Origin: an uncultured Alphaproteobacteria bacterium
GTDB taxonomy: Bacteria > Pseudomonadota > Alphaproteobacteria > HIMB59 > GCA-002718135
NCBI GenBank assembly: GCA_902587565.1
Contig: CACILT010000001.1
Location: 1 to 64,000 of the forward strand
DNA: 64,000 nucleotides
Direction: 5' to 3'
A program made the position numbers and the translations under genes. The notes beneath the pieces were generated by a model that was not told where the DNA came from, ran no database searches, and saw only the letters and a program-made list of their open reading frames with translations. Below, piece after piece: positions 1 to 64,000 of the stretch (within the stretch, counting starts at the first letter, position 1; every line of letters starts with the position of its first letter).

Positions 1-1805
1 TCTCAAAAACAGGTGGTCACTTAGGAGCGGGGTTAGGTGTCGTTGAATTAACTGTAGCAATTCACTATGTTTTCAACACTCCACATGACAAGTTAATTTG
101 GGATGTAGGACATCAAGCGTATCCTCATAAAATTATAACAGGTAGAAAAAAAAATATTCAAACGCTGAGAAAAAAAGATGGAATATATGGCTTTGTTAGA
201 AGATCAGAAAGTGAATATGATCCATTTGGTACAGCTCATAGTTCAACAGCAGTTTCAGCAGGATTGGGAATAAAAGCTGCAAAAGATATAAATAAAGATA
301 ATTCAAAAGTTATATGTGTTGTTGGAGATGGTGCATTAAGTGCTGGCTTGGCATTTGAGGGCTTAAATAATGCTGGTGCCCAAAAAAAAGGTTTAATTGT
401 TATCCTTAATGATAATAAAATGTCAATTGATAAGCCGGTAGGTGCTATGAGCACCTATCTTACAAAGTTGCTATCATCTAAATCTTATTCAAGTTTAAGA
501 AATATTATAAAAAAAATTAGTAACACTTTTCCAAAAAATTTTAAGGAAACTCTTTCTAGAACTGAAGAATATTCTAAGGGGTTTATTTCCGGAGGTACTT
601 TATTTGAAGAATTAGGTTTTTATTATCTTGGGCCGATAGATGGGCATAACGTTAATAACTTGGTAAATGTTTTAGAAAATATTAGAGATAATAAGTTTGA
701 TAAACCAGTGTTTCTTCATTGTATAACTAAAAAAGGTAAAGGTTACAGTCCAGCAGAAAAATCAGAAGATAAATTTCATGGTGTAGAAAAGTTTAATATT
801 AATACAGGTAATTCAATTAAAAAAACAAATTTAAAATCTTACTCAAATGTCTTTGGAGAAAAACTTGTAAAACTTGCCGAAAATGATGAAAAAATTGTAG
901 CAATAACAGCTGCTATGATGTCTGGCACAGGATTAAAATTATTCCAACAAAATTTTGAAAAAAGATTTTTTGATGTTGGTATTGCTGAGCAACATGCTGT
1001 GACAATGGCAGCTGGATTAGCTACAGAGGGTTTCAAACCATTTGTTGCAATTTATTCAACATTTTTACAAAGAGCTTATGATCAAATCGTACATGATGTA
1101 GCGATTCAAAAATTACCTGTTAGATTTGCAATTGATAGAGCAGGGTTGGTAGGATCAGATGGTCCTACTCATGCTGGTTCATTTGATATTACTTTTTTAG
1201 CTACATTACCAAATTTTATACTAATGGCACCTAGCAATCAAAGAGAGTTATCTAATATGATAAATTTGTCTTGTGATATTAATGACAGACCATCTGCTTT
1301 TAGATTTCCAAGAGGGACAGGATCTGATGAATTATTTGATAATCAACCTACTGATATCAATATAGGAAAAGGATATATCTTAATTGAAGGAAATGATGTT
1401 GCTATCTTAAATTTGGGAACTAGATTAGAAAAATGTATTGAAGCGAGTAAGTTTCTAAATCAAAGTAATATTTATCCAACTATTGCAGATGCAAGATTTG
1501 CAAAACCACTAGATACACAATTAATTGACAATTTATTAAATAATCACAAGTATATTTTAACTATTGAAGAAGGATCTATAGGAGGATTTTCTTCACATTT
1601 GTTACATTATGTTCATAATATAAGATCAAAAAAGGATAATGTTGTAATAAAAAATTTGATTTTTCCAGATAGATTCGTTGAGCATATGACCCCTGATCAA
1701 CAGTATGAAGATATTCAAATGGATGCTGAGTCAATATTTAAAAAAGTTAATAGTTTTTATGAAAGTAAAATTATCGATATAAAAAATTTTAAATTAAAAC
1801 TTTAG
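1..1805 (+). CDS. dxs: 1-deoxy-D-xylulose-5-phosphate synthase, 5' end cut off by window
   Basis: It condenses pyruvate and glyceraldehyde 3-phosphate to DXP, the first step of the MEP isoprenoid pathway, and needs thiamine diphosphate and Mg. The ORF track begins at an internal ATG (264), but the frame is open to the window edge from base 3 and reads typical DXS sequence (KTGGHLGAGLGVVELTVA, DVGHQAYPHK), so about 600 residues are visible and only some 30-40 N-terminal residues are missing. The ThDP motif runs from GDGALSAGLAFE to NDN. The glutamate that activates ThDP is in GIAEQHAVTMAAG, and DRAGLVGSDGPTHAG is also present. Downstream panB follows on the same strand after 30 bases. DXP also feeds thiamine and pyridoxal synthesis. 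The pathway supplies the precursors used by the crt genes near 50 kb. Confidence 0.96.
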   Translation, partial: SKTGGHLGAGLGVVELTVAIHYVFNTPHDKLIWDVGHQAYPHKIITGRKKNIQTLRKKDGIYGFVRRSESEYDPFGTAHSSTAVSAGLGIKAAKDINKDNSKVICVVGDGALSAGLAFEGLNNAGAQKKGLIVILNDNKMSIDKPVGAMSTYLTKLLSSKSYSSLRNIIKKISNTFPKNFKETLSRTEEYSKGFISGGTLFEELGFYYLGPIDGHNVNNLVNVLENIRDNKFDKPVFLHCITKKGKGYSPAEKSEDKFHGVEKFNINTGNSIKKTNLKSYSNVFGEKLVKLAENDEKIVAITAAMMSGTGLKLFQQNFEKRFFDVGIAEQHAVTMAAGLATEGFKPFVAIYSTFLQRAYDQIVHDVAIQKLPVRFAIDRAGLVGSDGPTHAGSFDITFLATLPNFILMAPSNQRELSNMINLSCDINDRPSAFRFPRGTGSDELFDNQPTDINIGKGYILIEGNDVAILNLGTRLEKCIEASKFLNQSNIYPTIADARFAKPLDTQLIDNLLNNHKYILTIEEGSIGGFSSHLLHYVHNIRSKKDNVVIKNLIFPDRFVEHMTPDQQYEDIQMDAESIFKKVNSFYESKIIDIKNFKLKL

Positions 1806-1835
1806 TTCTTAATAAAAATTTAATTAAATTAAATA

Positions 1836-2621
1836 ATGAAAAAAATTAACATTTTACATAAAAGTTTTACTAAACCAATAAGCTGCTTAACAGCTTATTC
1901 CCCATCAATTGCTAATATTTTAGATGGAAAAATTGACTTAATTCTTGTTGGAGACTCCTTAGGATCAACTCTCTATGGAATGAAAAATACTCAAGAAGTT
2001 ACAATAGAGATGATGAAAAATCATGGGGCAGCAGTAAATAAAGTAGTTAATAAAAGTTTAAAGGTTTTAGATATGCCTTATAATACATATGAAAACAAAG
2101 TTGACGCATTAAAAAATGCAAAAATATTGTTAAATTGTTGTCAACCCGATTTATTGAAATTAGAAATTGATAAAAAAAAATTATTTATTTTAAAATACTT
2201 AGTAAGTAAAAAAATTAATATCATTTCACACATAGGTGTAACACCACAAAGCTTTAAAAACTTTAATAAAATTAAAATTTTAGGAAAAACTATTAGAGAA
2301 AAAAACTATTTGTTAAACCTAGCTAAAGAATCAGAAAAGCTTGGAGCAAAAGCAATTTTACTAGAATGCGTAACGACAGACACAGCTAAACTAATTACAG
2401 ATAGTATCTCAATACCGACTATAGGAATCGGTGCTTCAAAATTTTGTGATGGTCAAGTTTTAGTATTTGATGATCTAATAAACTTAACCACAAATAATAA
2501 AAAACCAAAATTTGTAAAAAATTATTTAAATTTTAATAAAATGGCTTCTGATGCAGTAAAAAAATATAACAAAGAAGTTAAGCTTAAAAAATTTCCAAGT
2601 ACAAAATTTAGCTATAGTTAG
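1836..2621 (+). CDS. panB: 3-methyl-2-oxobutanoate hydroxymethyltransferase
   Basis: It transfers a hydroxymethyl group from methylene-THF to 2-oxoisovalerate to give ketopantoate in pantothenate/CoA synthesis. Its 261 residues match the family length. Visible signatures are LTAYSPSIANILD at the N terminus, the Mg-binding LVGDSLGSTLYG, DMPYNTYE with the second aspartate, the catalytic glutamate in LLECV, and PTIGIGASKFCDGQVLV. Some usually conserved positions are altered: MKNHGAAVNKVV stands where most homologues have an HTxAVxRG-type stretch. The 3' end overlaps the convergent carbonic anhydrase stop by four bases. No panC is adjacent. Confidence 0.93.
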   Translation: MKKINILHKSFTKPISCLTAYSPSIANILDGKIDLILVGDSLGSTLYGMKNTQEVTIEMMKNHGAAVNKVVNKSLKVLDMPYNTYENKVDALKNAKILLNCCQPDLLKLEIDKKKLFILKYLVSKKINIISHIGVTPQSFKNFNKIKILGKTIREKNYLLNLAKESEKLGAKAILLECVTTDTAKLITDSISIPTIGIGASKFCDGQVLVFDDLINLTTNNKKPKFVKNYLNFNKMASDAVKKYNKEVKLKKFPSTKFSYS

Positions 2622-3250
2622 TCCAAATTTGTAAAAGAGTTATTATTATCTAAAAATTTTATCAAACCAGAATTGATTTGATACCATAAACCAATTATAT
2701 TTAATTTATTTTCATTTATTAATTTATTGATAAACTCATACTCACGTAAATTTCTAATTGATTGTTTTATATTTTCTTGTTCAAAAAATGTTAATTTTTG
2801 ATCTTCTGAAAGATCGCCTGGGATCTTACTGTAAATTTTACTTAAACAGCTTACCCACTTGTCTATATATTCAAAATTATTTACTTTTTTATTTTCTTTT
2901 ATTTTTTTATGATAATATTCAATGCCTCCACAATTTGAATGTCCTAATATAATCAAATTAGGGATCTTTAGAACCTTTAAACCGTATTCAATAGCTGATA
3001 ATGTTTGTATGTTTTCTTGTTTGTCATTTATTGATGGAATTATATTAGCGATATTTCGGTGTATAAAATAATCTCCAATTTTACCATCAAAAATAGTATT
3101 CTCAAGAATTCTAGAATCACAACAGGTAATAATTACAGCAATTGGTTTTTGAAGATTTCTGGAAGCTGTAATGTAAATTTCTTTATATTCCTCAAAAGTA
3201 TTGTTTTTCCAGTTTCGATATCTTTCAGTTAAAAATTTTGGTATTTCCAT
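2618..3250 (-). CDS. beta-class carbonic anhydrase
   Basis: A zinc enzyme that interconverts CO2 and bicarbonate, probably cytoplasmic because no signal peptide is seen. The zinc ligands of the beta class are present: the Cys-x-Asp-x-Arg motif (CCDSR, about residues 43-47) and the distal His-x-x-Cys in LGHSNCGG. HRNIAN and a helix with SAIEYGLKVL also fit the family. Its 210 residues are normal. It is transcribed divergently from dusA with about 40 bases between start codons and ends tail-to-tail with panB. A role in supplying bicarbonate to carboxylases is a family expectation; the sequence does not show it. Confidence 0.93.
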   Translation of the reverse strand: MEIPKFLTERYRNWKNNTFEEYKEIYITASRNLQKPIAVIITCCDSRILENTIFDGKIGDYFIHRNIANIIPSINDKQENIQTLSAIEYGLKVLKIPNLIILGHSNCGGIEYYHKKIKENKKVNNFEYIDKWVSCLSKIYSKIPGDLSEDQKLTFFEQENIKQSIRNLREYEFINKLINENKLNIIGLWYQINSGLIKFLDNNNSFTNLD

Positions 3251-3290
3251 AATGCTATTTTTTATAAAATTATCTATATATCAAATTTAT

Positions 3291-4265
3291 ATGAAAAAGG
3301 AAATTAGTAGAAAATTTTGTGTAGCTCCAATGATGGGTTACACAACGCCTTATGCAAGAAAACTTTATAGAATTCTATCTAATAATAGTTTTCTATTTAG
3401 TGAAATGATAGCAACAAAGACTTTAATATATTCTCAGAATAGAGAAAAAATAATCGATAATGATTTTAATAATCCAGTTGCACTTCAAGTAGGTGGTTCG
3501 GAAATTGACGAACTAAAAAAAGCTTCTAAAATTGCAATAAATTATAATTATGATGAAATTAATTTAAATGTAGGTTGTCCAAGTAAAGCTGTACAAAAAG
3601 GAAGTTTTGGTGCTTGCTTAATGCAAAATAAACAACTTGTTAGAAACTGTATTGAAGCATTACAAAACGATAGAATCGAAGCTACATTAAAGTGTAGGTT
3701 AGGATTAGGAAATAAATTAAATTATGAATTTTTTGAAGAATTTATAGATGAGATATCTAAAAGTGGTATTAGTGTTATTTATGTTCACGCAAGAAATGCC
3801 ATATTAAATGGTATAAGCCCTCAAGGAAATAGAACTATACCTCCACTCAATTATGATTATGTAAAAGAAATTAAAAAAAAATATCCTAAAATTACATTTA
3901 TATTAAATGGAGGAATAAATAATTTAAATATGGCAAAAGATCTCCTTAAGGAATTTGATGGTGTTATGGTAGGGCGTTTGATTAAAAATAACCCATTTAT
4001 TTTAAAAGAAGTAGATAAAAAAATTTTTGAAGAAAAAAATAAGTTTGTTGATGAGTCAATAATTAATAATTATTTTAATTATATAAAACCAAAAGTTGGT
4101 CTTGAATCTATTTTTAGATTATTAAGCCCTCTTTTAAATATCTTTTTTTCAATTCCTAATAGCAAGATATATAAGTCCAAAATTAATGAATATATGAAGA
4201 ATCAGAACATTAATTTAATAGAAGAGTTATTAATTAAATTTGTTAATGAAAAAAACCTAACTTAG
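3291..4265 (+). CDS. dusA: tRNA-dihydrouridine synthase, DusA type
   Basis: An FMN enzyme that reduces uridines in the tRNA D-loop. The track start at 3201 would run through the divergent carbonic anhydrase start. The ATG at 3291 gives MKKEISRKFCVAPMMGYTT, which matches the usual DusA N terminus, and a 324-residue protein. Signatures are APMMGYTT, SEMIATKTL, NVGCPSKAVQKGSFGACLM (both conserved cysteines), KCRLGLG, VHARNAILNGISP and the phosphate-binding FILNGGIN and GVMVGRLI. The C-terminal helical domain is present. DusA rather than DusB is suggested by ARNAILNGISP followed by NRTIPPLNYDYV. Confidence 0.92.
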   Translation: MKKEISRKFCVAPMMGYTTPYARKLYRILSNNSFLFSEMIATKTLIYSQNREKIIDNDFNNPVALQVGGSEIDELKKASKIAINYNYDEINLNVGCPSKAVQKGSFGACLMQNKQLVRNCIEALQNDRIEATLKCRLGLGNKLNYEFFEEFIDEISKSGISVIYVHARNAILNGISPQGNRTIPPLNYDYVKEIKKKYPKITFILNGGINNLNMAKDLLKEFDGVMVGRLIKNNPFILKEVDKKIFEEKNKFVDESIINNYFNYIKPKVGLESIFRLLSPLLNIFFSIPNSKIYKSKINEYMKNQNINLIEELLIKFVNEKNLT

Positions 4266-4269
4266 TTCA

Positions 4270-4800
4270 TTAATAAGGTATGTGATACGAAAAACTAAGT
4301 ACTTCAACTCCGGGATTTTTATCACCCAAGTTAGCGTTCGAAATATGACTAAAAGAAACCCCAATTCTGTTTTTATTTTTTAATTCATAACTTAACTCTA
4401 TTGAAGTTCTAAATTGAAGGTCGTTTCCTAGGTTTTTTCCTGACCCGTCATCATAGTAACCAGCACCAAAACTAGGTGTAAAATAGTATTTACTATTTTT
4501 CCGTTCAAATAATTCGCCCAAGTTGTCTTCGAAATAAACTCCAGCTAAAAGGTAAGAAGCTGAGTCATTAGTGTATTCAATACCAAAGAATGGCTTAAGG
4601 AAAAAGAAGTTGTCCTCTTTAGGACCTATCTCTAACAAAGAGTAATCCAGACGTCTTTCAAAACGTAAATCAGTTGCTGGATTTTTTTCAGATCCGTCAA
4701 ATTTTAAGTCATAAATTCCGATACCAAAAACATTCAAATCTTTTGAGTTTGCTACTATTGGAATTAACAAAGATATTATGAATATTCCTAAGAGTTTCAT
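4270..4800 (-). CDS. PagL-like lipid A 3-O-deacylase / acyloxyacyl hydrolase family outer-membrane protein
   Basis: PagL is an outer-membrane beta-barrel that removes the 3-O-linked acyl chain from lipid A. This 176-residue protein has a signal peptide (LLGIFIISLLIPIVANSK), alternating beta-strand segments and an aromatic C terminus (SYHIPY), as expected for a barrel. The catalytic triad pattern is visible: His and Ser in FSHISNAN, and a Glu 14 residues after the His in NPGVEVLSF. This is the same spacing as the PagL His126-Ser128-Glu140 triad known from Pseudomonas. It is the last gene of the leftward acnA-to-rpoH run, 30 bases after rpoH. The substrate is inferred from the family. Confidence 0.8.
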   Translation of the reverse strand: MKLLGIFIISLLIPIVANSKDLNVFGIGIYDLKFDGSEKNPATDLRFERRLDYSLLEIGPKEDNFFFLKPFFGIEYTNDSASYLLAGVYFEDNLGELFERKNSKYYFTPSFGAGYYDDGSGKNLGNDLQFRTSIELSYELKNKNRIGVSFSHISNANLGDKNPGVEVLSFSYHIPY

Positions 4801-4830
4801 ATCACTATTTTATTACTATTTAGTGAAGTA

Positions 4831-5697
4831 TCAAATAAAAAATTCTTTATTTTCTTGAGATATTTCCAATAAAGTTTTTTTGAGTTTTCCCAAAGCTTTT
4901 GTTTCGATTTGTCTTACTCTCTCTTTACTAATTTTAAGCATATGCCCTAGCTCATCAAGTGTAATACTTTTCTCTCTAAATTTTCTTAATTTAATGATTT
5001 TTTTTTCTCTTTCATTAAGAGTGTTTATCGCTTTATCTATGAGATCTTTTTTTACTTTTTTATCATTAATATTTTCAAAATTTTCTTCTGGATTTTCGCG
5101 TTCATCAGCTAATAGACTCATCAAATCATTTTCTGTTTCATTGTCTACTTTTTGATTGAGATGTAAATCACCGCCGGTAAGTCTTGACTCCATATTCTGA
5201 ACCTCAATTGATTTTACATTCAACATATTAGATACTTTATTTATTTCATTCTGACCCATATATTCACGAGATACATCGTTTATCTGTTGTTTAATTTTTT
5301 TTAAGTTAAAAAATAATGCTTTTTGTGATGCAGTCGAACCGGTTCTTACGACAGACCAGTTTTTAAGTATGTAGTCTTGAATAGATGCCCTAATCCACCA
5401 AGAAGCATAAGTAGACAGTCTAAAATCTTTAGAGGTATCAAATTTTTCAAGAGCATGCATTATACCTAAGACACCCTCGTGAATTAAATCATCAATGGGA
5501 AGACCATAACTTGAGTATTTTCTGGCATATGAAACTGCAAGTCTTAAATAGGCATTCAATATTTTTTGGAGGGCTTTTGGATTTTTATTATCCCTCCAAT
5601 CATTGATAAAAGTGAATTCTTCTTCTTTCTCTAGAATCGCTGCTTTTTTGGAGAAATCAATTAGCTTACTTGAAAAATATGCGTTAATTTTGCTCAT
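4831..5697 (-). CDS. rpoH: RNA polymerase sigma factor, RpoH (sigma-32) family
   Basis: An alternative sigma factor of the heat-shock/oxidative-stress class. Its 288 residues include region 2 (LIHEGVLGIMHALEKFD, RLSTYASWWIRASIQDYIL), the RpoH-specific box just after it (TASQKALFFNLKKIK), and region 4 with helix-turn-helix (TLDELGHMLKISKERVRQIE). The ATG at 5697 is the only start that keeps the N-terminal region 1.2. The N terminus and the SSYGLPIDDLIHEG stretch resemble RpoHII-type alphaproteobacterial proteins, but I cannot separate HI from HII without alignment. A TGATCC element overlaps the stop codon of the preceding gene (see regulatory entry). It lies downstream of carD and the phosphoesterase-like gene. 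Confidence 0.93.
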   Translation of the reverse strand: MSKINAYFSSKLIDFSKKAAILEKEEEFTFINDWRDNKNPKALQKILNAYLRLAVSYARKYSSYGLPIDDLIHEGVLGIMHALEKFDTSKDFRLSTYASWWIRASIQDYILKNWSVVRTGSTASQKALFFNLKKIKQQINDVSREYMGQNEINKVSNMLNVKSIEVQNMESRLTGGDLHLNQKVDNETENDLMSLLADERENPEENFENINDKKVKKDLIDKAINTLNEREKKIIKLRKFREKSITLDELGHMLKISKERVRQIETKALGKLKKTLLEISQENKEFFI

Positions 5698-5731
5698 ATT
5701 GATTTATACGTAGTATTTTCAATATGGATCA
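5698..5731 (-). promoter_or_regulatory. Candidate ECF11 (RpoE/ChrR-type) promoter of rpoH
   Basis: On the minus strand TGATCC (5731-5726) is followed after 15 bases by CGTATA (5710-5705), immediately before the rpoH ATG. TGATC is, as I recall it, the -35 core of the singlet-oxygen sigma factor RpoE of Rhodobacter, which transcribes rpoHII. The window also holds an RpoE/ChrR-like pair at 23 kb. The TGA of the motif doubles as the stop of the upstream gene, so part of the match is forced by coding. The resulting transcript would be nearly leaderless. Confidence 0.4.
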
Positions 5732-6541
5732 ATTATTTTCAAATAAATCTAAAATTTCTCCATTTTCATTAAAAATTCCGCATAAAATCCTCTTATTTGA
5801 TAGAGGTTGTTTAAATAGTGTGCAAACTATACTATCATTTAATGAACTAGTTTTATGATCATGACCAGATTGGTATCCTCTTACAATTTTCGAAAAAGTT
5901 GAATATGGTTTGTTGATTGTTGAAAAATTTTGGAAACCCCACCAAAAACAGTCATTTTGTGCAGATAAAGGCCTGGTTATATCAACTCCCCTATTAACAA
6001 ATAATATTTTTTTTGTACTGCTATATGCAGCGTGTTTGAGATTCAGGAAATATTGTTTGTGGCCAGGACAACTGCTTAATATTGAATTTAGCTTTGAAGC
6101 CCATCTTGATATAGAAATAGTTCCAGAAGTAGAAATGCTTCTAACTTCATTTTCACTGAAACCATATGAGTTGATAGAACTATTAACTCCGTGTTCAAAC
6201 ATCCACTTAAGTATTTCCTGAGGATTTGGTGCCAAATGAAGTTGTAGGAGTTTACTAAACATTTCTTCTTGAGCTCCTCTTAAAAAAATAATTTTGTTAG
6301 ATTTCAAGGTATGTTTTGCCATTAATTTAAAACGCAAATTTAAAACACTACTTAAAGTCTCTTTTGAATGCTGACCAAGACCAATAATATTTCCAAGGAA
6401 AATCAATACATCATCTTGATCAAAATTTTCAATTATAAATTTTTTAATTGAGTTAAAAGCTAATAAATTCGAATGAATTGAACCTATGGCCCATATTTTA
6501 TTTACATTTTTGATCTCAACAAAATTGCTTTTATTTTCCAA
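5729..6541 (-). CDS. Calcineurin-like phosphoesterase fold protein with degraded metal-binding motifs
   Basis: It resembles the metallophosphoesterase/serine-threonine phosphatase fold, but the signature motifs are degenerate. GDxHG is AIGSIHSNL, GDxVDRG is FLGNIIGLG, GNHE is LRGAQEEM, the active-site histidine loop is FVNRGVD, and only SGHDH near residue 230 is intact. Several metal ligands (Asp, Asp, Asn, His) are therefore missing, so phosphatase activity is doubtful. It could be a pseudo-enzyme that binds a partner or nucleotide. It has 270 residues and no signal peptide. It sits four bases after carD and 31 before rpoH, so a link to transcription control is plausible but unproved. Confidence 0.7.
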   Translation of the reverse strand: MENKSNFVEIKNVNKIWAIGSIHSNLLAFNSIKKFIIENFDQDDVLIFLGNIIGLGQHSKETLSSVLNLRFKLMAKHTLKSNKIIFLRGAQEEMFSKLLQLHLAPNPQEILKWMFEHGVNSSINSYGFSENEVRSISTSGTISISRWASKLNSILSSCPGHKQYFLNLKHAAYSSTKKILFVNRGVDITRPLSAQNDCFWWGFQNFSTINKPYSTFSKIVRGYQSGHDHKTSSLNDSIVCTLFKQPLSNKRILCGIFNENGEILDLFENN

Positions 6542-6545
6542 GATA

Positions 6546-7049
6546 CTATTTTTTATTTAAGATTTGTTCAATTTTTTCTGTAGACTGAAAATAGTCAGTT
6601 TTTTCAACTGCAGCAACCTCTCTTGCGAGACGCTCAATGGCAACTTGGAACATTTGTCTTTCACTGTAAGATTGTTCAGATTGACTATTCTTTCTAAATA
6701 AATCTCTTACAACTTCAGATATCTTAATTGGATCGCCTGAAAAAATTTTTGCTTCATATTCTTGTGCACGTCTACTCCACATAATGCGCCTAATTTTTGG
6801 TTTTAACTTTAAAGTTGAAAAGACTTCATCAATTATTTTTTTTGAAGATATTTTTCTTAAACCTACTTCTTTTTGCTTATCTAATGGAACTCTTATTACA
6901 AGTTTGGATTGTTCCATTTTAACAACATAAAATTTGGTTTTTATACTAGAAATTTCCATTGTCTCAATTTTCTCAATCTCACCAACACCATGTTTTGGAT
7001 AAACAACAACTTCACCAATTTTGAAATCATTTATTTTCTTTTTTTTCAT
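6546..7049 (-). CDS. carD: CarD/CdnL family RNA polymerase-binding transcriptional regulator
   Basis: CarD-family proteins bind the RNA polymerase beta subunit through an N-terminal Tudor-like domain and stabilise open complexes, often at rRNA promoters. The N-terminal domain is clear (IGEVVVYPKHGVGEIEKIE, then VIRVPLDK), followed by the helical C-terminal domain with the conserved IMWSRRAQEYEAKI segment. Its 167 residues are typical for Alphaproteobacteria. It starts directly after the fdxA stop with no spacer, an arrangement common in this class. Confidence 0.93.
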   Translation of the reverse strand: MKKKKINDFKIGEVVVYPKHGVGEIEKIETMEISSIKTKFYVVKMEQSKLVIRVPLDKQKEVGLRKISSKKIIDEVFSTLKLKPKIRRIMWSRRAQEYEAKIFSGDPIKISEVVRDLFRKNSQSEQSYSERQMFQVAIERLAREVAAVEKTDYFQSTEKIEQILNKK

Positions 7050-7382
7050 TTAACTTCCTGGTTTTTCACTAAAATGCTTTTCAAATTTATCTTTTACACT
7101 TTGCCATTTTTCAGCGTCTTTTGGAGGTTCTTTTTTTTCATTTATGTTTGGCCATATTTCTGAAAACTTTCTATTAATTTCTGCCCATTTCTCAATTCCA
7201 TCCTCTGTATCAGAAAGTATTGCTTCAACTGGACACTCTGGTTCGCAAACTCCACAATCAATACATTCGTCTGGATGGATTACCAACATATTTTCACCTT
7301 CATAAAAACAATCAACTGGACATACCTCCACGCAATCCATGTGTTTGCATTTTATACATTTTTCATCAACAACATAAGTCAT
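7050..7382 (-). CDS. fdxA: Ferredoxin FdxA (two-cluster 3Fe-4S/4Fe-4S type)
   Basis: A small soluble electron carrier. Two cysteine clusters are visible in the first 60 residues: [17 protein letters not shown] and [12 protein letters not shown]. The [18 protein letters not shown] stretch is characteristic of FdxA. Its 110 residues include the C-terminal extension usual in Alphaproteobacteria ([15 protein letters not shown]). It lies between the TerB-like gene (7 bases upstream) and carD (contiguous). Redox partners cannot be inferred from the sequence. Confidence 0.95.
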
Positions 7383-7389
7383 ATTAATA

Positions 7390-7833
7390 TTATTTTTTAT
7401 TTAGAGCTCTTTTTCTAGCATTTCCAGAATCTACATCAGAAATATAGAGTAACCCGGCAAGTCTTCTTATAAGATTTGACTCAAAATCATCAAGCTTGCC
7501 ATCGGATAGCACTATTTCCCATAAAGTTTGTATTAGATAAAGTTTTTTTTCGTTTGTAAAATTTTTATTAATAAATGATGTGTAACTATGAAGAGATTTT
7601 GAGTTGTCTTTATTATTTATTGCTTGATCTAAAACATCATTTACTTCATTTAAATCTTCATTAAAAGTGTTTACCAAACTTTCTTTAATTTTATTTAATT
7701 CAGTTTCATCTATATTGCCATCAGTATATGCAGCTTCAATCATCAATCCACATAATAATTCAAGATTTTTACTATCTGTTTTTTGATCAGTGGTAGTAGT
7801 AGTTTTTAAAATGTTTTTTAATAAATTTATCAA
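7390..7833 (-). CDS. TerB-like (tellurite-resistance/DjlA N-domain fold) protein
   Basis: A 147-residue all-helical protein with two acidic repeats typical of the TerB fold: [19 protein letters not shown] near residue 35 and [20 protein letters not shown] near residue 110. Such domains are thought to bind metal or nucleic acid. In many Alphaproteobacteria they occur as small free-standing proteins of unknown role. No signal peptide. It lies between a SUV3-like helicase and fdxA in a same-strand run. Tellurite resistance should not be assumed. Confidence 0.7.
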
Positions 7834-7855
7834 TCTTATACCTATAAGTATACTA

Positions 7856-10399
7856 TTAAAGAAGTTTTTCTAAAACTGCAAAGGGAGAATTAGGATCTCT
7901 TTTAATATTATTTAATTTATTTTTCTTATTTGTTTTTTTATTTTTTTTGATCGTTTTTTTTGTATTTTTTTTATTATTAGAAAGGAAAAATAATTTTTTT
8001 GTATCAGCAATTGTTAGATTTTCGTAACCACAAAATTTCATAATATCTCTCAATTGATCACTATTACACCCAATTGGGTTCATTAATTCTGACGATTCTA
8101 AGAAAGGCCCTTTCTTTATTTTTTGTCTAGCAAGATAAAAAATTTTTTCAAATATATCTATTCTAAACATAAAATTTTTAATATTTACATAACCAATTGA
8201 TTGCCAGTAACTATCAGGCATTCTAATATTTGATGTGAAAGATACTCTTCCATTTAGTGGAAGAGGTAAAAATTCATCTATTTCTTTTTGATAGAATACT
8301 TTCCATAAAATTGCACAAAACTCTATTGGTTTTTTCTTTAATAAATTTGGTATATAAAAATATTTAGCTCCTATTCTAATTCCTAATTTGGAAATTTGAA
8401 GTTTGCTCTCTTGTGAAATATTCTTTAGAGAATTTCTAAACTTTTCAATAGGAAAATTTCCAAAATTTTCGAAACAGTTGAAAATAATAGCTCTAATTTC
8501 GGTATTAATATTGTCATCAATATTTTTACTGAGCGGATAAAGTGTTTCATTTATTTCACCGTCTAACCATTTTTGAAGCTTAGCTGATATCAATAATTTA
8601 TTTTCAGAAGATAAGTACTCAGAATTCAAAGCATCTGCAATCGGTCTATATATAGATTTACCTTTTTTCAGTTTTCCAACAGCTTCATCTCCCCAAAAAA
8701 TAAAAGTTTCATCCTTTATTTTGGACTTACTAATCTCTCCAAAATTAATCGAATCTAATGGAGCTTTTAAAAAATTTTCTACTTTTTCATCAATCATAAT
8801 TCTTACTGATTTATTAACATTAGTAATAGAAAAAAGAGATTGTGAAAATAATTTTTTCTCTTTAATCATATCAAATCCTACTATTATGCCAAATTTAGTA
8901 TTTTCTAAAAATATTTCATTTTTATTTTTTTTAAGAATTGCTTCAATATTTTGAAATTTCGTTTGTTCGATAAAAAATTTAGAAGAATGGTCAATGAATT
9001 TTTTTGTCAAACTTTCATGAAGTTGATCTGATAATTCATTTTCTATTTCTTGAGTTTTTTCTTTCCAATAGTGAGAATTTTTTAACCATGCATGATTATT
9101 TGAGATATATGTCCATGTTCTAATTTGAGAAATTTTAATAGAAAGTTCCGGTATACCTCCAGAATAATTGTTAAGTCTTCTAACTTTTTTACTTATCCAT
9201 TCTTCAGGAAAATAATAATTATTTTTAATTAAAATAAGAAAAATACTTTTTAAAAGTAATAAATAATTATCATTAGATAGTTTTTCAAAATCTGGAATTT
9301 GACATATATCCCATAATAATTCGAGATTTTTACGTGAGCTAAGTTTTTTTTTTATTTCATTATCATCAATTAGATTTCGAAAATTTAGTTCATCTAAAGC
9401 ATTTTTTTTATGAATAAAAAAATTATGAATTGGATATTTTTTTAATGAAGATAGAAGTAATTCTATTGAGTTAAAATTTAAATTGCTATTTCTCCAATAA
9501 ATTTTTTGTATACTATCAAAATTATGATTTTCTATTTGTTGTATTATTAGAGGATCTAAATTACCTGCTTCTTTAGTATAACTAAATGTTCCATCTTGTT
9601 TATACCTACCTGCTCTTCCAGCTATTTGCGCAATTTCATTAGGGGCAAGACTTCGATTGTATCTTCCATCAAATTTTTCAAGAGATGAAAAATTAACATG
9701 ATTAATATTTAGATTTAAACCCATGCCAATAGCATCTGTAGCTACAAGATAATCAACATTTTTATTTTCGTATACTTCAACTTGAGCGTTTCTTGTTCTT
9801 GGACTAAGTGATCCTAAAACTACAGCAGTGCCCCCTTTATGCGTTCGAATATTATCGGCAATTTCATAGACTTTATTAATATTAAATGCAATTATCGCAG
9901 ATCTTGGCTCAAGTTTAGAAAAATTTTGTTTTCTTAAAAACGTAAGCTGAGAAAATCGTTTCTTTTTCTCTACTACAATATTTGGATAGATTTTTTTAAG
10001 CAAGTTTTCTATATTTAAAGATCCTAAAAAAATAGTTTGAAAGGCCCCCCTAAAGTTTAGAATTCTGTCTGTAAAAATATGTCCTCTTTCATAATCTGCT
10101 GCTAATTGAATTTCATCTATAATTATACAATCTACGCTGATGTTTTTAGGCATTGATTCAACAGTGCAAAAATAATATTTTGCTTCTTTAGGAAGAATTT
10201 TTTCTTCACCTGTTATTAATGCTACATTATTTAGACCAATTTTTTTTACAGCTTTATCATAATTTTCTCTAGCAAGTAATCTTAATGGGAAACCGAAAAT
10301 GCCTGACGAAAAAGAAAATAACTTCTCAAACGCTAAATAAGTTTTTCCTGTGTTAGTAGGCCCAAGTATAGCTAGCAAATTATCATCTTCATTATACAT
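7856..10399 (-). CDS. SUV3-like superfamily 2 RNA helicase
   Basis: An ATP-dependent helicase related to mitochondrial SUV3, the RNA degradosome helicase. Domain 1 has Walker A GPTNTGKTYLAF (residues 13-24) and the DExx variant IIDEIQLAADYERG. Domain 2 has ATDAIGMGLNLNI and motif VI IAGRAGRYKQDG. The remaining C-terminal half is helicase-associated and ends in a lysine-rich tail (KKTIKKNKKTNKKNK) that may bind nucleic acid. Its 847 residues are somewhat shorter than many alphaproteobacterial homologues. It lies four bases after acnA on the same strand. The S4-domain RNA-binding gene that often follows this helicase in the class is absent here. Confidence 0.88.
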   Translation of the reverse strand: MYNEDDNLLAILGPTNTGKTYLAFEKLFSFSSGIFGFPLRLLARENYDKAVKKIGLNNVALITGEEKILPKEAKYYFCTVESMPKNISVDCIIIDEIQLAADYERGHIFTDRILNFRGAFQTIFLGSLNIENLLKKIYPNIVVEKKKRFSQLTFLRKQNFSKLEPRSAIIAFNINKVYEIADNIRTHKGGTAVVLGSLSPRTRNAQVEVYENKNVDYLVATDAIGMGLNLNINHVNFSSLEKFDGRYNRSLAPNEIAQIAGRAGRYKQDGTFSYTKEAGNLDPLIIQQIENHNFDSIQKIYWRNSNLNFNSIELLLSSLKKYPIHNFFIHKKNALDELNFRNLIDDNEIKKKLSSRKNLELLWDICQIPDFEKLSNDNYLLLLKSIFLILIKNNYYFPEEWISKKVRRLNNYSGGIPELSIKISQIRTWTYISNNHAWLKNSHYWKEKTQEIENELSDQLHESLTKKFIDHSSKFFIEQTKFQNIEAILKKNKNEIFLENTKFGIIVGFDMIKEKKLFSQSLFSITNVNKSVRIMIDEKVENFLKAPLDSINFGEISKSKIKDETFIFWGDEAVGKLKKGKSIYRPIADALNSEYLSSENKLLISAKLQKWLDGEINETLYPLSKNIDDNINTEIRAIIFNCFENFGNFPIEKFRNSLKNISQESKLQISKLGIRIGAKYFYIPNLLKKKPIEFCAILWKVFYQKEIDEFLPLPLNGRVSFTSNIRMPDSYWQSIGYVNIKNFMFRIDIFEKIFYLARQKIKKGPFLESSELMNPIGCNSDQLRDIMKFCGYENLTIADTKKLFFLSNNKKNTKKTIKKNKKTNKKNKLNNIKRDPNSPFAVLEKLL

Positions 10400-10403
10400 G
10401 TAA

Positions 10404-13046
10404 TTATGCTGCTTCTGATATTATTTCATTTAAAACGTAATTTAAAATTCCTCCAGCTTTATAATATTGAAGTTCTTTATTAGTATCTATTCTGCACTTT
10501 AGTTTAATTTTTTTAATTTGTTTTGAATTAATTTGACAATTTAGAATTATGCTTGGTTCAAGAATTGATAATCCTGATATAGAAATTTTTTCATCACCTT
10601 TAATGCTAAGGTTCGCTATGTTATTGTTTTCTGTAAACTCAAGGGGCAAAACACCCATTCCAATCAAATTTGATCTATGAATTCTTTCGAAACTCTCTGC
10701 AATTACAGCTCTAACACCTAAGAGTCTTGTACCTTTTGCAGCCCAATCTCTAGATGATCCTGTGCCATATTCTTTTCCAGCTATAATAACAGTATCAATA
10801 TCACTATTTATATACTCCTGAGCAGCTTCATATATTGACATTTGTTTATCTGATACAAAAGATTTGGTGTATCCTCCTTCTACATTTTCTAAAATCTGAT
10901 TTTTTATTCTTATATTTGCAAATGTGCCCCTCATCATAATTTCATGATTTCCTCGTCTTGATCCATAAGAATTAAAATTCTTTAAATTTATTTGTCTGTT
11001 AGTTAGGTAAAGTCCAGCTGGACTGTCTTCTTTAATACTACCAGCAGGTGAAATATGGTCTGTAGTCACACTATCACCAAGCAGAGCAAGTATCCTAGCG
11101 TCCTTTATGTCCTTTAATTTAAATTTGTTTTGTGTATCAAAAAAAGGAGGGTGTTTTATGTATGTACTAGTATCGTTCCAATCATATGTCGTATCTTCAG
11201 AATTATTAATCGATTTCCAATTATTATCTCCTTTGTAAATTTCCTTATATCTATCTTTAAACATTTCAGGAGTTAGACATAAACTTAGCATATCATTGAT
11301 TTCTTTATTTGTAGGCCACAGATCCTTAAGGAATATTTCTTTTCCTAATTTAGATTTAGCAATACAATCAGTAACTAAATTAACATTAATATTGCCTGCA
11401 ATAGCGTAAGCTACAACAAGAGGTGGGGAAGCTAAAAAATTTGCCTTTACATCTTGGTGAACTCTACCTTCAAAGTTTCTGTTTCCAGACAAAACTGAAC
11501 AGACAGTTAGGTCATTTAATTTTATTTCATCAGATACCCATTTATCTAAAGGTCCAGAATTACCGATACATGTTGTACAACCATACCCTACAGTATTAAA
11601 ACCTAACATATCAAGATAATTTGTTAAACCCGCTTTATCCAAGTAATCACTAACTACCTTGCTTCCAGGCGCTAAACTAGTTTTGACCCAGGGTTTAATT
11701 TCTAAACCCAAATCAATTGCCTTTTTTGCAACAAGGCCAGCTGCGATCATTACGTTAGGATTAGAGGTATTTGTACAACTAGTAATAGCTGCAATTACAA
11801 TATCACCAGTATCTAATTTATTTAAATCTATTTTAGATTTATTATCCATTTTACTAAATTCTTTAGGCACATCTGTTAATAGAATTTTATCTTGTGGTCT
11901 TTTAGGCCCAGCAATAGATGCTTCAATTTCACTTAAATCTAATTTTATTTTATCTGAAAATTGTGGGTCATAATTTTCGTCAGCCCATAATGTTTGTTTT
12001 TTTGTATAGTTTTCAACAATGTTTAGATGTTCTTTATCTTTACCGGTCAATTCAAGATAATTTATGGTTTCTTGGTCAGTGGGAAAAAATCCACAAGTTG
12101 CTCCATACTCTGGAGCCATATTAGATATCGTTGCCCTGTCTGCTAAAGATAAAGATTGTAGACCATTTCCATAAAACTCTACAAACTTTCCAACGACTCC
12201 TTTATCTCTTAAAATTTTAGTTATTGATAAAACTAAATCTGTTGCTGTTATTCCTTCCTTTAATGAACCAATAAGCTCAAATCCAATTACATCTGGAATA
12301 TTCATTGAAATTGCCTGTCCTAACATAGCAGCTTCAGCTTCTATTCCTCCTACTCCCCACCCAAGAACAGATAAGGCGTTAACCATAGTTGTGTGACTAT
12401 CAGTTCCTACTACAGAGTCGGGAAATAAATAATTTACATTATCAATTTTTTTTAACCATATTGTTTTTGCGATGTTTTCTAAGTTTACTTGATGACAAAT
12501 TCCTGCACCTGGTGGTACTAAATAAAAGTTATCAAATGAACTTTGTCCCCATTTTAGGAATTCGTACCTCTCTTTATTTCTATCGAATTCTTTTTTAACG
12601 TTTTCTTTTAGAGAATTATTGTCTTTATAACTATCAACCATGACGGAATGATCAATTACTAAATCAACCCTAGAAATTGGATTAATTTTTTTTGGCTCAA
12701 TTCCTTTAGATTTTAATGCATTTCTCATTGCTGCCAAATCTGCAACTGCAGGAACACCTGTAAAATCCTGCATAAGTACTCGAGTAGGGAAAAAAGCTAT
12801 CTCGATTGTTTTATTTTTAGTATTGAATTTATTTATTGAATTAAATACTTTGATGATCATATCTTTATCAATATTTTCTCCATCCTCATTTCTAAGTAAG
12901 TTTTCTAATATAACTTTAATTGAGATTGGTATTTTGTTTAGATCAACATCAAAGTATTTGGCTACTTTATTCAAATCAAAATATTTAAAATTTTGATTAT
13001 TTATTTCAATAATTTGTTCTGATTTAAAAGAATTTCTTTTTTTCAT
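10404..13046 (-). CDS. acnA: Aconitate hydratase A
   Basis: It isomerises citrate to isocitrate in the TCA cycle using a 4Fe-4S cluster. Its 880 residues match the AcnA/IRP family. Cluster cysteines lie in ITSCTNTSNPNVMIAAG and GYGCTTCIGNSGPL. The substrate-binding segments VPAVADLAAMRNA, DHSVMVDSY, VGTDSHTTMVNAL and EYGTGSSRDWAAKG are intact, so it should be active. It is the first gene of the leftward run. About 300 bases separate its start from the poly-lysine unit. The iron-regulatory RNA-binding role of some homologues cannot be judged. Confidence 0.97.
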   Translation of the reverse strand: MKKRNSFKSEQIIEINNQNFKYFDLNKVAKYFDVDLNKIPISIKVILENLLRNEDGENIDKDMIIKVFNSINKFNTKNKTIEIAFFPTRVLMQDFTGVPAVADLAAMRNALKSKGIEPKKINPISRVDLVIDHSVMVDSYKDNNSLKENVKKEFDRNKERYEFLKWGQSSFDNFYLVPPGAGICHQVNLENIAKTIWLKKIDNVNYLFPDSVVGTDSHTTMVNALSVLGWGVGGIEAEAAMLGQAISMNIPDVIGFELIGSLKEGITATDLVLSITKILRDKGVVGKFVEFYGNGLQSLSLADRATISNMAPEYGATCGFFPTDQETINYLELTGKDKEHLNIVENYTKKQTLWADENYDPQFSDKIKLDLSEIEASIAGPKRPQDKILLTDVPKEFSKMDNKSKIDLNKLDTGDIVIAAITSCTNTSNPNVMIAAGLVAKKAIDLGLEIKPWVKTSLAPGSKVVSDYLDKAGLTNYLDMLGFNTVGYGCTTCIGNSGPLDKWVSDEIKLNDLTVCSVLSGNRNFEGRVHQDVKANFLASPPLVVAYAIAGNINVNLVTDCIAKSKLGKEIFLKDLWPTNKEINDMLSLCLTPEMFKDRYKEIYKGDNNWKSINNSEDTTYDWNDTSTYIKHPPFFDTQNKFKLKDIKDARILALLGDSVTTDHISPAGSIKEDSPAGLYLTNRQINLKNFNSYGSRRGNHEIMMRGTFANIRIKNQILENVEGGYTKSFVSDKQMSIYEAAQEYINSDIDTVIIAGKEYGTGSSRDWAAKGTRLLGVRAVIAESFERIHRSNLIGMGVLPLEFTENNNIANLSIKGDEKISISGLSILEPSIILNCQINSKQIKKIKLKCRIDTNKELQYYKAGGILNYVLNEIISEAA

Positions 13047-13235
13047 CTTAATTTTGGTAAATAATTATAATAATTAAATAGTATGAAGATAATTTTTTGT
13101 ATAGCAAAATGTTAATTTATTATAAGAAATCTGCCAAAAAATATAAAATCAACTTTAATAGTTTTTTTTATTTAAAACTTAATTAAAAATAAATTTGTTA
13201 CCTTAGTAAGTAAATTTTAAAATATTGGTATATTG
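13047..13235. other. Intergenic region upstream of acnA
   Basis: A divergent spacer of very AT-rich sequence between acnA and the promoter of the poly-lysine unit. It must contain the acnA promoter, but the A/T homopolymers make any -10/-35 assignment unreliable. No ORF, repeat or strong hairpin was found here. Confidence 0.6.
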
Positions 13236-13254
13236 TTGACTTTAAGCGTAAGTT

Positions 13255-13320
13255 TTGGGAATAAATGCTTAGCCTTTTATAATTATCATCTTGATGATAA
13301 TAATGGAGGGGGGTTCCTCC
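13255..13320 (+). promoter_or_regulatory. Promoter and two inverted repeats in the leader of the poly-lysine gene
   Basis: A good sigma-70 promoter is visible: TTGGGA (13255-13260), a 17-base spacer and TATAAT (13278-13283). A perfect 9-base inverted repeat, ATTATCATC-TT-GATGATAAT (13282-13301), starts inside the -10 box and spans the expected start site, so it looks more like an operator than an RNA hairpin. It is followed by GGAGG (13305-13309) facing CCTCC (13316-13320) across a 6-base loop, a GC island unlike its surroundings. An alternative -35 TTGACT lies at 13236. The real ribosome-binding site, AAGGAG, is further down at about 13336. Confidence 0.55.
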
Positions 13321-13347
13321 GGGGTAACAAAATACAAGGAGTATTTT

Positions 13348-13524
13348 ATGGCTAAGAAGAAAAAGAAAGCTGCTCCAAAGAAGAAGAAGAAAGCAGCTAC
13401 TAAGAAAAAGAAAAAAGCAGCTCCTAAAAAGAAAAAGAAAAAAGCTGCTCCTAAGAAAAAGAAAAAAGCAGCTCCTAAAAAGAAAAAGAAAAAAGCTGCT
13501 AAAAAGAAGAAGAAGAGAAGATAG
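13348..13524 (+). CDS. 58-residue lysine-rich KKKKK-AAP repeat protein (histone H1-tail-like)
   Basis: The protein is seven runs of five or six lysines separated by AAP, AAT or AA, ending in RR; 37 of 58 residues are lysine. The track start (13291) lies in the leader; the ATG at 13348 follows a strong Shine-Dalgarno (AAGGAG, 6-base spacing), so this start is preferred. No fold or signal peptide is expected. Such composition resembles the C-terminal tails of histone H1 and bacterial H1-like DNA-binding proteins, so nucleoid or RNA binding is an inference. It has its own promoter and terminators, so it is a single-gene unit, and the four-base-cycle A/G codon use gives an internal 51-base perfect repeat. 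A low-complexity false ORF is unlikely given the promoter, RBS and terminators. Confidence 0.8.
   Translation: MAKKKKKAAPKKKKKAATKKKKKAAPKKKKKKAAPKKKKKAAPKKKKKKAAKKKKKRR
13402..13500 (+). repeat. 51-base tandem repeat inside the poly-lysine gene
   Basis: Bases 13402-13452 recur without mismatch at 13453-13500 (48 of the 51 bases; the final CCT is missing). The period equals 17 codons, so copy changes keep the frame. Identity at synonymous positions suggests recent duplication or gene conversion. Confidence 0.85.
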
Positions 13525-13543
13525 TAATACTTCGATTTTTCAG

Positions 13544-13566
13544 GAAAACTTTAATATAAAGTTTTC
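13544..13566 (+). terminator. First hairpin downstream of the poly-lysine gene
   Basis: A perfect 10-base stem, GAAAACTTTA with TAAAGTTTTC, has a 3-base loop and is followed by TTTTTCTTA. It is AT-rich and so only moderately stable. It could be a weak terminator or a 3'-end stabiliser. A third, purely A/T hairpin (TTATCTTTTT-C-AAAAAGATAA, 13573-13593) follows directly. Confidence 0.55.
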
Positions 13567-13591
13567 TTTTTCTTATCTTTTTCAAAAAGAT

Positions 13592-13617
13592 AAAACGGGG
13601 TTCTGCCCCGTTTTTTT
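13592..13617 (+). terminator. Strong rho-independent terminator of the poly-lysine unit
   Basis: The stem AAAACGGGG / CCCCGTTTT with loop TTCTG runs into eight T residues. This is one of the clearest terminators in the window. It isolates the poly-lysine gene from the ccm operon that begins 37 bases later. Confidence 0.9.
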
Positions 13618-13653
13618 TATTGTTTTAAATCAAAAAGTAATTAGATCTAAATA

Positions 13654-14259
13654 ATGATACTCGTTAAAGATTTATCAATAGAAAGATCTAATAAAAAAAT
13701 ATTTGAGAATGTTAATCTATCTCTTGGATCTGGAAAAATAATATTATTAAAAGGGAAAAATGGTTCTGGAAAAACTACATTATTAAAAGCATTGCTTAAC
13801 CTAATAGAACCCTCCTCTGGTGCAATATATTGGAAAGGAAAATTATTAAAAAAAAATTTATATAATTTTTTTAATCATGTCACATACATTGCTGACAGAA
13901 CATCAAGTTTAAGTAAATTATCAGTTCAAGAAAATATTAAAATTTGGAAAAAAATCTTTTTATCGAATATTAGTAATTCTCAAGTTGATAATATTTTAAA
14001 AACTTTAAAATTAGATATTTATTTAGATCAAAAAGTTAATTCATTATCATTTGGAGAAACAAAAAAATTGGAGTTTTTACGATTAATTATAGAAAACAAA
14101 AAAATTTGGATTTTAGACGAACCTTTGTCCAATTTAGATAATGAATCAATTGATGTTATTGCACAAACTTTTGAAGATCATCGCGCCAAGGAAGGTTCAA
14201 TAATTTTTAGCTCGCATCAAGAATCAGAGATAAATGTGTCAGAGGAAATTGTACTATAA
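13654..14259 (+). CDS. ccmA: Heme exporter ATP-binding protein CcmA
   Basis: The ATPase subunit of the CcmAB transporter that releases heme-loaded CcmE from CcmC during cytochrome c maturation. The 201-residue ABC domain shows Walker A KGKNGSGKTTLLKAL near residue 35, a signature reduced to SLSFGETKKLEF, Walker B IWILDEPLSNLD, and the switch histidine in SSHQ. The family is usually just over 200 residues. It is the first gene of ccmABCDEFGH, six bases ahead of ccmB. No promoter other than AT-rich sequence after the terminator is obvious. Confidence 0.93.
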   Translation: MILVKDLSIERSNKKIFENVNLSLGSGKIILLKGKNGSGKTTLLKALLNLIEPSSGAIYWKGKLLKKNLYNFFNHVTYIADRTSSLSKLSVQENIKIWKKIFLSNISNSQVDNILKTLKLDIYLDQKVNSLSFGETKKLEFLRLIIENKKIWILDEPLSNLDNESIDVIAQTFEDHRAKEGSIIFSSHQESEINVSEEIVL

Positions 14260-14264
14260 AAAAA

Positions 14265-14936
14265 ATGATAATTTTAAATAAAATAATTTCTTTTTATTAT
14301 AGAGAGTACAAATTAAATCTAAGTGGGTTTCAAGATATTTTAACAAATATTATTTTTTTCTTTGTATCAATATTTATATTTATTTTCTCTATTGGGCCAG
14401 ACAAGGAAACAATTTCTAGTATAGGAATTGGCATTGTATGGACATTATTGTTGTTAAGCTCAACATTATCTTTAAGGAAATTTTATCAAGACGACTTTGA
14501 GAATGGAAATTTATTGATTATGCATTTAAATGGACTTAGTTTTGGTTTTATTGCGATTTTAAAAACTTTTTCACATTTTATCTTTGTTCAAGTACCTTTT
14601 TTGTTATCTATACCAATTGCATCTATCTTGTTAAATATAGCAAAAAACGAACTTCTCTATCTGTTTTCGAGTTTTGCAATAGGATCATTTATTCTATCGT
14701 GCCTAGGTTCTATTTCATCTTCTATGAATCTCATGAACCAACGAAACTTCCTGCTAGGAAGTGTTATAGTTATGATATTTAGTGTTCCAATAATTATTTT
14801 TTCTGTTGGTATAGTTAATCTAGAAGAAAACTTTAATTCTCTAATAAGTATATTATTTGGAATATTATTAATAGTTTTTGCTATAAATCCTTGGGCAAGT
14901 GGTTTGTGTCTTAAACTTTCATTAGAAAATAATTGA
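14265..14936 (+). CDS. ccmB: Heme exporter membrane protein CcmB
   Basis: The membrane subunit of CcmAB. Its 223 residues are largely hydrophobic with about six membrane segments. Family hallmarks are the N-terminal FYYREYKLNLSGFQDI and LRKFYQDDFENGNL, and the C-terminal INPWASGLCLKLSLE. It lies between ccmA and ccmC with one base before the ccmC start. Confidence 0.92.
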   Translation: MIILNKIISFYYREYKLNLSGFQDILTNIIFFFVSIFIFIFSIGPDKETISSIGIGIVWTLLLLSSTLSLRKFYQDDFENGNLLIMHLNGLSFGFIAILKTFSHFIFVQVPFLLSIPIASILLNIAKNELLYLFSSFAIGSFILSCLGSISSSMNLMNQRNFLLGSVIVMIFSVPIIIFSVGIVNLEENFNSLISILFGILLIVFAINPWASGLCLKLSLENN

Positions 14937-14937
14937 T

Positions 14938-15636
14938 ATGATGTTTTTAGTTAATCCTAGTAAATTTAATAAAGTCGCAGATTATGTATTTCTGCCAGTG
15001 TTGATTTCATCAATTATATTATTTTCTATAGGATTAATATTTGTATTTTATTTATCTCCTGATGACTATCAACAAGGATCAACTGTACGCATAATGTATG
15101 TTCATGTGCCTAGTGCTTGGTTGGCATTACTTACTTATGCTATAATGACACTATATAGTATCGCTGGATTAGCCTTTAGAATACCGTTTGGTTTCATTAT
15201 TAACACAGCAGTAGCGCCCATTGGAGCGGTCTTTACTCTAATTTGTATCATAAGTGGATCTTTGTGGGGTAAACCAATGTGGGGTACATGGTGGGTATGG
15301 GATGCACGTCTAACCTCAGTGGCAATACTTTTTATTATTTATCTTATTATTATTTTTATGAATTTATCTTTTGAAAATAGGATTATAAGAGAAAAAGTTG
15401 TAGCAATATTTGTTCTTGTTGGATCAATAAACCTCCCCATAGTTAAATTTTCTGTAGATTGGTGGAATACCTTACATCAACCGGCAACAATAAGTAAATT
15501 ATCAAAACCAAGCATTGACCCTTCAATGATGATTCCTTTAATTATCATGACTTTTGCATTTATTATGGTTGGGTTAACAATAGCTATTTTAAGAATTAAA
15601 ACTGAGATAATTTCAAGAAAATCTAATCTAAGTTAA
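14938..15636 (+). CDS. ccmC: Heme transporter CcmC
   Basis: It attaches heme to the periplasmic chaperone CcmE. A 232-residue polytopic protein of the heme-handling family with the tryptophan-rich WWD motif (WGKPMWGTWWVWDARLTS). Candidate axial histidines are in MYVHVPSAW and NTLHQPA. Two ATG codons open the gene (MMF); the first was kept. Membrane segments number six. A 61-base gap separates it from ccmD. Confidence 0.95.
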   Translation: MMFLVNPSKFNKVADYVFLPVLISSIILFSIGLIFVFYLSPDDYQQGSTVRIMYVHVPSAWLALLTYAIMTLYSIAGLAFRIPFGFIINTAVAPIGAVFTLICIISGSLWGKPMWGTWWVWDARLTSVAILFIIYLIIIFMNLSFENRIIREKVVAIFVLVGSINLPIVKFSVDWWNTLHQPATISKLSKPSIDPSMMIPLIIMTFAFIMVGLTIAILRIKTEIISRKSNLS

Positions 15637-15697
15637 TTTGTGACTTTTAGTCCTTTTGATTAAGTATCTTTCCTAAATATTTTTGCTAATAGTAATT

Positions 15698-15799
15698 ATG
15701 TATTTCTGGTATATTTTTGGATCTTACTTTGTAACCTTTTTTTTAATTATTTTGTTATTATTTTCTAGTTACTTAAAATTTAAAAAAATAAAAAAGTAA
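15698..15799 (+). CDS. ccmD: Small heme maturation protein CcmD (missed by the ORF track)
   Basis: A 33-residue ORF: MYFWYIFGSYFVTFFLIILLLFSSYLKFKKIKK. It has one membrane helix followed by a basic tail, the standard layout of CcmD, which helps release holo-CcmE from CcmC. The stop codon abuts the ccmE ATG directly. Size, topology and the position between ccmC and ccmE are exactly those of ccmD, although sequence conservation in this family is low. Confidence 0.85.
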   Translation: MYFWYIFGSYFVTFFLIILLLFSSYLKFKKIKK

Positions 15800-16240
15800 A
15801 TGAGTTTACGATTTCAAAGATTGCTGCTTATATTACTTACTTTAGTAATTATACTGAGTGCAGTCTTACTTATTTTATATAATACAAGAGAAAATGTGTC
15901 ATATTTTTATACACCTTCTGAGATTGATAAGCTAGATATCGTAATAAATGAAAAGATAAGAATAGGTGGTTTTGTAGAAAATGACAGTTTTAATAAAATT
16001 TCTTCAAGTTCATTTAAATTTAAAATTACTGATGAAAAAGCTTCTATACTAGTTACTTTCAATGGAATTCTCCCTGATTTATTTAGAGAAGGGCAAGGTG
16101 CAGTTATAGAGGGTGCTTTTGTTGATAATGATATTTTTAATGCAACTAATGTTTTTGCAAAACATGATGAAAATTATATGCCAGCATCAATAAAAGAAGA
16201 TCTGAAAGATACAGGTTATTGGAATAAAAAATATAAATGA
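15800..16240 (+). CDS. ccmE: Periplasmic heme chaperone CcmE
   Basis: A membrane-anchored beta-barrel protein that binds heme covalently through one histidine and hands it to CcmF. It has one N-terminal membrane helix (LLLILLTLVIILSAVLLIL), an OB-fold domain (VNEKIRIGGFVEN, VTFNGILPDLFREGQGAVIEG) and the heme-binding His followed by the conserved tyrosine in VFAKHDENYMP. Its 146 residues are typical. It overlaps the ccmF start by four bases (ATGA). Confidence 0.95.
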   Translation: MSLRFQRLLLILLTLVIILSAVLLILYNTRENVSYFYTPSEIDKLDIVINEKIRIGGFVENDSFNKISSSSFKFKITDEKASILVTFNGILPDLFREGQGAVIEGAFVDNDIFNATNVFAKHDENYMPASIKEDLKDTGYWNKKYK

Positions 16241-18099
16241 GTTCCTTAGTTGGTTTTTTAAGCTTAGTTTTTGCCATAGGTATAAATTTTTATTTATTTT
16301 TATCTAGATACATATTTAAATTTCAAAAACAGAAATTTAATTTATTTATTCGTTTTTCGTCATTATTAACTTTGTTATCTTTTTTTTCATTAATGTATGC
16401 CTATGTCGTATCTGATTTCTCAAATTATAATGTCTTTCAAAACTCTCACTCAAATAAACCATTAATATACAAAATTTCAGGTACTTGGGGAAATCATGAA
16501 GGTTCGATGCTTTTGTGGCTAAGTATATTATCTATTTTTAGCTTCTTTTTTTCTTTTACAAAAAATATAGACGAAAACTTTCAAAGATTAACGTTAATTA
16601 TCCAATCTTTACTTCATATTTTATTTGGTCTCTTTATCGTCCTTACATCTAATCCATTTCTAGTTAATTCAATTACAGTAAATGAAGGTTTGGGTTTAAA
16701 TCCAATCTTACAAGATCCAGGTTTAGCTGTTCACCCTCCAATTTTATATGGGGGCTACGTTGGCTATTCCATAGTTTTCAGTATTGCTATTGCAGGTTTA
16801 TTTCAAAATACAGATGACGAATGGCTATATGTTGCAAAGAAATGGTCATTGATTAGTTGGACTTTTTTAACTGGTGGAATAGCTCTAGGTTCATATTGGG
16901 CGTATTATGAATTAGGATGGGGTGGTTGGTGGTTTTGGGATCCGGTCGAAAATATTTCACTGATGCCTTGGATTGCTGGACTTGCGTTAGTTCATTCTCT
17001 CATGATGGTAAGAGGTGAGCAAGCTATTAAAAAGTGGATAGTTTTTTTATCAATTCTATGCTTTTCATTAAGTGTTTTTGGAACATTTTTGGTAAGATCT
17101 GGAATCTTAACAAGCGTACATTCGTTTGCAGCAGATGCTTCTAGAGGCATATTTATATTACTAATTTTTTTTATTGTAACTGGATTTGGATTTTTAGTTT
17201 TCTTGTTAAAAGAACCAAAAAAATCAGGTGCTTTAAACTTGTTATTTATCAATAAGGTTTCAGCACTTGTAATAAATAATATTTTAATGATTATAGCAAC
17301 CTTAACTATTCTTTTAGGAACTATATACCCAATTATGATTGAGGTTTTGTATAATAAAAGAATATCAGTTGGAGGCCCTTATTTTAATGCTACAGTAATA
17401 CCTATAATGATCCCTGGTTTTTTATTAATGAGCATTGCACCAATTTTATCTTGGCAAACAAATAAAATACAAAATTCAAAAATATATGTACTAAGTTTTA
17501 TTATCTTAAGTGTTTTAGTTTTAATCCAATCATATTTTTTAGATTTTAATACATGGGGCTTTGTTGGACTGATTCTAGGTTTTTGGATAATATTAGCTTC
17601 AATTATTGCAATCTTTTCTTCGTACAAAGTTAAATTTACTATTAAGTTTTTCCAAATGATTAATCCTCATATAGCACATATTGGAGTTGGTATTGCTATA
17701 GTTGGTATCACTTGTTCTAGTGTTTTTCAAAAAGAGCTAGATTTTAATCTTAATGAGGGCGATAAGTTTAATGTAAATGGTAAAACAGTTTTGTTTGAAA
17801 AAATAGAAACAACTAATCAAATTAATTTCCAAGCTTTAAGGGGAAAATTTTTGTTTGATATTGAAAAAAATCAATCAGAAAAAATAGAAGCTGGAAAAAA
17901 TTATTATCCTGTTTCTAAGATGATTACATCAGAAGCTGGTATTTTACATCAATGGAACAAGGATATATATTTTATCCTTGGTGATCAAAAAAATAATGAG
18001 TGGTTTGTAAAAGTTTTAATTAATCCATTTGTTAGTTTTATATGGCTTGGAGTGATAATAATGATGTATTCAGGTTTAATAGCAGTTTCAAGAAGATGA
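16237..18099 (+). CDS. ccmF: Cytochrome c heme lyase subunit CcmF
   Basis: The large integral membrane protein that, with CcmH/I, ligates heme to apocytochrome CxxCH motifs. Its 620 residues have many membrane segments and the WWD domain GWGGWWFWDPVENISLMPW. Conserved histidine regions are visible in GTWGNHEGSMLLW, LAVHPPILYGGYVG and IAHIGVGIAIVG. A periplasmic domain sits near the C terminus. It overlaps ccmE and ccmG by four bases each, indicating translational coupling. Confidence 0.96.
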   Translation: MSSLVGFLSLVFAIGINFYLFLSRYIFKFQKQKFNLFIRFSSLLTLLSFFSLMYAYVVSDFSNYNVFQNSHSNKPLIYKISGTWGNHEGSMLLWLSILSIFSFFFSFTKNIDENFQRLTLIIQSLLHILFGLFIVLTSNPFLVNSITVNEGLGLNPILQDPGLAVHPPILYGGYVGYSIVFSIAIAGLFQNTDDEWLYVAKKWSLISWTFLTGGIALGSYWAYYELGWGGWWFWDPVENISLMPWIAGLALVHSLMMVRGEQAIKKWIVFLSILCFSLSVFGTFLVRSGILTSVHSFAADASRGIFILLIFFIVTGFGFLVFLLKEPKKSGALNLLFINKVSALVINNILMIIATLTILLGTIYPIMIEVLYNKRISVGGPYFNATVIPIMIPGFLLMSIAPILSWQTNKIQNSKIYVLSFIILSVLVLIQSYFLDFNTWGFVGLILGFWIILASIIAIFSSYKVKFTIKFFQMINPHIAHIGVGIAIVGITCSSVFQKELDFNLNEGDKFNVNGKTVLFEKIETTNQINFQALRGKFLFDIEKNQSEKIEAGKNYYPVSKMITSEAGILHQWNKDIYFILGDQKNNEWFVKVLINPFVSFIWLGVIIMMYSGLIAVSRR

Positions 18100-18620
18100 G
18101 CAGAATATTTATTTTAACACCATTAATTGTACTTTTAATAATATGTATTTTTTCACTAGCTTATTTATTAAGCGGTAAAGATCCAAATAAACCACCAAGC
18201 GCACTCTTAAATAAAGATGTTCCTTTTTTTGAAAGTAGCTCTCTGTATAATTCAAATAATGTAATCAAAACAAATGATATAAAAAATAAGAAGACATTAA
18301 TTAATTTTTTTGCTTCTTGGTGTAGTCCTTGTAAAATAGAACATCCACTTTTTTTTGAAATACGTAAAAAATACCCTGAACTATATTTGTTAGGATTTAA
18401 TCACAAAGACCCGACTTTAGATGCAAAAAAGTATTTAGAAGATGATGGAAATCCATATCATTTTGTTGGTGTTGATTCTGATGGATTAATTGCCTTAGAG
18501 TTTGGTGTTTTTGGACTACCTGAAACGTATTTAATCAATGAAGATGGTAAAATTATATTTAAATTTATGGGCCCATTAACTAAGGATGTTTTAAAAAATG
18601 AAATCGAGCCACTTCTTTAG
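18096..18620 (+). CDS. ccmG: Thiol:disulfide interchange protein CcmG/DsbE
   Basis: A membrane-anchored periplasmic thioredoxin that reduces the cysteines of apocytochrome c. The track start at 18042 lies inside ccmF; the ATG at 18096 overlaps the ccmF stop as ATGA and gives MSRIFILTPLIVLLIICIFS, a clean membrane anchor. The active site is FFASWCSPCKIEHP. The DsbE family loops GLPETYLINEDGKI and FMGPL are present. It has 174 residues. ccmH begins 23 bases before its stop. Confidence 0.94.
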   Translation: MSRIFILTPLIVLLIICIFSLAYLLSGKDPNKPPSALLNKDVPFFESSSLYNSNNVIKTNDIKNKKTLINFFASWCSPCKIEHPLFFEIRKKYPELYLLGFNHKDPTLDAKKYLEDDGNPYHFVGVDSDGLIALEFGVFGLPETYLINEDGKIIFKFMGPLTKDVLKNEIEPLL

Positions 18621-18984
18621 AATTTTATATATAACAATTTTAAGTTTTATGTTTTTTACTTTCAAAATATATGCATTAGAAAATATAGATGAAAGAGTAA
18701 AAAACTTAACTCTAGAATTACGATGTATGACTTGTCAAAACCAAAGTATTTATGACTCGGATGCTGAATTCTCAAATGATATCAAAAAAATAGTTAAACA
18801 AAAATTACAGGAAGGTGAAAGTGAAAGAGATATCAAGAAATTTTTAGTTGAAAGATATGGTGAATACATTCTTTTTAGACCACTTATGAATTATAATAAT
18901 ATTTTTCTTTGGAGTTTTCCTTTTATATTACTAATAATTGGCTTATTATTTGTATTAATTAAGAGCAAAACAAAAAAGGCTTGA
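18598..18984 (+). CDS. ccmH: Cytochrome c maturation protein CcmH
   Basis: It reduces or holds apocytochrome thiols for the heme lyase. A signal anchor is followed by the invariant motif LRCMTCQNQSI, an alpha-helical domain (IKKIVKQKLQEGESERDIKKFL, VERYGEYILFRPL) and a C-terminal membrane helix. Its 128 residues match the alphaproteobacterial short CcmH. A separate ccmI is not found next to it. It ends the ccm operon. Confidence 0.94.
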   Translation: MKSSHFFRILYITILSFMFFTFKIYALENIDERVKNLTLELRCMTCQNQSIYDSDAEFSNDIKKIVKQKLQEGESERDIKKFLVERYGEYILFRPLMNYNNIFLWSFPFILLIIGLLFVLIKSKTKKA

Positions 18985-19027
18985 ACAATTTATTTTGTTT
19001 TTTTTTATTTAGCTTATATGGTTCCTT

Positions 19028-19060
19028 TATAATTTAGAAATACTTCTTCAAGGAGGAAAC
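19028..19060 (+). promoter_or_regulatory. -10 box and strong Shine-Dalgarno of the binding-protein gene
   Basis: TATAAT at 19028-19033 precedes AAGGAGG (about 19051-19057), which sits four bases before the GTG start. No convincing -35 at 17 bases was found in the T-rich upstream sequence. The full-length Shine-Dalgarno is what supports the GTG as the true start. Confidence 0.5.
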
Positions 19061-19894
19061 GTGAAAAAATTTATAATATACTTATTATCAATTGGTATTT
19101 TTGGAGTTGCATCAATTGCAAATTCGCAGACAATAAGAATTGGTACAGAAGGTGCTTATCCGCCATGGAATAATTTAAACTCTGCTGGTGAACTAGAGGG
19201 GGCAGAAATAGACTTTGGTAACGAAGCTTGTAAACGAATGGGCGTTACATGTGAATGGGTAACTCAAGATTGGGATGGAATAATACCTGCTCTTCTTCAA
19301 GGTAAATATGACATTATTATTGCTGGAATGTCTATTACCGAAGAAAGAAAAGAAAAAGTTAATTTTACTACTGGATATATGACTGACGGTGCAAGATTTG
19401 CTGTTTTAAAAAATAGCGGTTTAGCAAATTTAAATATTGCAGGTATGGCTAAAGTTAATCTTAATAATGCAGGTGGAAAAGAACAAGCTGCAATAGGTCA
19501 ATTAATTGCAGCGATGGATGGTAAAACTGTCTGTGTTCAATCTTCAACAATTCACCAAAATTTCTTAGAAAAACACATGTCTGGTGCAGTCGATGTTAAA
19601 CTGTACCAAGCAGTTGACGATCACAATTTAGATTTAGCTGCTGGAAGATGTGATGCTGTTCTAGCTGATGTAGGATCAATTATTGATTTTATGGAATCTG
19701 ATGGCGGCGTTGATGTTGCATTTACTGGTCCAACTTTTTCTGGAGGAGTCTTCGGTGATGGTGTTGGCGGAGCAGTTAGAAAAGAAGATACTGAAATCTT
19801 AGAGATGTGGAATGCTGCAATCTCTGAAATGTCGAAAGATGGAACGACTGCAGAAATTACTAAACAGTGGTTTGGAAGAGATATTTCTATGTAA
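19061..19894 (+). CDS. Periplasmic amino-acid-binding protein (ABC transporter, family 3)
   Basis: A solute-binding protein of the lysine/arginine/ornithine/histidine class. A signal peptide ends near SIANSQ. The mature protein opens with IRIGTEGAYPPWNN, followed by GAEIDFGNEACKRMGV, VTQDWDGIIPALLQGKYDIIIAGMSIT, which are typical of this fold. An insert containing NNAGGKEQ and two close cysteines (CKRMGVTC) is noted. The GTG start is supported by AAGGAGG. It has 277 residues. No permease or ATPase gene is adjacent, so it is an orphan binding protein that must work with components encoded elsewhere. Codon use and RBS suggest high expression. Confidence 0.9.
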   Translation: MKKFIIYLLSIGIFGVASIANSQTIRIGTEGAYPPWNNLNSAGELEGAEIDFGNEACKRMGVTCEWVTQDWDGIIPALLQGKYDIIIAGMSITEERKEKVNFTTGYMTDGARFAVLKNSGLANLNIAGMAKVNLNNAGGKEQAAIGQLIAAMDGKTVCVQSSTIHQNFLEKHMSGAVDVKLYQAVDDHNLDLAAGRCDAVLADVGSIIDFMESDGGVDVAFTGPTFSGGVFGDGVGGAVRKEDTEILEMWNAAISEMSKDGTTAEITKQWFGRDISM

Positions 19895-19913
19895 TTAATT
19901 TATAGCTTAATTT

Positions 19914-19942
19914 AAAAGCGGTCTAAGTAGGCCGCTTTTTTT
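19914..19942 (+). terminator. Rho-independent terminator after the binding-protein gene
   Basis: AAAAGCGG and CCGCTTTT form the stem, with a partly pairing loop and a T-tract. It lies 20 bases after the stop and fits a monocistronic, highly expressed gene. Confidence 0.9.
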
Positions 19943-20064
19943 ATTACTAAAAAAATTTAGACTATTACAAAGATATACATAAATATGGCTATCATTTAAA
20001 AGATCATGGTAAAATATAACATATTCCTTTAAAATATGGTTACAGAATCAAAGACTATTAATAG

Positions 20065-20346
20065 ATGAATTCATTGTTATATTTAATTATTCAAATTATA
20101 AACTTATTTCAATTTATTCTTATAGCTTACATTATTTTAACTTGGTTGGTAAACTTTAATATAATTAATACAGGTAATAGATTTGTCTACAGTATCCTTG
20201 ATACATTATATCGATTATGTGAACCAAGTTTAAATTTTGTAAGAAGATACTTACCTATTTTCGGAGCTATAGATTTATCTCCTATAATTGTATATTTAGG
20301 TTTGTGGTTTATAAAAAGTCTACTTATAGAATATTGGCCTAGATAA
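20065..20346 (+). CDS. YggT family membrane protein
   Basis: A 93-residue protein with two hydrophobic segments, one at the N terminus (IQIINLFQFILIAYIILTWLVNF) and one near the C terminus (SPIIVYLGLWFIKSLLI). Between them is the family signature LYRLCEPSLNFVRRYLPIFGAIDLSP. YggT proteins are linked to cell division or osmotic and membrane homeostasis, but their molecular role is not settled. It is two bases from folD, so the two are probably cotranscribed. Confidence 0.9.
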   Translation: MNSLLYLIIQIINLFQFILIAYIILTWLVNFNIINTGNRFVYSILDTLYRLCEPSLNFVRRYLPIFGAIDLSPIIVYLGLWFIKSLLIEYWPR

Positions 20347-20348
20347 TT

Positions 20349-21227
20349 ATGCCTCACATATTAAATGGAAAAAAAGTAGCACAAAAATTAAAAGAAAATT
20401 TAAAAATTGAAATAGAAAACATAAAATTAAAATTTAACCGCGTTCCTGGCTTAGCTGTAGTACAGGTAGGAAATGTTGCTGCAAGCAGTGTTTATGTAAA
20501 AGCTAAAACAAAAGCGGCAAAAGAAGTTGGCATTAATGTTTTTGATCATCATTTAGAAGAAACTATTAAACAAAGTGAGCTCATTAATTTAATTAATGAG
20601 TTAAATGATAATAAAGATGTTGACGGTATTCTTGTTCAACTGCCACTACCTAAAACTATAAATGAAGATTTAGTGCTAAATAGTATAAAACCAGAGAAAG
20701 ATGCAGATGGTTTTCATCCCTTAAATGTTGGTAAACTTTCTATTAGCACAACTAATAATGAAAATTTATTGATACCATGTACACCTTATGGATGCTTGTT
20801 ACTTTTAAGAGAACTTAATATAAATTTAGTTGGTAAAAATGCTGTAGTAATCGGAAGATCAAATATAGTTGGGAAACCTATGGCTCAACTACTATTGAAA
20901 GAGTCATGCACCGTAACAATAGTTCATTCAAAAACTCTTGATATTGAAAATATTTGTAAAAAAGCAGATATTTTAATTGCCGCTATTGGTAAGCCTGAGT
21001 TTATAAAAAAAGATTGGGTAAAAGAAGGTGCTATCATTATTGACGTTGGTATAAATAGAGTAGAGATAAATAAAGAAAAATCAAAATTAGTTGGTGATGT
21101 ATTATTTAGTGATGTAGAAGATAAAGTAAGTGCAATTACTCCAGTTCCTGGAGGAGTAGGGCCTATGACAATTGGTTGCCTTTTAAGAAATACAACAATT
21201 GCATGTAAAAAAAATAATAAAAATTAA
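20349..21227 (+). CDS. folD: Bifunctional methylene-THF dehydrogenase / methenyl-THF cyclohydrolase
   Basis: It interconverts 5,10-methylene-THF, methenyl-THF and 10-formyl-THF with NADP. Visible signatures are YVKAKTKAAKEVGI with the catalytic lysine, DGILVQLPLP, KDADGFHPLNVG, and the Rossmann segment VIGRSNIVGKPMAQLL. The C-terminal TPVPGGVGPMTIGCLL is also present. Its 292 residues are standard. It supplies 10-formyl-THF for purine synthesis (purH at 44 kb) and methylene-THF for PanB and thymidylate. Confidence 0.97.
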   Translation: MPHILNGKKVAQKLKENLKIEIENIKLKFNRVPGLAVVQVGNVAASSVYVKAKTKAAKEVGINVFDHHLEETIKQSELINLINELNDNKDVDGILVQLPLPKTINEDLVLNSIKPEKDADGFHPLNVGKLSISTTNNENLLIPCTPYGCLLLLRELNINLVGKNAVVIGRSNIVGKPMAQLLLKESCTVTIVHSKTLDIENICKKADILIAAIGKPEFIKKDWVKEGAIIIDVGINRVEINKEKSKLVGDVLFSDVEDKVSAITPVPGGVGPMTIGCLLRNTTIACKKNNKN

Positions 21228-21314
21228 CAAAGATTTAACACATCTATCTTAATATTTGTTACTAAATTAAAACCTTAGAATAGTTATTATGGATATTTTA
21301 ACTAACTAATGATT

Positions 21315-22502
21315 TCAAATATTTTTCTTTAATCTTAAAGAATTTATTTTTATAAAACCTTCTGCATCTTTTTGATTATATTCACCAACTTCATCAAAAG
21401 AAACAAGTGAAGAATCATATAAACTGTTATTAGATTTTCTACCTAATATAATTGTATTACCCTTAAATATTTTAACTTTAACATAACCATTAACTTTGTA
21501 TTGCATGGCATCTATCAGTTTTTGCATAGATATTCTTTCTGAAGAAAACCAATAACCATTATAAATGCACTCTGCATATTTGGGCATCAATTCATCTTTT
21601 AGATGCGCTTCACCTTTGTCTAAAGTTATACTTTCCATAGCCCTTCTAGCTATTAATAAAATTGTACCTCCAGGAGTTTCATAGACACCTCTTGATTTAA
21701 TTCCAACAAATCGGTTTTCTACTATATCAATTCTGCCAACACCATGTGTACCGGCTATCAAATTTAACCTTGCTAAAATCTCATGTGGTTTCAAATTTTC
21801 TTGATTAATAGAAACTGGATCCCCATTACTAAATCCAATAGTTAGTATCTCAGGTACGTTTGGTGTTTTTTCTATGGAGTTTGTTCTAGAAAAAACATGT
21901 TCTGGTGGCTCTACCCAGGGATCTTCAAGAAGTTTACCTTCTGAAGAAGTGTGAAGGAGATTAGAGTCTGTACTAAATGGAGGCTCACCCATTTTGTCTT
22001 TGGGTACTGAAATCTGATTTTTTTTTGCATATTCTATTAAATCATTTCGACTTTCAAATTCCCAATCCCTCCATGGAGCTATGACTTCAATTTTTGGATT
22101 GTTTGCATAATAACAAAGCTCAAATCTAACTTGATCATTGCCTTTACCCGTAGCACCATGTGCTACTGAGTCAGCTCCTACAATTTTAGCAATTTCAATT
22201 TGTCTTTTTGCAATTAAAGGTCTTGCTATAGCTGTTCCTAATAAGTATGTTCCCTCATAAAGACTGTTAGCTCTAAACATTGGGAAAACATAATCTCTTA
22301 CAAATTCTTCTTGTAAATTTTCAATAAATATTTCTTCAACGCCTAGGGTTTTTGCTTTTGTTTCAACTGGTGATAGTTCTTCTCCTTGACCAATATCTGC
22401 TGTGAAAGTAACTACCGGGCATTCATATTTATTTTGGAGCCACTTGAGAATTACACTCGTATCTAATCCACCTGAATAAGCTAAAACAATTTTCTTAGGC
22501 AT
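21315..22502 (-). CDS. argG: Argininosuccinate synthase
   Basis: It joins citrulline and aspartate with ATP in arginine synthesis. The N-terminal PP-loop is [15 protein letters not shown]. Further conserved segments are [31 protein letters not shown] and [30 protein letters not shown]. Its 395 residues are usual. It directly follows the IalB-like gene on the same strand without a spacer and ends convergently with folD, 87 bases away. Confidence 0.97.
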
Positions 22503-22976
22503 TTAACAATCTTTTATTAACTTATTATAGGCTGCGGTAAATCCATTAAGAGTATAGATATCATTGGTAATAGTTCCTCTTGAAGACTCGCCTGTAACCT
22601 TAAGCTCTAGTCCTTTTTTCATAGCAAAAATTACTTTTGCATCTTCTTCTGTCCATGCAGCAGTTGCCAAATCTTCTGTTGTATAAAATTTGTATTCTCC
22701 TTTATCTATACTTATAATAATATCGGAAGGAACCTTGTAGCTATAACCAGCTTCTATTTGAACTACAGTGTCTGGATTGCCTATATTTTTATAGACTAAA
22801 ATGTAGAAGTCTCCTCTTTTCTTATCACTTGGTAAATCCGTCTCTGTCGCTAAACTGCCTATATAGCAATATTCATCAGCTTTTTCAAAAGACCATTTAC
22901 CTACTTCTAAAGCATTTAAAGTGCTAGGAAGTGCTACATATAGCACAAGTAAAAACTTAAGAATAATTTTCATCAA
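22503..22976 (-). CDS. Invasion-associated locus B (IalB) family protein
   Basis: A secreted or periplasmic 157-residue protein with a signal peptide (ILKFLLVLYVALPSTLNA). The mature part begins EVGKWSFEKADEYCYIGSL, with a cysteine pair (C near 37 and the C-terminal C) typical of IalB-like proteins. IalB was named for Bartonella erythrocyte invasion, but the family is widespread in free-living Alphaproteobacteria, where its role is unknown. It lies directly upstream of argG, an association I have no functional reading for. Confidence 0.75.
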   Translation of the reverse strand: MMKIILKFLLVLYVALPSTLNALEVGKWSFEKADEYCYIGSLATETDLPSDKKRGDFYILVYKNIGNPDTVVQIEAGYSYKVPSDIIISIDKGEYKFYTTEDLATAAWTEEDAKVIFAMKKGLELKVTGESSRGTITNDIYTLNGFTAAYNKLIKDC

Positions 22977-23045
22977 TAGCTTCTTTTAGTATATCTTATG
23001 CAATTAGTTAAGAGTGTTTAATCAATGTTAGAATCTTTTTAAATT

Positions 23046-23582
23046 ATGGAAAAATCAAACCTAAGCAACTTGATGAAAAGGATTCAAAGAGACCGCGACG
23101 AAATGGCTTTTTCCGAAATATTTGATTTTTTTGCCCCAAAAGTAAATGCTTATTTTATTCAAAATAGAATAAAAATTGAGACTTCTGAAGAATTAACTCA
23201 GGAGGTTTTAAGTACTGTTTGGCTAAAATCAAACCTCTATGATTCAAAAAAGTCAGCTCTTTCAACATGGATATTTACTATTGCTCGAAACAAAAAAGTG
23301 GACTTTTTTAGGAAAAATTCAAAAATAAACTTTAAGGAAGAAGATATACGAGAATTTTTATACCAAGATAGAGAAATTAATCCCATTGAGGAAAATGAAG
23401 CAAAAAAACAAATAGAAAGAATAAATAATGAGCTAGATGAGCAGCAAAAAATAATAATAAAAATGAACTTTTTTGAAAATAAAAGTCATAAAAAAATTGC
23501 AGATGAGCTTGAAATTCCCTTAGGGACAGTTAAATCAAGAATAAGGCATATTTTAACTAAAATGCAGGGATTATTAAGATGA
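23046..23582 (+). CDS. rpoE: ECF sigma factor, RpoE (ECF11/ChrR-associated) type
   Basis: A group IV sigma factor of 178 residues with region 2 (AFSEIFDFFAPKVNAYF, ELTQEVLSTVWLKSNLYD, STWIFTIARNKKVDFFRKN) and region 4 (QQKIIIKMNFFENKSHKKIADELEIPLGTVKSRI). The next gene encodes a ChrR-like anti-sigma factor and overlaps by ATGA, which places it in the group that controls singlet-oxygen responses in Rhodobacter. No TGATCC motif was found in its own upstream region, so the autoregulation typical of the group is not evident. Confidence 0.88.
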   Translation: MEKSNLSNLMKRIQRDRDEMAFSEIFDFFAPKVNAYFIQNRIKIETSEELTQEVLSTVWLKSNLYDSKKSALSTWIFTIARNKKVDFFRKNSKINFKEEDIREFLYQDREINPIEENEAKKQIERINNELDEQQKIIIKMNFFENKSHKKIADELEIPLGTVKSRIRHILTKMQGLLR

Positions 23583-24208
23583 ACGGAACAGTAGTAAAAA
23601 ACCAACTTATATTTGATTATGCATCGGGAATACTAGGTCCTGCAAAGTCATTATTTGCATCAACATATTTACAATTGAATTCAAATGCCTCTAAAATTGG
23701 GAATACATTTGAAAACATGTTGGGTGAAAATCTAATAAATAACGAAAACATTAATCCTAAAAATTTGAAGTATACAGACTGCATTAATAGTCAAAATATT
23801 AAACCTACTCCAAATTTTAAGAGTCCTGTAACAAGCTTTTTTGGAAATCTAAACAATTTAGAATGGAAACAGGTTTATAAAGGTTTCAAAGAGTATATTG
23901 CATCGATTGATGATAATGACGAATTAAAACTAATAAAAATGGATCCTGGAGTTTCTGTTCCACTGCACTCCCATGGTGGAAAAGAGTATATTTTAGTTTT
24001 AGAGGGAAGTTTTTGCGATGAGTATGGTGAATATTCAAAAGGCGATATTCAAATTAACGATCAAAGAATCAAACATACGCCAATAGCATCAAAAGACACA
24101 GGTTGTGTATGTTTGAGCATAACCGAAAAAGATGTAATATTTTTTGGAAAGTATGGGTCTTTCTTAAATTTATTTACATTTATTAAATCATTTTTTAAGC
24201 AAAAATAA
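23579..24208 (+). CDS. chrR: ChrR-like anti-sigma factor with cupin domain; N-terminal zinc ligands absent
   Basis: The N-terminal domain aligns with the ChrR sigma-binding domain (LIFDYASGILGPAKSLFASTYLQL), but the zinc residues are lost: the THL histidine is STYL, the CPEC pair is NSNA, and no histidine precedes the helix. The C-terminal cupin keeps its metal site (VPLHSHGGKEY with two His and a Glu, plus IKHTP). In Rhodobacter ChrR the zinc domain holds RpoE and the cupin is needed for release by singlet oxygen. Here the sigma-binding part must fold without zinc. It has 209 residues and is translationally coupled to the sigma gene. Confidence 0.8.
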   Translation: MNGTVVKNQLIFDYASGILGPAKSLFASTYLQLNSNASKIGNTFENMLGENLINNENINPKNLKYTDCINSQNIKPTPNFKSPVTSFFGNLNNLEWKQVYKGFKEYIASIDDNDELKLIKMDPGVSVPLHSHGGKEYILVLEGSFCDEYGEYSKGDIQINDQRIKHTPIASKDTGCVCLSITEKDVIFFGKYGSFLNLFTFIKSFFKQK

Positions 24209-24232
24209 TTTCATTATTGTATAACATTATGC

Positions 24233-25228
24233 GTGTCTAATATTCACGTAGATTTCATTAGGGGTAAAGTAGTTGAAAGTAGTCATCAAGTTAAAGTACT
24301 GGTAACAAATACTAACGGTAAAATTTTACTATCTACAAACAACGATAATGATTTTTTTTACCCAAGATCATCAATTAAAATATTTCAAGCAATTCCTTTT
24401 GCAATGTCAAATGCTATCAAAAATTTTAGATTAAGTAATAAACATATAGCTTTAGCCTGTGCTTCACACAAAGGAGAAAAATTTCATATTAGGGAACTAG
24501 AAAAATGGATTTCAAAAATAAACTTAAAAACAAATAATCTACAGTGCGGTATTCATGGGCCACTAGATAAAAAGGCTTTTGAAAAAATAATATATTCTAG
24601 AAAAAATTTTAATGAACTACATAATAATTGTGCCGGTAAACACTTGGGAATGTTATCGAGCTGTTTAGTCAATAATCATAGAATTGCAGACTATCTTGAT
24701 TATGATCACATACTTCAAAGAAATATTAGAAAAATTTTCAATAAATTTACAGAAACCAAATTATTAAAAAAAAATTTCTCTTTAGATGGTTGTAGTGCCC
24801 CACAATATTCATTTAAAATTAAATATATATCAAAGGCATTAAATAATTTGATTAAGAGTTATAAAAATAATTATGATTATGCCGAGCAAGTAAGAACCTT
24901 AATTAATTCAGTTTTAGAAAATCCTGAATATATTGGCGGAACTTCAAGTTTTGATACAAAAGTAATGAAAGCTTCGAAAGGAAAAATATTTTGTAAAAAT
25001 GGAGCAGAAGGTGTTTTTTTATTTGTTGATATTCAAAAAGAAATTAGTGGTGTAGTTAAAATTAAAGATGGAAATGAAAGAGCTATTCCAATTACTCTAA
25101 TAAATATTTTTAAAAAACTAAAAATTATGACTAAGAAAGAGTTAAAAGAATTAGAAAGAAAAGAAAAATTTGTGCTACAAAATCATGCGGGTAAGAAAAT
25201 TGGTCAAATTAACTTTACAATGAAATGA
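24233..25228 (+). CDS. Asparaginase, type II of the rhizobial (AnsA-like) family
   Basis: It is predicted to hydrolyse L-asparagine to aspartate and ammonia. The 331-residue sequence matches the thermolabile rhizobial asparaginase family, not the bacterial type I/II fold: FIRGKVVESSHQVKVLV, FYPRSSIKIFQAIPF (with the SxxK pair), CASHKGEKFH, NNCAGKHLGML and LDGCSAPQYSF. The start is GTG at 24233; the in-frame alignment begins MSNIHVDFIRG. An ATG four bases earlier leads to an immediate stop. The 3' end overlaps the convergent DUF3429 gene by 14 bases. An asparagine synthase lies 1.3 kb downstream. Confidence 0.88.
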   Translation: MSNIHVDFIRGKVVESSHQVKVLVTNTNGKILLSTNNDNDFFYPRSSIKIFQAIPFAMSNAIKNFRLSNKHIALACASHKGEKFHIRELEKWISKINLKTNNLQCGIHGPLDKKAFEKIIYSRKNFNELHNNCAGKHLGMLSSCLVNNHRIADYLDYDHILQRNIRKIFNKFTETKLLKKNFSLDGCSAPQYSFKIKYISKALNNLIKSYKNNYDYAEQVRTLINSVLENPEYIGGTSSFDTKVMKASKGKIFCKNGAEGVFLFVDIQKEISGVVKIKDGNERAIPITLINIFKKLKIMTKKELKELERKEKFVLQNHAGKKIGQINFTMK

Positions 25229-25646
25229 GAAACAAAAATATGGTTATTAAAATCGTCAAAGGCAGTCTAAGAAAGTAAAAAACTTTTTTATTTGTTTCGT
25301 TTGCAAATAAAATAATATAGTCAAAAAACAATTGAGTTAACATCAGTACAGTTATTAAAATAAAAATTATTAAAATATTAATATTTAGAAGACTTAAAAT
25401 AATAATCATTACAGCAAATAAGCTAGGTAAAAAACCGTATATTACTATGTGGGTGGGTGGATTATTTTTTAAATTCCAATTTATAGATCCTATGAAAACA
25501 ATTATGATTAGGCTGTAATAAGTAATAAAGCTAAGAAGATGTTCTTCTTCAACTATTAAGAAATAGTATTTATCTAAAAAAGTTAAAACATATGGTATTA
25601 GTCCAAAATATGAAAATAGAAATTGAAAATTAATCTTTTTAAACAT
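25215..25646 (-). CDS. DUF3429-like membrane protein
   Basis: A 143-residue polytopic protein with about four or five hydrophobic segments. The segment YYSLIIIVFIGSINW matches the conserved Y-x-x-x-I-x-x-F-x-G-x-x-x-W signature I associate with DUF3429. No function is known. It is convergent and overlapping with the asparaginase gene and divergent from the fructosamine-kinase-like gene by five bases, so its promoter must lie inside that neighbour. Confidence 0.65.
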   Translation of the reverse strand: MFKKINFQFLFSYFGLIPYVLTFLDKYYFLIVEEEHLLSFITYYSLIIIVFIGSINWNLKNNPPTHIVIYGFLPSLFAVMIIILSLLNINILIIFILITVLMLTQLFFDYIILFANETNKKVFYFLRLPLTILITIFLFLISL

Positions 25647-25651
25647 TTAGT

Positions 25652-26527
25652 ATGATTAAACAAAGTGTCATTTTAGAAATAGAAAAACTTTTAGATAATA
25701 AAAAAATTATAGATAGCAAGTTATTATCAGATTCTTTTGGTATTAATTGTTTAAAAATTGTTACAAATGATAAGAAAGCTTTTATTGTTAAATATTATTA
25801 CAAAAATAATGATAAATTTAACGCAATAAAATCCGAAACAAATAATCTTCTTTTTTTTATTAAAAAAAAATTAAATTATTTTCCAAATATCATTAACCAT
25901 AATGATAAGTTTCTAATAATGTCATTCATAGATAATAATAATGATCAGCCAAATCAAACAAATGATGATTTTTTAAATGCCATAATTTCTATTCATTCAA
26001 TAAATAATCCAAATTATGGTTTTAATTTTGACACACAAATTGGTGGTTTAAAACAAATTAATTCTACATCTAAAAACTGGAGTGATTTCTATACGGATAA
26101 AAGACTATATTATATATTTAATTTAATTAATAAAAATAAATCAATGGATAAAGTAATTAACACGAAACTTGATTTATTAATTAAAAATATAAATAATTTT
26201 ATTCCAAACAATCCAAGACCATCATTATTACATGGCGACTTATGGGAGGGTAATATACTTTTTAAAAACAAAAAGTTTGCAGCATTAATTGATCCAGGTT
26301 CTTTTTATGGTCATAATGAATTAGAAGTATCTTATTTGAGATGGTTTAACCCTAAATTTATTGATGATAATTTTTTAGATAAATACAACGATCACATAAA
26401 GATTGATAAAAATTACTTAGAATATGAGCCTATTTACCAATTATATTATTCGCTATTAAATGTTTATTTATGGGATAGAAGTTATATTGAAGATGTATAT
26501 AAACTACTGGAAAGAATCAAAATATAA
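25652..26527 (+). CDS. Fructosamine-kinase family phosphotransferase
   Basis: A 291-residue kinase of the fructosamine/ketosamine-3-kinase type, related to aminoglycoside phosphotransferases. The catalytic loop is LLHGDLWEGNILF, the metal-binding loop is ALIDPGSFYGHNELEVSYL, and the N-lobe lysine is in AFIVKYYY. Family members phosphorylate glycated amines for deglycation, although bacterial substrates vary. The stop codon overlaps the asnB start (TAATG), so the two are coupled. Small-molecule kinase specificity cannot be fixed from sequence. Confidence 0.85.
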   Translation: MIKQSVILEIEKLLDNKKIIDSKLLSDSFGINCLKIVTNDKKAFIVKYYYKNNDKFNAIKSETNNLLFFIKKKLNYFPNIINHNDKFLIMSFIDNNNDQPNQTNDDFLNAIISIHSINNPNYGFNFDTQIGGLKQINSTSKNWSDFYTDKRLYYIFNLINKNKSMDKVINTKLDLLIKNINNFIPNNPRPSLLHGDLWEGNILFKNKKFAALIDPGSFYGHNELEVSYLRWFNPKFIDDNFLDKYNDHIKIDKNYLEYEPIYQLYYSLLNVYLWDRSYIEDVYKLLERIKI

Positions 26528-28413
26528 TGTGTGGAATTAATGGAATAATTTTTAAAAAATCGAAAACTGATATTTCAAAAATCATAGAAATGAATGCACT
26601 TCTAGATCATAGGGGGCCAGATGATAGAGGATTCATTAATCATAAAAATATATTACTTGGTCATACTAGATTATCTATCATTGATATATCAAATCTTGGG
26701 TCTCAGCCTATGTCGGTAGACGGAAGATATTGGATTATTTATAATGGAGAAATTTATAATTATAAAACTATAAGAGAGGAACTATTACTTAAAAAATATA
26801 AATTTTATTCAAGTTCAGATACTGAAGTTGTTCTTAATGCCTATAAAGAATGGGGCGTAGATTCTTTTCAAAAGTTTAATGGCGAGTGGTCTTTTGCAAT
26901 ACTAGACAAAAAAAATAATGAACTGATTATTTGTAGAGATGGAATTGGATATAAGCCTTGCTACGTTTTTGATAATAATAATTTTTTTGCATTCAGTTCA
27001 GAAATAAAAGCATTTTATGCTCTAGAGAATAAAATTGAGTTTGATAATAATAATTTAGGCATAAATAATACTACTCTATATAATTGTTCAAAAACAATAT
27101 TTAAAAATATTAAACAACTTACCCAAGGAAGGTATTTAAAAATAAATTTAAATAATCTCGAAAAGAATATATATAGATGGGATTATCCTCTTAGAAATTT
27201 ACCTAAAATTAACTCTGGTTTTAAAGAAAATATTAATGATTATTTTAATCTTCTCTATGAATCTACAAAATTAAGATTAAACAGCGATGTTAAAACTGGA
27301 ACCTCACTAAGTGGTGGTTTGGATTCTTCCTCAATTTTTACATTGATGAATTTAATACAAAAAAAAGAAAAGTTAAGTGATAATGATTTAGATTTGAATC
27401 CCATTATTATGGATTATGAGGAAATGAAAACTAAAGGGGATGCAGTTCAAATATCAAAAAAATTTAACAGAAATTACCAAATAGTTAATTTTACAAAAGT
27501 GACAGTAGATAAAACAATGGAGCTTGTTTCATCTCTTGAAGTAGTTGAAGAGTATTTTATGCAGTTTGAACTGTATAAAAAACAAAAAGAAAAAGGCATT
27601 AAGGTTAGTCTTGATGGTCATGGGGCTGATGAGTTTCTAGGATATCCTAATTGGATACCAGAATTATCAGTGGATATTTATAACAGTATTGCTAATAATT
27701 TTAAAATAATAAATAAATTTGGAAAAACCCAAAATATTAACAATTTTAAAAGATTGTTTGGGTTAAGAGATCAAGAAATTGACCTTATTTCTTTTAAATC
27801 TGTGCCAGACATAAGTTTTGGTTTTGAAAGCTATTTGCATACAGGTAATTTTGATAGTAGTTTTCAAATTATTAACGATGATCTAGAAGATTTAGAAAAT
27901 TTTCCCTATGAGATATGTTTTACTTATTTAATGTCTTATTGTGGTTGGTTTCAGTTTTTTTTAAATAAGTGGGATAGAGCATCTATGTCAAATTCAGTAG
28001 AGGTTAGAATGCCTTTTTTAGATAATAATGTGAGATTATTTGGATTAGCATTAAGCGGCTCTAATAAGCTAAAAAATGGAGTTACAAAATCAATATTAAG
28101 AGAAGCTTTTAAAAATTATTTTCCAAAAACTATGTATACACAACAATTTAAACAAGGTCTTACCATTCAAAATATTGATTATAACAAAAATACTTTAAAA
28201 TTGATTTCTGAAATAATCCATGAAACTAAATTTAAAGAAAGTGATATTTTCAATTTTAAAAATATTTATGATGATTTTATAAATAAACAAAATTTGGACA
28301 AAATATGGCTACTTTGTAAATATTTTTTAATGATAGAAGGTTTCAAAAAAAAATATAACTCAATTAATATTAATTTAAAAGCAGAAGAGAAAAGTAATTT
28401 ATTAGCCTCCTAA
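26527..28413 (+). CDS. asnB: Glutamine-hydrolysing asparagine synthase
   Basis: It makes asparagine from aspartate, ATP and glutamine. The N-terminal glutaminase domain starts MCGINGII with the catalytic Cys2 and includes DHRGPDDRGF and YNGEIYNY. The synthetase domain has the PP-loop TSLSGGLDSSSIF and DGHGADEFLGYPNW. Its 628 residues match AsnB. Some AsnB-like proteins in sugar clusters amidate other substrates, and the two TPR-glycosyltransferases lie 2 kb away, so housekeeping function is likely but not certain. The 3' end overlaps the convergent aldo-keto reductase by four bases. Confidence 0.9.
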   Translation: MCGINGIIFKKSKTDISKIIEMNALLDHRGPDDRGFINHKNILLGHTRLSIIDISNLGSQPMSVDGRYWIIYNGEIYNYKTIREELLLKKYKFYSSSDTEVVLNAYKEWGVDSFQKFNGEWSFAILDKKNNELIICRDGIGYKPCYVFDNNNFFAFSSEIKAFYALENKIEFDNNNLGINNTTLYNCSKTIFKNIKQLTQGRYLKINLNNLEKNIYRWDYPLRNLPKINSGFKENINDYFNLLYESTKLRLNSDVKTGTSLSGGLDSSSIFTLMNLIQKKEKLSDNDLDLNPIIMDYEEMKTKGDAVQISKKFNRNYQIVNFTKVTVDKTMELVSSLEVVEEYFMQFELYKKQKEKGIKVSLDGHGADEFLGYPNWIPELSVDIYNSIANNFKIINKFGKTQNINNFKRLFGLRDQEIDLISFKSVPDISFGFESYLHTGNFDSSFQIINDDLEDLENFPYEICFTYLMSYCGWFQFFLNKWDRASMSNSVEVRMPFLDNNVRLFGLALSGSNKLKNGVTKSILREAFKNYFPKTMYTQQFKQGLTIQNIDYNKNTLKLISEIIHETKFKESDIFNFKNIYDDFINKQNLDKIWLLCKYFLMIEGFKKKYNSININLKAEEKSNLLAS

Positions 28414-29462
28414 ACACAAGGATTCGGGTCTGATAGATGAATATCTTCGATCTCTTTTAAAACTTCTTTAGATAAAGTAATATCAATACTATCTATATTT
28501 TCTTTGAGCTGATCCATTGTTGTAGCCCCAATAATGTTACTTGTTACAAAGGGCCGATCATTTACAAATGCATTTGCAAAAGTAGATGGTGCTATGCCAT
28601 ATTTATGTGCAAGATTAACGTATTTCTCAATTGCGCTTTCTCCTCTTTCGGTATGGTGTCTTGAAAATCTTCTAGGCCAAAGAGTGTATCTTGCTTTTTT
28701 TGGATTTTTTCCTCCTACATATTTACCGCTCAATCTTCCACCAGCTAAAGGTGAATAAGCTAGTAAGCCACAATTCTCTCTAATTGAAACTTCTGAGTTA
28801 TGAATATCGAACACACGGTTAACCAAACTATAAACATTTTGAATAGACATCATGCGTGGTAAATTTTTTTCCTTAGATAATTGAAGATATTTCATAACAC
28901 CCCAAGGTGTCTCATTAGATAAACCTGCATATCTTATCTTACCTGCTTTAACAAGCTGATCTAAATTATATAAAACTTCTTCGACGGTAGTCCAATCATT
29001 ATCACTAGCATCGAATTCAAAATCTAAAATTCCAAATTTTGGAACTTTTCTCTCAGGCCAATGTAATTGGTATAGATCAATATAATCAGTTTTTAATCTT
29101 TTAAGACTTTCATCTATTGCATCATTCATATTTTTTTTATCGAAGCCAAGAGTTTTTGATCCTTGTCTAATCCATTCAAGACCATCTGATTTTGAAGCTA
29201 TTTTAGATGCAAGGATTATATTATCTCTATTTTTCTTTTCTTGAAACCAATTACCAACTATTTCCTCAGTTTTACCGTAAGTTTCTTTTCTGGGCATGAC
29301 TGCGTATAGTTCTGCAGTATCAAAAAAATTTACTCCTCTTTCAAGGGCATAATCCATTTGATCGAACCCATCTTGTTGACTATTCTGTTCACCAAAAGTC
29401 ATTGTACCAAGACAAATAACGCTTACATCCAAATCTGTTGTGCCTAGTTTTCTATACTTCAT
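28410..29462 (-). CDS. Aldo/keto reductase (Tas/YajO-like)
   Basis: A 350-residue NADPH-dependent oxidoreductase with a TIM barrel. The catalytic tetrad is visible: Asp and Tyr in NFFDTAELYAV, Lys in ILASKIAS, and His in LYQLHWPER. The cofactor-binding C-terminal part includes SNIIGATTMDQLKENI. The close match to E. coli Tas in MKYRKLGTTDLDVSVICLGTMTFGE suggests the Tas subgroup. The substrate is unknown. It is divergent from the BI-1 family gene. Confidence 0.9.
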   Translation of the reverse strand: MKYRKLGTTDLDVSVICLGTMTFGEQNSQQDGFDQMDYALERGVNFFDTAELYAVMPRKETYGKTEEIVGNWFQEKKNRDNIILASKIASKSDGLEWIRQGSKTLGFDKKNMNDAIDESLKRLKTDYIDLYQLHWPERKVPKFGILDFEFDASDNDWTTVEEVLYNLDQLVKAGKIRYAGLSNETPWGVMKYLQLSKEKNLPRMMSIQNVYSLVNRVFDIHNSEVSIRENCGLLAYSPLAGGRLSGKYVGGKNPKKARYTLWPRRFSRHHTERGESAIEKYVNLAHKYGIAPSTFANAFVNDRPFVTSNIIGATTMDQLKENIDSIDITLSKEVLKEIEDIHLSDPNPCV

Positions 29463-29481
29463 ACTATTTTTACAAAATGCC

Positions 29482-29529
29482 TTGAAATTGTCGGATTTAT
29501 AGCAATATTAGTAATAAATAAAAGGAGAA
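29482..29529 (+). promoter_or_regulatory. Promoter and Shine-Dalgarno of the BI-1 family gene
   Basis: TTGAAA at 29482-29487 and TATTAG after 18 bases (29506-29511) form a plausible sigma-70 promoter. AAAGGAG (about 29521-29527) lies six bases before the ATG at 29533. Confidence 0.45.
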
Positions 29530-29532
29530 ATT

Positions 29533-30285
29533 ATGGCTTTAGACTTTAATCAACGATCTTTTACTAAATCAGTAGATCAGGCGGCAATTGATGAAGGCTT
29601 GAGAGCGTATATGCTTAAAGTCTACAATTACATGACAATTGGCTTATTGCTTACTGGATTTATTGCTTACTTCTTTGGAAAAGCATCAATAGTTACAAAC
29701 GATATTGGACAAATCGTGGGGGTCACACAAGTAGGCGCATTACTTTTTGGATCTCCATTAAAATGGGTTGTTATGTTAGCACCATTAGGATTTGTATTTT
29801 ATCTAAGCGCTAGAATAAATAGAATGTCCGTCTCTACAGCTCAAATAACTTTCTGGTTATTTGCAAGTATAATGGGATTATCTCTTGCATCAGTTTTTAT
29901 TGAATTTACTCAAACATCTATAGCTAGAGTATTTTTTATTACAGCAAGTACATTCGGGGCAATGAGTTTGTATGGCTATACAACAAAAAGGGACTTAACA
30001 AAACTTGGCGGTTTCTTATTTATGGGTCTTATCGGTATTATTATTGCAAGTGTTGTAAACATTTTCGTTGGCTCAACTGCGTTGCAATTCGCAATCTCGG
30101 TTATTGGTGTTCTAGTTTTTGTTGGACTAACAGCATACGACACTCAAAACATCAAAAATATGTATTATGGTGGTGATAGTGAAGAAATAGGATCAAAAAA
30201 AGCATTGATGGGTGCATTAAAATTGTATTTGGACTTCATCAACTTATTCATTTTATTGCTACAATTATTTGGTCAAAGAAGATAA
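29533..30285 (+). CDS. Bax inhibitor-1/YccA family membrane protein
   Basis: A 250-residue protein with about seven membrane segments. It opens with a soluble N terminus (MALDFNQRSFTKSVDQAAIDEGLRAYMLKVYNYM) typical of alphaproteobacterial members, and ends with LKLYLDFINLFILLLQLFGQ. The C-terminal aspartate pair implicated in pH-dependent calcium leak in BsYetJ corresponds to the TAYDTQNIKNMYY and LDFINLF regions. YccA in E. coli modulates FtsH. A strong Shine-Dalgarno and its own terminator mark it as a well-expressed single gene. Confidence 0.92.
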   Translation: MALDFNQRSFTKSVDQAAIDEGLRAYMLKVYNYMTIGLLLTGFIAYFFGKASIVTNDIGQIVGVTQVGALLFGSPLKWVVMLAPLGFVFYLSARINRMSVSTAQITFWLFASIMGLSLASVFIEFTQTSIARVFFITASTFGAMSLYGYTTKRDLTKLGGFLFMGLIGIIIASVVNIFVGSTALQFAISVIGVLVFVGLTAYDTQNIKNMYYGGDSEEIGSKKALMGALKLYLDFINLFILLLQLFGQRR

Positions 30286-30316
30286 CTCTTTTAAAACGCA
30301 AATATCTTTTTATTAT

Positions 30317-30346
30317 ACCCAGTCTTTTAAAGACTGGGTTTTTTTA
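30317..30346 (+). terminator. Strong terminator after the BI-1 family gene, abutting the next start codon
   Basis: ACCCAGTCTTT-T-AAAGACTGGGT is an 11-base perfect inverted repeat (30317-30339) followed by a T-tract that leads straight into the ATG of the next gene (30346). Confidence 0.92.
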
Positions 30347-32151
30347 TGTCTAACTTAGAAAATAAACTTAAAAAAATTATTGATACATTCAAAAGTGTAA
30401 ATAAAGAAATTGCTTTCAAGGATATTAAAAAATTATCTGAAAAATATAATAAAAATATAAGGGTTCAAAATATTTTGTATCAAATGTCTATGAAAGTTGG
30501 TGACATAAATACATCTATTAATGCTTTAAAAAAAATTTTGTTAATCGATAAAAATAACATTTCATACCTTTCTCAATTATATAAATTACTTTTAGGAAAA
30601 GGTTTGCTTAATCAGGCGTTAGAAAAAATTAATTCCATACTTGAAATAGATAATAAAAATTATGAAGCTTTACGTGACAAATCCTATATTTATTTTTTAA
30701 AGAAGGATTATATTGAAGCAAAGAAATACATTGAGAATATTTCAAACTTAAAAGGTGACGATTACTTTGGTTACAATATTAAAGGCTTAATATATCTTAA
30801 AAATAATTTTTTTGAGGAAGCTAAAAATTTCTTCAATACAGCTTTAAAAATAAATGATCAATTTATAGATAGCTACAATAATTTAGGCGCTTGTTTACTT
30901 GAGTTAGAAAAACTTGATGAAGCAAAAAAAATCTTCGATAGTGCCTATGAGCTTGATAAAAAAAATGTATCGACCCTAATAAATTTAGCTAATGTTCTAA
31001 GCCTTCAAGATAATATTGTTGGGGCAGTTAATCATTATAATGAAGCTTTAAGTTTAGAACCAAATAATCAAGAAATAATTTCAAATTTAGCTATATGCTA
31101 CTGCAGAGATAGTAAAGAAAAAGAGGCAAAAATATTCTACGATAGAGCAATAAAAATTAATCCGTATGATTACAAATTAATGTATGCGTATTGTGCATTA
31201 CAATTAAAAATAAATAATTTTGATGATTCTTGGGAATTGTTTGATTCACGATTATTAATAGAAAACAATAAAGAAAAGTTGAGCAATTTTGATTTGATTA
31301 AAAATAATTTATTTAAAAATTTAACTATTAATCAAGATGACAAATTACTTGTTTTAAGAGAACAAGGAATAGGTGAGGAAGTTTTATTTAGTTCAATATA
31401 TCCTGATATTATAAATAAATTTAAAAATATTAAAATAGAAGCTGATAAAAGATTAGTGCCTATTTTTAATCGATCATTTGATAAAGAAATATTTGTAGAA
31501 GATGGGTATTACTCAAAAAATTATAGTGTATCTGATTTTGATAAAATTATATATGCAGGAAGTTTAATTAAATATTTCAGAAAAAATAAAAGTGATTTTG
31601 ATTATAGTCATTATTTAACTGCAAGAGAAGATATTGTTCATAACTTCAAAGAAAAGCTAAACAATCATAAAGATAAGTTGAAAATAGGTATATCTTGGAA
31701 AAGTGTTGTAAATATTTATGGTAGTTTAAAATCATTATCAATTAAAGATTTTGAACCATTGTTTATGGACAACAGATTAATTATTAATTTACAATATGGA
31801 GATATTGATTCAGATAAAAAATATATATTTGAGCAAAACAAATACTTGGAATTGTTTAGCGATTTAGATTTATTTAATGATATTGAATCATGTATGGGAT
31901 TACTGAAAAATTTAGATTTATTTATTACTGTTAGTAATTCAACAGCACATTTTGCTGGTGCCTTAGGTATACCAACAATAATAATTTGCCCAAAAAAATC
32001 ATCTACTTATTACTATTGGAATACACAAACTGGTTCTTCAATTTGGTATAAAAATATAAAAGTTTTAGGAATCGAAAAATCAATTAATGAAACAATTAAT
32101 TTAATTAATAATATTTTAGAAAAAGGAAATGAATTTAAATTTACAAATTAA
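30346..32151 (+). CDS. TPR protein with C-terminal glycosyltransferase-like domain (paralogue 1)
   Basis: The 601-residue protein has tetratricopeptide repeats over about residues 30-290 (for example KKDYIEAKKYIENISNLKGD, FIDSYNNLGACLLELEKLDEAKK). Its C-terminal domain resembles family 9-type glycosyltransferases found in TPR proteins (LVLREQGIGEEVLFSSIYPD, KIGISWKSV, SNSTAHFAGALGIPTIIICP). The acceptor is unknown; protein or surface-glycan glycosylation is an inference. The only plausible ATG abuts the upstream terminator. It overlaps its tandem paralogue by 23 bases. Confidence 0.8.
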   Translation: MSNLENKLKKIIDTFKSVNKEIAFKDIKKLSEKYNKNIRVQNILYQMSMKVGDINTSINALKKILLIDKNNISYLSQLYKLLLGKGLLNQALEKINSILEIDNKNYEALRDKSYIYFLKKDYIEAKKYIENISNLKGDDYFGYNIKGLIYLKNNFFEEAKNFFNTALKINDQFIDSYNNLGACLLELEKLDEAKKIFDSAYELDKKNVSTLINLANVLSLQDNIVGAVNHYNEALSLEPNNQEIISNLAICYCRDSKEKEAKIFYDRAIKINPYDYKLMYAYCALQLKINNFDDSWELFDSRLLIENNKEKLSNFDLIKNNLFKNLTINQDDKLLVLREQGIGEEVLFSSIYPDIINKFKNIKIEADKRLVPIFNRSFDKEIFVEDGYYSKNYSVSDFDKIIYAGSLIKYFRKNKSDFDYSHYLTAREDIVHNFKEKLNNHKDKLKIGISWKSVVNIYGSLKSLSIKDFEPLFMDNRLIINLQYGDIDSDKKYIFEQNKYLELFSDLDLFNDIESCMGLLKNLDLFITVSNSTAHFAGALGIPTIIICPKKSSTYYYWNTQTGSSIWYKNIKVLGIEKSINETINLINNILEKGNEFKFTN

Positions 32152-33913
32152 TAATCTTCTTAGAAATTTTGAATCTGGTAACAAACTGGATAGTTACAGA
32201 GAATTGTTAAAAATTTTTAAAAAAAATAAAGATGATAATTTATTACGTTATAATTTGGCAGTAATTCAGCAAAAACTTCATTTAAATGAGGAGGCAAAGA
32301 TTAACTACAATTATTTAATTAAGTTTGAAAAAAATATAAAGGCTATGATTAATCTTTATAATATTTTTTTCTTGGAAGAAAAATACTACGAAGCATTAAA
32401 TATAATAGATAATATATTAAAAATTCAACAAATAGAAAACGTTCACAAAGATAAAGCTTTTGCATGTTTAAAATTAAACAATATTAAAATTTCTCGAGAA
32501 ATATCTGAATATTATCTTAGTAAAAATAGTAAAGATTTAATTGCTCTTAATATTTTAGGTCAGTGTTCCTTTACTGAAGGAGATAATAAAATGGCTATAA
32601 AAATCTTTAATGATATCTTAGAGTTTGATCCTAATAATTTATCTGCACTAAATTCATTAGGTAGAATTTATCATGAGAAACGTGATGCAAAAAATGCGGA
32701 AAAGTTTTTTTTACTAGCATTAGAAAAAGATGGATTGTCTTATCATGTTGTAAATAATATTGCTGGTTTTTATAGAGAAGAAGGAAAAAATGATAAAGCT
32801 GTATTTTATTATAAAAGAGCAATTAATCTAAATCCAAATAATCCATATATTTATAATAATTTATCAAAAACTTATTTTGATTCAGGCATTAATGATGAAG
32901 CAAGAAATAATAGCTTTAAAGCATTAAAAATAAAACCAGATGATGGGGATATACAAAAAACATTATCATTTATTTATTTAAAAGATCATGATTTTGAAAA
33001 AGGTTGGGATTATTTTGAAGGAAGACTAAATTTGGATGAATTTGTTAAAAAAAATAAAAATATTGAAAGGTTAAATAAAAAACTATTTAGAAAAAAAACT
33101 TTAAATAATTCTAAGGATAAATTTTTAATTGTAAGAGAACAAGGTGTTGGCGATGAGATTCTTTATGGTTCAATGTATGGTGATCTTTTAAAAAAAATAG
33201 AAAATGTAACTATAGAATGTGATCCAAGATTATTAAATTTATTTAAAAGATCATTTCCAAAGTATAGTAATAGTTTTGTGCAACTTGGAAGTATTTCTAA
33301 TGAAGATTATAAATTAGAAAAAATTGATTATATTTTATATGCTGGAAGCTTAGGTAGATATTATCGTAAAAGATTAGAAAATTTTATTAATGAACCATTC
33401 CTTAAAGTTGATCATGAAAAATATGCAGAGATACAAAGTAAGTTATCTAAATATGATAATAAATATAATATTGGAATTTCATGGAAAAGTTTTAATAATA
33501 GATATGCATCTGACAAATCATTAGAGTTAGAAGATTTTAGGGATGTATTCAGGTTGCCAAATTGTAATATTTTTAATCTACAATACGGTGATGTCTTAGA
33601 TGAGATTAATAACTTTAATAATAAAAAAGATAAACTTTTGAGAATTGAAGATTTAGATCTTTATAATGATTTCGAAGGTGTTGCTGCATTTTTAAAATCA
33701 TTAGATATGTTTGTAACTATAAGTAATAGCACTGCACATCTTGCAGGTTCACTAGGTGTAAAAACAATATTGATAAAGCCAGATAATTATGCTCTTTTTC
33801 ATTATTGGAATCAAAAAAATAATAAAACACCTTGGTATAAATGTGTTGAATTAATTGAAAGAGAGAACTTTTTAAACGGATCTACAAAGTTAGAAAATTA
33901 TTTGAAACTATGA
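32129..33913 (+). CDS. TPR protein with C-terminal glycosyltransferase-like domain (paralogue 2)
   Basis: The 594-residue protein has the same layout as the preceding gene: TPR units (ALNSLGRIYHEKRDAKNAEKFF, AVFYYKRAINLNPNNPYIYNN), then LIVREQGVGDEILYGSMYGD, NIGISWKSF and SNSTAHLAGSLGVKTILIKP. The two genes clearly arose by duplication but have diverged strongly. It ends six bases inside the convergent GT8-like gene. The C-terminal DNNYALFHYWN / KTPWYKCVELI segment parallels YYYWN / SIWYKNIKVL in paralogue 1. Confidence 0.8.
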   Translation: MNLNLQINNLLRNFESGNKLDSYRELLKIFKKNKDDNLLRYNLAVIQQKLHLNEEAKINYNYLIKFEKNIKAMINLYNIFFLEEKYYEALNIIDNILKIQQIENVHKDKAFACLKLNNIKISREISEYYLSKNSKDLIALNILGQCSFTEGDNKMAIKIFNDILEFDPNNLSALNSLGRIYHEKRDAKNAEKFFLLALEKDGLSYHVVNNIAGFYREEGKNDKAVFYYKRAINLNPNNPYIYNNLSKTYFDSGINDEARNNSFKALKIKPDDGDIQKTLSFIYLKDHDFEKGWDYFEGRLNLDEFVKKNKNIERLNKKLFRKKTLNNSKDKFLIVREQGVGDEILYGSMYGDLLKKIENVTIECDPRLLNLFKRSFPKYSNSFVQLGSISNEDYKLEKIDYILYAGSLGRYYRKRLENFINEPFLKVDHEKYAEIQSKLSKYDNKYNIGISWKSFNNRYASDKSLELEDFRDVFRLPNCNIFNLQYGDVLDEINNFNNKKDKLLRIEDLDLYNDFEGVAAFLKSLDMFVTISNSTAHLAGSLGVKTILIKPDNYALFHYWNQKNNKTPWYKCVELIERENFLNGSTKLENYLKL

Positions 33914-34603
33914 TTTAAATTTTTTTGTTAGATATTCATCTCTTTCCTCAAGCCATTCCTTCGCAAATTCTACATCCTGCCATTCAGAAAACCATGGACC
34001 TCCTCTAGTAAAATGAACAGCGTAAGGTTCGTCTTTATTGTGGCCTGAAGTCCACCCTTCTAACCAATTCCATTTTTCATCTAAAGATCCAATTTCATCA
34101 TCTTTACACCATTTAAATTGATGAAGGTATGCTCCTGTTTCACTATTAACTTTCTCTACCGTTAATTGTTTTGTACTAGGATGAGAGCAATTATATAAAA
34201 TAAAACTAGACCAATTTTTTCTTGGATAAATTGTTTGCTTCTGTCCATCCATTTTATGTTTCTCCTTTGGCGTATAGTCATGCTTAACACAATAAACGGC
34301 TTTATTTTCATCAAGATTTTTAAATAAGTTGGAGATATCAGCTAAAAAAATAAAATCACAGTCACAGAAAACTGCCCAGCCTTCATAATTGGTTAGTTTT
34401 GGAACTAAAAATCTAGAATATGTAAATTGTGTAGATGCTAAAGGATCAATACTTCTTGTATATAAGTTTTGAGCAATAAGCTCATCGAGTTTTAAAGACA
34501 TAACATTTACATCAGAATTGGTACGTTTTAAAAGTGAATACTTACAAACTCTGTAAGCAATATCCTCTTTAGAATCATATCCTATAAAGAAATTTAATTT
34601 CAT
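33908..34603 (-). CDS. GT8-like glycosyltransferase
   Basis: A 231-residue soluble protein. It opens LNFFIGYDSKEDIAYRVCKYSL and contains a DxD-type metal motif in WAVFCDCDFIFLADISNLF, followed by SSFILYNCSHPSTKQL and AVHFTRGGPWFSEW, as in family 8-like sugar transferases. Similar proteins occur in marine bacteria and in cyanophage genomes. It sits one base after hemY on the same strand and overlaps the TPR-glycosyltransferase convergently, so it may act with those genes on a common glycan. The donor and acceptor are unknown. Confidence 0.7.
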   Translation of the reverse strand: MKLNFFIGYDSKEDIAYRVCKYSLLKRTNSDVNVMSLKLDELIAQNLYTRSIDPLASTQFTYSRFLVPKLTNYEGWAVFCDCDFIFLADISNLFKNLDENKAVYCVKHDYTPKEKHKMDGQKQTIYPRKNWSSFILYNCSHPSTKQLTVEKVNSETGAYLHQFKWCKDDEIGSLDEKWNWLEGWTSGHNKDEPYAVHFTRGGPWFSEWQDVEFAKEWLEERDEYLTKKFKS

Positions 34604-34604
34604 A

Positions 34605-35906
34605 TTAATTGCTATTTTGTCTTATCATCATTGGAGATGACCAAACAAGAGAATTATAATTACCAGAGTCAGATAAAGAGCTCCATTCCTCTTGTGATTG
34701 ATTTGTAATTCTACATATCCAACTATTTTCCATTTTAGCATTTTCAGCTCTCATTATCCAAGCATCACTTTTTTGCTTATCGTTATTTTCTCCAAGTTCT
34801 ATATCAGACATAAAATAACAGATATCTTTAGAAGGGTTAGAACCAATCATTCCAATAACATTCTCTCTAGCGATATTCCATTTTAAATTTTTTATAGCAA
34901 AATAAATTAAAAGTTTTTTGGATTCTTCTTCACTAGGGTTATTCTTAATTATTTCATTTATGAATTTTATATCATTAAGATCGTTGTCATTGAGTATTTT
35001 TATTATAATAGAGCGAAGTAGAGAACTTGGATTTAAACTCCAATATTTCTTAATTAATTTTTTAAGGCTTCTTTTGTCATTTAAAGCTACAGTAGTTTCC
35101 AAATGAAGTTTTACATATGGAGCAAAGTTTTTTTTCAATTCTATAGCTTTTAAAATATTTTTGAGAGCATCTTTAATATCGCTATCAAATTTTATTTTAG
35201 CTATTTCATAAAAACCTATGGATTTATTTTCATTTAAAACATTTTTACTTATTATTTTATTTGAAAAAGCTTTATCTGATAATAAAATTATTTGATTCCA
35301 GTTTTTTGTTTTTGCTGCAATAAATATTAGTGTGTCATAAAGTTTTTCAATATTAGGATTAATTGAAAACAATTTTTCTCCATATAAGAAAGCATGGTGA
35401 TAATCTTGATTTCTTAAATTTTGTTCCATTAAACCTCTGTATCCAAGTGTTTCAGTCTTTTTTGATTTAATCATATCTTCATAAACATTGTTTAATTCTG
35501 GAAATTTTTTTTCAATCTTTAAAACTTCAGACTTTAGTAACAGAGATAATGATGGGTCATCTTTAAGATAACTAACCATTTTTTTATGTGATTTTAAAGC
35601 TGTCTTATTATCTTTATTTGCAACAGCTATCATTGCATCGACAAAGTGTAAGTAACCTTTTTCAATTTTATTATATTTATTTTTTAAGAAATATTTACCA
35701 AGTGACAGCCTTGATCGGAAAAATAAATAAAAAATCAAATATAATAGAAAAATAAAAGATATAAAAACTACAGCAAATAAATTTGAAGAAAAAGAATATT
35801 TTAAATTTCCTATATCTAAAGATACAACAAATGGATTGGTAAAAATAAAAGTGAGCGCTATGATTAATAGCAAAAACTGCAATACAAAAATTGAAAATCT
35901 ATACAT
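34605..35906 (-). CDS. hemY: HemY-like TPR membrane protein
   Basis: A 433-residue protein of the HemY N-domain family, named for its operon with heme genes but without known enzymatic activity. Two N-terminal membrane helices (FVLQFLLLIIALTFIFTN and FAVVFISFIFLLYLIFYLFF) are followed by TPR-like helical repeats (KGYLHFVDAMIAVANKDNKTALKSHKKM). It overlaps the upstream Mic60-like gene by eight bases. In Alphaproteobacteria the usual order is hemC-hemD-Mic60-like-hemY; hemC and hemD are not here. Confidence 0.85.
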   Translation of the reverse strand: MYRFSIFVLQFLLLIIALTFIFTNPFVVSLDIGNLKYSFSSNLFAVVFISFIFLLYLIFYLFFRSRLSLGKYFLKNKYNKIEKGYLHFVDAMIAVANKDNKTALKSHKKMVSYLKDDPSLSLLLKSEVLKIEKKFPELNNVYEDMIKSKKTETLGYRGLMEQNLRNQDYHHAFLYGEKLFSINPNIEKLYDTLIFIAAKTKNWNQIILLSDKAFSNKIISKNVLNENKSIGFYEIAKIKFDSDIKDALKNILKAIELKKNFAPYVKLHLETTVALNDKRSLKKLIKKYWSLNPSSLLRSIIIKILNDNDLNDIKFINEIIKNNPSEEESKKLLIYFAIKNLKWNIARENVIGMIGSNPSKDICYFMSDIELGENNDKQKSDAWIMRAENAKMENSWICRITNQSQEEWSSLSDSGNYNSLVWSSPMMIRQNSN

Positions 35907-36783
35907 TATTTAATTTTGATATTTCTGTTATAAAATTATTATAGTTGTTCATTTCATTTAAAGATATTTTGAAAAAAACATTATAATTTTCTATCTTACT
36001 TATACTGTCATAAGCTTTAGTTATGTTTCTATTTTTAATGAAAAATTTAGTTTTCTCTAATATTAAAATTTTTTCATCTGAAATAACATTTTCTGAAGAT
36101 GGAGAAAGATTTATGTAGGGTAAAAAAATTTTGTTAAATAAACTATTGTTTTTATTCACAATATTCTTCAGATATAAATTAACTTCATCATTAAATTGAT
36201 CTTCTAAAAATAAATGCCCTTTGTATTTATTTCTTTTTAGAATTGATAATTTTTCCAGAATATGGTTTTTATTATTTCCTATAATTGTTTCAAGATATTT
36301 AAGCTCCCTATCAAAATCCACGTTGTTTTCGTATTTAATTTTTATTAACTCAACTACTTCATTAATAGATTGATTTACTAGTTCAGGATTATTATTAGAC
36401 TGATCTTCAATATTTTTATTTTTTATAAAAGAAATCTCATCATTTAGAGTATTGAAATTTTTATTTAATAATTCTATGCTTTCATTGATTGACGTCAAAT
36501 CAGCTTTTGATTCTTTATTTGAATTTTCTTTAATAAGTTTTTCTATATTTGTTAAAGCTGTTTTTGTTTCTAATATTTCTTTAGATATATTTTTTATGAA
36601 TTCAGAATTTTCATTAATATTTTCTCTAAGTTCATTTTCTAGTTCAATCTGAAGTTTTGATACATCATCTTCATTCTGATAATTTGTATAGAGAAGATAA
36701 ACTAAGAAAAAGACACATAATAAAAGAATAAAGCTTAATGAAAATTTAGAAAAAACATAAAAACTATCAAAAACTTTTTTCAT
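35899..36783 (-). CDS. Mic60/mitofilin-like membrane coiled-coil protein
   Basis: A 294-residue protein with an N-terminal membrane anchor (FSLSFILLLCVFFLVYLLY, about residues 14-32), a long predicted coiled coil (about 35-165, rich in E, N, K and I) and a helical C-terminal domain (ILKRNKYKGHLFLEDQFNDEVN, KAYDSISKIENYNVFFKISL). Topology and position immediately upstream of hemY match the alphaproteobacterial Mic60 homologues that shape intracytoplasmic membranes, relatives of the mitochondrial crista organiser. Sequence similarity cannot be scored by eye, so the identity rests mainly on architecture and synteny. Confidence 0.55.
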   Translation of the reverse strand: MKKVFDSFYVFSKFSLSFILLLCVFFLVYLLYTNYQNEDDVSKLQIELENELRENINENSEFIKNISKEILETKTALTNIEKLIKENSNKESKADLTSINESIELLNKNFNTLNDEISFIKNKNIEDQSNNNPELVNQSINEVVELIKIKYENNVDFDRELKYLETIIGNNKNHILEKLSILKRNKYKGHLFLEDQFNDEVNLYLKNIVNKNNSLFNKIFLPYINLSPSSENVISDEKILILEKTKFFIKNRNITKAYDSISKIENYNVFFKISLNEMNNYNNFITEISKLNNV

Positions 36784-36844
36784 CCCTTATTTTTAGCATT
36801 ATTAGTTTGTTGTTTAACAGTGTAAAATACTATACCAAAAAAAT

Positions 36845-37858
36845 ATGCTTGTATTTGCTGCAGAAACTTCGTGCGACGAAACATCAATATGTCTAATGGA
36901 AAACAGATCTATTATAGAGCATATTACTTTTTCTCAGGAAATTCATAAAATACATGGTGGTGTTGTTCCGGAGTTAGCTTCAAGATCACATTTGGAAAAA
37001 ATACAAATTATGACTAACGAATTATTTTCTAGAGAAAATATAGATCCAAATAAAATAGATGTATTTTCAGCTACTTGCGGACCAGGGCTTATAGGAAGCT
37101 TATTAGTTGGATCAACTTTTACAAAATCTTTATCAATTTCTTTTCAAAAATCATTCATTCCCATCAATCATCTTGAAGGTCATATCCTTTCCACAAGTTT
37201 TAATAATGATATTAAATTCCCAAGTTTGGTTTTACTTTTAACAGGGGGACATACTCAAGTATACCTTATGAAGGATGAGCGCAACATTGAACTATTAGGG
37301 CAGAGTATTGATGATGCAATTGGAGAAGCTTTTGATAAAACTGCAAAGTTAATAGGGCTATCATATCCTGGTGGTGCTGAGATTGAAAGAGAGGCAGTTA
37401 GAGGAAATGAAAATAGATTTATTTTACCAAAACCATTAGTAAAAGAAAAAAACTTCAACTTTTCATTCTCTGGTATTAAAACACATATAAATATTTTAAC
37501 AAAAAAAAATAAAATTAATAAAAACTTTATTCAAGATTTGTCTGCATCCTTTCAAAAAAATATTACAGAACTAATAATAGAAAAACTTGAAAGAGGATTA
37601 GAAAGACTAAAGCAAGACAAAGTAAATGTTAAATCACTCTCAGTTGTAGGGGGTGTATCTAATAATAACTATATTAAAAAAAAATTAGAAAACTTTTTTA
37701 TTAATAAAGATATTGAGATTTACTATCCATTAAAGGAAATGATGATTGACAATGCCGCTATGATTGCTTGGGCATGTTATAAAAATTATCACATAGGTAA
37801 AGACGATATATATTTTAAACCTCAGCCAAGAATGGATGTTAGAAATAAATTAAATTAA
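36845..37858 (+). CDS. tsaD: tRNA N6-adenosine threonylcarbamoyltransferase
   Basis: It transfers threonylcarbamoyl to A37 of ANN-decoding tRNAs. Its 337 residues carry AAETSCDETS at the N terminus, the metal-binding HxxxH in INHLEGHI, the nucleotide loop LLLTGGHTQVY, GEAFDKTAKLIGLSYPGG, SFSGIKT and VVGGVSNNNYI. It is divergent from the Mic60-like gene with a 61-base spacer. In related genomes hemC normally lies across that divergent spacer. Confidence 0.97.
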   Translation: MLVFAAETSCDETSICLMENRSIIEHITFSQEIHKIHGGVVPELASRSHLEKIQIMTNELFSRENIDPNKIDVFSATCGPGLIGSLLVGSTFTKSLSISFQKSFIPINHLEGHILSTSFNNDIKFPSLVLLLTGGHTQVYLMKDERNIELLGQSIDDAIGEAFDKTAKLIGLSYPGGAEIEREAVRGNENRFILPKPLVKEKNFNFSFSGIKTHINILTKKNKINKNFIQDLSASFQKNITELIIEKLERGLERLKQDKVNVKSLSVVGGVSNNNYIKKKLENFFINKDIEIYYPLKEMMIDNAAMIAWACYKNYHIGKDDIYFKPQPRMDVRNKLN

Positions 37859-37941
37859 AGAAAATTTATTCCTCAGATTATGATTTAATAGGAGATTTAT
37901 TTTAATTTTTGTTTTAGATATTTAGTATACAAATACTAATT

Positions 37942-38352
37942 ATGAATATTAATTACTGGCTTTTAAAATCTGAACCTGATGCTTGGTCATGGGATAATCA
38001 AGTTAAAGAAGGTGCATCTATGTGGGATGGAGTGCGAAATTATCAAGCCAGAAATAATTTGAAAGAGATGAAAAAAAATGATTTATGTTTTTTTTATCAC
38101 TCAGTTAAAGAAAGAAGTATTGTTGGTATTGTTAAAGTAGTAAAGGAGTATTATCCAGATCCTACGGATAAAACAGGACGTTTTGTTGTGGTTGATGTTA
38201 AAGCAATAAAAAAACTAAAAAACCCAGTCTCTCTCGATCAAATAAAAGAAAATAGTAGGTTACAAGATATTGCACTTGTTAAACAAAGCAGACTCTCCGT
38301 AATGCCTTTAAAAAAAACTGAATGGGATATAATAATTAAAATGTCAAATTAG
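37942..38352 (+). CDS. EVE domain-containing protein
   Basis: A 136-residue single-domain protein of the EVE/thymocyte-nuclear-protein type, related to PUA/YTH domains that bind modified bases. The hallmark WLLKSEPDAWSWDNQV, MWDGVRNYQARNNLKEMKKNDLCFFYHS and GIVKVVKEYYPDPTDKTGRFVVVDV are all present. Its partner and ligand in bacteria are not established. It lies between tsaD and acs, which is a known alphaproteobacterial order in which gpsA and a YciI gene often intervene; these are missing here. A short inverted repeat (TAGTAT-ATACTA) sits just upstream. Confidence 0.9.
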   Translation: MNINYWLLKSEPDAWSWDNQVKEGASMWDGVRNYQARNNLKEMKKNDLCFFYHSVKERSIVGIVKVVKEYYPDPTDKTGRFVVVDVKAIKKLKNPVSLDQIKENSRLQDIALVKQSRLSVMPLKKTEWDIIIKMSN

Positions 38353-38407
38353 CTTAAAAAAATAATTACTTGTTGATATTTAAATAAATTAGAATTAGTC
38401 TCTAAAT

Positions 38408-40330
38408 ATGGAAATTAAAAAAGAATGGCTTGAACATGCAAAGGTTAATGAAGAAAAATATTCTTCAATGTATGATCAATCTCTTCTAAAAAATGATGAA
38501 TTTTGGGCAGATCAGGCACAAAGAATTGATTGGATTAAAAAATTTACAAAAATCAAAGATATAAAATATTCTAAAGATGATGTTAGTATTAAATGGTTTG
38601 AGGATGGAAATCTTAATGTTTCTTATAATTGTATAGATAGACATGCTAAAAATAATCCAGATAAAATTGCTATAATTTGGGAGGGAGATGACCCAAATGA
38701 AACAAAAAAAATTACATACAAAGATCTGTTAACAAGTGTATCAAAAGCTGCAAATGTGCTTAAAGAAATCGGAGTAAAAAAAGGTGATCGAGTAACAATA
38801 TATTTAACGATGATACCTGAGTTAGCTTATATCATGTTAGCCTGCGCAAGAATTGGAGCTGTCCACTCAATAATATTTGGAGGCTTTTCTGCAGAGTCGA
38901 TAGCAGGTAGAATAAAAGACTGTAAGTCAGAATATGTAGTGACAGCAGATGAAGGAGTTAGGGGTGGAAAAACTATTCCTTTGAAATTAACTACAGATAA
39001 AGCACTAGAATCATGTCCAGGTGTTAAAAAATGTTTAGTTGTTAAGAGGACAAATAAGGAAATAGAACTAAAAAAAGATAGAGATATATTTTACGATGAT
39101 ATTATAAAAGATGTTGATAGTTATTGTGAACCTGAAATCTTAAACGCTGAAGACCCTTTGTTCATTTTATATACTTCAGGGTCAACAGGTAAGCCTAAAG
39201 GAGTTATGCATACAACGGGTGGTTATATAGTTTATGCTTCAATGACACATGAATACATCTTTAATTACAATGATGGAGATATATACTGGTGTACTGCAGA
39301 CATAGGCTGGATTACTGGTCATAGTTATATAATTTATGGACCACTATCTAATGGTGCAACAACTTTGATGTTTGAAGGCGTACCTAATTATCCAGACTTC
39401 TCAAGGTTTTGGCAAATAGTTGATAAACATAAAGTAAATATATTTTACACAGCACCTACTGCTATCAGAGCATTGATGAGAGAGGGTAATAATTTTGTTA
39501 CAAAAACTGACAGATCATCATTAAAACTTTTGGGAACAGTTGGAGAACCTATAAACCCAGAAGCATGGAAGTGGTACTATGAGGTACCAGGAAATTCAAA
39601 ATGTCCAATTGTAGATACTTGGTGGCAAACTGAAACAGGAGGGATTTTAATATCACCTCAAACCGGTGCTATAAAATTGAAACCAGGTTCTGCTTCAAAG
39701 CCTTTCTTTGGTATAGAACCATGTATTGTTGATAAAGAAGGTAAAGAACTAGAAGGTGAGTGTGAAGGTATGCTGTGTATGAAAAGATCTTGGCCAGGTC
39801 AAATGCGAACAGTTTATGGTGATCATAAAAGATTTATTGATACATATTTTTCACAATTTGATGGAAAATATTTTACAGGTGATGGATGTAAAAGAGATAA
39901 AGATGGATATTATTGGATTACAGGCAGGGTAGATGATGTAATTATTGTATCAGGTCATAACTTAGGTACCGCTGAAATTGAAAGTGCATTTGTATCACAT
40001 AAAGATGTTTCTGAGGCAGCTGTAGTCGGGTATCCTCACGAGATAAAAGGTAGTGGTTTATATTGTTATGTATCTTTGAATGTTGGTGTAAATCAATCTG
40101 ATAGTTTAATTGATGACTTACGAAAAACTATTAGAGAAAAAATAGGGCCTATTGCAACACCTGATTTTATTCACATTACAAATGGTTTACCTAAAACAAG
40201 ATCAGGAAAAATAATGAGAAGAATTCTTAGAAAAATAGCTTCGAATGAATTTGATAATTTAGGAGATACTACGACTTTAGCTGACCCGACAGTTGTAAAT
40301 GATTTAATAGAAAATAGACTAAATAAATAA
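38408..40330 (+). CDS. acs: Acetyl-CoA synthetase
   Basis: It activates acetate to acetyl-CoA via acetyl-AMP. Its 640 residues include the P-loop [31 protein letters not shown], the hinge [15 protein letters not shown] and the C-terminal lysine that is acetylated in regulation ([11 protein letters not shown]). The N-terminal YNCIDRH segment is typical. It ends head-to-tail against the convergent tdk with no spacer. It would let the cell use acetate or recycle overflow acetate. Confidence 0.97.
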
Positions 40331-40882
40331 TTATCTTGGTTCCCAGTGTTTAAGACATCTAGGCTCATAAATATTAGCAGCACCAACTTGTGTTCTCTCT
40401 CCTCCTAGTGTTTTTCTATAAGTTTTTGTTGCTTCAACTCCACAGACATTGCAAAATCCATAAATTTTAACTATTTTATCAGAAAGGCCTAGTAACATTG
40501 ATGATGTTTCCCAAGGCTTACCTCTTGAATCTTGATCTAAACCAGCACAGACAACATCAATCCCATTGTTTAATATAATGTCAACGTTATGCAAGGTTTC
40601 TTTAGTATCCATAAATTGGATTTCATCAAGGAATACAACATCAACTTCTTTTTTTATAAAATTAAATGTTTTTAAAGCTTTACTCCACTCAGTCATAGCG
40701 TAACAATCGTGGCTTAGATCGTTATGAGTTATAATTTTTTCATTGGAGTATCTATTGTCAATGCTAGGCTTTAAGACAATTATCTTTTTATTTTGATGTT
40801 TTGCCCAAAGAATTCTTTTGAGCAACTCACTTGTTTTTCCAGCAAACATTGCTCCAACAATTGTTTCTAAATTACCTCGCAT
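40331..40882 (-). CDS. tdk: Thymidine kinase (type II)
   Basis: It phosphorylates thymidine for nucleotide salvage. Its 183 residues carry the P-loop TIVGAMFAGKTSELL, the Walker B-like VVFLDEIQFMD, and zinc-ribbon ligands (YGFCNVCGVEA and a distal cysteine in PRCLKHW). The lasso loop region KTYRKTLGGERTQVGAANIYEPRC fits the family. Type II thymidine kinases are patchy among streamlined marine bacteria. Confidence 0.95.
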   Translation of the reverse strand: MRGNLETIVGAMFAGKTSELLKRILWAKHQNKKIIVLKPSIDNRYSNEKIITHNDLSHDCYAMTEWSKALKTFNFIKKEVDVVFLDEIQFMDTKETLHNVDIILNNGIDVVCAGLDQDSRGKPWETSSMLLGLSDKIVKIYGFCNVCGVEATKTYRKTLGGERTQVGAANIYEPRCLKHWEPR

Positions 40883-40943
40883 AATTTAATATAATTTATT
40901 TTATATAATAATTATATATTTTAATTAAAATTAAAAAATATTT

Positions 40944-42221
40944 ATGAATAAAATGGTCAAAGGGCTTAAAGTAAGAAGAGATATACATGAAATATTATTT
41001 AGAATTTATAAATATAATATTAATGTAAATAACAGATTTGTCCAAAACATTATAAGCAAACATAAAGAAGAAGATATTAGACTTATCAATAATGTTGTTC
41101 TGAATTCAATGAGATACCAGTTTCACACCAAAAAAATAATAAATCAATATGTAAAAAAAAAAATAAAAGATGATGAAAAAATTTTATTAATAAGTTCTAT
41201 TACACAAATTGTATTTCTTGGGTTTAAAGAATATGCAGTGGTAAACTGTTCAGTTGAGATTGCAAAATATAAAAATATTTATCATGGTTTTATAAATGCT
41301 GTATTAAAAAAAATTTCGTCAGATAAAGATAAATTAATTAAAACTACATTAAATTACAATGAGCTACCTCATTGGTTTAAAATACAAACTAAAAATCTTA
41401 CTAGTAACGAAAAAAAGTTGTTTATTGATAGTTTTTTTAAAGAACCAAATCTACATTTAGTTTTTAAAAGTAAAAAAGAATTTGATAAATTTGAAGAAAA
41501 AATAATAAAGACATCAGAAAATTCTGGTTTTTTACAAAATAAGATAAAAATTGAGGAAATAGTTTCCTACAGAGAAGGAAATTGGTGGGTACAAGATTTT
41601 TCGTCTTCATTTCCGATAAGGTCAATTACAAAATTAGATAAATATAAAAAATTTTTAGACATGTGCGCAGCTCCTGGAGGGAAATCTTTTCAAATTTTAT
41701 CGAGAAATTTAAATATTACCCTAAATGATAAAAGCAAAGCTAGAATTAAATTAATGAAAAATAACCTTCGTAGGTTGAAATTTAATCCAAGGATTATAAA
41801 CAAGAATTTTGAAAATTTAGATAGTGATATTAAATTTGATTTTATTATCTTGGATGCTCCTTGTAGTTCCATTGGCACAATAAGAAAAAACCCAGAAATA
41901 TTTTTCAAATCCAAAGAACCAAAAATTACAGAATTAGTCGAAATACAAAGTAAAATGCTAAAAAAAGCCTCAGAGATGTTGGAGCTTAATGGGATAATTC
42001 TTTATATGGTTTGCTCATTTTTATATATTGAAACAGAACACCAAATTAAAGATTTTTTAGATAAAGCAAATAGCTTTAGATTAGAAAAATTTGATGTATC
42101 TCCTAAAATATTTGAGCATTCAAAATTAATAAAAAATAGTTGTATTCTTACAGTTCCAAATTATATTTTAGATAATACAGTTGACGGGTATTTTGCTGCA
42201 CTCTTGAAAAAAATAAGATGA
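40944..42221 (+). CDS. rsmB: 16S rRNA m5C methyltransferase RsmB-like, with NusB domain
   Basis: An RNA cytosine-C5 methyltransferase, probably for 16S rRNA C967. The N-terminal 130 residues are NusB-like (MKVRRDIHEILF-type opening, YAVVNCSVEIAKYKN). The catalytic domain has SAM motif I DMCAAPGGKSFQ and motif IV DAPCSSIGTIRKNPEI. The catalytic cysteine motif is MVCSFLYIETEHQI instead of the usual TCS. It has 425 residues. The heparinase-like gene follows after seven bases, an alphaproteobacterial gene order that continues to purH. Confidence 0.9.
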   Translation: MNKMVKGLKVRRDIHEILFRIYKYNINVNNRFVQNIISKHKEEDIRLINNVVLNSMRYQFHTKKIINQYVKKKIKDDEKILLISSITQIVFLGFKEYAVVNCSVEIAKYKNIYHGFINAVLKKISSDKDKLIKTTLNYNELPHWFKIQTKNLTSNEKKLFIDSFFKEPNLHLVFKSKKEFDKFEEKIIKTSENSGFLQNKIKIEEIVSYREGNWWVQDFSSSFPIRSITKLDKYKKFLDMCAAPGGKSFQILSRNLNITLNDKSKARIKLMKNNLRRLKFNPRIINKNFENLDSDIKFDFIILDAPCSSIGTIRKNPEIFFKSKEPKITELVEIQSKMLKKASEMLELNGIILYMVCSFLYIETEHQIKDFLDKANSFRLEKFDVSPKIFEHSKLIKNSCILTVPNYILDNTVDGYFAALLKKIR

Positions 42222-42228
42222 GAAGCTT

Positions 42229-43752
42229 ATGAGAAAACTCATTTTTGTATTTTTATTTTTGAAGTTTGTTAGATCAAATAAAAAATTAGTTTACAAAGAT
42301 TTAAATTTTAGAAATATTGATTTTACAAATTATCAGCAAATAAAGTTATTTATTTTCAAAAAAAAATTCCACTTATTAAAAAATAAGTATGTTCAAAATT
42401 TTGATTTTTTAAGTTTTACTAAAAAACTAGGTGGAAATATGGGAATTAAAATATCTAAAGAAAAAATATTTGATTGGTATAATGAAAATAAAAATAAAAT
42501 AAACTATCCATGGACAGAAGACTTGACATCAAGACGATTAATAAATCTGTTATATAATTATGAGTACATTATTTCATCGTCTAATAGTAATGAGATAAAA
42601 TATTTAGATAAAATAATTTATGTACATATACAAAGGACAGTATTTGAATTCAAACAAAAACAAATAACAGAAATCACTTCATTTGATACTTTAGGTTTTT
42701 TATTATCCTCAATTATTTTAAATAAACTTAATAGTAAAAAAGTTAAATATTTAATATTTGTGCTAAAAAATCAAGTTGATAATTTAGGTATGCATAAAAG
42801 CTATAATATTTTAGAACATTCTAAATTTATTAACAATCTAAATGAAATAAAAAATATTTTTCTATTCAATAAAATAGAAGACTTGGATGAAATTGATAAA
42901 TTGATTTTGAAAATGTCATCTATTTTAATACAATATTTTCATGATGATGGTTCAATACCTTTGTTTAATGGTGCTAATAATAACTATACAGATATTATTT
43001 ATAAAACTTTAAATAAGGAGGTATATCTAAAAACAAGAGAATTCGTTAATACTAAAAATGGAATAGCTTTTTATAGAGATAAAAATAAAAAACTTTTTTT
43101 TGATGTTGTACAGCCTAATAACGATAAAATAAGCTCAAACTTAAGCGCCGGAACACTATCAATAGAATTTAGTTGTTTAAATGAAAAGATTATTACCAAT
43201 TGTGGTGCATCTGAAAGTTATGGTAAAAATCCTGAGTATTTAAGATATAGTGCTGCTCATTCAACAATTATACTTCAAAATACTAATGTGAGCGAAATCA
43301 AAGAGGGAAATCCTCATATTAAATATCCTCAATCAGTTGTCTTTGGTAAGGAAACAAATGATAATTTTGAAATATTAGAAGCTTCACACAACGGATATAT
43401 AAATAAATTTAAGAAAATAATAAAAAGAAAACTAATTTTAGATAAAAAAGAAAATAAGATAATGGGTGAAGACTCCATAATTTCTATAAATAAACATGGT
43501 GGTGGTATTATATTTCATATTAGATTTCATCTAAATGAACAAATTGTATATAATTTTACGAATAATAAAAAAAATATAATTTTAAAAACTAAACTAAATC
43601 AAATTTGGTTATTTAAAAGTGATGTGGAGTTAATAATGGAAGATAGTATTATTGTAGACAATAATACTACCAAACCCACAAAACAAATAGTAATTAAAGG
43701 AATAATTAAAGGAAATAAACTAAGCAGAAAATGGTCATTAGAAAAAATGTAG
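42229..43752 (+). CDS. Heparinase II/III family protein
   Basis: A 507-residue protein. An alpha-helical toroid N-terminal part (YPWTEDLTSRRLINLLYNYEYI) is followed by the beta-sandwich typical of heparinase II/III lyases (FNGANNNYTDIIYKTL, EFSCLNEKIITNCGASESYG, LRYSAAHSTIILQNTNVSEI). No clear cleavable signal peptide is seen. The rsmB-heparinase-purH order is common across Alphaproteobacteria, including those not known to degrade glycosaminoglycans, which argues for a housekeeping envelope or glycan role. It overlaps purH by 22 bases. Confidence 0.85.
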   Translation: MRKLIFVFLFLKFVRSNKKLVYKDLNFRNIDFTNYQQIKLFIFKKKFHLLKNKYVQNFDFLSFTKKLGGNMGIKISKEKIFDWYNENKNKINYPWTEDLTSRRLINLLYNYEYIISSSNSNEIKYLDKIIYVHIQRTVFEFKQKQITEITSFDTLGFLLSSIILNKLNSKKVKYLIFVLKNQVDNLGMHKSYNILEHSKFINNLNEIKNIFLFNKIEDLDEIDKLILKMSSILIQYFHDDGSIPLFNGANNNYTDIIYKTLNKEVYLKTREFVNTKNGIAFYRDKNKKLFFDVVQPNNDKISSNLSAGTLSIEFSCLNEKIITNCGASESYGKNPEYLRYSAAHSTIILQNTNVSEIKEGNPHIKYPQSVVFGKETNDNFEILEASHNGYINKFKKIIKRKLILDKKENKIMGEDSIISINKHGGGIIFHIRFHLNEQIVYNFTNNKKNIILKTKLNQIWLFKSDVELIMEDSIIVDNNTTKPTKQIVIKGIIKGNKLSRKWSLEKM

Positions 43753-44336
43753 AAAATAAATATGCTCTAATATCAGTTTACGATAAAACAAATATAAATT
43801 TCTTATGCAAAAATCTCACCAAAAATAATTTTTCATTAATTTCTACAGGTTCAACAGGGTCTAAAATTAGAAAACTGGGTTACAAATGTATTGATATATC
43901 AAAGATTACTGGTTTTAAAGAAATGTTTGACGGAAGAGTCAAGACTTTAAATCCAAAAATATACAGTTCTATATTATTTATTAGAAATAATTTGTCTCAT
44001 AAAAAACAGTTTCAATCTTTGAAAGTACCTAGAATTGATATAGTAATTGTTAATTTGTATCCTTTTAAAAAATTTTCTAAATTATCTAACATCGATAAGG
44101 TTATAGAAATGATAGATATTGGTGGTCCAAGTTTAATAAGGGCAGCTAGTAAAAATTATAAATTTGTAACTACAATTATAAACACCAAAGATTATTCTAA
44201 ATTAATAAAAAATATTGAAAAAAATAAGGGCGAAACAGATATTCAGTTTAGAAAACAAATGGCTAGAAAAACATTCTATATGACTTCGATGTACGATAAA
44301 AATATATTTGATTGGTTCAATGCAAAGAACAAATAA
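43731..44336 (+). CDS. purH: PurH N-terminal half: IMP cyclohydrolase domain as a separate ORF
   Basis: It corresponds to the IMP cyclohydrolase (MGS-like) domain of PurH, which closes FAICAR to IMP. Visible segments: YALISVYDKTNINFL, ISTGSTGSKIRKLGY, DGRVKTLNPKIY, IVIVNLYPFKKF, IDIGGPSLIRAASKNYK. The very conserved HPKxHGG is NPKIYSS here, an unusual change next to the catalytic lysine. The ORF stops after 201 residues, at the inter-domain linker, with TAA at 44334-44336; the second domain continues in another frame. Whether this is a real gene split, frameshifting or an assembly error is discussed in findings. Confidence 0.88.
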   Translation: MVIRKNVENKYALISVYDKTNINFLCKNLTKNNFSLISTGSTGSKIRKLGYKCIDISKITGFKEMFDGRVKTLNPKIYSSILFIRNNLSHKKQFQSLKVPRIDIVIVNLYPFKKFSKLSNIDKVIEMIDIGGPSLIRAASKNYKFVTTIINTKDYSKLIKNIEKNKGETDIQFRKQMARKTFYMTSMYDKNIFDWFNAKNK

Positions 44337-45237
44337 AAAAATAAAACTTAGATATGGAGAAAACCCAAATCAGGAATCTTATCTGGAGATTTTTTCATCA
44401 AAATCAATTTTTGATTATCAAATAAGTGGAAAGAAAATAAGCTATAATAATATAATTGATATAGATAGTGGTTTAAAATGTTTAAGTGAGTTTAGTGAAC
44501 CAACTTGTATAATAATTAAACATACCAATCCATGCGGTGTAGCATCTTCAAAGAATATAACTCAAGCATTCAAAAAGTCATATATCAGTGATTCTAAAAG
44601 TGCTTTTGGGGGTATAGTTTTAATGAACAGAAACATTAATGTTAATTTAGCGAGAATTTTAATAAAAAATTTTTTCGAAGTTATTGTTGCTCCAAACTTT
44701 GACTTGAAAGCGATTGATATACTTAAAGAAAAGAAAAGATTAATTCTATTAAAATTAAGTGTATCTAAAGATTTGATAATAGAAAACAGATCTACAATAT
44801 TTGGTAATTTGTATCAGAAAAGAGATTTAAGTAAAATTAATAAAAATTTTATTAGACTAATATCAGAGAGAAAAGCTTCCAAAAAAGAGATAGATGATTT
44901 AATTTTTTCAATAAAAGTAGCTAAGCACTTAAAATCTAATGCAGTAGTCCTTTCCAAAAATAAACAAACCATTGGGCTAGGACACGGACAAACAAATAGG
45001 GTTGATGCTTTAAAATTTGCGTTGAAGAATATGAAAAATAATTTTAATTTTAGAAAATTTGTCTGTGCATCAGATGGTTTTTTCCCTTTTACAGACAGTA
45101 TAAATTTATTAAAAAGAAATGGATGTGCAACACTTGCACAACCTGCAGGCTCAATAAATGATAATAAAGTATTAAGTTTTGCTTTGAAAAATAATATATC
45201 GCTGTATTATATTAAAAATAGATTATTCAAACATTGA
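44308..45237 (+). CDS. purH: PurH C-terminal half: AICAR transformylase domain as a separate ORF
   Basis: It corresponds to the AICAR formyltransferase domain, which uses 10-formyl-THF. Hallmarks: LRYGENPNQES, IIKHTNPCGVASS with the catalytic Lys-His, SAFGGIVLMNRNIN, GLGHGQTNRVDALKFAL, ASDGFFPFTDSINLL, AQPAGSINDNKVL and the C terminus RLFKH. Possible starts are ATG 44308 or ATG 44320; neither has a clear Shine-Dalgarno, so coupling to the upstream ORF is likely. The frame is +1 relative to the first half, with a 29-base overlap. Together the halves span about 505 residues, close to a full PurH. Confidence 0.88.
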   Translation: MIGSMQRTNKKIKLRYGENPNQESYLEIFSSKSIFDYQISGKKISYNNIIDIDSGLKCLSEFSEPTCIIIKHTNPCGVASSKNITQAFKKSYISDSKSAFGGIVLMNRNINVNLARILIKNFFEVIVAPNFDLKAIDILKEKKRLILLKLSVSKDLIIENRSTIFGNLYQKRDLSKINKNFIRLISERKASKKEIDDLIFSIKVAKHLKSNAVVLSKNKQTIGLGHGQTNRVDALKFALKNMKNNFNFRKFVCASDGFFPFTDSINLLKRNGCATLAQPAGSINDNKVLSFALKNNISLYYIKNRLFKH

Positions 45238-45389
45238 AAAATAAAGCTTTACCTATTTATATAAAAAAATTAATAAATGAATATCCTAAGATAACTTCTG
45301 GTAGAAAAAACTTTTATAATCACCATCTTAGGATTTTTAAGACTATAAATCTTGTACAAAAATACTTTAAAATTAAAAAAGTTAAATAG
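45234..45389 (+). CDS. Possible small basic protein downstream of purH
   Basis: An unlisted 51-codon ORF starting TTG that overlaps the purH stop (TTGA): MKNKALPIYIKKLINEYPKITSG and a lysine-rich end FKIKKVK. Position and overlap suggest coupling, but there is no ATG and no recognised family. An inverted repeat with a T-tract that may terminate the operon lies inside it. AT-rich sequence easily yields such ORFs, so the call is weak. Confidence 0.25.
   Translation: MKNKALPIYIKKLINEYPKITSGRKNFYNHHLRIFKTINLVQKYFKIKKVK
45283..45338 (+). terminator. Possible terminator of the purH operon
   Basis: ATCCTAAGAT (45283-45292) and ATCTTAGGAT (45325-45334) form a perfect 10-base inverted repeat across a 32-base loop, followed by TTTT. 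The long loop is unusual for a rho-independent terminator. Confidence 0.4.
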
Positions 45390-45460
45390 AAATATAATTA
45401 TTTTGCTTAAACTTTTTTTACCTGTTTACTGATCAATAATATAAATGTATCATTTAATAA

Positions 45461-46063
45461 ATGATTAAACCTAATTTATTTTTTCCAACACCTGTTTGGG
45501 CTCTGCAAATGGACAACTATAAAAATATTAATGAGGAAATGTATACTTATATTAAAGAACTGCAAAACAAAGATCAAATTGGTATAAGTAAAAGTAATTT
45601 AAAAGGGTGGCACTCTAAAGATTTTAATCTTAATGAAAAACAACCTCAAGATTTTATTTCTTTTATATACTCTTCCATTGAACAAGTTATGCATGACATG
45701 AATTGGGATAAACTAAAGCAAATAACCAAAATTAATAATATGTGGGCAATTATCAATACAGGGGGGTCAGCAAACCTAAGACACCAACATGGAAATAGCA
45801 CAATAAGTGGAGCTTACTATATTAGAGCACCTGAAAATGCTGGTGATATTATTTTTTATGATCCTAGACCAGCACCGATATATTCCCATCCTAACGCATT
45901 ATCGCCAAATTCCTTAAATGCACAAGTAAATGGTATTAGTCCAAAGGAAGGAGCCTTGATTTTATTCCCAAGCTACCTTGATCACTCAGTTAATGAAAAT
46001 AAGTCTAATGAGGAAAGAATTGTTATAAGTTTTAATATTAGGGTACAAACAAAACAATCATGA
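45461..46063 (+). CDS. Putative 2OG-Fe(II) oxygenase, TIGR02466-like (copy 1)
   Basis: A 200-residue soluble protein with the pattern of the TIGR02466-type oxygenase-like family: short N-terminal FFPTPVWALQM, then LRHQHGNSTISGAYYIRAPENAGDIIFYDPR with the His-x-His pair, and a distal His and Arg in FPSYLDHSVNENKSNEERIVISFNI. These would be the iron and 2-oxoglutarate ligands. The substrate is unknown; the family is frequent in marine bacteria and their phages. It begins the accessory patch between purH and tRNA-Gly. Confidence 0.75.
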   Translation: MIKPNLFFPTPVWALQMDNYKNINEEMYTYIKELQNKDQIGISKSNLKGWHSKDFNLNEKQPQDFISFIYSSIEQVMHDMNWDKLKQITKINNMWAIINTGGSANLRHQHGNSTISGAYYIRAPENAGDIIFYDPRPAPIYSHPNALSPNSLNAQVNGISPKEGALILFPSYLDHSVNENKSNEERIVISFNIRVQTKQS

Positions 46064-46116
46064 TTTTTTTTTAAAAATCAATAGATGGTTGTTATTAAAT
46101 TTAAACTAAAAATACT

Positions 46117-46800
46117 ATGAAAGTTATTAACTTATTCCCACTTACAATTTGCGAAAGTAAAATTGAAATTGATGAAACGGAAAGAAATATATTAGTTTCA
46201 GAAATAAAAAAAATGAGAAATGAAGAAACTTCAAATAAAAAAACTACGTATGCTTGGACCGGAGATAATAAAGGTCATGAATTTTTATTCTCAAATAATC
46301 TATTTAAAAATTTAGCTAATAAAATTTCTTATGAAATTATTAAGTATCTTAAAGTGTTGGAAATTAATACTGATCTTCTTGATATTTATTATCAAAGATC
46401 TTGGGCAACTTTTACAGAAGATGACCAACAAATAAACTTTCATACGCATTCTCAATCAAATATTAGCTTTGCATATTATTTGATGAAGCCAGAGAGCTCA
46501 GGAGGAATTATTTTTAAATCTAATGAATTGCAAAATGAAATTGCAAAAAATATATTCACAAGCACTAAGATTGAAAAATCCTTGATTAATCAGCCAAATA
46601 TTTATAATTCTGATAAATCTATGTTTGACCCAATTCAAGATTCAATTTTTATTTTTCCATCGAAAACTCCTCATGCTACACTACCAAACAAGTCTGGTTT
46701 TCCAAGAATTTCAATTTCAGGTGATATAACAATTATGTTAAAGAATAGTAAAGGGTTTGAACACTTAATGCCAAATTTTAAAAATTGGTCAAAATTTTAA
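46117..46800 (+). CDS. Putative 2OG-Fe(II) oxygenase-like protein (copy 2)
   Basis: The 227-residue protein has the same architecture as its upstream neighbour but is strongly diverged: INLFPLTICESKIEI, NFHTHSQSNISFAYYLMKPESSGGIIF with His-x-His, and FPSKTPHATLPNKSGFPRISISGDI with the distal His and Arg. An insert of about 40 residues separates the strands. It lies 53 bases downstream of copy 1 on the same strand. The pair may hydroxylate related substrates or one multi-step substrate; nothing in the sequence identifies it. Confidence 0.7.
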   Translation: MKVINLFPLTICESKIEIDETERNILVSEIKKMRNEETSNKKTTYAWTGDNKGHEFLFSNNLFKNLANKISYEIIKYLKVLEINTDLLDIYYQRSWATFTEDDQQINFHTHSQSNISFAYYLMKPESSGGIIFKSNELQNEIAKNIFTSTKIEKSLINQPNIYNSDKSMFDPIQDSIFIFPSKTPHATLPNKSGFPRISISGDITIMLKNSKGFEHLMPNFKNWSKF

Positions 46801-46942
46801 ACTCAATTAATATATTTATATTTATTGAGATTTGATCTCGGTTTATTCTCAAGTAATACCTATAAGTTATAATAAAAATAATTGAAAACGAATAATCTCA
46901 AAACTAGATATTTAACTTATTAGTAAATAGTAATTTTAAAAA
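46801..46942. other. Convergent spacer after the second oxygenase
   Basis: An AT-rich spacer between convergent genes. It contains GAGAT-TTG-ATCTC (46827-46839), a short hairpin without a proper T-tract, that might be a weak terminator. Nothing else was recognised. Confidence 0.4.
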
Positions 46943-47035
46943 TTACCAACCAATATTCCAAGCTGCACCTAAATTACATCCTGTTAAGATTATTGGCATT
47001 AATATAATAATTATATAAGATATTTTATTTTTCAT
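46943..47035 (-). CDS. 30-residue putative lipoprotein (missed by the ORF track)
   Basis: The minus-strand ORF reads MKNKISYIIIILMPIILTGC, then NLGAAWNIGW. The N-terminal lysines, hydrophobic stretch and LTGC lipobox give a textbook lipoprotein signal, leaving an 11-residue mature lipopeptide beginning at the cysteine. It resembles entericidin-like mini-lipoproteins in size only. It lies 130 bases downstream of the methyltransferase on the same strand. No clear Shine-Dalgarno is present, but most genes here lack one. Confidence 0.5.
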   Translation of the reverse strand: MKNKISYIIIILMPIILTGCNLGAAWNIGW

Positions 47036-47165
47036 ATATTTAGTTTACATTTTTACTTTGTTTTTTCAATAATACAATAATCAATAAAAATTTAAATTTT
47101 GACTTTAAAAGATAATTTTTACATTCTTAGAATTTTTTAACTTCAAAATTAATTTAAAATACTTC

Positions 47166-47687
47166 TCATTGTATAGATTTACACAAAACTATAAAGTTAT
47201 CAGACGTTACTTTTAAATATTCTATGTGAAATCTTTCACAAAGTTTGGGTAACCACCATCTAGCAGGTTTTTGAATTAAATGAGCATTTCTTCCATCACT
47301 TAATTTTTTTTGTGCTGGCGAAGTAGCTATAGAAAAATAGCATAACTTAAGTGTAATACTTTTAATTTCGTCCAAGACAACTTCAAGAAACTCATCTTCA
47401 ATGTGCTCCATAACATCTATACAACAAACTAAATCTGCTGCTACAGGCTCTCCGTATTCTGGAAAAGCAGGATCATAAGCAAAATAATTAAACTCGGTAA
47501 AACCTGAATTTAACAAGCCTTTTTGTAGATTCTTTTTACCAGCACCATAATCACTAAGTGTTTTTAATTTTGTATTTATCAGTAAGTTTTTAATAGTCGT
47601 TACGTGCTGAAGAGATGCGGTTCCATAATTAATATTTGTATGTAAACGTTTTTGCTCTTCAAGATAATTTTCAGAGATTTTATCCAT
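47166..47687 (-). CDS. Class I SAM-dependent methyltransferase
   Basis: A 173-residue protein. Motif I is TLSDYGAGKKNLQKGL, the acidic end of strand beta 2 is YFAYDPAFPEYGEPV, and DLVCCIDVMEHIEDEFLEVVLDEI corresponds to the post-motif region of small-molecule methyltransferases. The substrate is not predictable. It is at the tRNA-Gly-proximal end of the accessory patch, and its length and style resemble methyltransferases in marine phage and island genes. Confidence 0.75.
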   Translation of the reverse strand: MDKISENYLEEQKRLHTNINYGTASLQHVTTIKNLLINTKLKTLSDYGAGKKNLQKGLLNSGFTEFNYFAYDPAFPEYGEPVAADLVCCIDVMEHIEDEFLEVVLDEIKSITLKLCYFSIATSPAQKKLSDGRNAHLIQKPARWWLPKLCERFHIEYLKVTSDNFIVLCKSIQ

Positions 47688-47810
47688 AATCTATATTAGC
47701 ATTAATCAACTTAAAATTAAGTAAAATACATTTTTATTTAAATTTACAAACTTATAATTAAGTGGTGAGAAAATATAAAAGAGATATATTAATATTTTAG
47801 GGAGTTTTAT

Positions 47811-47885
47811 TGGAGCGGGCGAAGGGATTCGAACCCTCGACTTCAACCTTGGCAAGGTTGCGCTCTACCCCTGAGCTACGCCCGC
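47811..47885 (-). tRNA. tRNA-Gly (GCC)
   Basis: The minus strand folds as a cloverleaf: acceptor GCGGGCG paired with CGCCCGC, D-arm GCTCAGGGGTAGAGC, anticodon stem-loop with GCC (47853-47851) in CTTGCCAAG, and T-arm GAGGGTTCGAATCCCTT. The discriminator base is T, followed by an encoded CCA (47813-47811). It is 55 bases beyond the blh stop on the same strand. Confidence 0.98.
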
Positions 47886-47895
47886 TTAAATTACA

Positions 47896-47923
47896 CAATT
47901 ACCACTTTAAGTTTATAAGTCAA
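47896..47923 (-). promoter_or_regulatory. Candidate promoter of tRNA-Gly
   Basis: On the minus strand TTGACT (47923-47918) is followed after 16 bases by TAATTG (47901-47896), about 10 bases before the tRNA 5' end. It would uncouple the tRNA from the blh operon. Confidence 0.45.
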
Positions 47924-47939
47924 TGTTTGAGAAAATGAT

Positions 47940-48758
47940 TTATTTAAATCTTCTTCTATAAACAACATCAACTAGTAACATATGGGGAAGAGTCAATGCA
48001 GCAAGGCCAATAAAAATTACTTTTAATATTGACTCATATAACGAGAAATTTTGAACTAGGTAGTAAATAATTCCTAAACCACCAAACCAAGAGATTACTG
48101 TAAAAACTGTCGTTGAATAAATAACAAATTTTTTATTTTTTAAATTTGAATAAATATTTTTAATCAAATGTTTTAAATGTTTATAAGTATGGAAAAAACA
48201 AAAATATATTGCAAAACTTAGCAGTGGATCAAAGAAATAAAAAATTAATAATAGAAATAAAATTTCAATAACTCCTCTTCTTAATTTAATTTCAAAGAAA
48301 GATAAGTATATAAAATATATTATTGACAGTAGAGTTAAAAAATATGGAATGAAAAAATATTTTTGAATTAAATAAATTTTATCATTAGTAAGATATTCAA
48401 ATATCAAAAAAGATTGATTTTCATTAAAAAATATAATTCCAAAAATAATAGTCATTCCATATGTGAAGCTTACTGAATACTTGTATTTATTAATTCTAAA
48501 GTTTGTCCAATCACATAATCCAAAATGAATAATAGTCATTATTATAAAAATAGTTAATGCTAAAATAGGAAAGTATAACCAAAATAAAATTACTAATAGA
48601 AATAGAACGATGTAGTAAAACAGAAAAAGTATAAATTGAATTTTCTTATTAAATCCTACCAATGCGGCAACCGCACCATCAAATGAACCATGAGGAAGCC
48701 CAATGAAAAAGATTAATAAAAAAGAAATAATATTTAAGATTGTAAGATCAACCATCAT
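47940..48758 (-). CDS. blh: Brp/Blh family beta-carotene 15,15'-dioxygenase
   Basis: It cleaves beta-carotene into two retinals, the chromophore of microbial rhodopsins. This 272-residue integral membrane protein has about seven hydrophobic segments and the family histidine motifs IGLPHGSFDGAV at the N terminus, TIIHFGLCDW in the middle, and FFHTYKHLKHL and TLPHMLLVD later. It is the last gene of crtI-crtB-crtY-blh, one base after crtY. It implies that the organism has an opsin, although none is encoded in this window. Confidence 0.93.
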   Translation of the reverse strand: MMVDLTILNIISFLLIFFIGLPHGSFDGAVAALVGFNKKIQFILFLFYYIVLFLLVILFWLYFPILALTIFIIMTIIHFGLCDWTNFRINKYKYSVSFTYGMTIIFGIIFFNENQSFLIFEYLTNDKIYLIQKYFFIPYFLTLLSIIYFIYLSFFEIKLRRGVIEILFLLLIFYFFDPLLSFAIYFCFFHTYKHLKHLIKNIYSNLKNKKFVIYSTTVFTVISWFGGLGIIYYLVQNFSLYESILKVIFIGLAALTLPHMLLVDVVYRRRFK

Positions 48759-48759
48759 C

Positions 48760-49842
48760 TTACTTAAATAGTTCTTTTAAAAATGGTAGCTTAGGCATAC
48801 TTTTAATGATCTTAAATTTAGTTAATAAATTAGAGTCTCCCATCATAAAACTTTGAAACTCATTTCCATTTAGATTAGAGGCAAGTTTGATAAAGGACTG
48901 TCCATATTCATTATTATTTTTCAAATAATTAATAAAGATTTTATCCATTTTTCTCTCTAAAAATTTATGAATATTTACAGAATTTTTCTTAGAGTATTTT
49001 AATAATTGAATTTGTTTTATTAGAAATGAAAAAGCATATCCAGTTGAAGGTTTACACGCACCCCCTCTAATGCCAATGTTAAGAACGTTAGGATTTGATG
49101 GATTTTTTTCTTCTGCCATGAACATGGGTATTATACCCTTTTCTTCACTATTCTCTCTAAAATCAATAATATTTTTTTGGTTTAGATATTTATATATTTT
49201 TTCTCTATACCAAGAGTTTTTAAAAACATCTTTTGAAAATACCGTAGACTCAACAAGAGCTTTGTTATGACTAAATGGTAAAATATACATAAAATGTAAA
49301 AGGTTTTTTTCACCAGTAAAATACATTAAAGTTAATTCATTTTTGTTAAAAGTATTATCTGCTGTAGTAATATTAATTCCATAGAAATGTTGGAGTAACT
49401 CACCTTTTTTTTCTTTAGTAGATCTTGAGTCATATATTTTCTCAGCATAATATTCTCGGTTGTCATCTGTAATTAATTTAAAATAATTTTTTACAGGAAA
49501 ATATTTAGCAACTTTTTTATTTTTAATTTCTAATTTATTTTTTGTATTTAAACAGAAGTTTTTCCACGTTTTAAAACTAATTACACAATAAGGATTATTA
49601 CTACAAGTATGTATTATATTAATATTTTTATTTCCAATGGTCCATTGATACCATTTTTTTTCAATAATATTTTCAAATGGTTTCATCCAATCTGTTAACC
49701 AAAAACCAAAATAATTATTTCTTTTATTTATATCTTCATTTTCAAATGCAATAACTTCTTTAGAACTATCCCCGTAAAGAATTTTATTTACTGCTAAACC
49801 ACTAGGACCTAACCCAATTATAGCAGCTTTATAAATTTTCAT
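48760..49842 (-). CDS. crtY: Lycopene beta-cyclase
   Basis: It cyclises lycopene to beta-carotene. Its 360 residues begin with the dinucleotide fold AAIIGLGPSGLAV. Family features include YFGFWLTDWM, LMYFTGEKNLLHFMYILPFSHNKALVESTVFS and GIRGGACKPSTGYAF. It is shorter than many CrtY proteins but retains these segments. The start overlaps crtB by 14 bases. Confidence 0.92.
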   Translation of the reverse strand: MKIYKAAIIGLGPSGLAVNKILYGDSSKEVIAFENEDINKRNNYFGFWLTDWMKPFENIIEKKWYQWTIGNKNINIIHTCSNNPYCVISFKTWKNFCLNTKNKLEIKNKKVAKYFPVKNYFKLITDDNREYYAEKIYDSRSTKEKKGELLQHFYGINITTADNTFNKNELTLMYFTGEKNLLHFMYILPFSHNKALVESTVFSKDVFKNSWYREKIYKYLNQKNIIDFRENSEEKGIIPMFMAEEKNPSNPNVLNIGIRGGACKPSTGYAFSFLIKQIQLLKYSKKNSVNIHKFLERKMDKIFINYLKNNNEYGQSFIKLASNLNGNEFQSFMMGDSNLLTKFKIIKSMPKLPFLKELFK

Positions 49843-50710
49843 TTGGAAAACTTTCTCTTATTTTTTGGTACTTATAATTCATTAAAGGAATAAAAATAAA
49901 AAGGATAAGTGATTTTATTGTAATAATAAATTTTTCAAACGAGTTTAAATAAATCCTTTCTCTAGAATATTTTTTTTTATTAGATTTTATCTTAGTGCCA
50001 ATACCTTTATAAACATTAGCTGCAATAAATATGCCTAATCTAGAAGAAAGAGGGATATATTTTAAACCAGCAAAACCATTTATATAAAACTTTTCTGATA
50101 GATTTATTACCATATGAATTGCTTCTGATATTTTCTCATCATTTTCTTCACTAAATTCATTAAGTTTATTTAGATTTTTTAGTGATATATTAGGTATCCA
50201 ATTTGCTGGTAAATATATTCTTTTCATTTTTGAATCTTCGTAAACATCACGTGCTATATTTGTAAGCTGCATACCAATACCCAGATCAATTGCAGATTTA
50301 GCTGCCTGTTCATTTTGTACTCCGATAATTTTAGACATCATTAATCCAACTGTGCCAGCGACGTGATAAGAATATTTTATAAGCTCTTCCTTGTTTTGAA
50401 TTCTAATTTCTTGTTGATCTAAGATTAACCCTTCTATTAGATCGATAAAAATTAAGTTATTAATTTTATTTTTTTGAAAAAAAATATTTACTTTATTATT
50501 TTTATTTTTTTTTATTTCTTCAATTGTATCTTTAAGATAGTCGGTTTGATCCACGCTATACTTATCAGCAATATCATCAAAATATCTACAAATTGAATAA
50601 AGAATGCCTGCTTTTTTTTTTGAGCTTTGTGTTAAAAAAAAACTTGCCCAATAAAAACTTTTACCCTCTCTTTTAAGATCTGTTGAGGAATTAAGCTCTA
50701 GATCAATCAT
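49829..50710 (-). CDS. crtB: Phytoene synthase
   Basis: It condenses two geranylgeranyl diphosphates to phytoene. A 293-residue prenyl transferase with both aspartate-rich metal motifs: RYFDDIADKYSVDQTD and ARDVYEDSKMKRIYLP. A typical N terminus (SFYWASFFL) and GMQLTNIARD are present. The C terminus has a membrane-associated helix (FIITIKSLILFIFIPLMNY). The GGPP synthase gene crtE is not in this cluster. Confidence 0.95.
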   Translation of the reverse strand: MIDLELNSSTDLKREGKSFYWASFFLTQSSKKKAGILYSICRYFDDIADKYSVDQTDYLKDTIEEIKKNKNNKVNIFFQKNKINNLIFIDLIEGLILDQQEIRIQNKEELIKYSYHVAGTVGLMMSKIIGVQNEQAAKSAIDLGIGMQLTNIARDVYEDSKMKRIYLPANWIPNISLKNLNKLNEFSEENDEKISEAIHMVINLSEKFYINGFAGLKYIPLSSRLGIFIAANVYKGIGTKIKSNKKKYSRERIYLNSFEKFIITIKSLILFIFIPLMNYKYQKIRESFPNENL

Positions 50711-50712
50711 TG

Positions 50713-52188
50713 TTATTTTAATTCAGATGTAATTATATTTTCAACAACTTTAGCTGAAGAAAGAACGCCTGGTATTCCTGCACCTGGATGAGAACCTGCG
50801 GCCGCAAAATATAGGTTTTTAATTTTTTTATCTTTGTTGTGATATCTAAACCATGCTGACTGAGTAAAAATTGGAGCTATAGAAAAACCCGCACCGTGCA
50901 TAGAATTATAATCATTTTTAAAATCCTTAGGGTTCATCCAAAAAACATCGGTAATATTGTTCTCTAAATCTGGCATAATTGTTTTAGACAATTCTTTAAC
51001 TATTTTATTTTTAAGATTTTCTGATTCAACATCCCAATTAATACTTCCTTGTAAATTAGGCACTGGACATAATACATAGAAACTATCACAGCCTTCTGGG
51101 GCAAAAGATTTATCAGTTGCAGTAGGCCTATGAATATATAAAGAAAAATCTTCAGATAATATTTTATTTTTAAATATATCATGAAGCAAAGACTTAAATC
51201 TTTCAGTCATCCAAATAGTGTGGTGAGCGACTTTATGGTATTGTTTTTTTGTTCCAAAAAAAAGCACAAAGAGACCCATTGAATATAATAAGTTTTTTTC
51301 TCTTAAAATAGGTCTGTTTAAATTTTGTTTTTTTAAAAGTTTGGAATAAACCATTGGTGGATCAGCATTGCAAACAACCAAGTCTAGATCAGCAATTTCT
51401 TCATTATTTGTTAATATTTTTGTAATCTTATTATTTTCAACAATAAACTCTTTAGCCTCTGTGTTAGTTTTAATTTTAACCCCACAATCAATCATTAATT
51501 TTTTTAATTCAGATACAATTTTACCAGTACCACCCATACAAAAAAATACCCCCCATTTTCTCTCTAAATAATGAATTAAAGCATAAATCGATGTTGTTGT
51601 ATGCGGATCACCTCCAACTAAAAGAGGGTGAATTGAAAATGCTTTTCTTAGATAAGGATTTTTTAGATAACTGTTTACAAGTTGAGATACTGTGAAATAA
51701 CTTTTTAAAATAATTAAATTAGGAATAACGCCTAACATTTTAAAAAAAGAAATAAATGGTTTGTCAGCTAGTTTGGTAAAGCCTACATCAAATATTTTTT
51801 TTGATTGATTTAAAAGCTTATAATATCCTTTTATGTCCCTCTTATCAAATTTACTTATCTCACTGTTTGTTTTTTCAACTGTAGAACAATAATCAAAAGT
51901 CTTACCGTCATGAAAATAATATCTATACCAAGGTTCAAGAGGAACAAAATTCAAATAATCTTCTCTTTTTTTTCCAAATAAACTAAATAATTCATCAAAA
52001 AGAAATGGTGCTGTTATAACCGTTGGTCCAGCATCATGTTTAAAACCATTGACTTTAAAAACTCTTGCCCTTCCTCCAAGTTCGTCTAGTTTTTCAATAA
52101 TTGTTGTATCATAGCCTAATTTTTTTAATCTTAAACTAATCGCAATACCCCCAAAACCACTTCCTATAACTACTGCTTTTTTTCCCAT
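50713..52188 (-). CDS. crtI: Phytoene desaturase (CrtI type)
   Basis: It desaturates phytoene to lycopene with FAD. Its 491 residues open with VVIGSGFGGIAISLRLKKLGY and IIEKLDELGGRARVF and include the substrate-gate residues HDAGPTVITAPFLFDELF. The C-terminal FAD motif is NLYFAAAGSHPGAGIPGVLSSAK. First gene of the carotenoid operon; the spacer to the divergent prdX-like gene is 57 bases and AT-rich. It is two bases from crtB. Confidence 0.96.
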   Translation of the reverse strand: MGKKAVVIGSGFGGIAISLRLKKLGYDTTIIEKLDELGGRARVFKVNGFKHDAGPTVITAPFLFDELFSLFGKKREDYLNFVPLEPWYRYYFHDGKTFDYCSTVEKTNSEISKFDKRDIKGYYKLLNQSKKIFDVGFTKLADKPFISFFKMLGVIPNLIILKSYFTVSQLVNSYLKNPYLRKAFSIHPLLVGGDPHTTTSIYALIHYLERKWGVFFCMGGTGKIVSELKKLMIDCGVKIKTNTEAKEFIVENNKITKILTNNEEIADLDLVVCNADPPMVYSKLLKKQNLNRPILREKNLLYSMGLFVLFFGTKKQYHKVAHHTIWMTERFKSLLHDIFKNKILSEDFSLYIHRPTATDKSFAPEGCDSFYVLCPVPNLQGSINWDVESENLKNKIVKELSKTIMPDLENNITDVFWMNPKDFKNDYNSMHGAGFSIAPIFTQSAWFRYHNKDKKIKNLYFAAAGSHPGAGIPGVLSSAKVVENIITSELK

Positions 52189-52245
52189 TTTTAATTTTGT
52201 AATTGTATTTAAATACCTTATTTCTTAATAAATATAATATTATTT

Positions 52246-52758
52246 ATGCTTACAAAGACAGATTTATTTGAATTACTTAGTATAAAAAATAAAGATTTTC
52301 AAATTCATAATCATGATCCTTTATTTACAGTTGAGGATTCTGAAAATCTAAGAGGTGAAATTAAAGGTTCGCATACAAAAAATTTATTTTTAAAAAATAA
52401 AAAAAATAATTTTTTTCTTTTTAGTTGTGATGAAAATGCAAAAGTTGATTTAAAGCTATTTTCTAAATCTATCGATGCTAAGAATTTATCTTTTGCAAAT
52501 GCTGAATATTTAGAAAAATATTTAGGTATAAAACCTGGATCAGTCTCTCCTTTTGCACTTCTTAACGACAAAGAAAGTGTTGTTCATTTTTATTTAGATG
52601 AAAAACTTTATGACAGTGAAATTATTAATTTCCATCCTCTGATTAATACTACAACTATAAGTATTAGAACCTCAGCGTTTATTAACTTCCTTCTTGAAAA
52701 TAATAAAAAAATTCATATTTTTTCCTTAAAGAGTTATAGTATAACAAAAGTTTTATGA
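52246..52758 (+). CDS. YbaK/ProX-type aminoacyl-tRNA deacylase
   Basis: A trans-editing enzyme of the prolyl-tRNA editing family that hydrolyses mischarged tRNA (Ala-tRNA-Pro or similar). Its 170 residues show HNHDPLFTVEDSENL, GEIKGSHTKNLFLKNKKNNFFLFSCDE, the PrdX/ProXp-ala-like signature, and GIKPGSVSPFALLND. The conserved lysine of the family is in SHTKNLFLK. It overlaps the YbbN-like gene by four bases. Confidence 0.9.
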   Translation: MLTKTDLFELLSIKNKDFQIHNHDPLFTVEDSENLRGEIKGSHTKNLFLKNKKNNFFLFSCDENAKVDLKLFSKSIDAKNLSFANAEYLEKYLGIKPGSVSPFALLNDKESVVHFYLDEKLYDSEIINFHPLINTTTISIRTSAFINFLLENNKKIHIFSLKSYSITKVL

Positions 52759-53621
52759 GTGAAAATATAAATATAATTGATGTAAATGAATCTGATTTTA
52801 ATAAGCAAGTCATTGAAGCAAGTGAAAATAAATTAATAGTTGTTGATTTTTGGGCCCCCTGGTGTGGTCCTTGTAAACAACTAACTCCAATTTTAGAAAA
52901 GATAATATTGAAATCAGGAGATAAGACTACTTTAGTCAAAATCAATATTGACGAAAATCAACAAATTGCTGCCCAATTAAGAATTCAATCAATTCCTACA
53001 GTGTATGCATTCAAAGATAAACAAATTGTTAATGCTTTCCAAGGCGTTATTCCAGAAAATAAGATTGTTGAATTTATAGAAAAATGTTTGGGATCTAAAA
53101 TCAACGAAGACTTCAGTGATTTCTATGAAGAAATAAAGGGTGCAATGGCTGAAAACAAATTTGAAGAAACCAAAGACATTCTTCTTGAGTTTATCTCTAA
53201 AAACTCAGATGAAATTAAGGGAATATGTTTTTATTTAGAGTGTTTGATTGAACTAAAACAGTTCGAAGAAGTTGAGATGTTTGTAAATTCATTAGAAAAA
53301 GCTGTACAAGAAAAAGATGAGATTAAACAAGTTTTAAAAAAAATGGAAATTGTAAAGAATAATTTCTCTGGACCTGATGTAAATGAATTACTTAATAGGC
53401 TTGAGAATGAGCCATCTAATATAGATTTAATCTTGGAATTATCAGATAAATATTTTTCAATGAAACAATATGAAAATGGAATGAACTTACTTCTAAACAA
53501 TTATCCAAAACATAGAGATAAAGTAAAAAATAAAATGGTAGAGTTCTTTGGTGTGCTTGGAAATAATGATCAAGTTACTATTAAATACAGAAAAAAACTT
53601 TCACAAATAATGTTTTCTTAG
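52755..53621 (+). CDS. YbbN-like co-chaperone: thioredoxin domain with TPR tail
   Basis: A cytoplasmic protein. The N-terminal thioredoxin domain (residues about 5-112) has the active site WAPWCGPCKQL, SIPTVYAFKD and a hydrophobic lead-in. The C-terminal 170 residues are helical TPR-like repeats (FEETKDILLEFISKNS, NGMNLLLNNYPKHRDKVKNKMVEFF) as in E. coli YbbN/CnoX, which holds unfolded proteins for GroEL under oxidative stress. The CGPC active site is intact, unlike E. coli YbbN, so redox activity is possible. It is followed after one base by the Lon-domain gene. Confidence 0.9.
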   Translation: MSENINIIDVNESDFNKQVIEASENKLIVVDFWAPWCGPCKQLTPILEKIILKSGDKTTLVKINIDENQQIAAQLRIQSIPTVYAFKDKQIVNAFQGVIPENKIVEFIEKCLGSKINEDFSDFYEEIKGAMAENKFEETKDILLEFISKNSDEIKGICFYLECLIELKQFEEVEMFVNSLEKAVQEKDEIKQVLKKMEIVKNNFSGPDVNELLNRLENEPSNIDLILELSDKYFSMKQYENGMNLLLNNYPKHRDKVKNKMVEFFGVLGNNDQVTIKYRKKLSQIMFS

Positions 53622-53622
53622 C

Positions 53623-54219
53623 ATGGAAATTCCTATTTTTCCTTTAAACGGTGCTGTTCTTTTTCCTGGAACAAGCTTACCTCTAAACATATTTGAAGAA
53701 AGATATATTGAAATGGTTGATTACGCCCTTTCAAGAGAAAGGTTCATAGGTATGATACAATCTGATCAGAAAAATAATCTCTATAATATTGGCTGTATTG
53801 GAAAAATTCATAGTTTTAGTGAGACAGCAGATGGAAGATATTTGATTAGTTTACAGGGAACTAATTGTTTTAAGGTTAAAAAAGAATTGAAAAAGAAATA
53901 TAAGTTTAGACTGATAGAAGCTGAAGCGTTAGATTTTGTTGAAGATAAAAACTCTTTAAATGAAAAACAAAAAGACAGTCTCCTAGAAAGGTATAGCCAA
54001 TATATAAAAATAAAAAAAATTAACTTAAGTCTAGAAGATATTCAAAAAATTGATGTTAATCAAATAATAAAGTTTATAGCAATGATTTCACCGTTTAGTG
54101 ATGTTGAAAAACAAGTACTCTTGGAAACAGAAAATTTAAGTGATTTTTATAAAAAACTTCAATCTATTTTAGAGCTTGAAATCGTTGAAGATAATAATCA
54201 TAATAAAACTATTAACTAA
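53623..54219 (+). CDS. Lon N-terminal (LON substrate-binding) domain protein
   Basis: A 198-residue stand-alone LON domain, as in the N-terminal part of Lon protease, without ATPase or peptidase. The signature IPIFPLNGAVLFPGTSLPLNIFEERYIEMV and FIGMIQSDQKN, GCIGKIHSF are present. It follows the YbbN-like gene by one base; the pairing is common in Alphaproteobacteria and fits a protein-quality role. Function is not established. It overlaps the convergent ubiH-like gene by eight bases. Confidence 0.9.
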   Translation: MEIPIFPLNGAVLFPGTSLPLNIFEERYIEMVDYALSRERFIGMIQSDQKNNLYNIGCIGKIHSFSETADGRYLISLQGTNCFKVKKELKKKYKFRLIEAEALDFVEDKNSLNEKQKDSLLERYSQYIKIKKINLSLEDIQKIDVNQIIKFIAMISPFSDVEKQVLLETENLSDFYKKLQSILELEIVEDNNHNKTIN

Positions 54220-55393
54220 GTCCCATAGCAAAATCACTAATCTGATTTTTTAACTTTTTACTTTTTTCTATCAGGTTGATAGCTGAAAACCTTGCATTAC
54301 TAAAATATATATTTTCAAATTTAAAAATGCTGTCAACTTTATCGGTGATTTGATACAATCTGTAAGCTTTAAAAAAATTATCTCTTTGAAACTCTTTACA
54401 AAATAATTCATCTCCTAATTCCAAACCTAAAGAGTTGTACTTTTTTACTAGATTATATAAGCTTTCTAAATCTTGCATACCTAGATTCCAACCTTGTCCT
54501 GCAATGGGATGAAATGAGTGAGCAGAATCACCAAGATAAATAATTCTATTCTCAAAAAATTTAGAATTCAAATGAGCTCTTAAAGGAAAAGTTTGTTTTG
54601 TAATTATTTTTTTTATTTTACCGATACTTCCATTTATTTTTCTATTTAAAATAGAAATAATTTTATTATCATCAAGAGATTCTAAAGAGTTTATAAATTC
54701 ATTAGTATTAGTCCAAACTATGGAGCTTTGGAACTCATTTTTATTTTTTTGCATAGGTAGTATTGCAAGAGGTCCATTTTTAAAAAAAAATTCATAAGCT
54801 GTGTTGTGATGATTTTTTGAATGATAAAAGTTTATTACAATTGCCTTTTTTTTATAATCTTTGGTATAGACTGGGGTTTTTAAAATTTTTCTTATAAAGC
54901 TGTTTTTTCCATCAGATGCTAATAAAATGTTTGTATTAACAAGGAAGTTATTTTGCTTAGTTATAATTCTTTCACCATCATAGGAAATATCCTTGATAGA
55001 TACGTTGTTGAAAATTTTTATATTCTCTTTTTTTTTTATTTTTTTATATATGCTATCAAGTATAAACTGATTTTTAACAATATATCCGAGATTTGACTTT
55101 CTTCTTTGGTTGTCAAAATAAATTTTATTTGACTGATTTCTATCTATTATCTGAATTTTTTTTATTGGCTCAGCATGATGTCTAATTTCCTTCCAAATAT
55201 TTATTTCTTCTAGAAATTTTTTGGTTCCCTCAGATATGGCTGTTGTCCTTTTATCTAAAAAAATTTTACTATCAAACTTAGGTTTTTTTTCTAAAATAAT
55301 TACATTATTGCCAAGCATAGAAAGTGCGTAAGCAGACACGGCTCCTATTAGCCCTCCTCCTACAATACTGATGTTTGATTGAATTTCTTTCAT
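54212..55393 (-). CDS. UbiH/UbiF-type FAD monooxygenase for ubiquinone synthesis
   Basis: A 393-residue flavin hydroxylase of ubiquinone biosynthesis, membrane-associated. FAD motifs are ISIVGGGLIGAVSAYAL near the N terminus and IIYLGDSAHSFHPIAGQGWNLGMQD later. The DKRTTAISEGTKKFLEEI segment is typical of the family. Which ring position it hydroxylates cannot be told; alphaproteobacterial members may act on more than one. It is divergent from ftsK with 47 bases between the starts. Confidence 0.88.
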   Translation of the reverse strand: MKEIQSNISIVGGGLIGAVSAYALSMLGNNVIILEKKPKFDSKIFLDKRTTAISEGTKKFLEEINIWKEIRHHAEPIKKIQIIDRNQSNKIYFDNQRRKSNLGYIVKNQFILDSIYKKIKKKENIKIFNNVSIKDISYDGERIITKQNNFLVNTNILLASDGKNSFIRKILKTPVYTKDYKKKAIVINFYHSKNHHNTAYEFFFKNGPLAILPMQKNKNEFQSSIVWTNTNEFINSLESLDDNKIISILNRKINGSIGKIKKIITKQTFPLRAHLNSKFFENRIIYLGDSAHSFHPIAGQGWNLGMQDLESLYNLVKKYNSLGLELGDELFCKEFQRDNFFKAYRLYQITDKVDSIFKFENIYFSNARFSAINLIEKSKKLKNQISDFAMGLS

Positions 55394-55440
55394 AATTTTC
55401 TTCGAATTACCACAATCTAAATGTAATACAATCTAACTAT

Positions 55441-57675
55441 ATGTTCAAGTATGGTTCTTTTAAAAAATTTGTTGTTAAAATTTTGGTGGGAGTAGTTTTA
55501 TGTGGATTTGGTTTAATATATATTACAAGTCTATACTCGTACTCTCCAAATGATCCAGGGTTCAGCCAGTTAAACCATAACCTTAAAGATAATAAGGTTG
55601 AAAATTTTTTTGGTATTTATGGATCATATTTATCAAGTTATTCATTAATTTTTATTGGGACACTAAGTTATTTATTAGCATTTTTTATAATAGTTGAAGG
55701 TGGAAAATTATTTTTAGGTATAAAAAGTCGACTTATATTTTTAAAATTTTTATCAAATTTAACAGGAATAATGCTTACCAATGTCTGTTTGATATCTATT
55801 AACATTAGTTATTTTAACACTGGTTTGATTGCACAATTCTTTATCGACTTAATTAAATCAATTAACTTAAATATTGCAGAAAATATTTTTGTTTATTTTA
55901 TTTTAAATTTTTTACTTTTAGTTTTTGGGATAATTTTAATATTCTTATCTTTTAGAATAAATATATCATGGGTGAGTAAGGCGTTTAGTTTTTTAAAGGT
56001 TTTGAAATACCTGAGGTTTGTATTTTCTATATTTAAATTATTGAAATTTATAAATTTAAATAAAGAAAAAACAAAAAAGATTTTAAGAAGTGAACCCACA
56101 ATAAAAAGGCGGAGTTATATTAATTTAAATAGAAAAAGTAATGTCAAACCCAAGCCTGAACAACAACTGGAGTTGGATAAATTTAGTTTTAGCCTCCCAT
56201 CAAAAAGTCTACTTTCAAAATCAAGCTTTAAAAACAACAAAGGTAAAGAGATGGATAAAATAAACACCGATGCTTCTCTTAAACTAGAGAAAACTCTTTC
56301 TGAATATGGTGTTGAAGGAAAAATTGTTGGTTTTAGTAGTGGTCCTATTGTAACATTGTTTGAATTTGTTCCAAACGCTGGTATCAAATCAAGTAAAATA
56401 ATAGGTTTATCCGATGATATAGCTAGAGCTATGTCGTCCATTTCCGCAAGAATCTCTACACAACCAGGAAAGACAAGTTTGGGAATTGAAATTCCAAATA
56501 GTAAAAGGGATAGTGTTTTATTTGGTGATTTAATTGAAGAAGATGAGTTTGAAATAGACAACGACTCTCTTACATTAGCTCTTGGTAAGGACATATCAGG
56601 TAAAAATATATTTGCAAATTTAGAAAAAATGCCACATTTATTAATTGCTGGGACAACTGGTTCAGGAAAATCAGTAGGTATTAATACAATGATATTAAGT
56701 ATACTCTACAAATTTAAACCTAACGAGTGCAAGCTAATACTAATTGATCCTAAAATGTTAGAGTTAAGTGTTTATGAGGATATCCCTCATTTATTAACGC
56801 CTGTTGTTACAGATCCGAAGAAAGCAGTTTTTGCGCTCAAGTGGGTCGTAAGAGAAATGGAAAACAGGTATAAATTAATGAGTTCTTTAAACGTAAAAAA
56901 TATAGATTCATATAATGATAAAGTTTTAAAAACAATTTCTTCTGGAAGAAAACTATATAGAGAGGTTCAAACAGGCATAGATGATGTTACGAGAATGCCA
57001 ATAATTGAAAAGCAGGAAATTATATTAGAAAAAATGCCTTTCATTGTGGTTGTTATAGATGAAATGGCAGACTTAATGATGGTCGCCGGCAAAGAAGTTG
57101 AGTCATTAGTTCAAAGGCTGGCGCAGATGGCAAGAGCGTCAGGAATACATTTAATCACAGCTACTCAAAGACCAAGTGTTGATGTTATTACTGGAACAAT
57201 AAAAGCAAATTTTCCAAGTAGAATTAGTTATAAAGTGTCTAGTAAGTTTGACAGCAGAACAATACTAAACGAAATGGGAGCTGAACAATTACTAGGAAGT
57301 GGAGATATGTTATTCTTAGAGAATGGGGGTATAATAAAGAGATTACATGGTGGTTATGTTTCAGAAAATGAGGTTGATAGGGTTGTAAATCACATTAAAA
57401 ACCAAGCAACATTTGATTATAGAAAAGAGATATCTTTGTCAGAAGAAAGTTTAAATGGTTTATCTAAAGATGACTTAATTTCAAATAACACTGATGATCT
57501 TTATAGCAAAGCAGTTGAGATTGTTGTTAAGCAACAAAAAGTTTCTACAAGTTATATTCAGAGATATCTTCAAATTGGTTATAATAGAGCTGCTAGAATT
57601 ATAGAAAAAATGGAAGAAGATGGAATAATAAGTGAGGCAAATAATGCGGGTAAAAGACATGTTCTTAAAAAATAA
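55441..57675 (+). CDS. ftsK: DNA translocase FtsK
   Basis: It couples chromosome segregation with division. Its 744 residues comprise four N-terminal membrane segments (residues about 1-180), a short basic linker (about 190-290) and the RecA-like motor: Walker A IAGTTGSGKSVGINTMIL near residue 404, Walker B FIVVVIDEMADLMMV, and ATQRPSVDVITGTIKANF. A C-terminal winged-helix gamma domain (QQKVSTSYIQRYLQIGYNRAARIIEKME) reads KOPS-like sites. The linker is much shorter than in E. coli, as in many compact genomes. Confidence 0.96.
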   Translation: MFKYGSFKKFVVKILVGVVLCGFGLIYITSLYSYSPNDPGFSQLNHNLKDNKVENFFGIYGSYLSSYSLIFIGTLSYLLAFFIIVEGGKLFLGIKSRLIFLKFLSNLTGIMLTNVCLISINISYFNTGLIAQFFIDLIKSINLNIAENIFVYFILNFLLLVFGIILIFLSFRINISWVSKAFSFLKVLKYLRFVFSIFKLLKFINLNKEKTKKILRSEPTIKRRSYINLNRKSNVKPKPEQQLELDKFSFSLPSKSLLSKSSFKNNKGKEMDKINTDASLKLEKTLSEYGVEGKIVGFSSGPIVTLFEFVPNAGIKSSKIIGLSDDIARAMSSISARISTQPGKTSLGIEIPNSKRDSVLFGDLIEEDEFEIDNDSLTLALGKDISGKNIFANLEKMPHLLIAGTTGSGKSVGINTMILSILYKFKPNECKLILIDPKMLELSVYEDIPHLLTPVVTDPKKAVFALKWVVREMENRYKLMSSLNVKNIDSYNDKVLKTISSGRKLYREVQTGIDDVTRMPIIEKQEIILEKMPFIVVVIDEMADLMMVAGKEVESLVQRLAQMARASGIHLITATQRPSVDVITGTIKANFPSRISYKVSSKFDSRTILNEMGAEQLLGSGDMLFLENGGIIKRLHGGYVSENEVDRVVNHIKNQATFDYRKEISLSEESLNGLSKDDLISNNTDDLYSKAVEIVVKQQKVSTSYIQRYLQIGYNRAARIIEKMEEDGIISEANNAGKRHVLKK

Positions 57676-58255
57676 AAACTTTTATTTATATTTATTAATT
57701 ATTGTTTTTTTTTTATTTTCACACAGGGTTTATTCAAACACAAGTGATATAAAAAAAGCTATAAACTATCTAGGATCACTTCAAGATTTTTCTGCATCAT
57801 TTTTACAAAATGATGGAAAAAACTTAAGTGAGGGAAAAGTATATATTGGAAAGAAGAGAGTAAGGGCAGAATACTTATCACCAGAAAGAATTTTAATTAT
57901 TTTAGATGATAATAAAGCTATGTATTATAATTATGAACTTGAAGAGGATGAGTTTTTTAATCCAAAAAATACAAATGCTTGGTTTTTTTATGATATCTTC
58001 AGAAATCCTCTTTTTTTTGAAAACGCCAAGATAGAATTTAAAAATAATGAATTAATTCTTGAAAAAAGTGGGTTTGACATTGAACAAAAAAGGTATGTTA
58101 TAAGTGTTTACTTTGAAAACAATCCATTAGTTTTAAGAAAACTAGATTTATGGATTAACAATGAACATTTAACGCTGTCAATTTATAATCATAATTATAA
58201 TGAAAAATTTAATAAGGATTTATTTAAACTTATAAACCCCCGGCTTTTGAATTAA
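57659..58255 (+). CDS. lolA: Outer-membrane lipoprotein carrier protein LolA
   Basis: A periplasmic chaperone that carries lipoproteins from LolCDE to LolB. The track opens at GTG 57632 inside ftsK; ATG 57659 gives MFLKNKNFYLYLLIIVFFLFSHRVYS, a good signal peptide, and is preferred (overlap with ftsK 17 bases). The mature part reads IKKAINYLGSLQDFSASFLQ and GKVYIGKKRVRAEYLSPERILIILDDNKAMYYNYEL, typical LolA folds. It has 198 residues. The ftsK-lolA order is common in Alphaproteobacteria. Confidence 0.9.
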   Translation: MFLKNKNFYLYLLIIVFFLFSHRVYSNTSDIKKAINYLGSLQDFSASFLQNDGKNLSEGKVYIGKKRVRAEYLSPERILIILDDNKAMYYNYELEEDEFFNPKNTNAWFFYDIFRNPLFFENAKIEFKNNELILEKSGFDIEQKRYVISVYFENNPLVLRKLDLWINNEHLTLSIYNHNYNEKFNKDLFKLINPRLLN

Positions 58256-58854
58256 GTAGTTATTAGTAGTCTTTCATTCTTTGTTTGTATTTTAACTATA
58301 GTTTCTATTTCATTCATTTTTTTTCTTATTCTCGTAAGGTGGCTCTCTAGTGAGTTGGTTTCGACATTAGATTTAATTTTTAGAATATTTTCTTTTATAA
58401 AATTTTTAGTTGTTTCTTTTTCTCGTAATAGAAAAGTTAATATTTCTAATTCTGCTTTTGTTAAGTAACAAAAAGATTTGTTTTTAAGATTTGTAATTTT
58501 TTCGTTTTCAATAGAAATATCATAAAAACGAACTTTTATATTCTGTAAAAAATTTTCAATTTTATTTTTTATATTATTTTCTGGTGTTGGTGCATTCAAT
58601 AAGTTTATGTTCTTATTTAAATTTAATTTCTTATTTGTTAAATTGGTTATTATTAGATAATTTTCGTTTAAATTTTCAAAATTAATCTTATTGGCATCTT
58701 CTTCACAATTAACAATAACGATATTTGCTCCTGTATATTGTTCTTTATAATCAATTTCTTCAAATTTTAGAAAGGTTAGTTCGTAATTTGAAAGAAGTTT
58801 TGTAACAAAATTATTAATTTTGTTATTAGAAAATATATATAACTTATCCTTCAT
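58252..58854 (-). CDS. Response-regulator-like protein with OmpR-type winged helix and degenerate receiver
   Basis: The 200-residue protein has an N-terminal region that looks like a receiver remnant (KLYIFSNNKINNFVTKLLSN, ANIVIVNCEEDANKI, NYLIITNLTN) but without the phosphoacceptor aspartate at the end of the third strand. The C-terminal OmpR/PhoB winged helix is clear (SFCYLTKAELEILTFLLREK, NSLESHLTRIRKKMNEI, KIQTKNERLLI). It may act as a phosphorylation-independent DNA-binding protein. No sensor kinase is adjacent. It overlaps lolA convergently and is contiguous with yggS. Confidence 0.7.
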   Translation of the reverse strand: MKDKLYIFSNNKINNFVTKLLSNYELTFLKFEEIDYKEQYTGANIVIVNCEEDANKINFENLNENYLIITNLTNKKLNLNKNINLLNAPTPENNIKNKIENFLQNIKVRFYDISIENEKITNLKNKSFCYLTKAELEILTFLLREKETTKNFIKENILKIKSNVETNSLESHLTRIRKKMNEIETIVKIQTKNERLLITT

Positions 58855-59489
58855 TATCTTTTTCCAAACAATATAGTTCCAAGCCTAATATATGTTGGAT
58901 TAAATTGTAATGCCTTCTCGTAATCATTACTCATACCAATGCTTAGTTGATTAATATTGTTTTCATTCGCTAGAATCTTTAGTTTAGAAAAATGATATGA
59001 TGGATCTTCATCAATCGGAGGAATACACATCAAACCGCTGATATATAATTTCATTTCATTTTTTAAGAAAAAAAGGAAATCTTTTACCTCTTCGGGATAA
59101 ATTCCACTTTTTGTTTTTTCTTTTCCTATGTTTACTTGGAGAAAAATTTTCTTTTTTACAAGAGATTCTACGTGTTTAGAAAATTCTCTTGCTATTTTTT
59201 CCCTATCCAAAGTGTGGAATACATCGAACAAAGATATTGCTGTTTTAACTTTGTTTGATTGCAATGGTCCAGTTAAATGCAGTTCTATTTTAGTGTTTGC
59301 TTCTTTGATACTTTTAAATTTAACTTGCGCTTCCTGAACTCTATTTTCGCCAAATATATAAACACCTGAGTTTATAGCTTCCATAATACTTTCTTTAGAA
59401 TGGTTTTTTGAAATAGCAATAATTTTGGCAGGATTCCCTGATTTTTTTAAAAAATCATTAATTTCTGTGAATTTTTTAGTATTAAACAT
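58854..59489 (-). CDS. yggS: YggS/PLPBP family pyridoxal phosphate homeostasis protein
   Basis: A PLP-binding TIM-barrel protein that buffers PLP. The track start (59567) adds a hydrophobic 26-residue extension not typical of the family; ATG 59489 (MFNTKKFTEINDFLKKSG) gives the usual 211-residue form. The PLP lysine lies in KIIAISKNHSKESI, followed by GENRVQEAQVKF, HLTGPLQSNKVK and LQVNIGKEKTKSGI. C-terminal SIGMSNDYEKAL and TYIRLGTILFG complete the fold. It is contiguous with the response-regulator-like gene. Confidence 0.92.
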   Translation of the reverse strand: MFNTKKFTEINDFLKKSGNPAKIIAISKNHSKESIMEAINSGVYIFGENRVQEAQVKFKSIKEANTKIELHLTGPLQSNKVKTAISLFDVFHTLDREKIAREFSKHVESLVKKKIFLQVNIGKEKTKSGIYPEEVKDFLFFLKNEMKLYISGLMCIPPIDEDPSYHFSKLKILANENNINQLSIGMSNDYEKALQFNPTYIRLGTILFGKR

Positions 59490-59588
59490 AAATAAGTGTG
59501 TGGTAAAAAAACAACATAGATTCAAAAAATACAATAAATTATTATGCTTTTTTTGTAATTTATTCAATTTTTAAATAATACCCTCGTT

Positions 59589-59641
59589 AATACAAGAATG
59601 TTTCTTGTATTTAATGAATATTCATTAACTCAAAAGGAGTA
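59589..59641 (+). promoter_or_regulatory. Structured 5' leader of the porin gene: two inverted repeats and Shine-Dalgarno
   Basis: AATACAAGAA-TGT-TTCTTGTATT (59589-59611) is a perfect 10-base stem, and it is followed immediately by the 18-base perfect palindrome TTAATGAATATTCATTAA (59611-59628). AAAGGAG (about 59633-59639) precedes the ATG at 59645. The T/A-rich sequence upstream (for example AATAATA near 59575) could hold the -10, which would put the first hairpin at the extreme 5' end of the transcript. Confidence 0.55.
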
Positions 59642-59644
59642 ATT

Positions 59645-60688
59645 ATGAAAAAAGAACTATTAATGGGAACTGCTCTAGTTTCTACGCTGGGTGCTGCTTC
59701 AGTTGCTGAAGCCGTAACAGCTACTATGAGTGGTAACCACCAAACTGGTTTAAAGTTTGATCAGGCTACAGCTGGTACTGATACAAATTCTCAGATCAAT
59801 GATAACAACTTTACTGTTTCATTATCTGAAACTACTGATGGTGGTATGACTATTTCATCTAGCTTTAAAGTAATGGATGAAAATACTAAAGAAGACTATG
59901 ATGCTGGTTTCACTTTGGCATTCACTGATGGATCTAAATTAGATATATTAAATGCTGGTAGTGCTTCAGGATCACACGCTGTATCTATTCCAAGCTCTGC
60001 TGGTGCTGAAAGTGTTACTGTTACAACTACTAACTTAGCATCAACTGGACTTGACTTTATGAATAGTCAAACAGTTCAAGGTTTTGAGTACCACACAGCT
60101 GCTGATTTCTTAGCTGATGGTCTTAAAATGTCTTTCTCTGCATCAACTGATAATGGTGCAACAGCGACAGCTACTTATAAAACAGACAGTCACTATGCAA
60201 TCGGTGCAACTTATGTAACTGATCTAGGTGACACTGCTTTAACTATAGGTGGTGGATATCAACAAGCTGATGGATCAACATCTGGTAGTTATCCAACTTC
60301 TGGTGATACTGGTGGTTACCACCTCGGTTTAAGTGCTGTAACAGGTGACTTAACTGTGGCTGTTGGTTTTGCTGATGGTGACACAACTGGTGGTGACGCT
60401 AACGATGAAGAAGTATCTGGTGAAGTAGTTAAGGCAGGCCTTAAATATGTAACTGGTGACTTAACATTTAATGTTGGTGTTGCTCAAGGTACAGCTAAGG
60501 ATAACACTATGGGTACTGCTGGTACTACAGAGGATGCAAAAGATGTTACTTCTGCTAGTGTTTCATACGCAGTTGCTGCTGGTGTAACAGCTATACTTGG
60601 TTATACTGATGTAGACTCAAGTGATGAAGGTGTTAACGATACAACAGATGGATCTTCTTGGTACATCGGTGCTAACATGGCATTTTAA
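59645..60688 (+). CDS. Major porin (alphaproteobacterial porin family)
   Basis: A 347-residue outer-membrane beta-barrel. The signal peptide is MKKELLMGTALVSTLGAASV, cleaved after AEA. The mature protein is rich in Gly, Thr, Ser and Asp with alternating strands (GGMTISSSFKVMDENTKEDYDAGFTLAFTD, YHLGLSAVTGDLTVAVGFADG) and ends WYIGANMAF with the C-terminal phenylalanine used by the Bam machinery. Codon usage is noticeably less AT-rich than its neighbours, and it has a strong RBS, structured leader and terminator, so high expression is likely. It is very acidic with few lysines, hinting at cation preference. Confidence 0.88.
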   Translation: MKKELLMGTALVSTLGAASVAEAVTATMSGNHQTGLKFDQATAGTDTNSQINDNNFTVSLSETTDGGMTISSSFKVMDENTKEDYDAGFTLAFTDGSKLDILNAGSASGSHAVSIPSSAGAESVTVTTTNLASTGLDFMNSQTVQGFEYHTAADFLADGLKMSFSASTDNGATATATYKTDSHYAIGATYVTDLGDTALTIGGGYQQADGSTSGSYPTSGDTGGYHLGLSAVTGDLTVAVGFADGDTTGGDANDEEVSGEVVKAGLKYVTGDLTFNVGVAQGTAKDNTMGTAGTTEDAKDVTSASVSYAVAAGVTAILGYTDVDSSDEGVNDTTDGSSWYIGANMAF

Positions 60689-60709
60689 TAAAAAGATTTT
60701 ATATCTTGA

Positions 60710-60740
60710 AAAACGGCACTTTAACCAGTGCCGTTTTTTT
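60710..60740 (+). terminator. Rho-independent terminator of the porin gene
   Basis: AAAACGGCACT-TTAACC-AGTGCCGTTTT (60710-60737) forms an 11-base perfect stem followed by a run of T. It separates the porin from the DUF3576-leuS unit. Confidence 0.93.
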
Positions 60741-60781
60741 TATGTTTTACATTTACCTCCCAATACAATAATTAAAAAAAG

Positions 60782-61387
60782 ATGTTTTTTTTTAAATTAC
60801 TAATTATTATTTCCATGTTGTTTATTTCAAGCTGTAATAGAAATTTAACAAAAGAAGAAAAAGCGGAGCTTTGGTCTAAAGCGCAAACTCGAGAAGCTAT
60901 AATTGAAAGGTCTGGAACAAAGTTTAATTCTGCAGTTGATCCAGAGGTGGCTATGAGAGACGCTGAAACTAGACTGCAAAGTGGGGGTGGTCTACTTGGC
61001 AAAGGAGGTTTGTCTTTTGGTGGTATTCTAAATGATGGAGAGAAGAGTAATAAAGAAACAGCGACTATGTCAATGCCCGTAAACATTTTCTTATGGAGAA
61101 GCGCTTTAGAAACAGTTGATTTTATGCCTTTAAATTCAGCAGATCCAACAGGGGGAACAATTTTAACTGATTGGTACTCTGGTGCCGATAAAGAAAATGA
61201 AAGGTGTAAGTTAAATATTTTCATAACTGGGAAAGAATTAAAAACTCAAAACTTAAAAGTCACGTCTTTTTGCCAAGAATTTAAAGGTCAAAAGTGGGTG
61301 GATAAAAAAATTGATAAAGATAACAATATAAAAATTGAAAACGCAATTTTAAACAAAGCAAAAAAATTAAAAATTCAGTCAAGTTAA
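60782..61387 (+). CDS. DUF3576 domain lipoprotein
   Basis: A 201-residue protein with a lipoprotein signal ([13 protein letters not shown]). The mature part contains [45 protein letters not shown], which is the core of DUF3576. The family is restricted largely to Alphaproteobacteria and almost always lies directly upstream of leuS and lptE, as here (two-base spacing to leuS). Function is unknown; the context suggests an outer-membrane assembly role. Confidence 0.85.
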
Positions 61388-61389
61388 AA

Positions 61390-63900
61390 GTGTCATCAAG
61401 ATACAATCATAAAATAGTAGAAAAAAAATGGCAAAAAATTTGGTCTGGAAAAAAAGTTTTTAACGTAAAAAAAAATAAAGATAAAAAAAAGTATTATGTG
61501 CTTGAGATGTTTCCCTATCCATCTGGCAAAATACATATGGGACATGTGCGCAATTATACTTTGGGTGATGTAGTTGCAAGATATAAAAAAATGAGGGGGT
61601 TTAATGTTTTGCACCCCATGGGCTGGGATGCTTTTGGATTGCCAGCAGAAAATGCAGCACTTACTGAAAAAAAACATCCTGGAAATTGGACGTATCAAAA
61701 TATAAAAATTATGAAAAGTCAATTATTACAAATGGGTCTGTCATTAGATTGGGATAGAGAGTTGGCTACTTGTCACCCTGAATATTACAAACATGAGCAA
61801 AAGTTTTTTATTGATATGTTTAAGGCTGGTCTAGCATATAAAAAAGAGGCCGAGGTAAATTGGGACCCAGTTGATAAAACAGTACTAGCTAATGAGCAGG
61901 TGATTGATGGAAAAGGCTGGAGATCAGGAGCAGTGGTTGAAACAAAAAAATTATCTCAATGGTTTTTAAAAATAAGTAAATATTCTGATGAACTATTAAA
62001 AGATTTGGATTCACTTAATCAATGGCCAAATAAAGTTAAGTTAATGCAATCAAATTGGATTGGTAAGTCTATAGGAGCCAATATAGAATTTAAAATATTT
62101 AAAAATGATAAAAAAATTACAGTTTTTACAACCAGACCAGATACAATTTTTGGAGCAACATTTCTTGCGATTTCATGTGATCATGAACTTGTTGATATGC
62201 TCTTAACAAAAAATGAAACTTTAAAAAAATTTATAGAGGAGTGTAAAAACTTAAATTCTGATAAAGTAAAAAGAGGCTATGAAACTGGTTTAGTTGCAGA
62301 ACATCCATTTATTGAGGGGAAAAAAATTCCAATTTTTATAGCTAACTTTGTTTTAAAAGAATATGGATTAGGAGCAATTTTTGGCTGCCCAGCACATGAT
62401 CAAAGAGATTTGGATTTTGCTAATGAATATAAGCTAGATGTGATACCGGTTGTAAAACCAAAAGATTCTACTGATAATAATTTTACCATACAAAGAAAGG
62501 CGTATACTGAAGATGGAGTCATTATAAATTCTGAATTTTTAAATGGATTAAATATAGAAGATGCAAAGAAAGTAATAATAAAAAAATTAGAAGAAAAAGG
62601 TTTTGGAACTAAAAAGGTAAATTATAAATTAAGAGATTGGGGAATTTCAAGACAAAGGTTTTGGGGTTGTCCAATACCAATAATTTATAGGGAAGATGGA
62701 GAAATACTTGCAGAAGAGGAGGTTAATCTACCTGTAAAACTACCAGAAATTGAAGAGTTTAATGAATCATCTACGGCGCTTGCTAACATCAATGGGTGGA
62801 AAGACACAGTTTGTTCAAAAACTGGACTGAAGGCAGTTAGAGAAACTGATACCTTTGATACTTTTTTTGAGTCATCTTGGTATTATTTTAGATATTGTAA
62901 TACCAAACTGGACACACCACTTGATGAAGATGATATTAATTATTGGCTTCCTGTAGACCAATATATAGGGGGAATAGAGCATGCAATTTTACATCTTTTA
63001 TATTCAAGATTTTTTACTAAAGCATTAAGAGATTTAGGATACTTTAAGTTAAACGAACCTTTTAAGGGATTGTTTACTCAAGGCATGGTGACTCACCAGA
63101 CATATAAAAATAGCAATGGAGAATGGATTGAGCCAAAATCTGTTTTAAGCACTGATGGAAAATTCAAGGACAAAGATGGCCTAGAGGTGTTTTCAGGAAA
63201 AATTGAAAAAATGAGCAAGTCAAAAAAAAATGTTGTTGATCCAAACGATATAATTAGTTTGTATGGCGCTGATACTGCAAGGTGGTTCATGCTTTCAGAC
63301 AGCCCTCCAGACAGGGATCTCCAGTGGACTGAAACTGGAATAGTCTCTTCATATAAATTTATTAATAAGCTTTGGGATTTGGTCGAAAAATATGAAAATT
63401 ATTCTGTAAAAAAAATAAGTGATACTCAAACAATAGAAATATTGAAAGAGAATATAAATTTTGTGACAGAATATATTGAAACATTTCAGTTTAATAAAGC
63501 TGTTGCTAAAATATATGAGTATGTGAACACCCTATCTTTATCAATACAACAAAAAGGTTTGTCTAAAGATGAACTAATGTGGTGCTTGAAAAAGCTTTGT
63601 ATTATTTTACAGCCATTTGTTCCTCACATTAGTGAAGAAATATGGTTTAATATCAGTGGTGAAGGTTTGTGTATAAATCAAAAATGGACAATTGAAGTAG
63701 TAGAAAAAAAGAAAAAAATTAAAATAGCTGTACAAATAAATGGTAAAACTAAAGATGTTTTAGAGATTGCCCAGGGATTAACAAAAGAACAGGTTATTGA
63801 AATTATAAATAAAAGTGACAAAATAAAAAGAGGATTAGAAAATAAAAAAATAATTAGAGAGATTTATGTCGAAGGTAAAATATTTAATTTTGTTGTATGA
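61390..63900 (+). CDS. leuS: Leucyl-tRNA synthetase
   Basis: It charges tRNA-Leu. It starts at GTG 61390, encoding [18 protein letters not shown], the usual LeuRS N terminus. The HIGH motif is [16 protein letters not shown], and KMSKS is in [16 protein letters not shown]. The CP1 editing domain has the threonine-rich [16 protein letters not shown] and [13 protein letters not shown]. The C-terminal domain includes [14 protein letters not shown]. It has 836 residues. The stop overlaps the lptE-like start by four bases. Confidence 0.97.
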
Positions 63901-64000
63901 TCTTAAGATTATTTAGTATTTTGTGTTTATTGTTTTTGGTTTCATCATGTGGCCAAGTTGATTTTATTTATAATAACAGTATTGATGGTGGGGCTAATCC
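63897..64000 (+). CDS. lptE: LptE-like LPS-assembly lipoprotein, 3' end beyond the window
   Basis: The ATG overlaps the leuS stop (ATGA). The 34 visible residues, [20 protein letters not shown] then [14 protein letters not shown], form a lipoprotein signal with lipobox VSSC. The leuS-lptE-holA order is conserved in Alphaproteobacteria and supports LptE, the partner of the LptD outer-membrane translocon. Too little is visible to confirm the domain. Confidence 0.6.

Follow-up and report, generated by a model that had tools for sequence, protein, structure and literature searches.

Hc2 and BpH1, together with the tail of AlgP, are the closest described counterparts of the protein reported here. 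Hc2 and BpH1 resemble it in composition, DNA binding has been reported for them and their repeat number varies (PMC2848022), and the same is true of AlgP with respect to the composition of its tail, reported DNA binding and variable repeat number (PMC9239181).

We analysed a stretch of 64,000 nucleotides (the window) from an uncultured alphaproteobacterium of the HIMB59 lineage, whose source assembly comprises 1.2 Mb in 36 contigs, is 70% complete and has a GC content of 29% on contig C1. The window contains a gene for a protein made largely of lysine. A literature search that covered few subscription journals turned up no earlier account of the poly-lysine protein of the HIMB59/AEGEAN-169 group.

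Results

The product of the poly-lysine gene is MAKKKKKAAPKKKKKAATKKKKKAAPKKKKKKAAPKKKKKAAPKKKKKKAAKKKKKRR, whose 58 residues include 37 Lys, 13 Ala, 4 Pro, 2 Arg and 1 Thr; translation of the open reading frame (ORF) bore out the length, lysine count and AAP spacers given in a first-pass annotation of the window. The promoter-like boxes, inverted repeat, GGAGG/CCTCC element, ribosome site, ORF and 3' hairpins of that annotation were all found where it had placed them, and the self-contained gene that it had described is genuine and conserved, with its own leader, 3' hairpins and terminator (Table 1). Folding of the whole transcript unit gave -84.6 kcal/mol, against -63.5 +/- 5.3 for shuffled sequences (z = -4.0). 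The upstream neighbour is a divergent aconitase-like gene on the minus strand (10404-13046); this name, like ccmA-like and ccm-like, was assigned by reading translations. Also on the minus strand and close to the poly-lysine gene is a helicase-like protein with a Lys/Asn-rich C-terminal tail (7856-10399), and in the sister family described below the poly-lysine gene is immediately preceded by what appears to be the start of the same helicase-like gene.

Table 1 Features of the poly-lysine locus in window coordinates.
Feature	Position	Strand	Conservation and remarks
Promoter-region block TTGACTTTANNCGTAAGTTTTGGGA..., with TTGACT at 13236-13241 as the likely -35	13236-13265	+	Nearly identical in 29/29 family 1 leaders outside positions 9-11
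AGCCTTTTAT block, likely around the transcription start	13271-13281	+	AGCCTTT invariant, as is the AT that follows the fourth T; fourth T nearly so
5' RNA hairpin, ATTATCATC-TT-GATGATAAT	13282-13301	+	6-10 bp stem in 29/29 family 1 leaders
GC-rich candidate hairpin, GGAGG-NNGGTT-CCTCC	13305-13320	+	Nearly invariant in 29 family 1 leaders; unique in each genome
Shine-Dalgarno sequence AAGGAG	13336-13341	+	Invariant among family 1 leaders
Poly-lysine/AAP protein gene, 58 aa	13348-13524	+	46 intact orthologues; K/A/P/R composition retained; AAG-rich, short A-runs
3' hairpin 1, AGGAAAACTTTA-ATA-TAAAGTTTTCTT	13542-13568	+	Covaries in family 1
U-rich element TTTTCTTTTTCTTA	13562-13575	+	Kept in 29/29 family 1 loci
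3' hairpin 2, TTATCTTTT-TCA-AAAAGATAA	13573-13593	+	Covaries moderately (P = 0.0014); stem disrupted in a few members
Intrinsic terminator, AAAACGGGG-TTC-TGCCCCGTTTT and T-run	13592-13614	+	Conserved stem and variable loop across 29 loci
ccmA-like ABC ATPase, first gene of the ccm-like cluster	13654-14259	+	Adjoins the poly-lysine gene in all orthologous loci found

Relatives were compared at 29 distinct loci of the window's own family (family 1) and 17 of a sister family (family 2). An intact Lys-rich frame was found directly upstream of ccmA in 46/46 loci covering the site (29/29 in family 1 and 17/17 in family 2). Its products measured 53-81 aa in family 1 and 67-144 aa in family 2, giving an overall range of 53-144 aa, and K, A, P and R together made up about 98% and about 95% of their residues, respectively. 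Compensatory changes were seen in the stems of the 5' hairpin and of both 3' hairpins. Among the ccmA-like loci of named genomes (n = 80), the gene was present in 13/13 from the lineage and in 0/67 from other, mostly proteobacterial, genomes. Uncultured marine Alphaproteobacteria represented by single-cell or metagenome genomes, for example AG-891-K21 and MarineAlpha5_Bin5, have the same locus. In genome G037, which belongs to the same taxonomic order and is 99% complete on a single contig of 1,410,127 bp, the protein reaches its longest version (144 aa). Both the protein and the promoter motif were missing from phage records and viral contigs, so that no phage origin was seen. Stand-alone H1-like K/A/P ORFs of 90-165 aa were observed in other alphaproteobacteria (L054, L055, L059, L064 and L066), in 5/5 cases just downstream of a gatB-like gene, and several precede a glutathione-transferase-like gene. 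The gatB-adjacent ORF was considered as an ancestral locus and rejected, being present in 1/30 sampled gatB loci of the class and in 0/4 of those checked in this order.

When searched with up to 3 mismatches, the TTGACTTTANNCGTAAGTTTTGGGA block occurred once per genome, at the poly-lysine locus only. Its TTGACT is common to family 1 and to all family 2 leaders but one, which has TTGACA, and it sits 19 nt upstream of the -35 box of the first-pass annotation, the conserved unit starting about 20 nt earlier than had been claimed. A standard or good -10 at the right distance from TTGACT was not found, and the AGCCTTTTAT block follows TTGACT by about 35 nt. Transcription may start near 13271; in both families the first hairpin would then lie only a few bases from the 5' end of the RNA. 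The promoter previously assigned, TTGGGA (13255-13260) and TATAAT (13278-13283) with a 17 nt spacer, is present as sequence in the window, but its promoter role is doubtful, since TATAAT is not conserved (its counterparts in relatives are TATGTT, TATTAA, TATAAA or AATGAT) and its last bases lie inside the hairpin stem, while the upstream TTGACT is shared with family 2. A regulon was considered and rejected, because the promoter motif and the GGAGG motif each have a single occurrence per genome.

The 5' inverted repeat had been read as operator-like. Its loop varies from 2 to about 7 nt among family 1 leaders and its stem uses G-U pairs, which is the behaviour of an RNA hairpin rather than of a dimeric operator. 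Pairing scored 7.83 for the arms of each species' own hairpin, against 7.16 +/- 0.13 when arms were permuted between species (0/5000 permutations, relatedness uncorrected). The GGAGG/CCTCC element following it was recovered as annotated and shows a single G-U variant in family 1, in L019; being almost uniform, it gives an alignment that speaks neither for nor against pairing, and the translational control proposed for it in the first-pass annotation would be a possibility. In family 2 the position of the first hairpin is taken by a hairpin of different sequence, and an unrelated 8-12 bp hairpin then occupies the position of the GC-rich one, indicating that the leader architecture is kept while the sequence is not; the covariation test for these two family 2 hairpins was not significant (P = 0.13 and 0.18). 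Since the 5' leader folded alone did not differ significantly from shuffles (z = -1.3), it is the comparison across species that supports leader structure. The claim of a strong ribosome site agrees with the invariance of AAGGAG and its rarity in this genome, where it precedes only 3/200 contig C1 genes. GGAG within 18 nt or less of the start was seen in only 11/200 genes of the same contig, pointing to rare use of strong Shine-Dalgarno sites. Two further candidates in the leader were discarded. The second subgroup does not conserve a hairpin presenting the Shine-Dalgarno sequence in its loop (AAAATAC AAGGA GTATTTT). An upstream in-frame start yielding MEGGSSGVTKYKEYF conflicts with the TAA that immediately precedes the ATG in that subgroup and with the lack of conservation of the upstream NTG.

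Codon statistics were drawn from the 215 kb of contig C1 and from 19 kb around the ribosomal-protein genes. AAG accounts for 51% of the Lys codons of the window gene versus 14% on contig C1 (200 genes), where 0/168 genes with at least 15 Lys codons exceed 32%; the share is 17% around ribosomal-protein genes and 21% in other KKK runs. The poly-lysine gene may be highly expressed and its product abundant, but high expression alone does not account for the AAG excess, given the low share in the ribosomal-protein region. The longest A-run in the ORF is 6 nt, whereas other genes commonly have runs of 7-11. Reshuffling of the same codons reached a maximum of 6 nt in 0.03% of trials (P = 3e-4), although codon patterns inside one gene are not independent, because the repeats arose by duplication. 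The trend toward AAG and short A-runs is the same in nearly all 46 orthologues. The reading frame is thus under selection. The codon pattern fits selection for accurate translation, since in E. coli successive AAA codons let ribosomes slide whereas AAG codons do not (PMC4363877); avoidance of slippage by RNA polymerase could explain it equally well. Whether ribosome sliding or polymerase slippage is avoided, the full-length product matters; the codon evidence speaks to the importance of translation and not to the binding target of the protein.

Downstream of the ORF, the three consecutive hairpins ending in a GC terminator that had been annotated are present at 13542-13614, and both hairpins preceding the terminator covary. 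For 3' hairpin 1 in family 1, own arms scored 10.37 against 9.09 +/- 0.27 for permuted arms (P < 1/5000), and the locus contains 3 terminator-like sites against 0.2 expected. In 29/29 family 1 loci TTTTCTTTTTCTTA is perfectly complementary, over 14-15 nt, to TAAGAAAAAGAAAA(A) in the Lys-codon repeats of the ORF, a complementarity that shuffled UTRs equalled in 0-6% of trials per species, the species not being independent. The element is absent in family 2, and it overlaps local hairpins, which explain part of its conservation. An Rfam scan at gathering score detected only a tRNA within the window; at the poly-lysine locus there were only sub-threshold matches, the best being wcaG on the terminator (30.5 of 42 bits). 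In family 2 (L028-L036, L038-L041 and L043-L046) the terminator loop reads TTATAAT in 17/17 loci, even where the stem has changed, and the ATG of ccmA comes directly after the T-run. This TATAAT is possibly part of a separate ccm promoter nested in the terminator.

Discussion

The reading that we favour, with some reservation, is that the protein is a disordered, H1-tail-like polycation which coats nucleic acid and is translated from a message built for stable, accurate reading. Resembling the C-terminal H1 tail in its build, it would bind and neutralise nucleic acid by charge; the likeliest target would be nucleoid DNA, with RNA possible, and binding strength would be set by the number of repeats rather than by the exact sequence. 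Its mRNA would be a short monocistronic unit transcribed from a promoter near TTGACT, in which a 5' hairpin and a GC hairpin precede a strong ribosome site and the ORF, and further hairpins and a terminator follow. The most likely function of the hairpins would be to protect the message and tune it, and the mixing of AAG with AAA, by which the ORF has no long A-run, would hold ribosomes and polymerase in frame across 37 lysines.

A charge-driven coat acting on DNA first is favoured because the protein resembles Hc2/BpH1 and the AlgP tail in composition and repeats, and because a polyphosphate role is unlikely. The H1-tail-like role suggested in the first-pass annotation fits the composition and repeat structure, but the analogy is one of composition and no family model reaches its cut-off: against NCBIfam NF038053 (histone H1-like, Burkholderia; cut-off 80 bits) the 144-aa homologue scored 11.2 bits (E = 0.34) and the window protein gave no match. 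Pfam returned 0 families with E up to 1 for either of these two proteins, and searches of PHROGs and PDB found nothing for the protein. HU-family genes are present at one to three per genome, and a nucleoid role would thus be an additional one. If DNA is the target, the poly-lysine protein may also compact it.

A less probable alternative, which still deserves weight, is that the polycation acts on RNA or ribosomes, as a condensate or an RNA-protecting coat, and not on the nucleoid, perhaps including its own U-/A-rich message. Binding by charge gives no preference for either nucleic acid, the message has an unusual amount of structure, and the family 1 3' UTR carries the conserved 14-nt complement of the ORF repeats; that element, however, is missing in family 2 and owes part of its conservation to the overlapping hairpins. 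More speculatively, the protein might autoregulate by binding its structured leader or a duplex of the A-rich ORF and the U-rich 3' element. Were this doubtful proposal true, the protein, the codon pattern and both UTRs would form one ribonucleoprotein unit, a new bacterial feedback for a nucleic-acid condensing protein.

It is improbable that the gene encodes a Lys-rich leader peptide which, with the terminator, forms an attenuator adjusting transcription of the downstream ccm genes. The invariable position immediately upstream of ccmA, from which a terminator separates the gene, and in family 2 the ccmA ATG immediately after the T-run, would suit such a device, but the product reaches 144 aa, the AAG/AAA tuning suits smooth reading and not stalling, a link between ccm and lysine is not known, no competitor for pairing with the terminator stem is evident, and the conserved TATAAT in the family 2 terminator loop suggests a separate ccm promoter. 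Slightly less probable again is an AlgP-like organiser that binds polyphosphate in granules. The H1-like K/P/A tail of AlgP is needed for granule spacing (PMC9239181) and ppk1 is present in 8/10 genomes examined; yet the N-terminal domain of AlgP is missing from the poly-lysine protein, and G037 has the gene in its 144-aa version, at 99% completeness, but neither PPK1 nor PPK2, which on gene content makes a polyphosphate-specific role unlikely. A functionless low-complexity ORF drifting through repeat slippage, as its simple composition and variable repeat number might suggest, is scarcely credible for a frame intact in 46/46 loci of streamlined genomes, with codon selection and a near-invariant promoter and leader.

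The very small ocean genomes of this lineage keep a protein of about 60% lysine behind an almost unchanged promoter and leader. If DNA is bound by the favoured nucleic-acid coat, this protein would rank with the smallest of the H1-like kind, with implications for chromosome packing in streamlined cells. The codon pattern would offer a natural example of an AT-rich bacterium in which poly(A) sliding is selected against, and the cost of poly-lysine translation thereby becomes testable across dozens of species.

In bacterial mRNAs such as ompA, 5'-terminal stabilising hairpins occur, and the poly-lysine leader is similarly arranged, with a hairpin near the putative 5' end and, after it, a strong ribosome site. 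The Lys/Ala/Pro tails of eukaryotic linker histone H1 are of like composition, with charge-driven binding expected in both, whereas the poly-lysine protein is bacterial and consists of a tail only, without a globular domain. It shares disordered K/P/A repeats of H1-tail composition with the tails of AlgP (AlgR3, Pseudomonas aeruginosa) and PhaF. In contrast to AlgP, it is without an N-terminal helical domain, has AAP-KKKKK instead of KPAA units and no KPAA array, and occurs in a genome without polyP kinases (G037). With Hc2/HctB of Chlamydia and the Hc2-like/BpH1 proteins of Bordetella and Burkholderia it has in common a stand-alone, Lys/Ala-rich sequence of pentamer-like repeats whose number varies the length; it differs in size (53-144 aa), in its longer K-runs with AAP spacers, and in lineage and locus. 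As in the broad kind of bacterial H1-like polycations, the protein stands alone and is built of K/A/P repeats in variable number, and its composition points to disorder.
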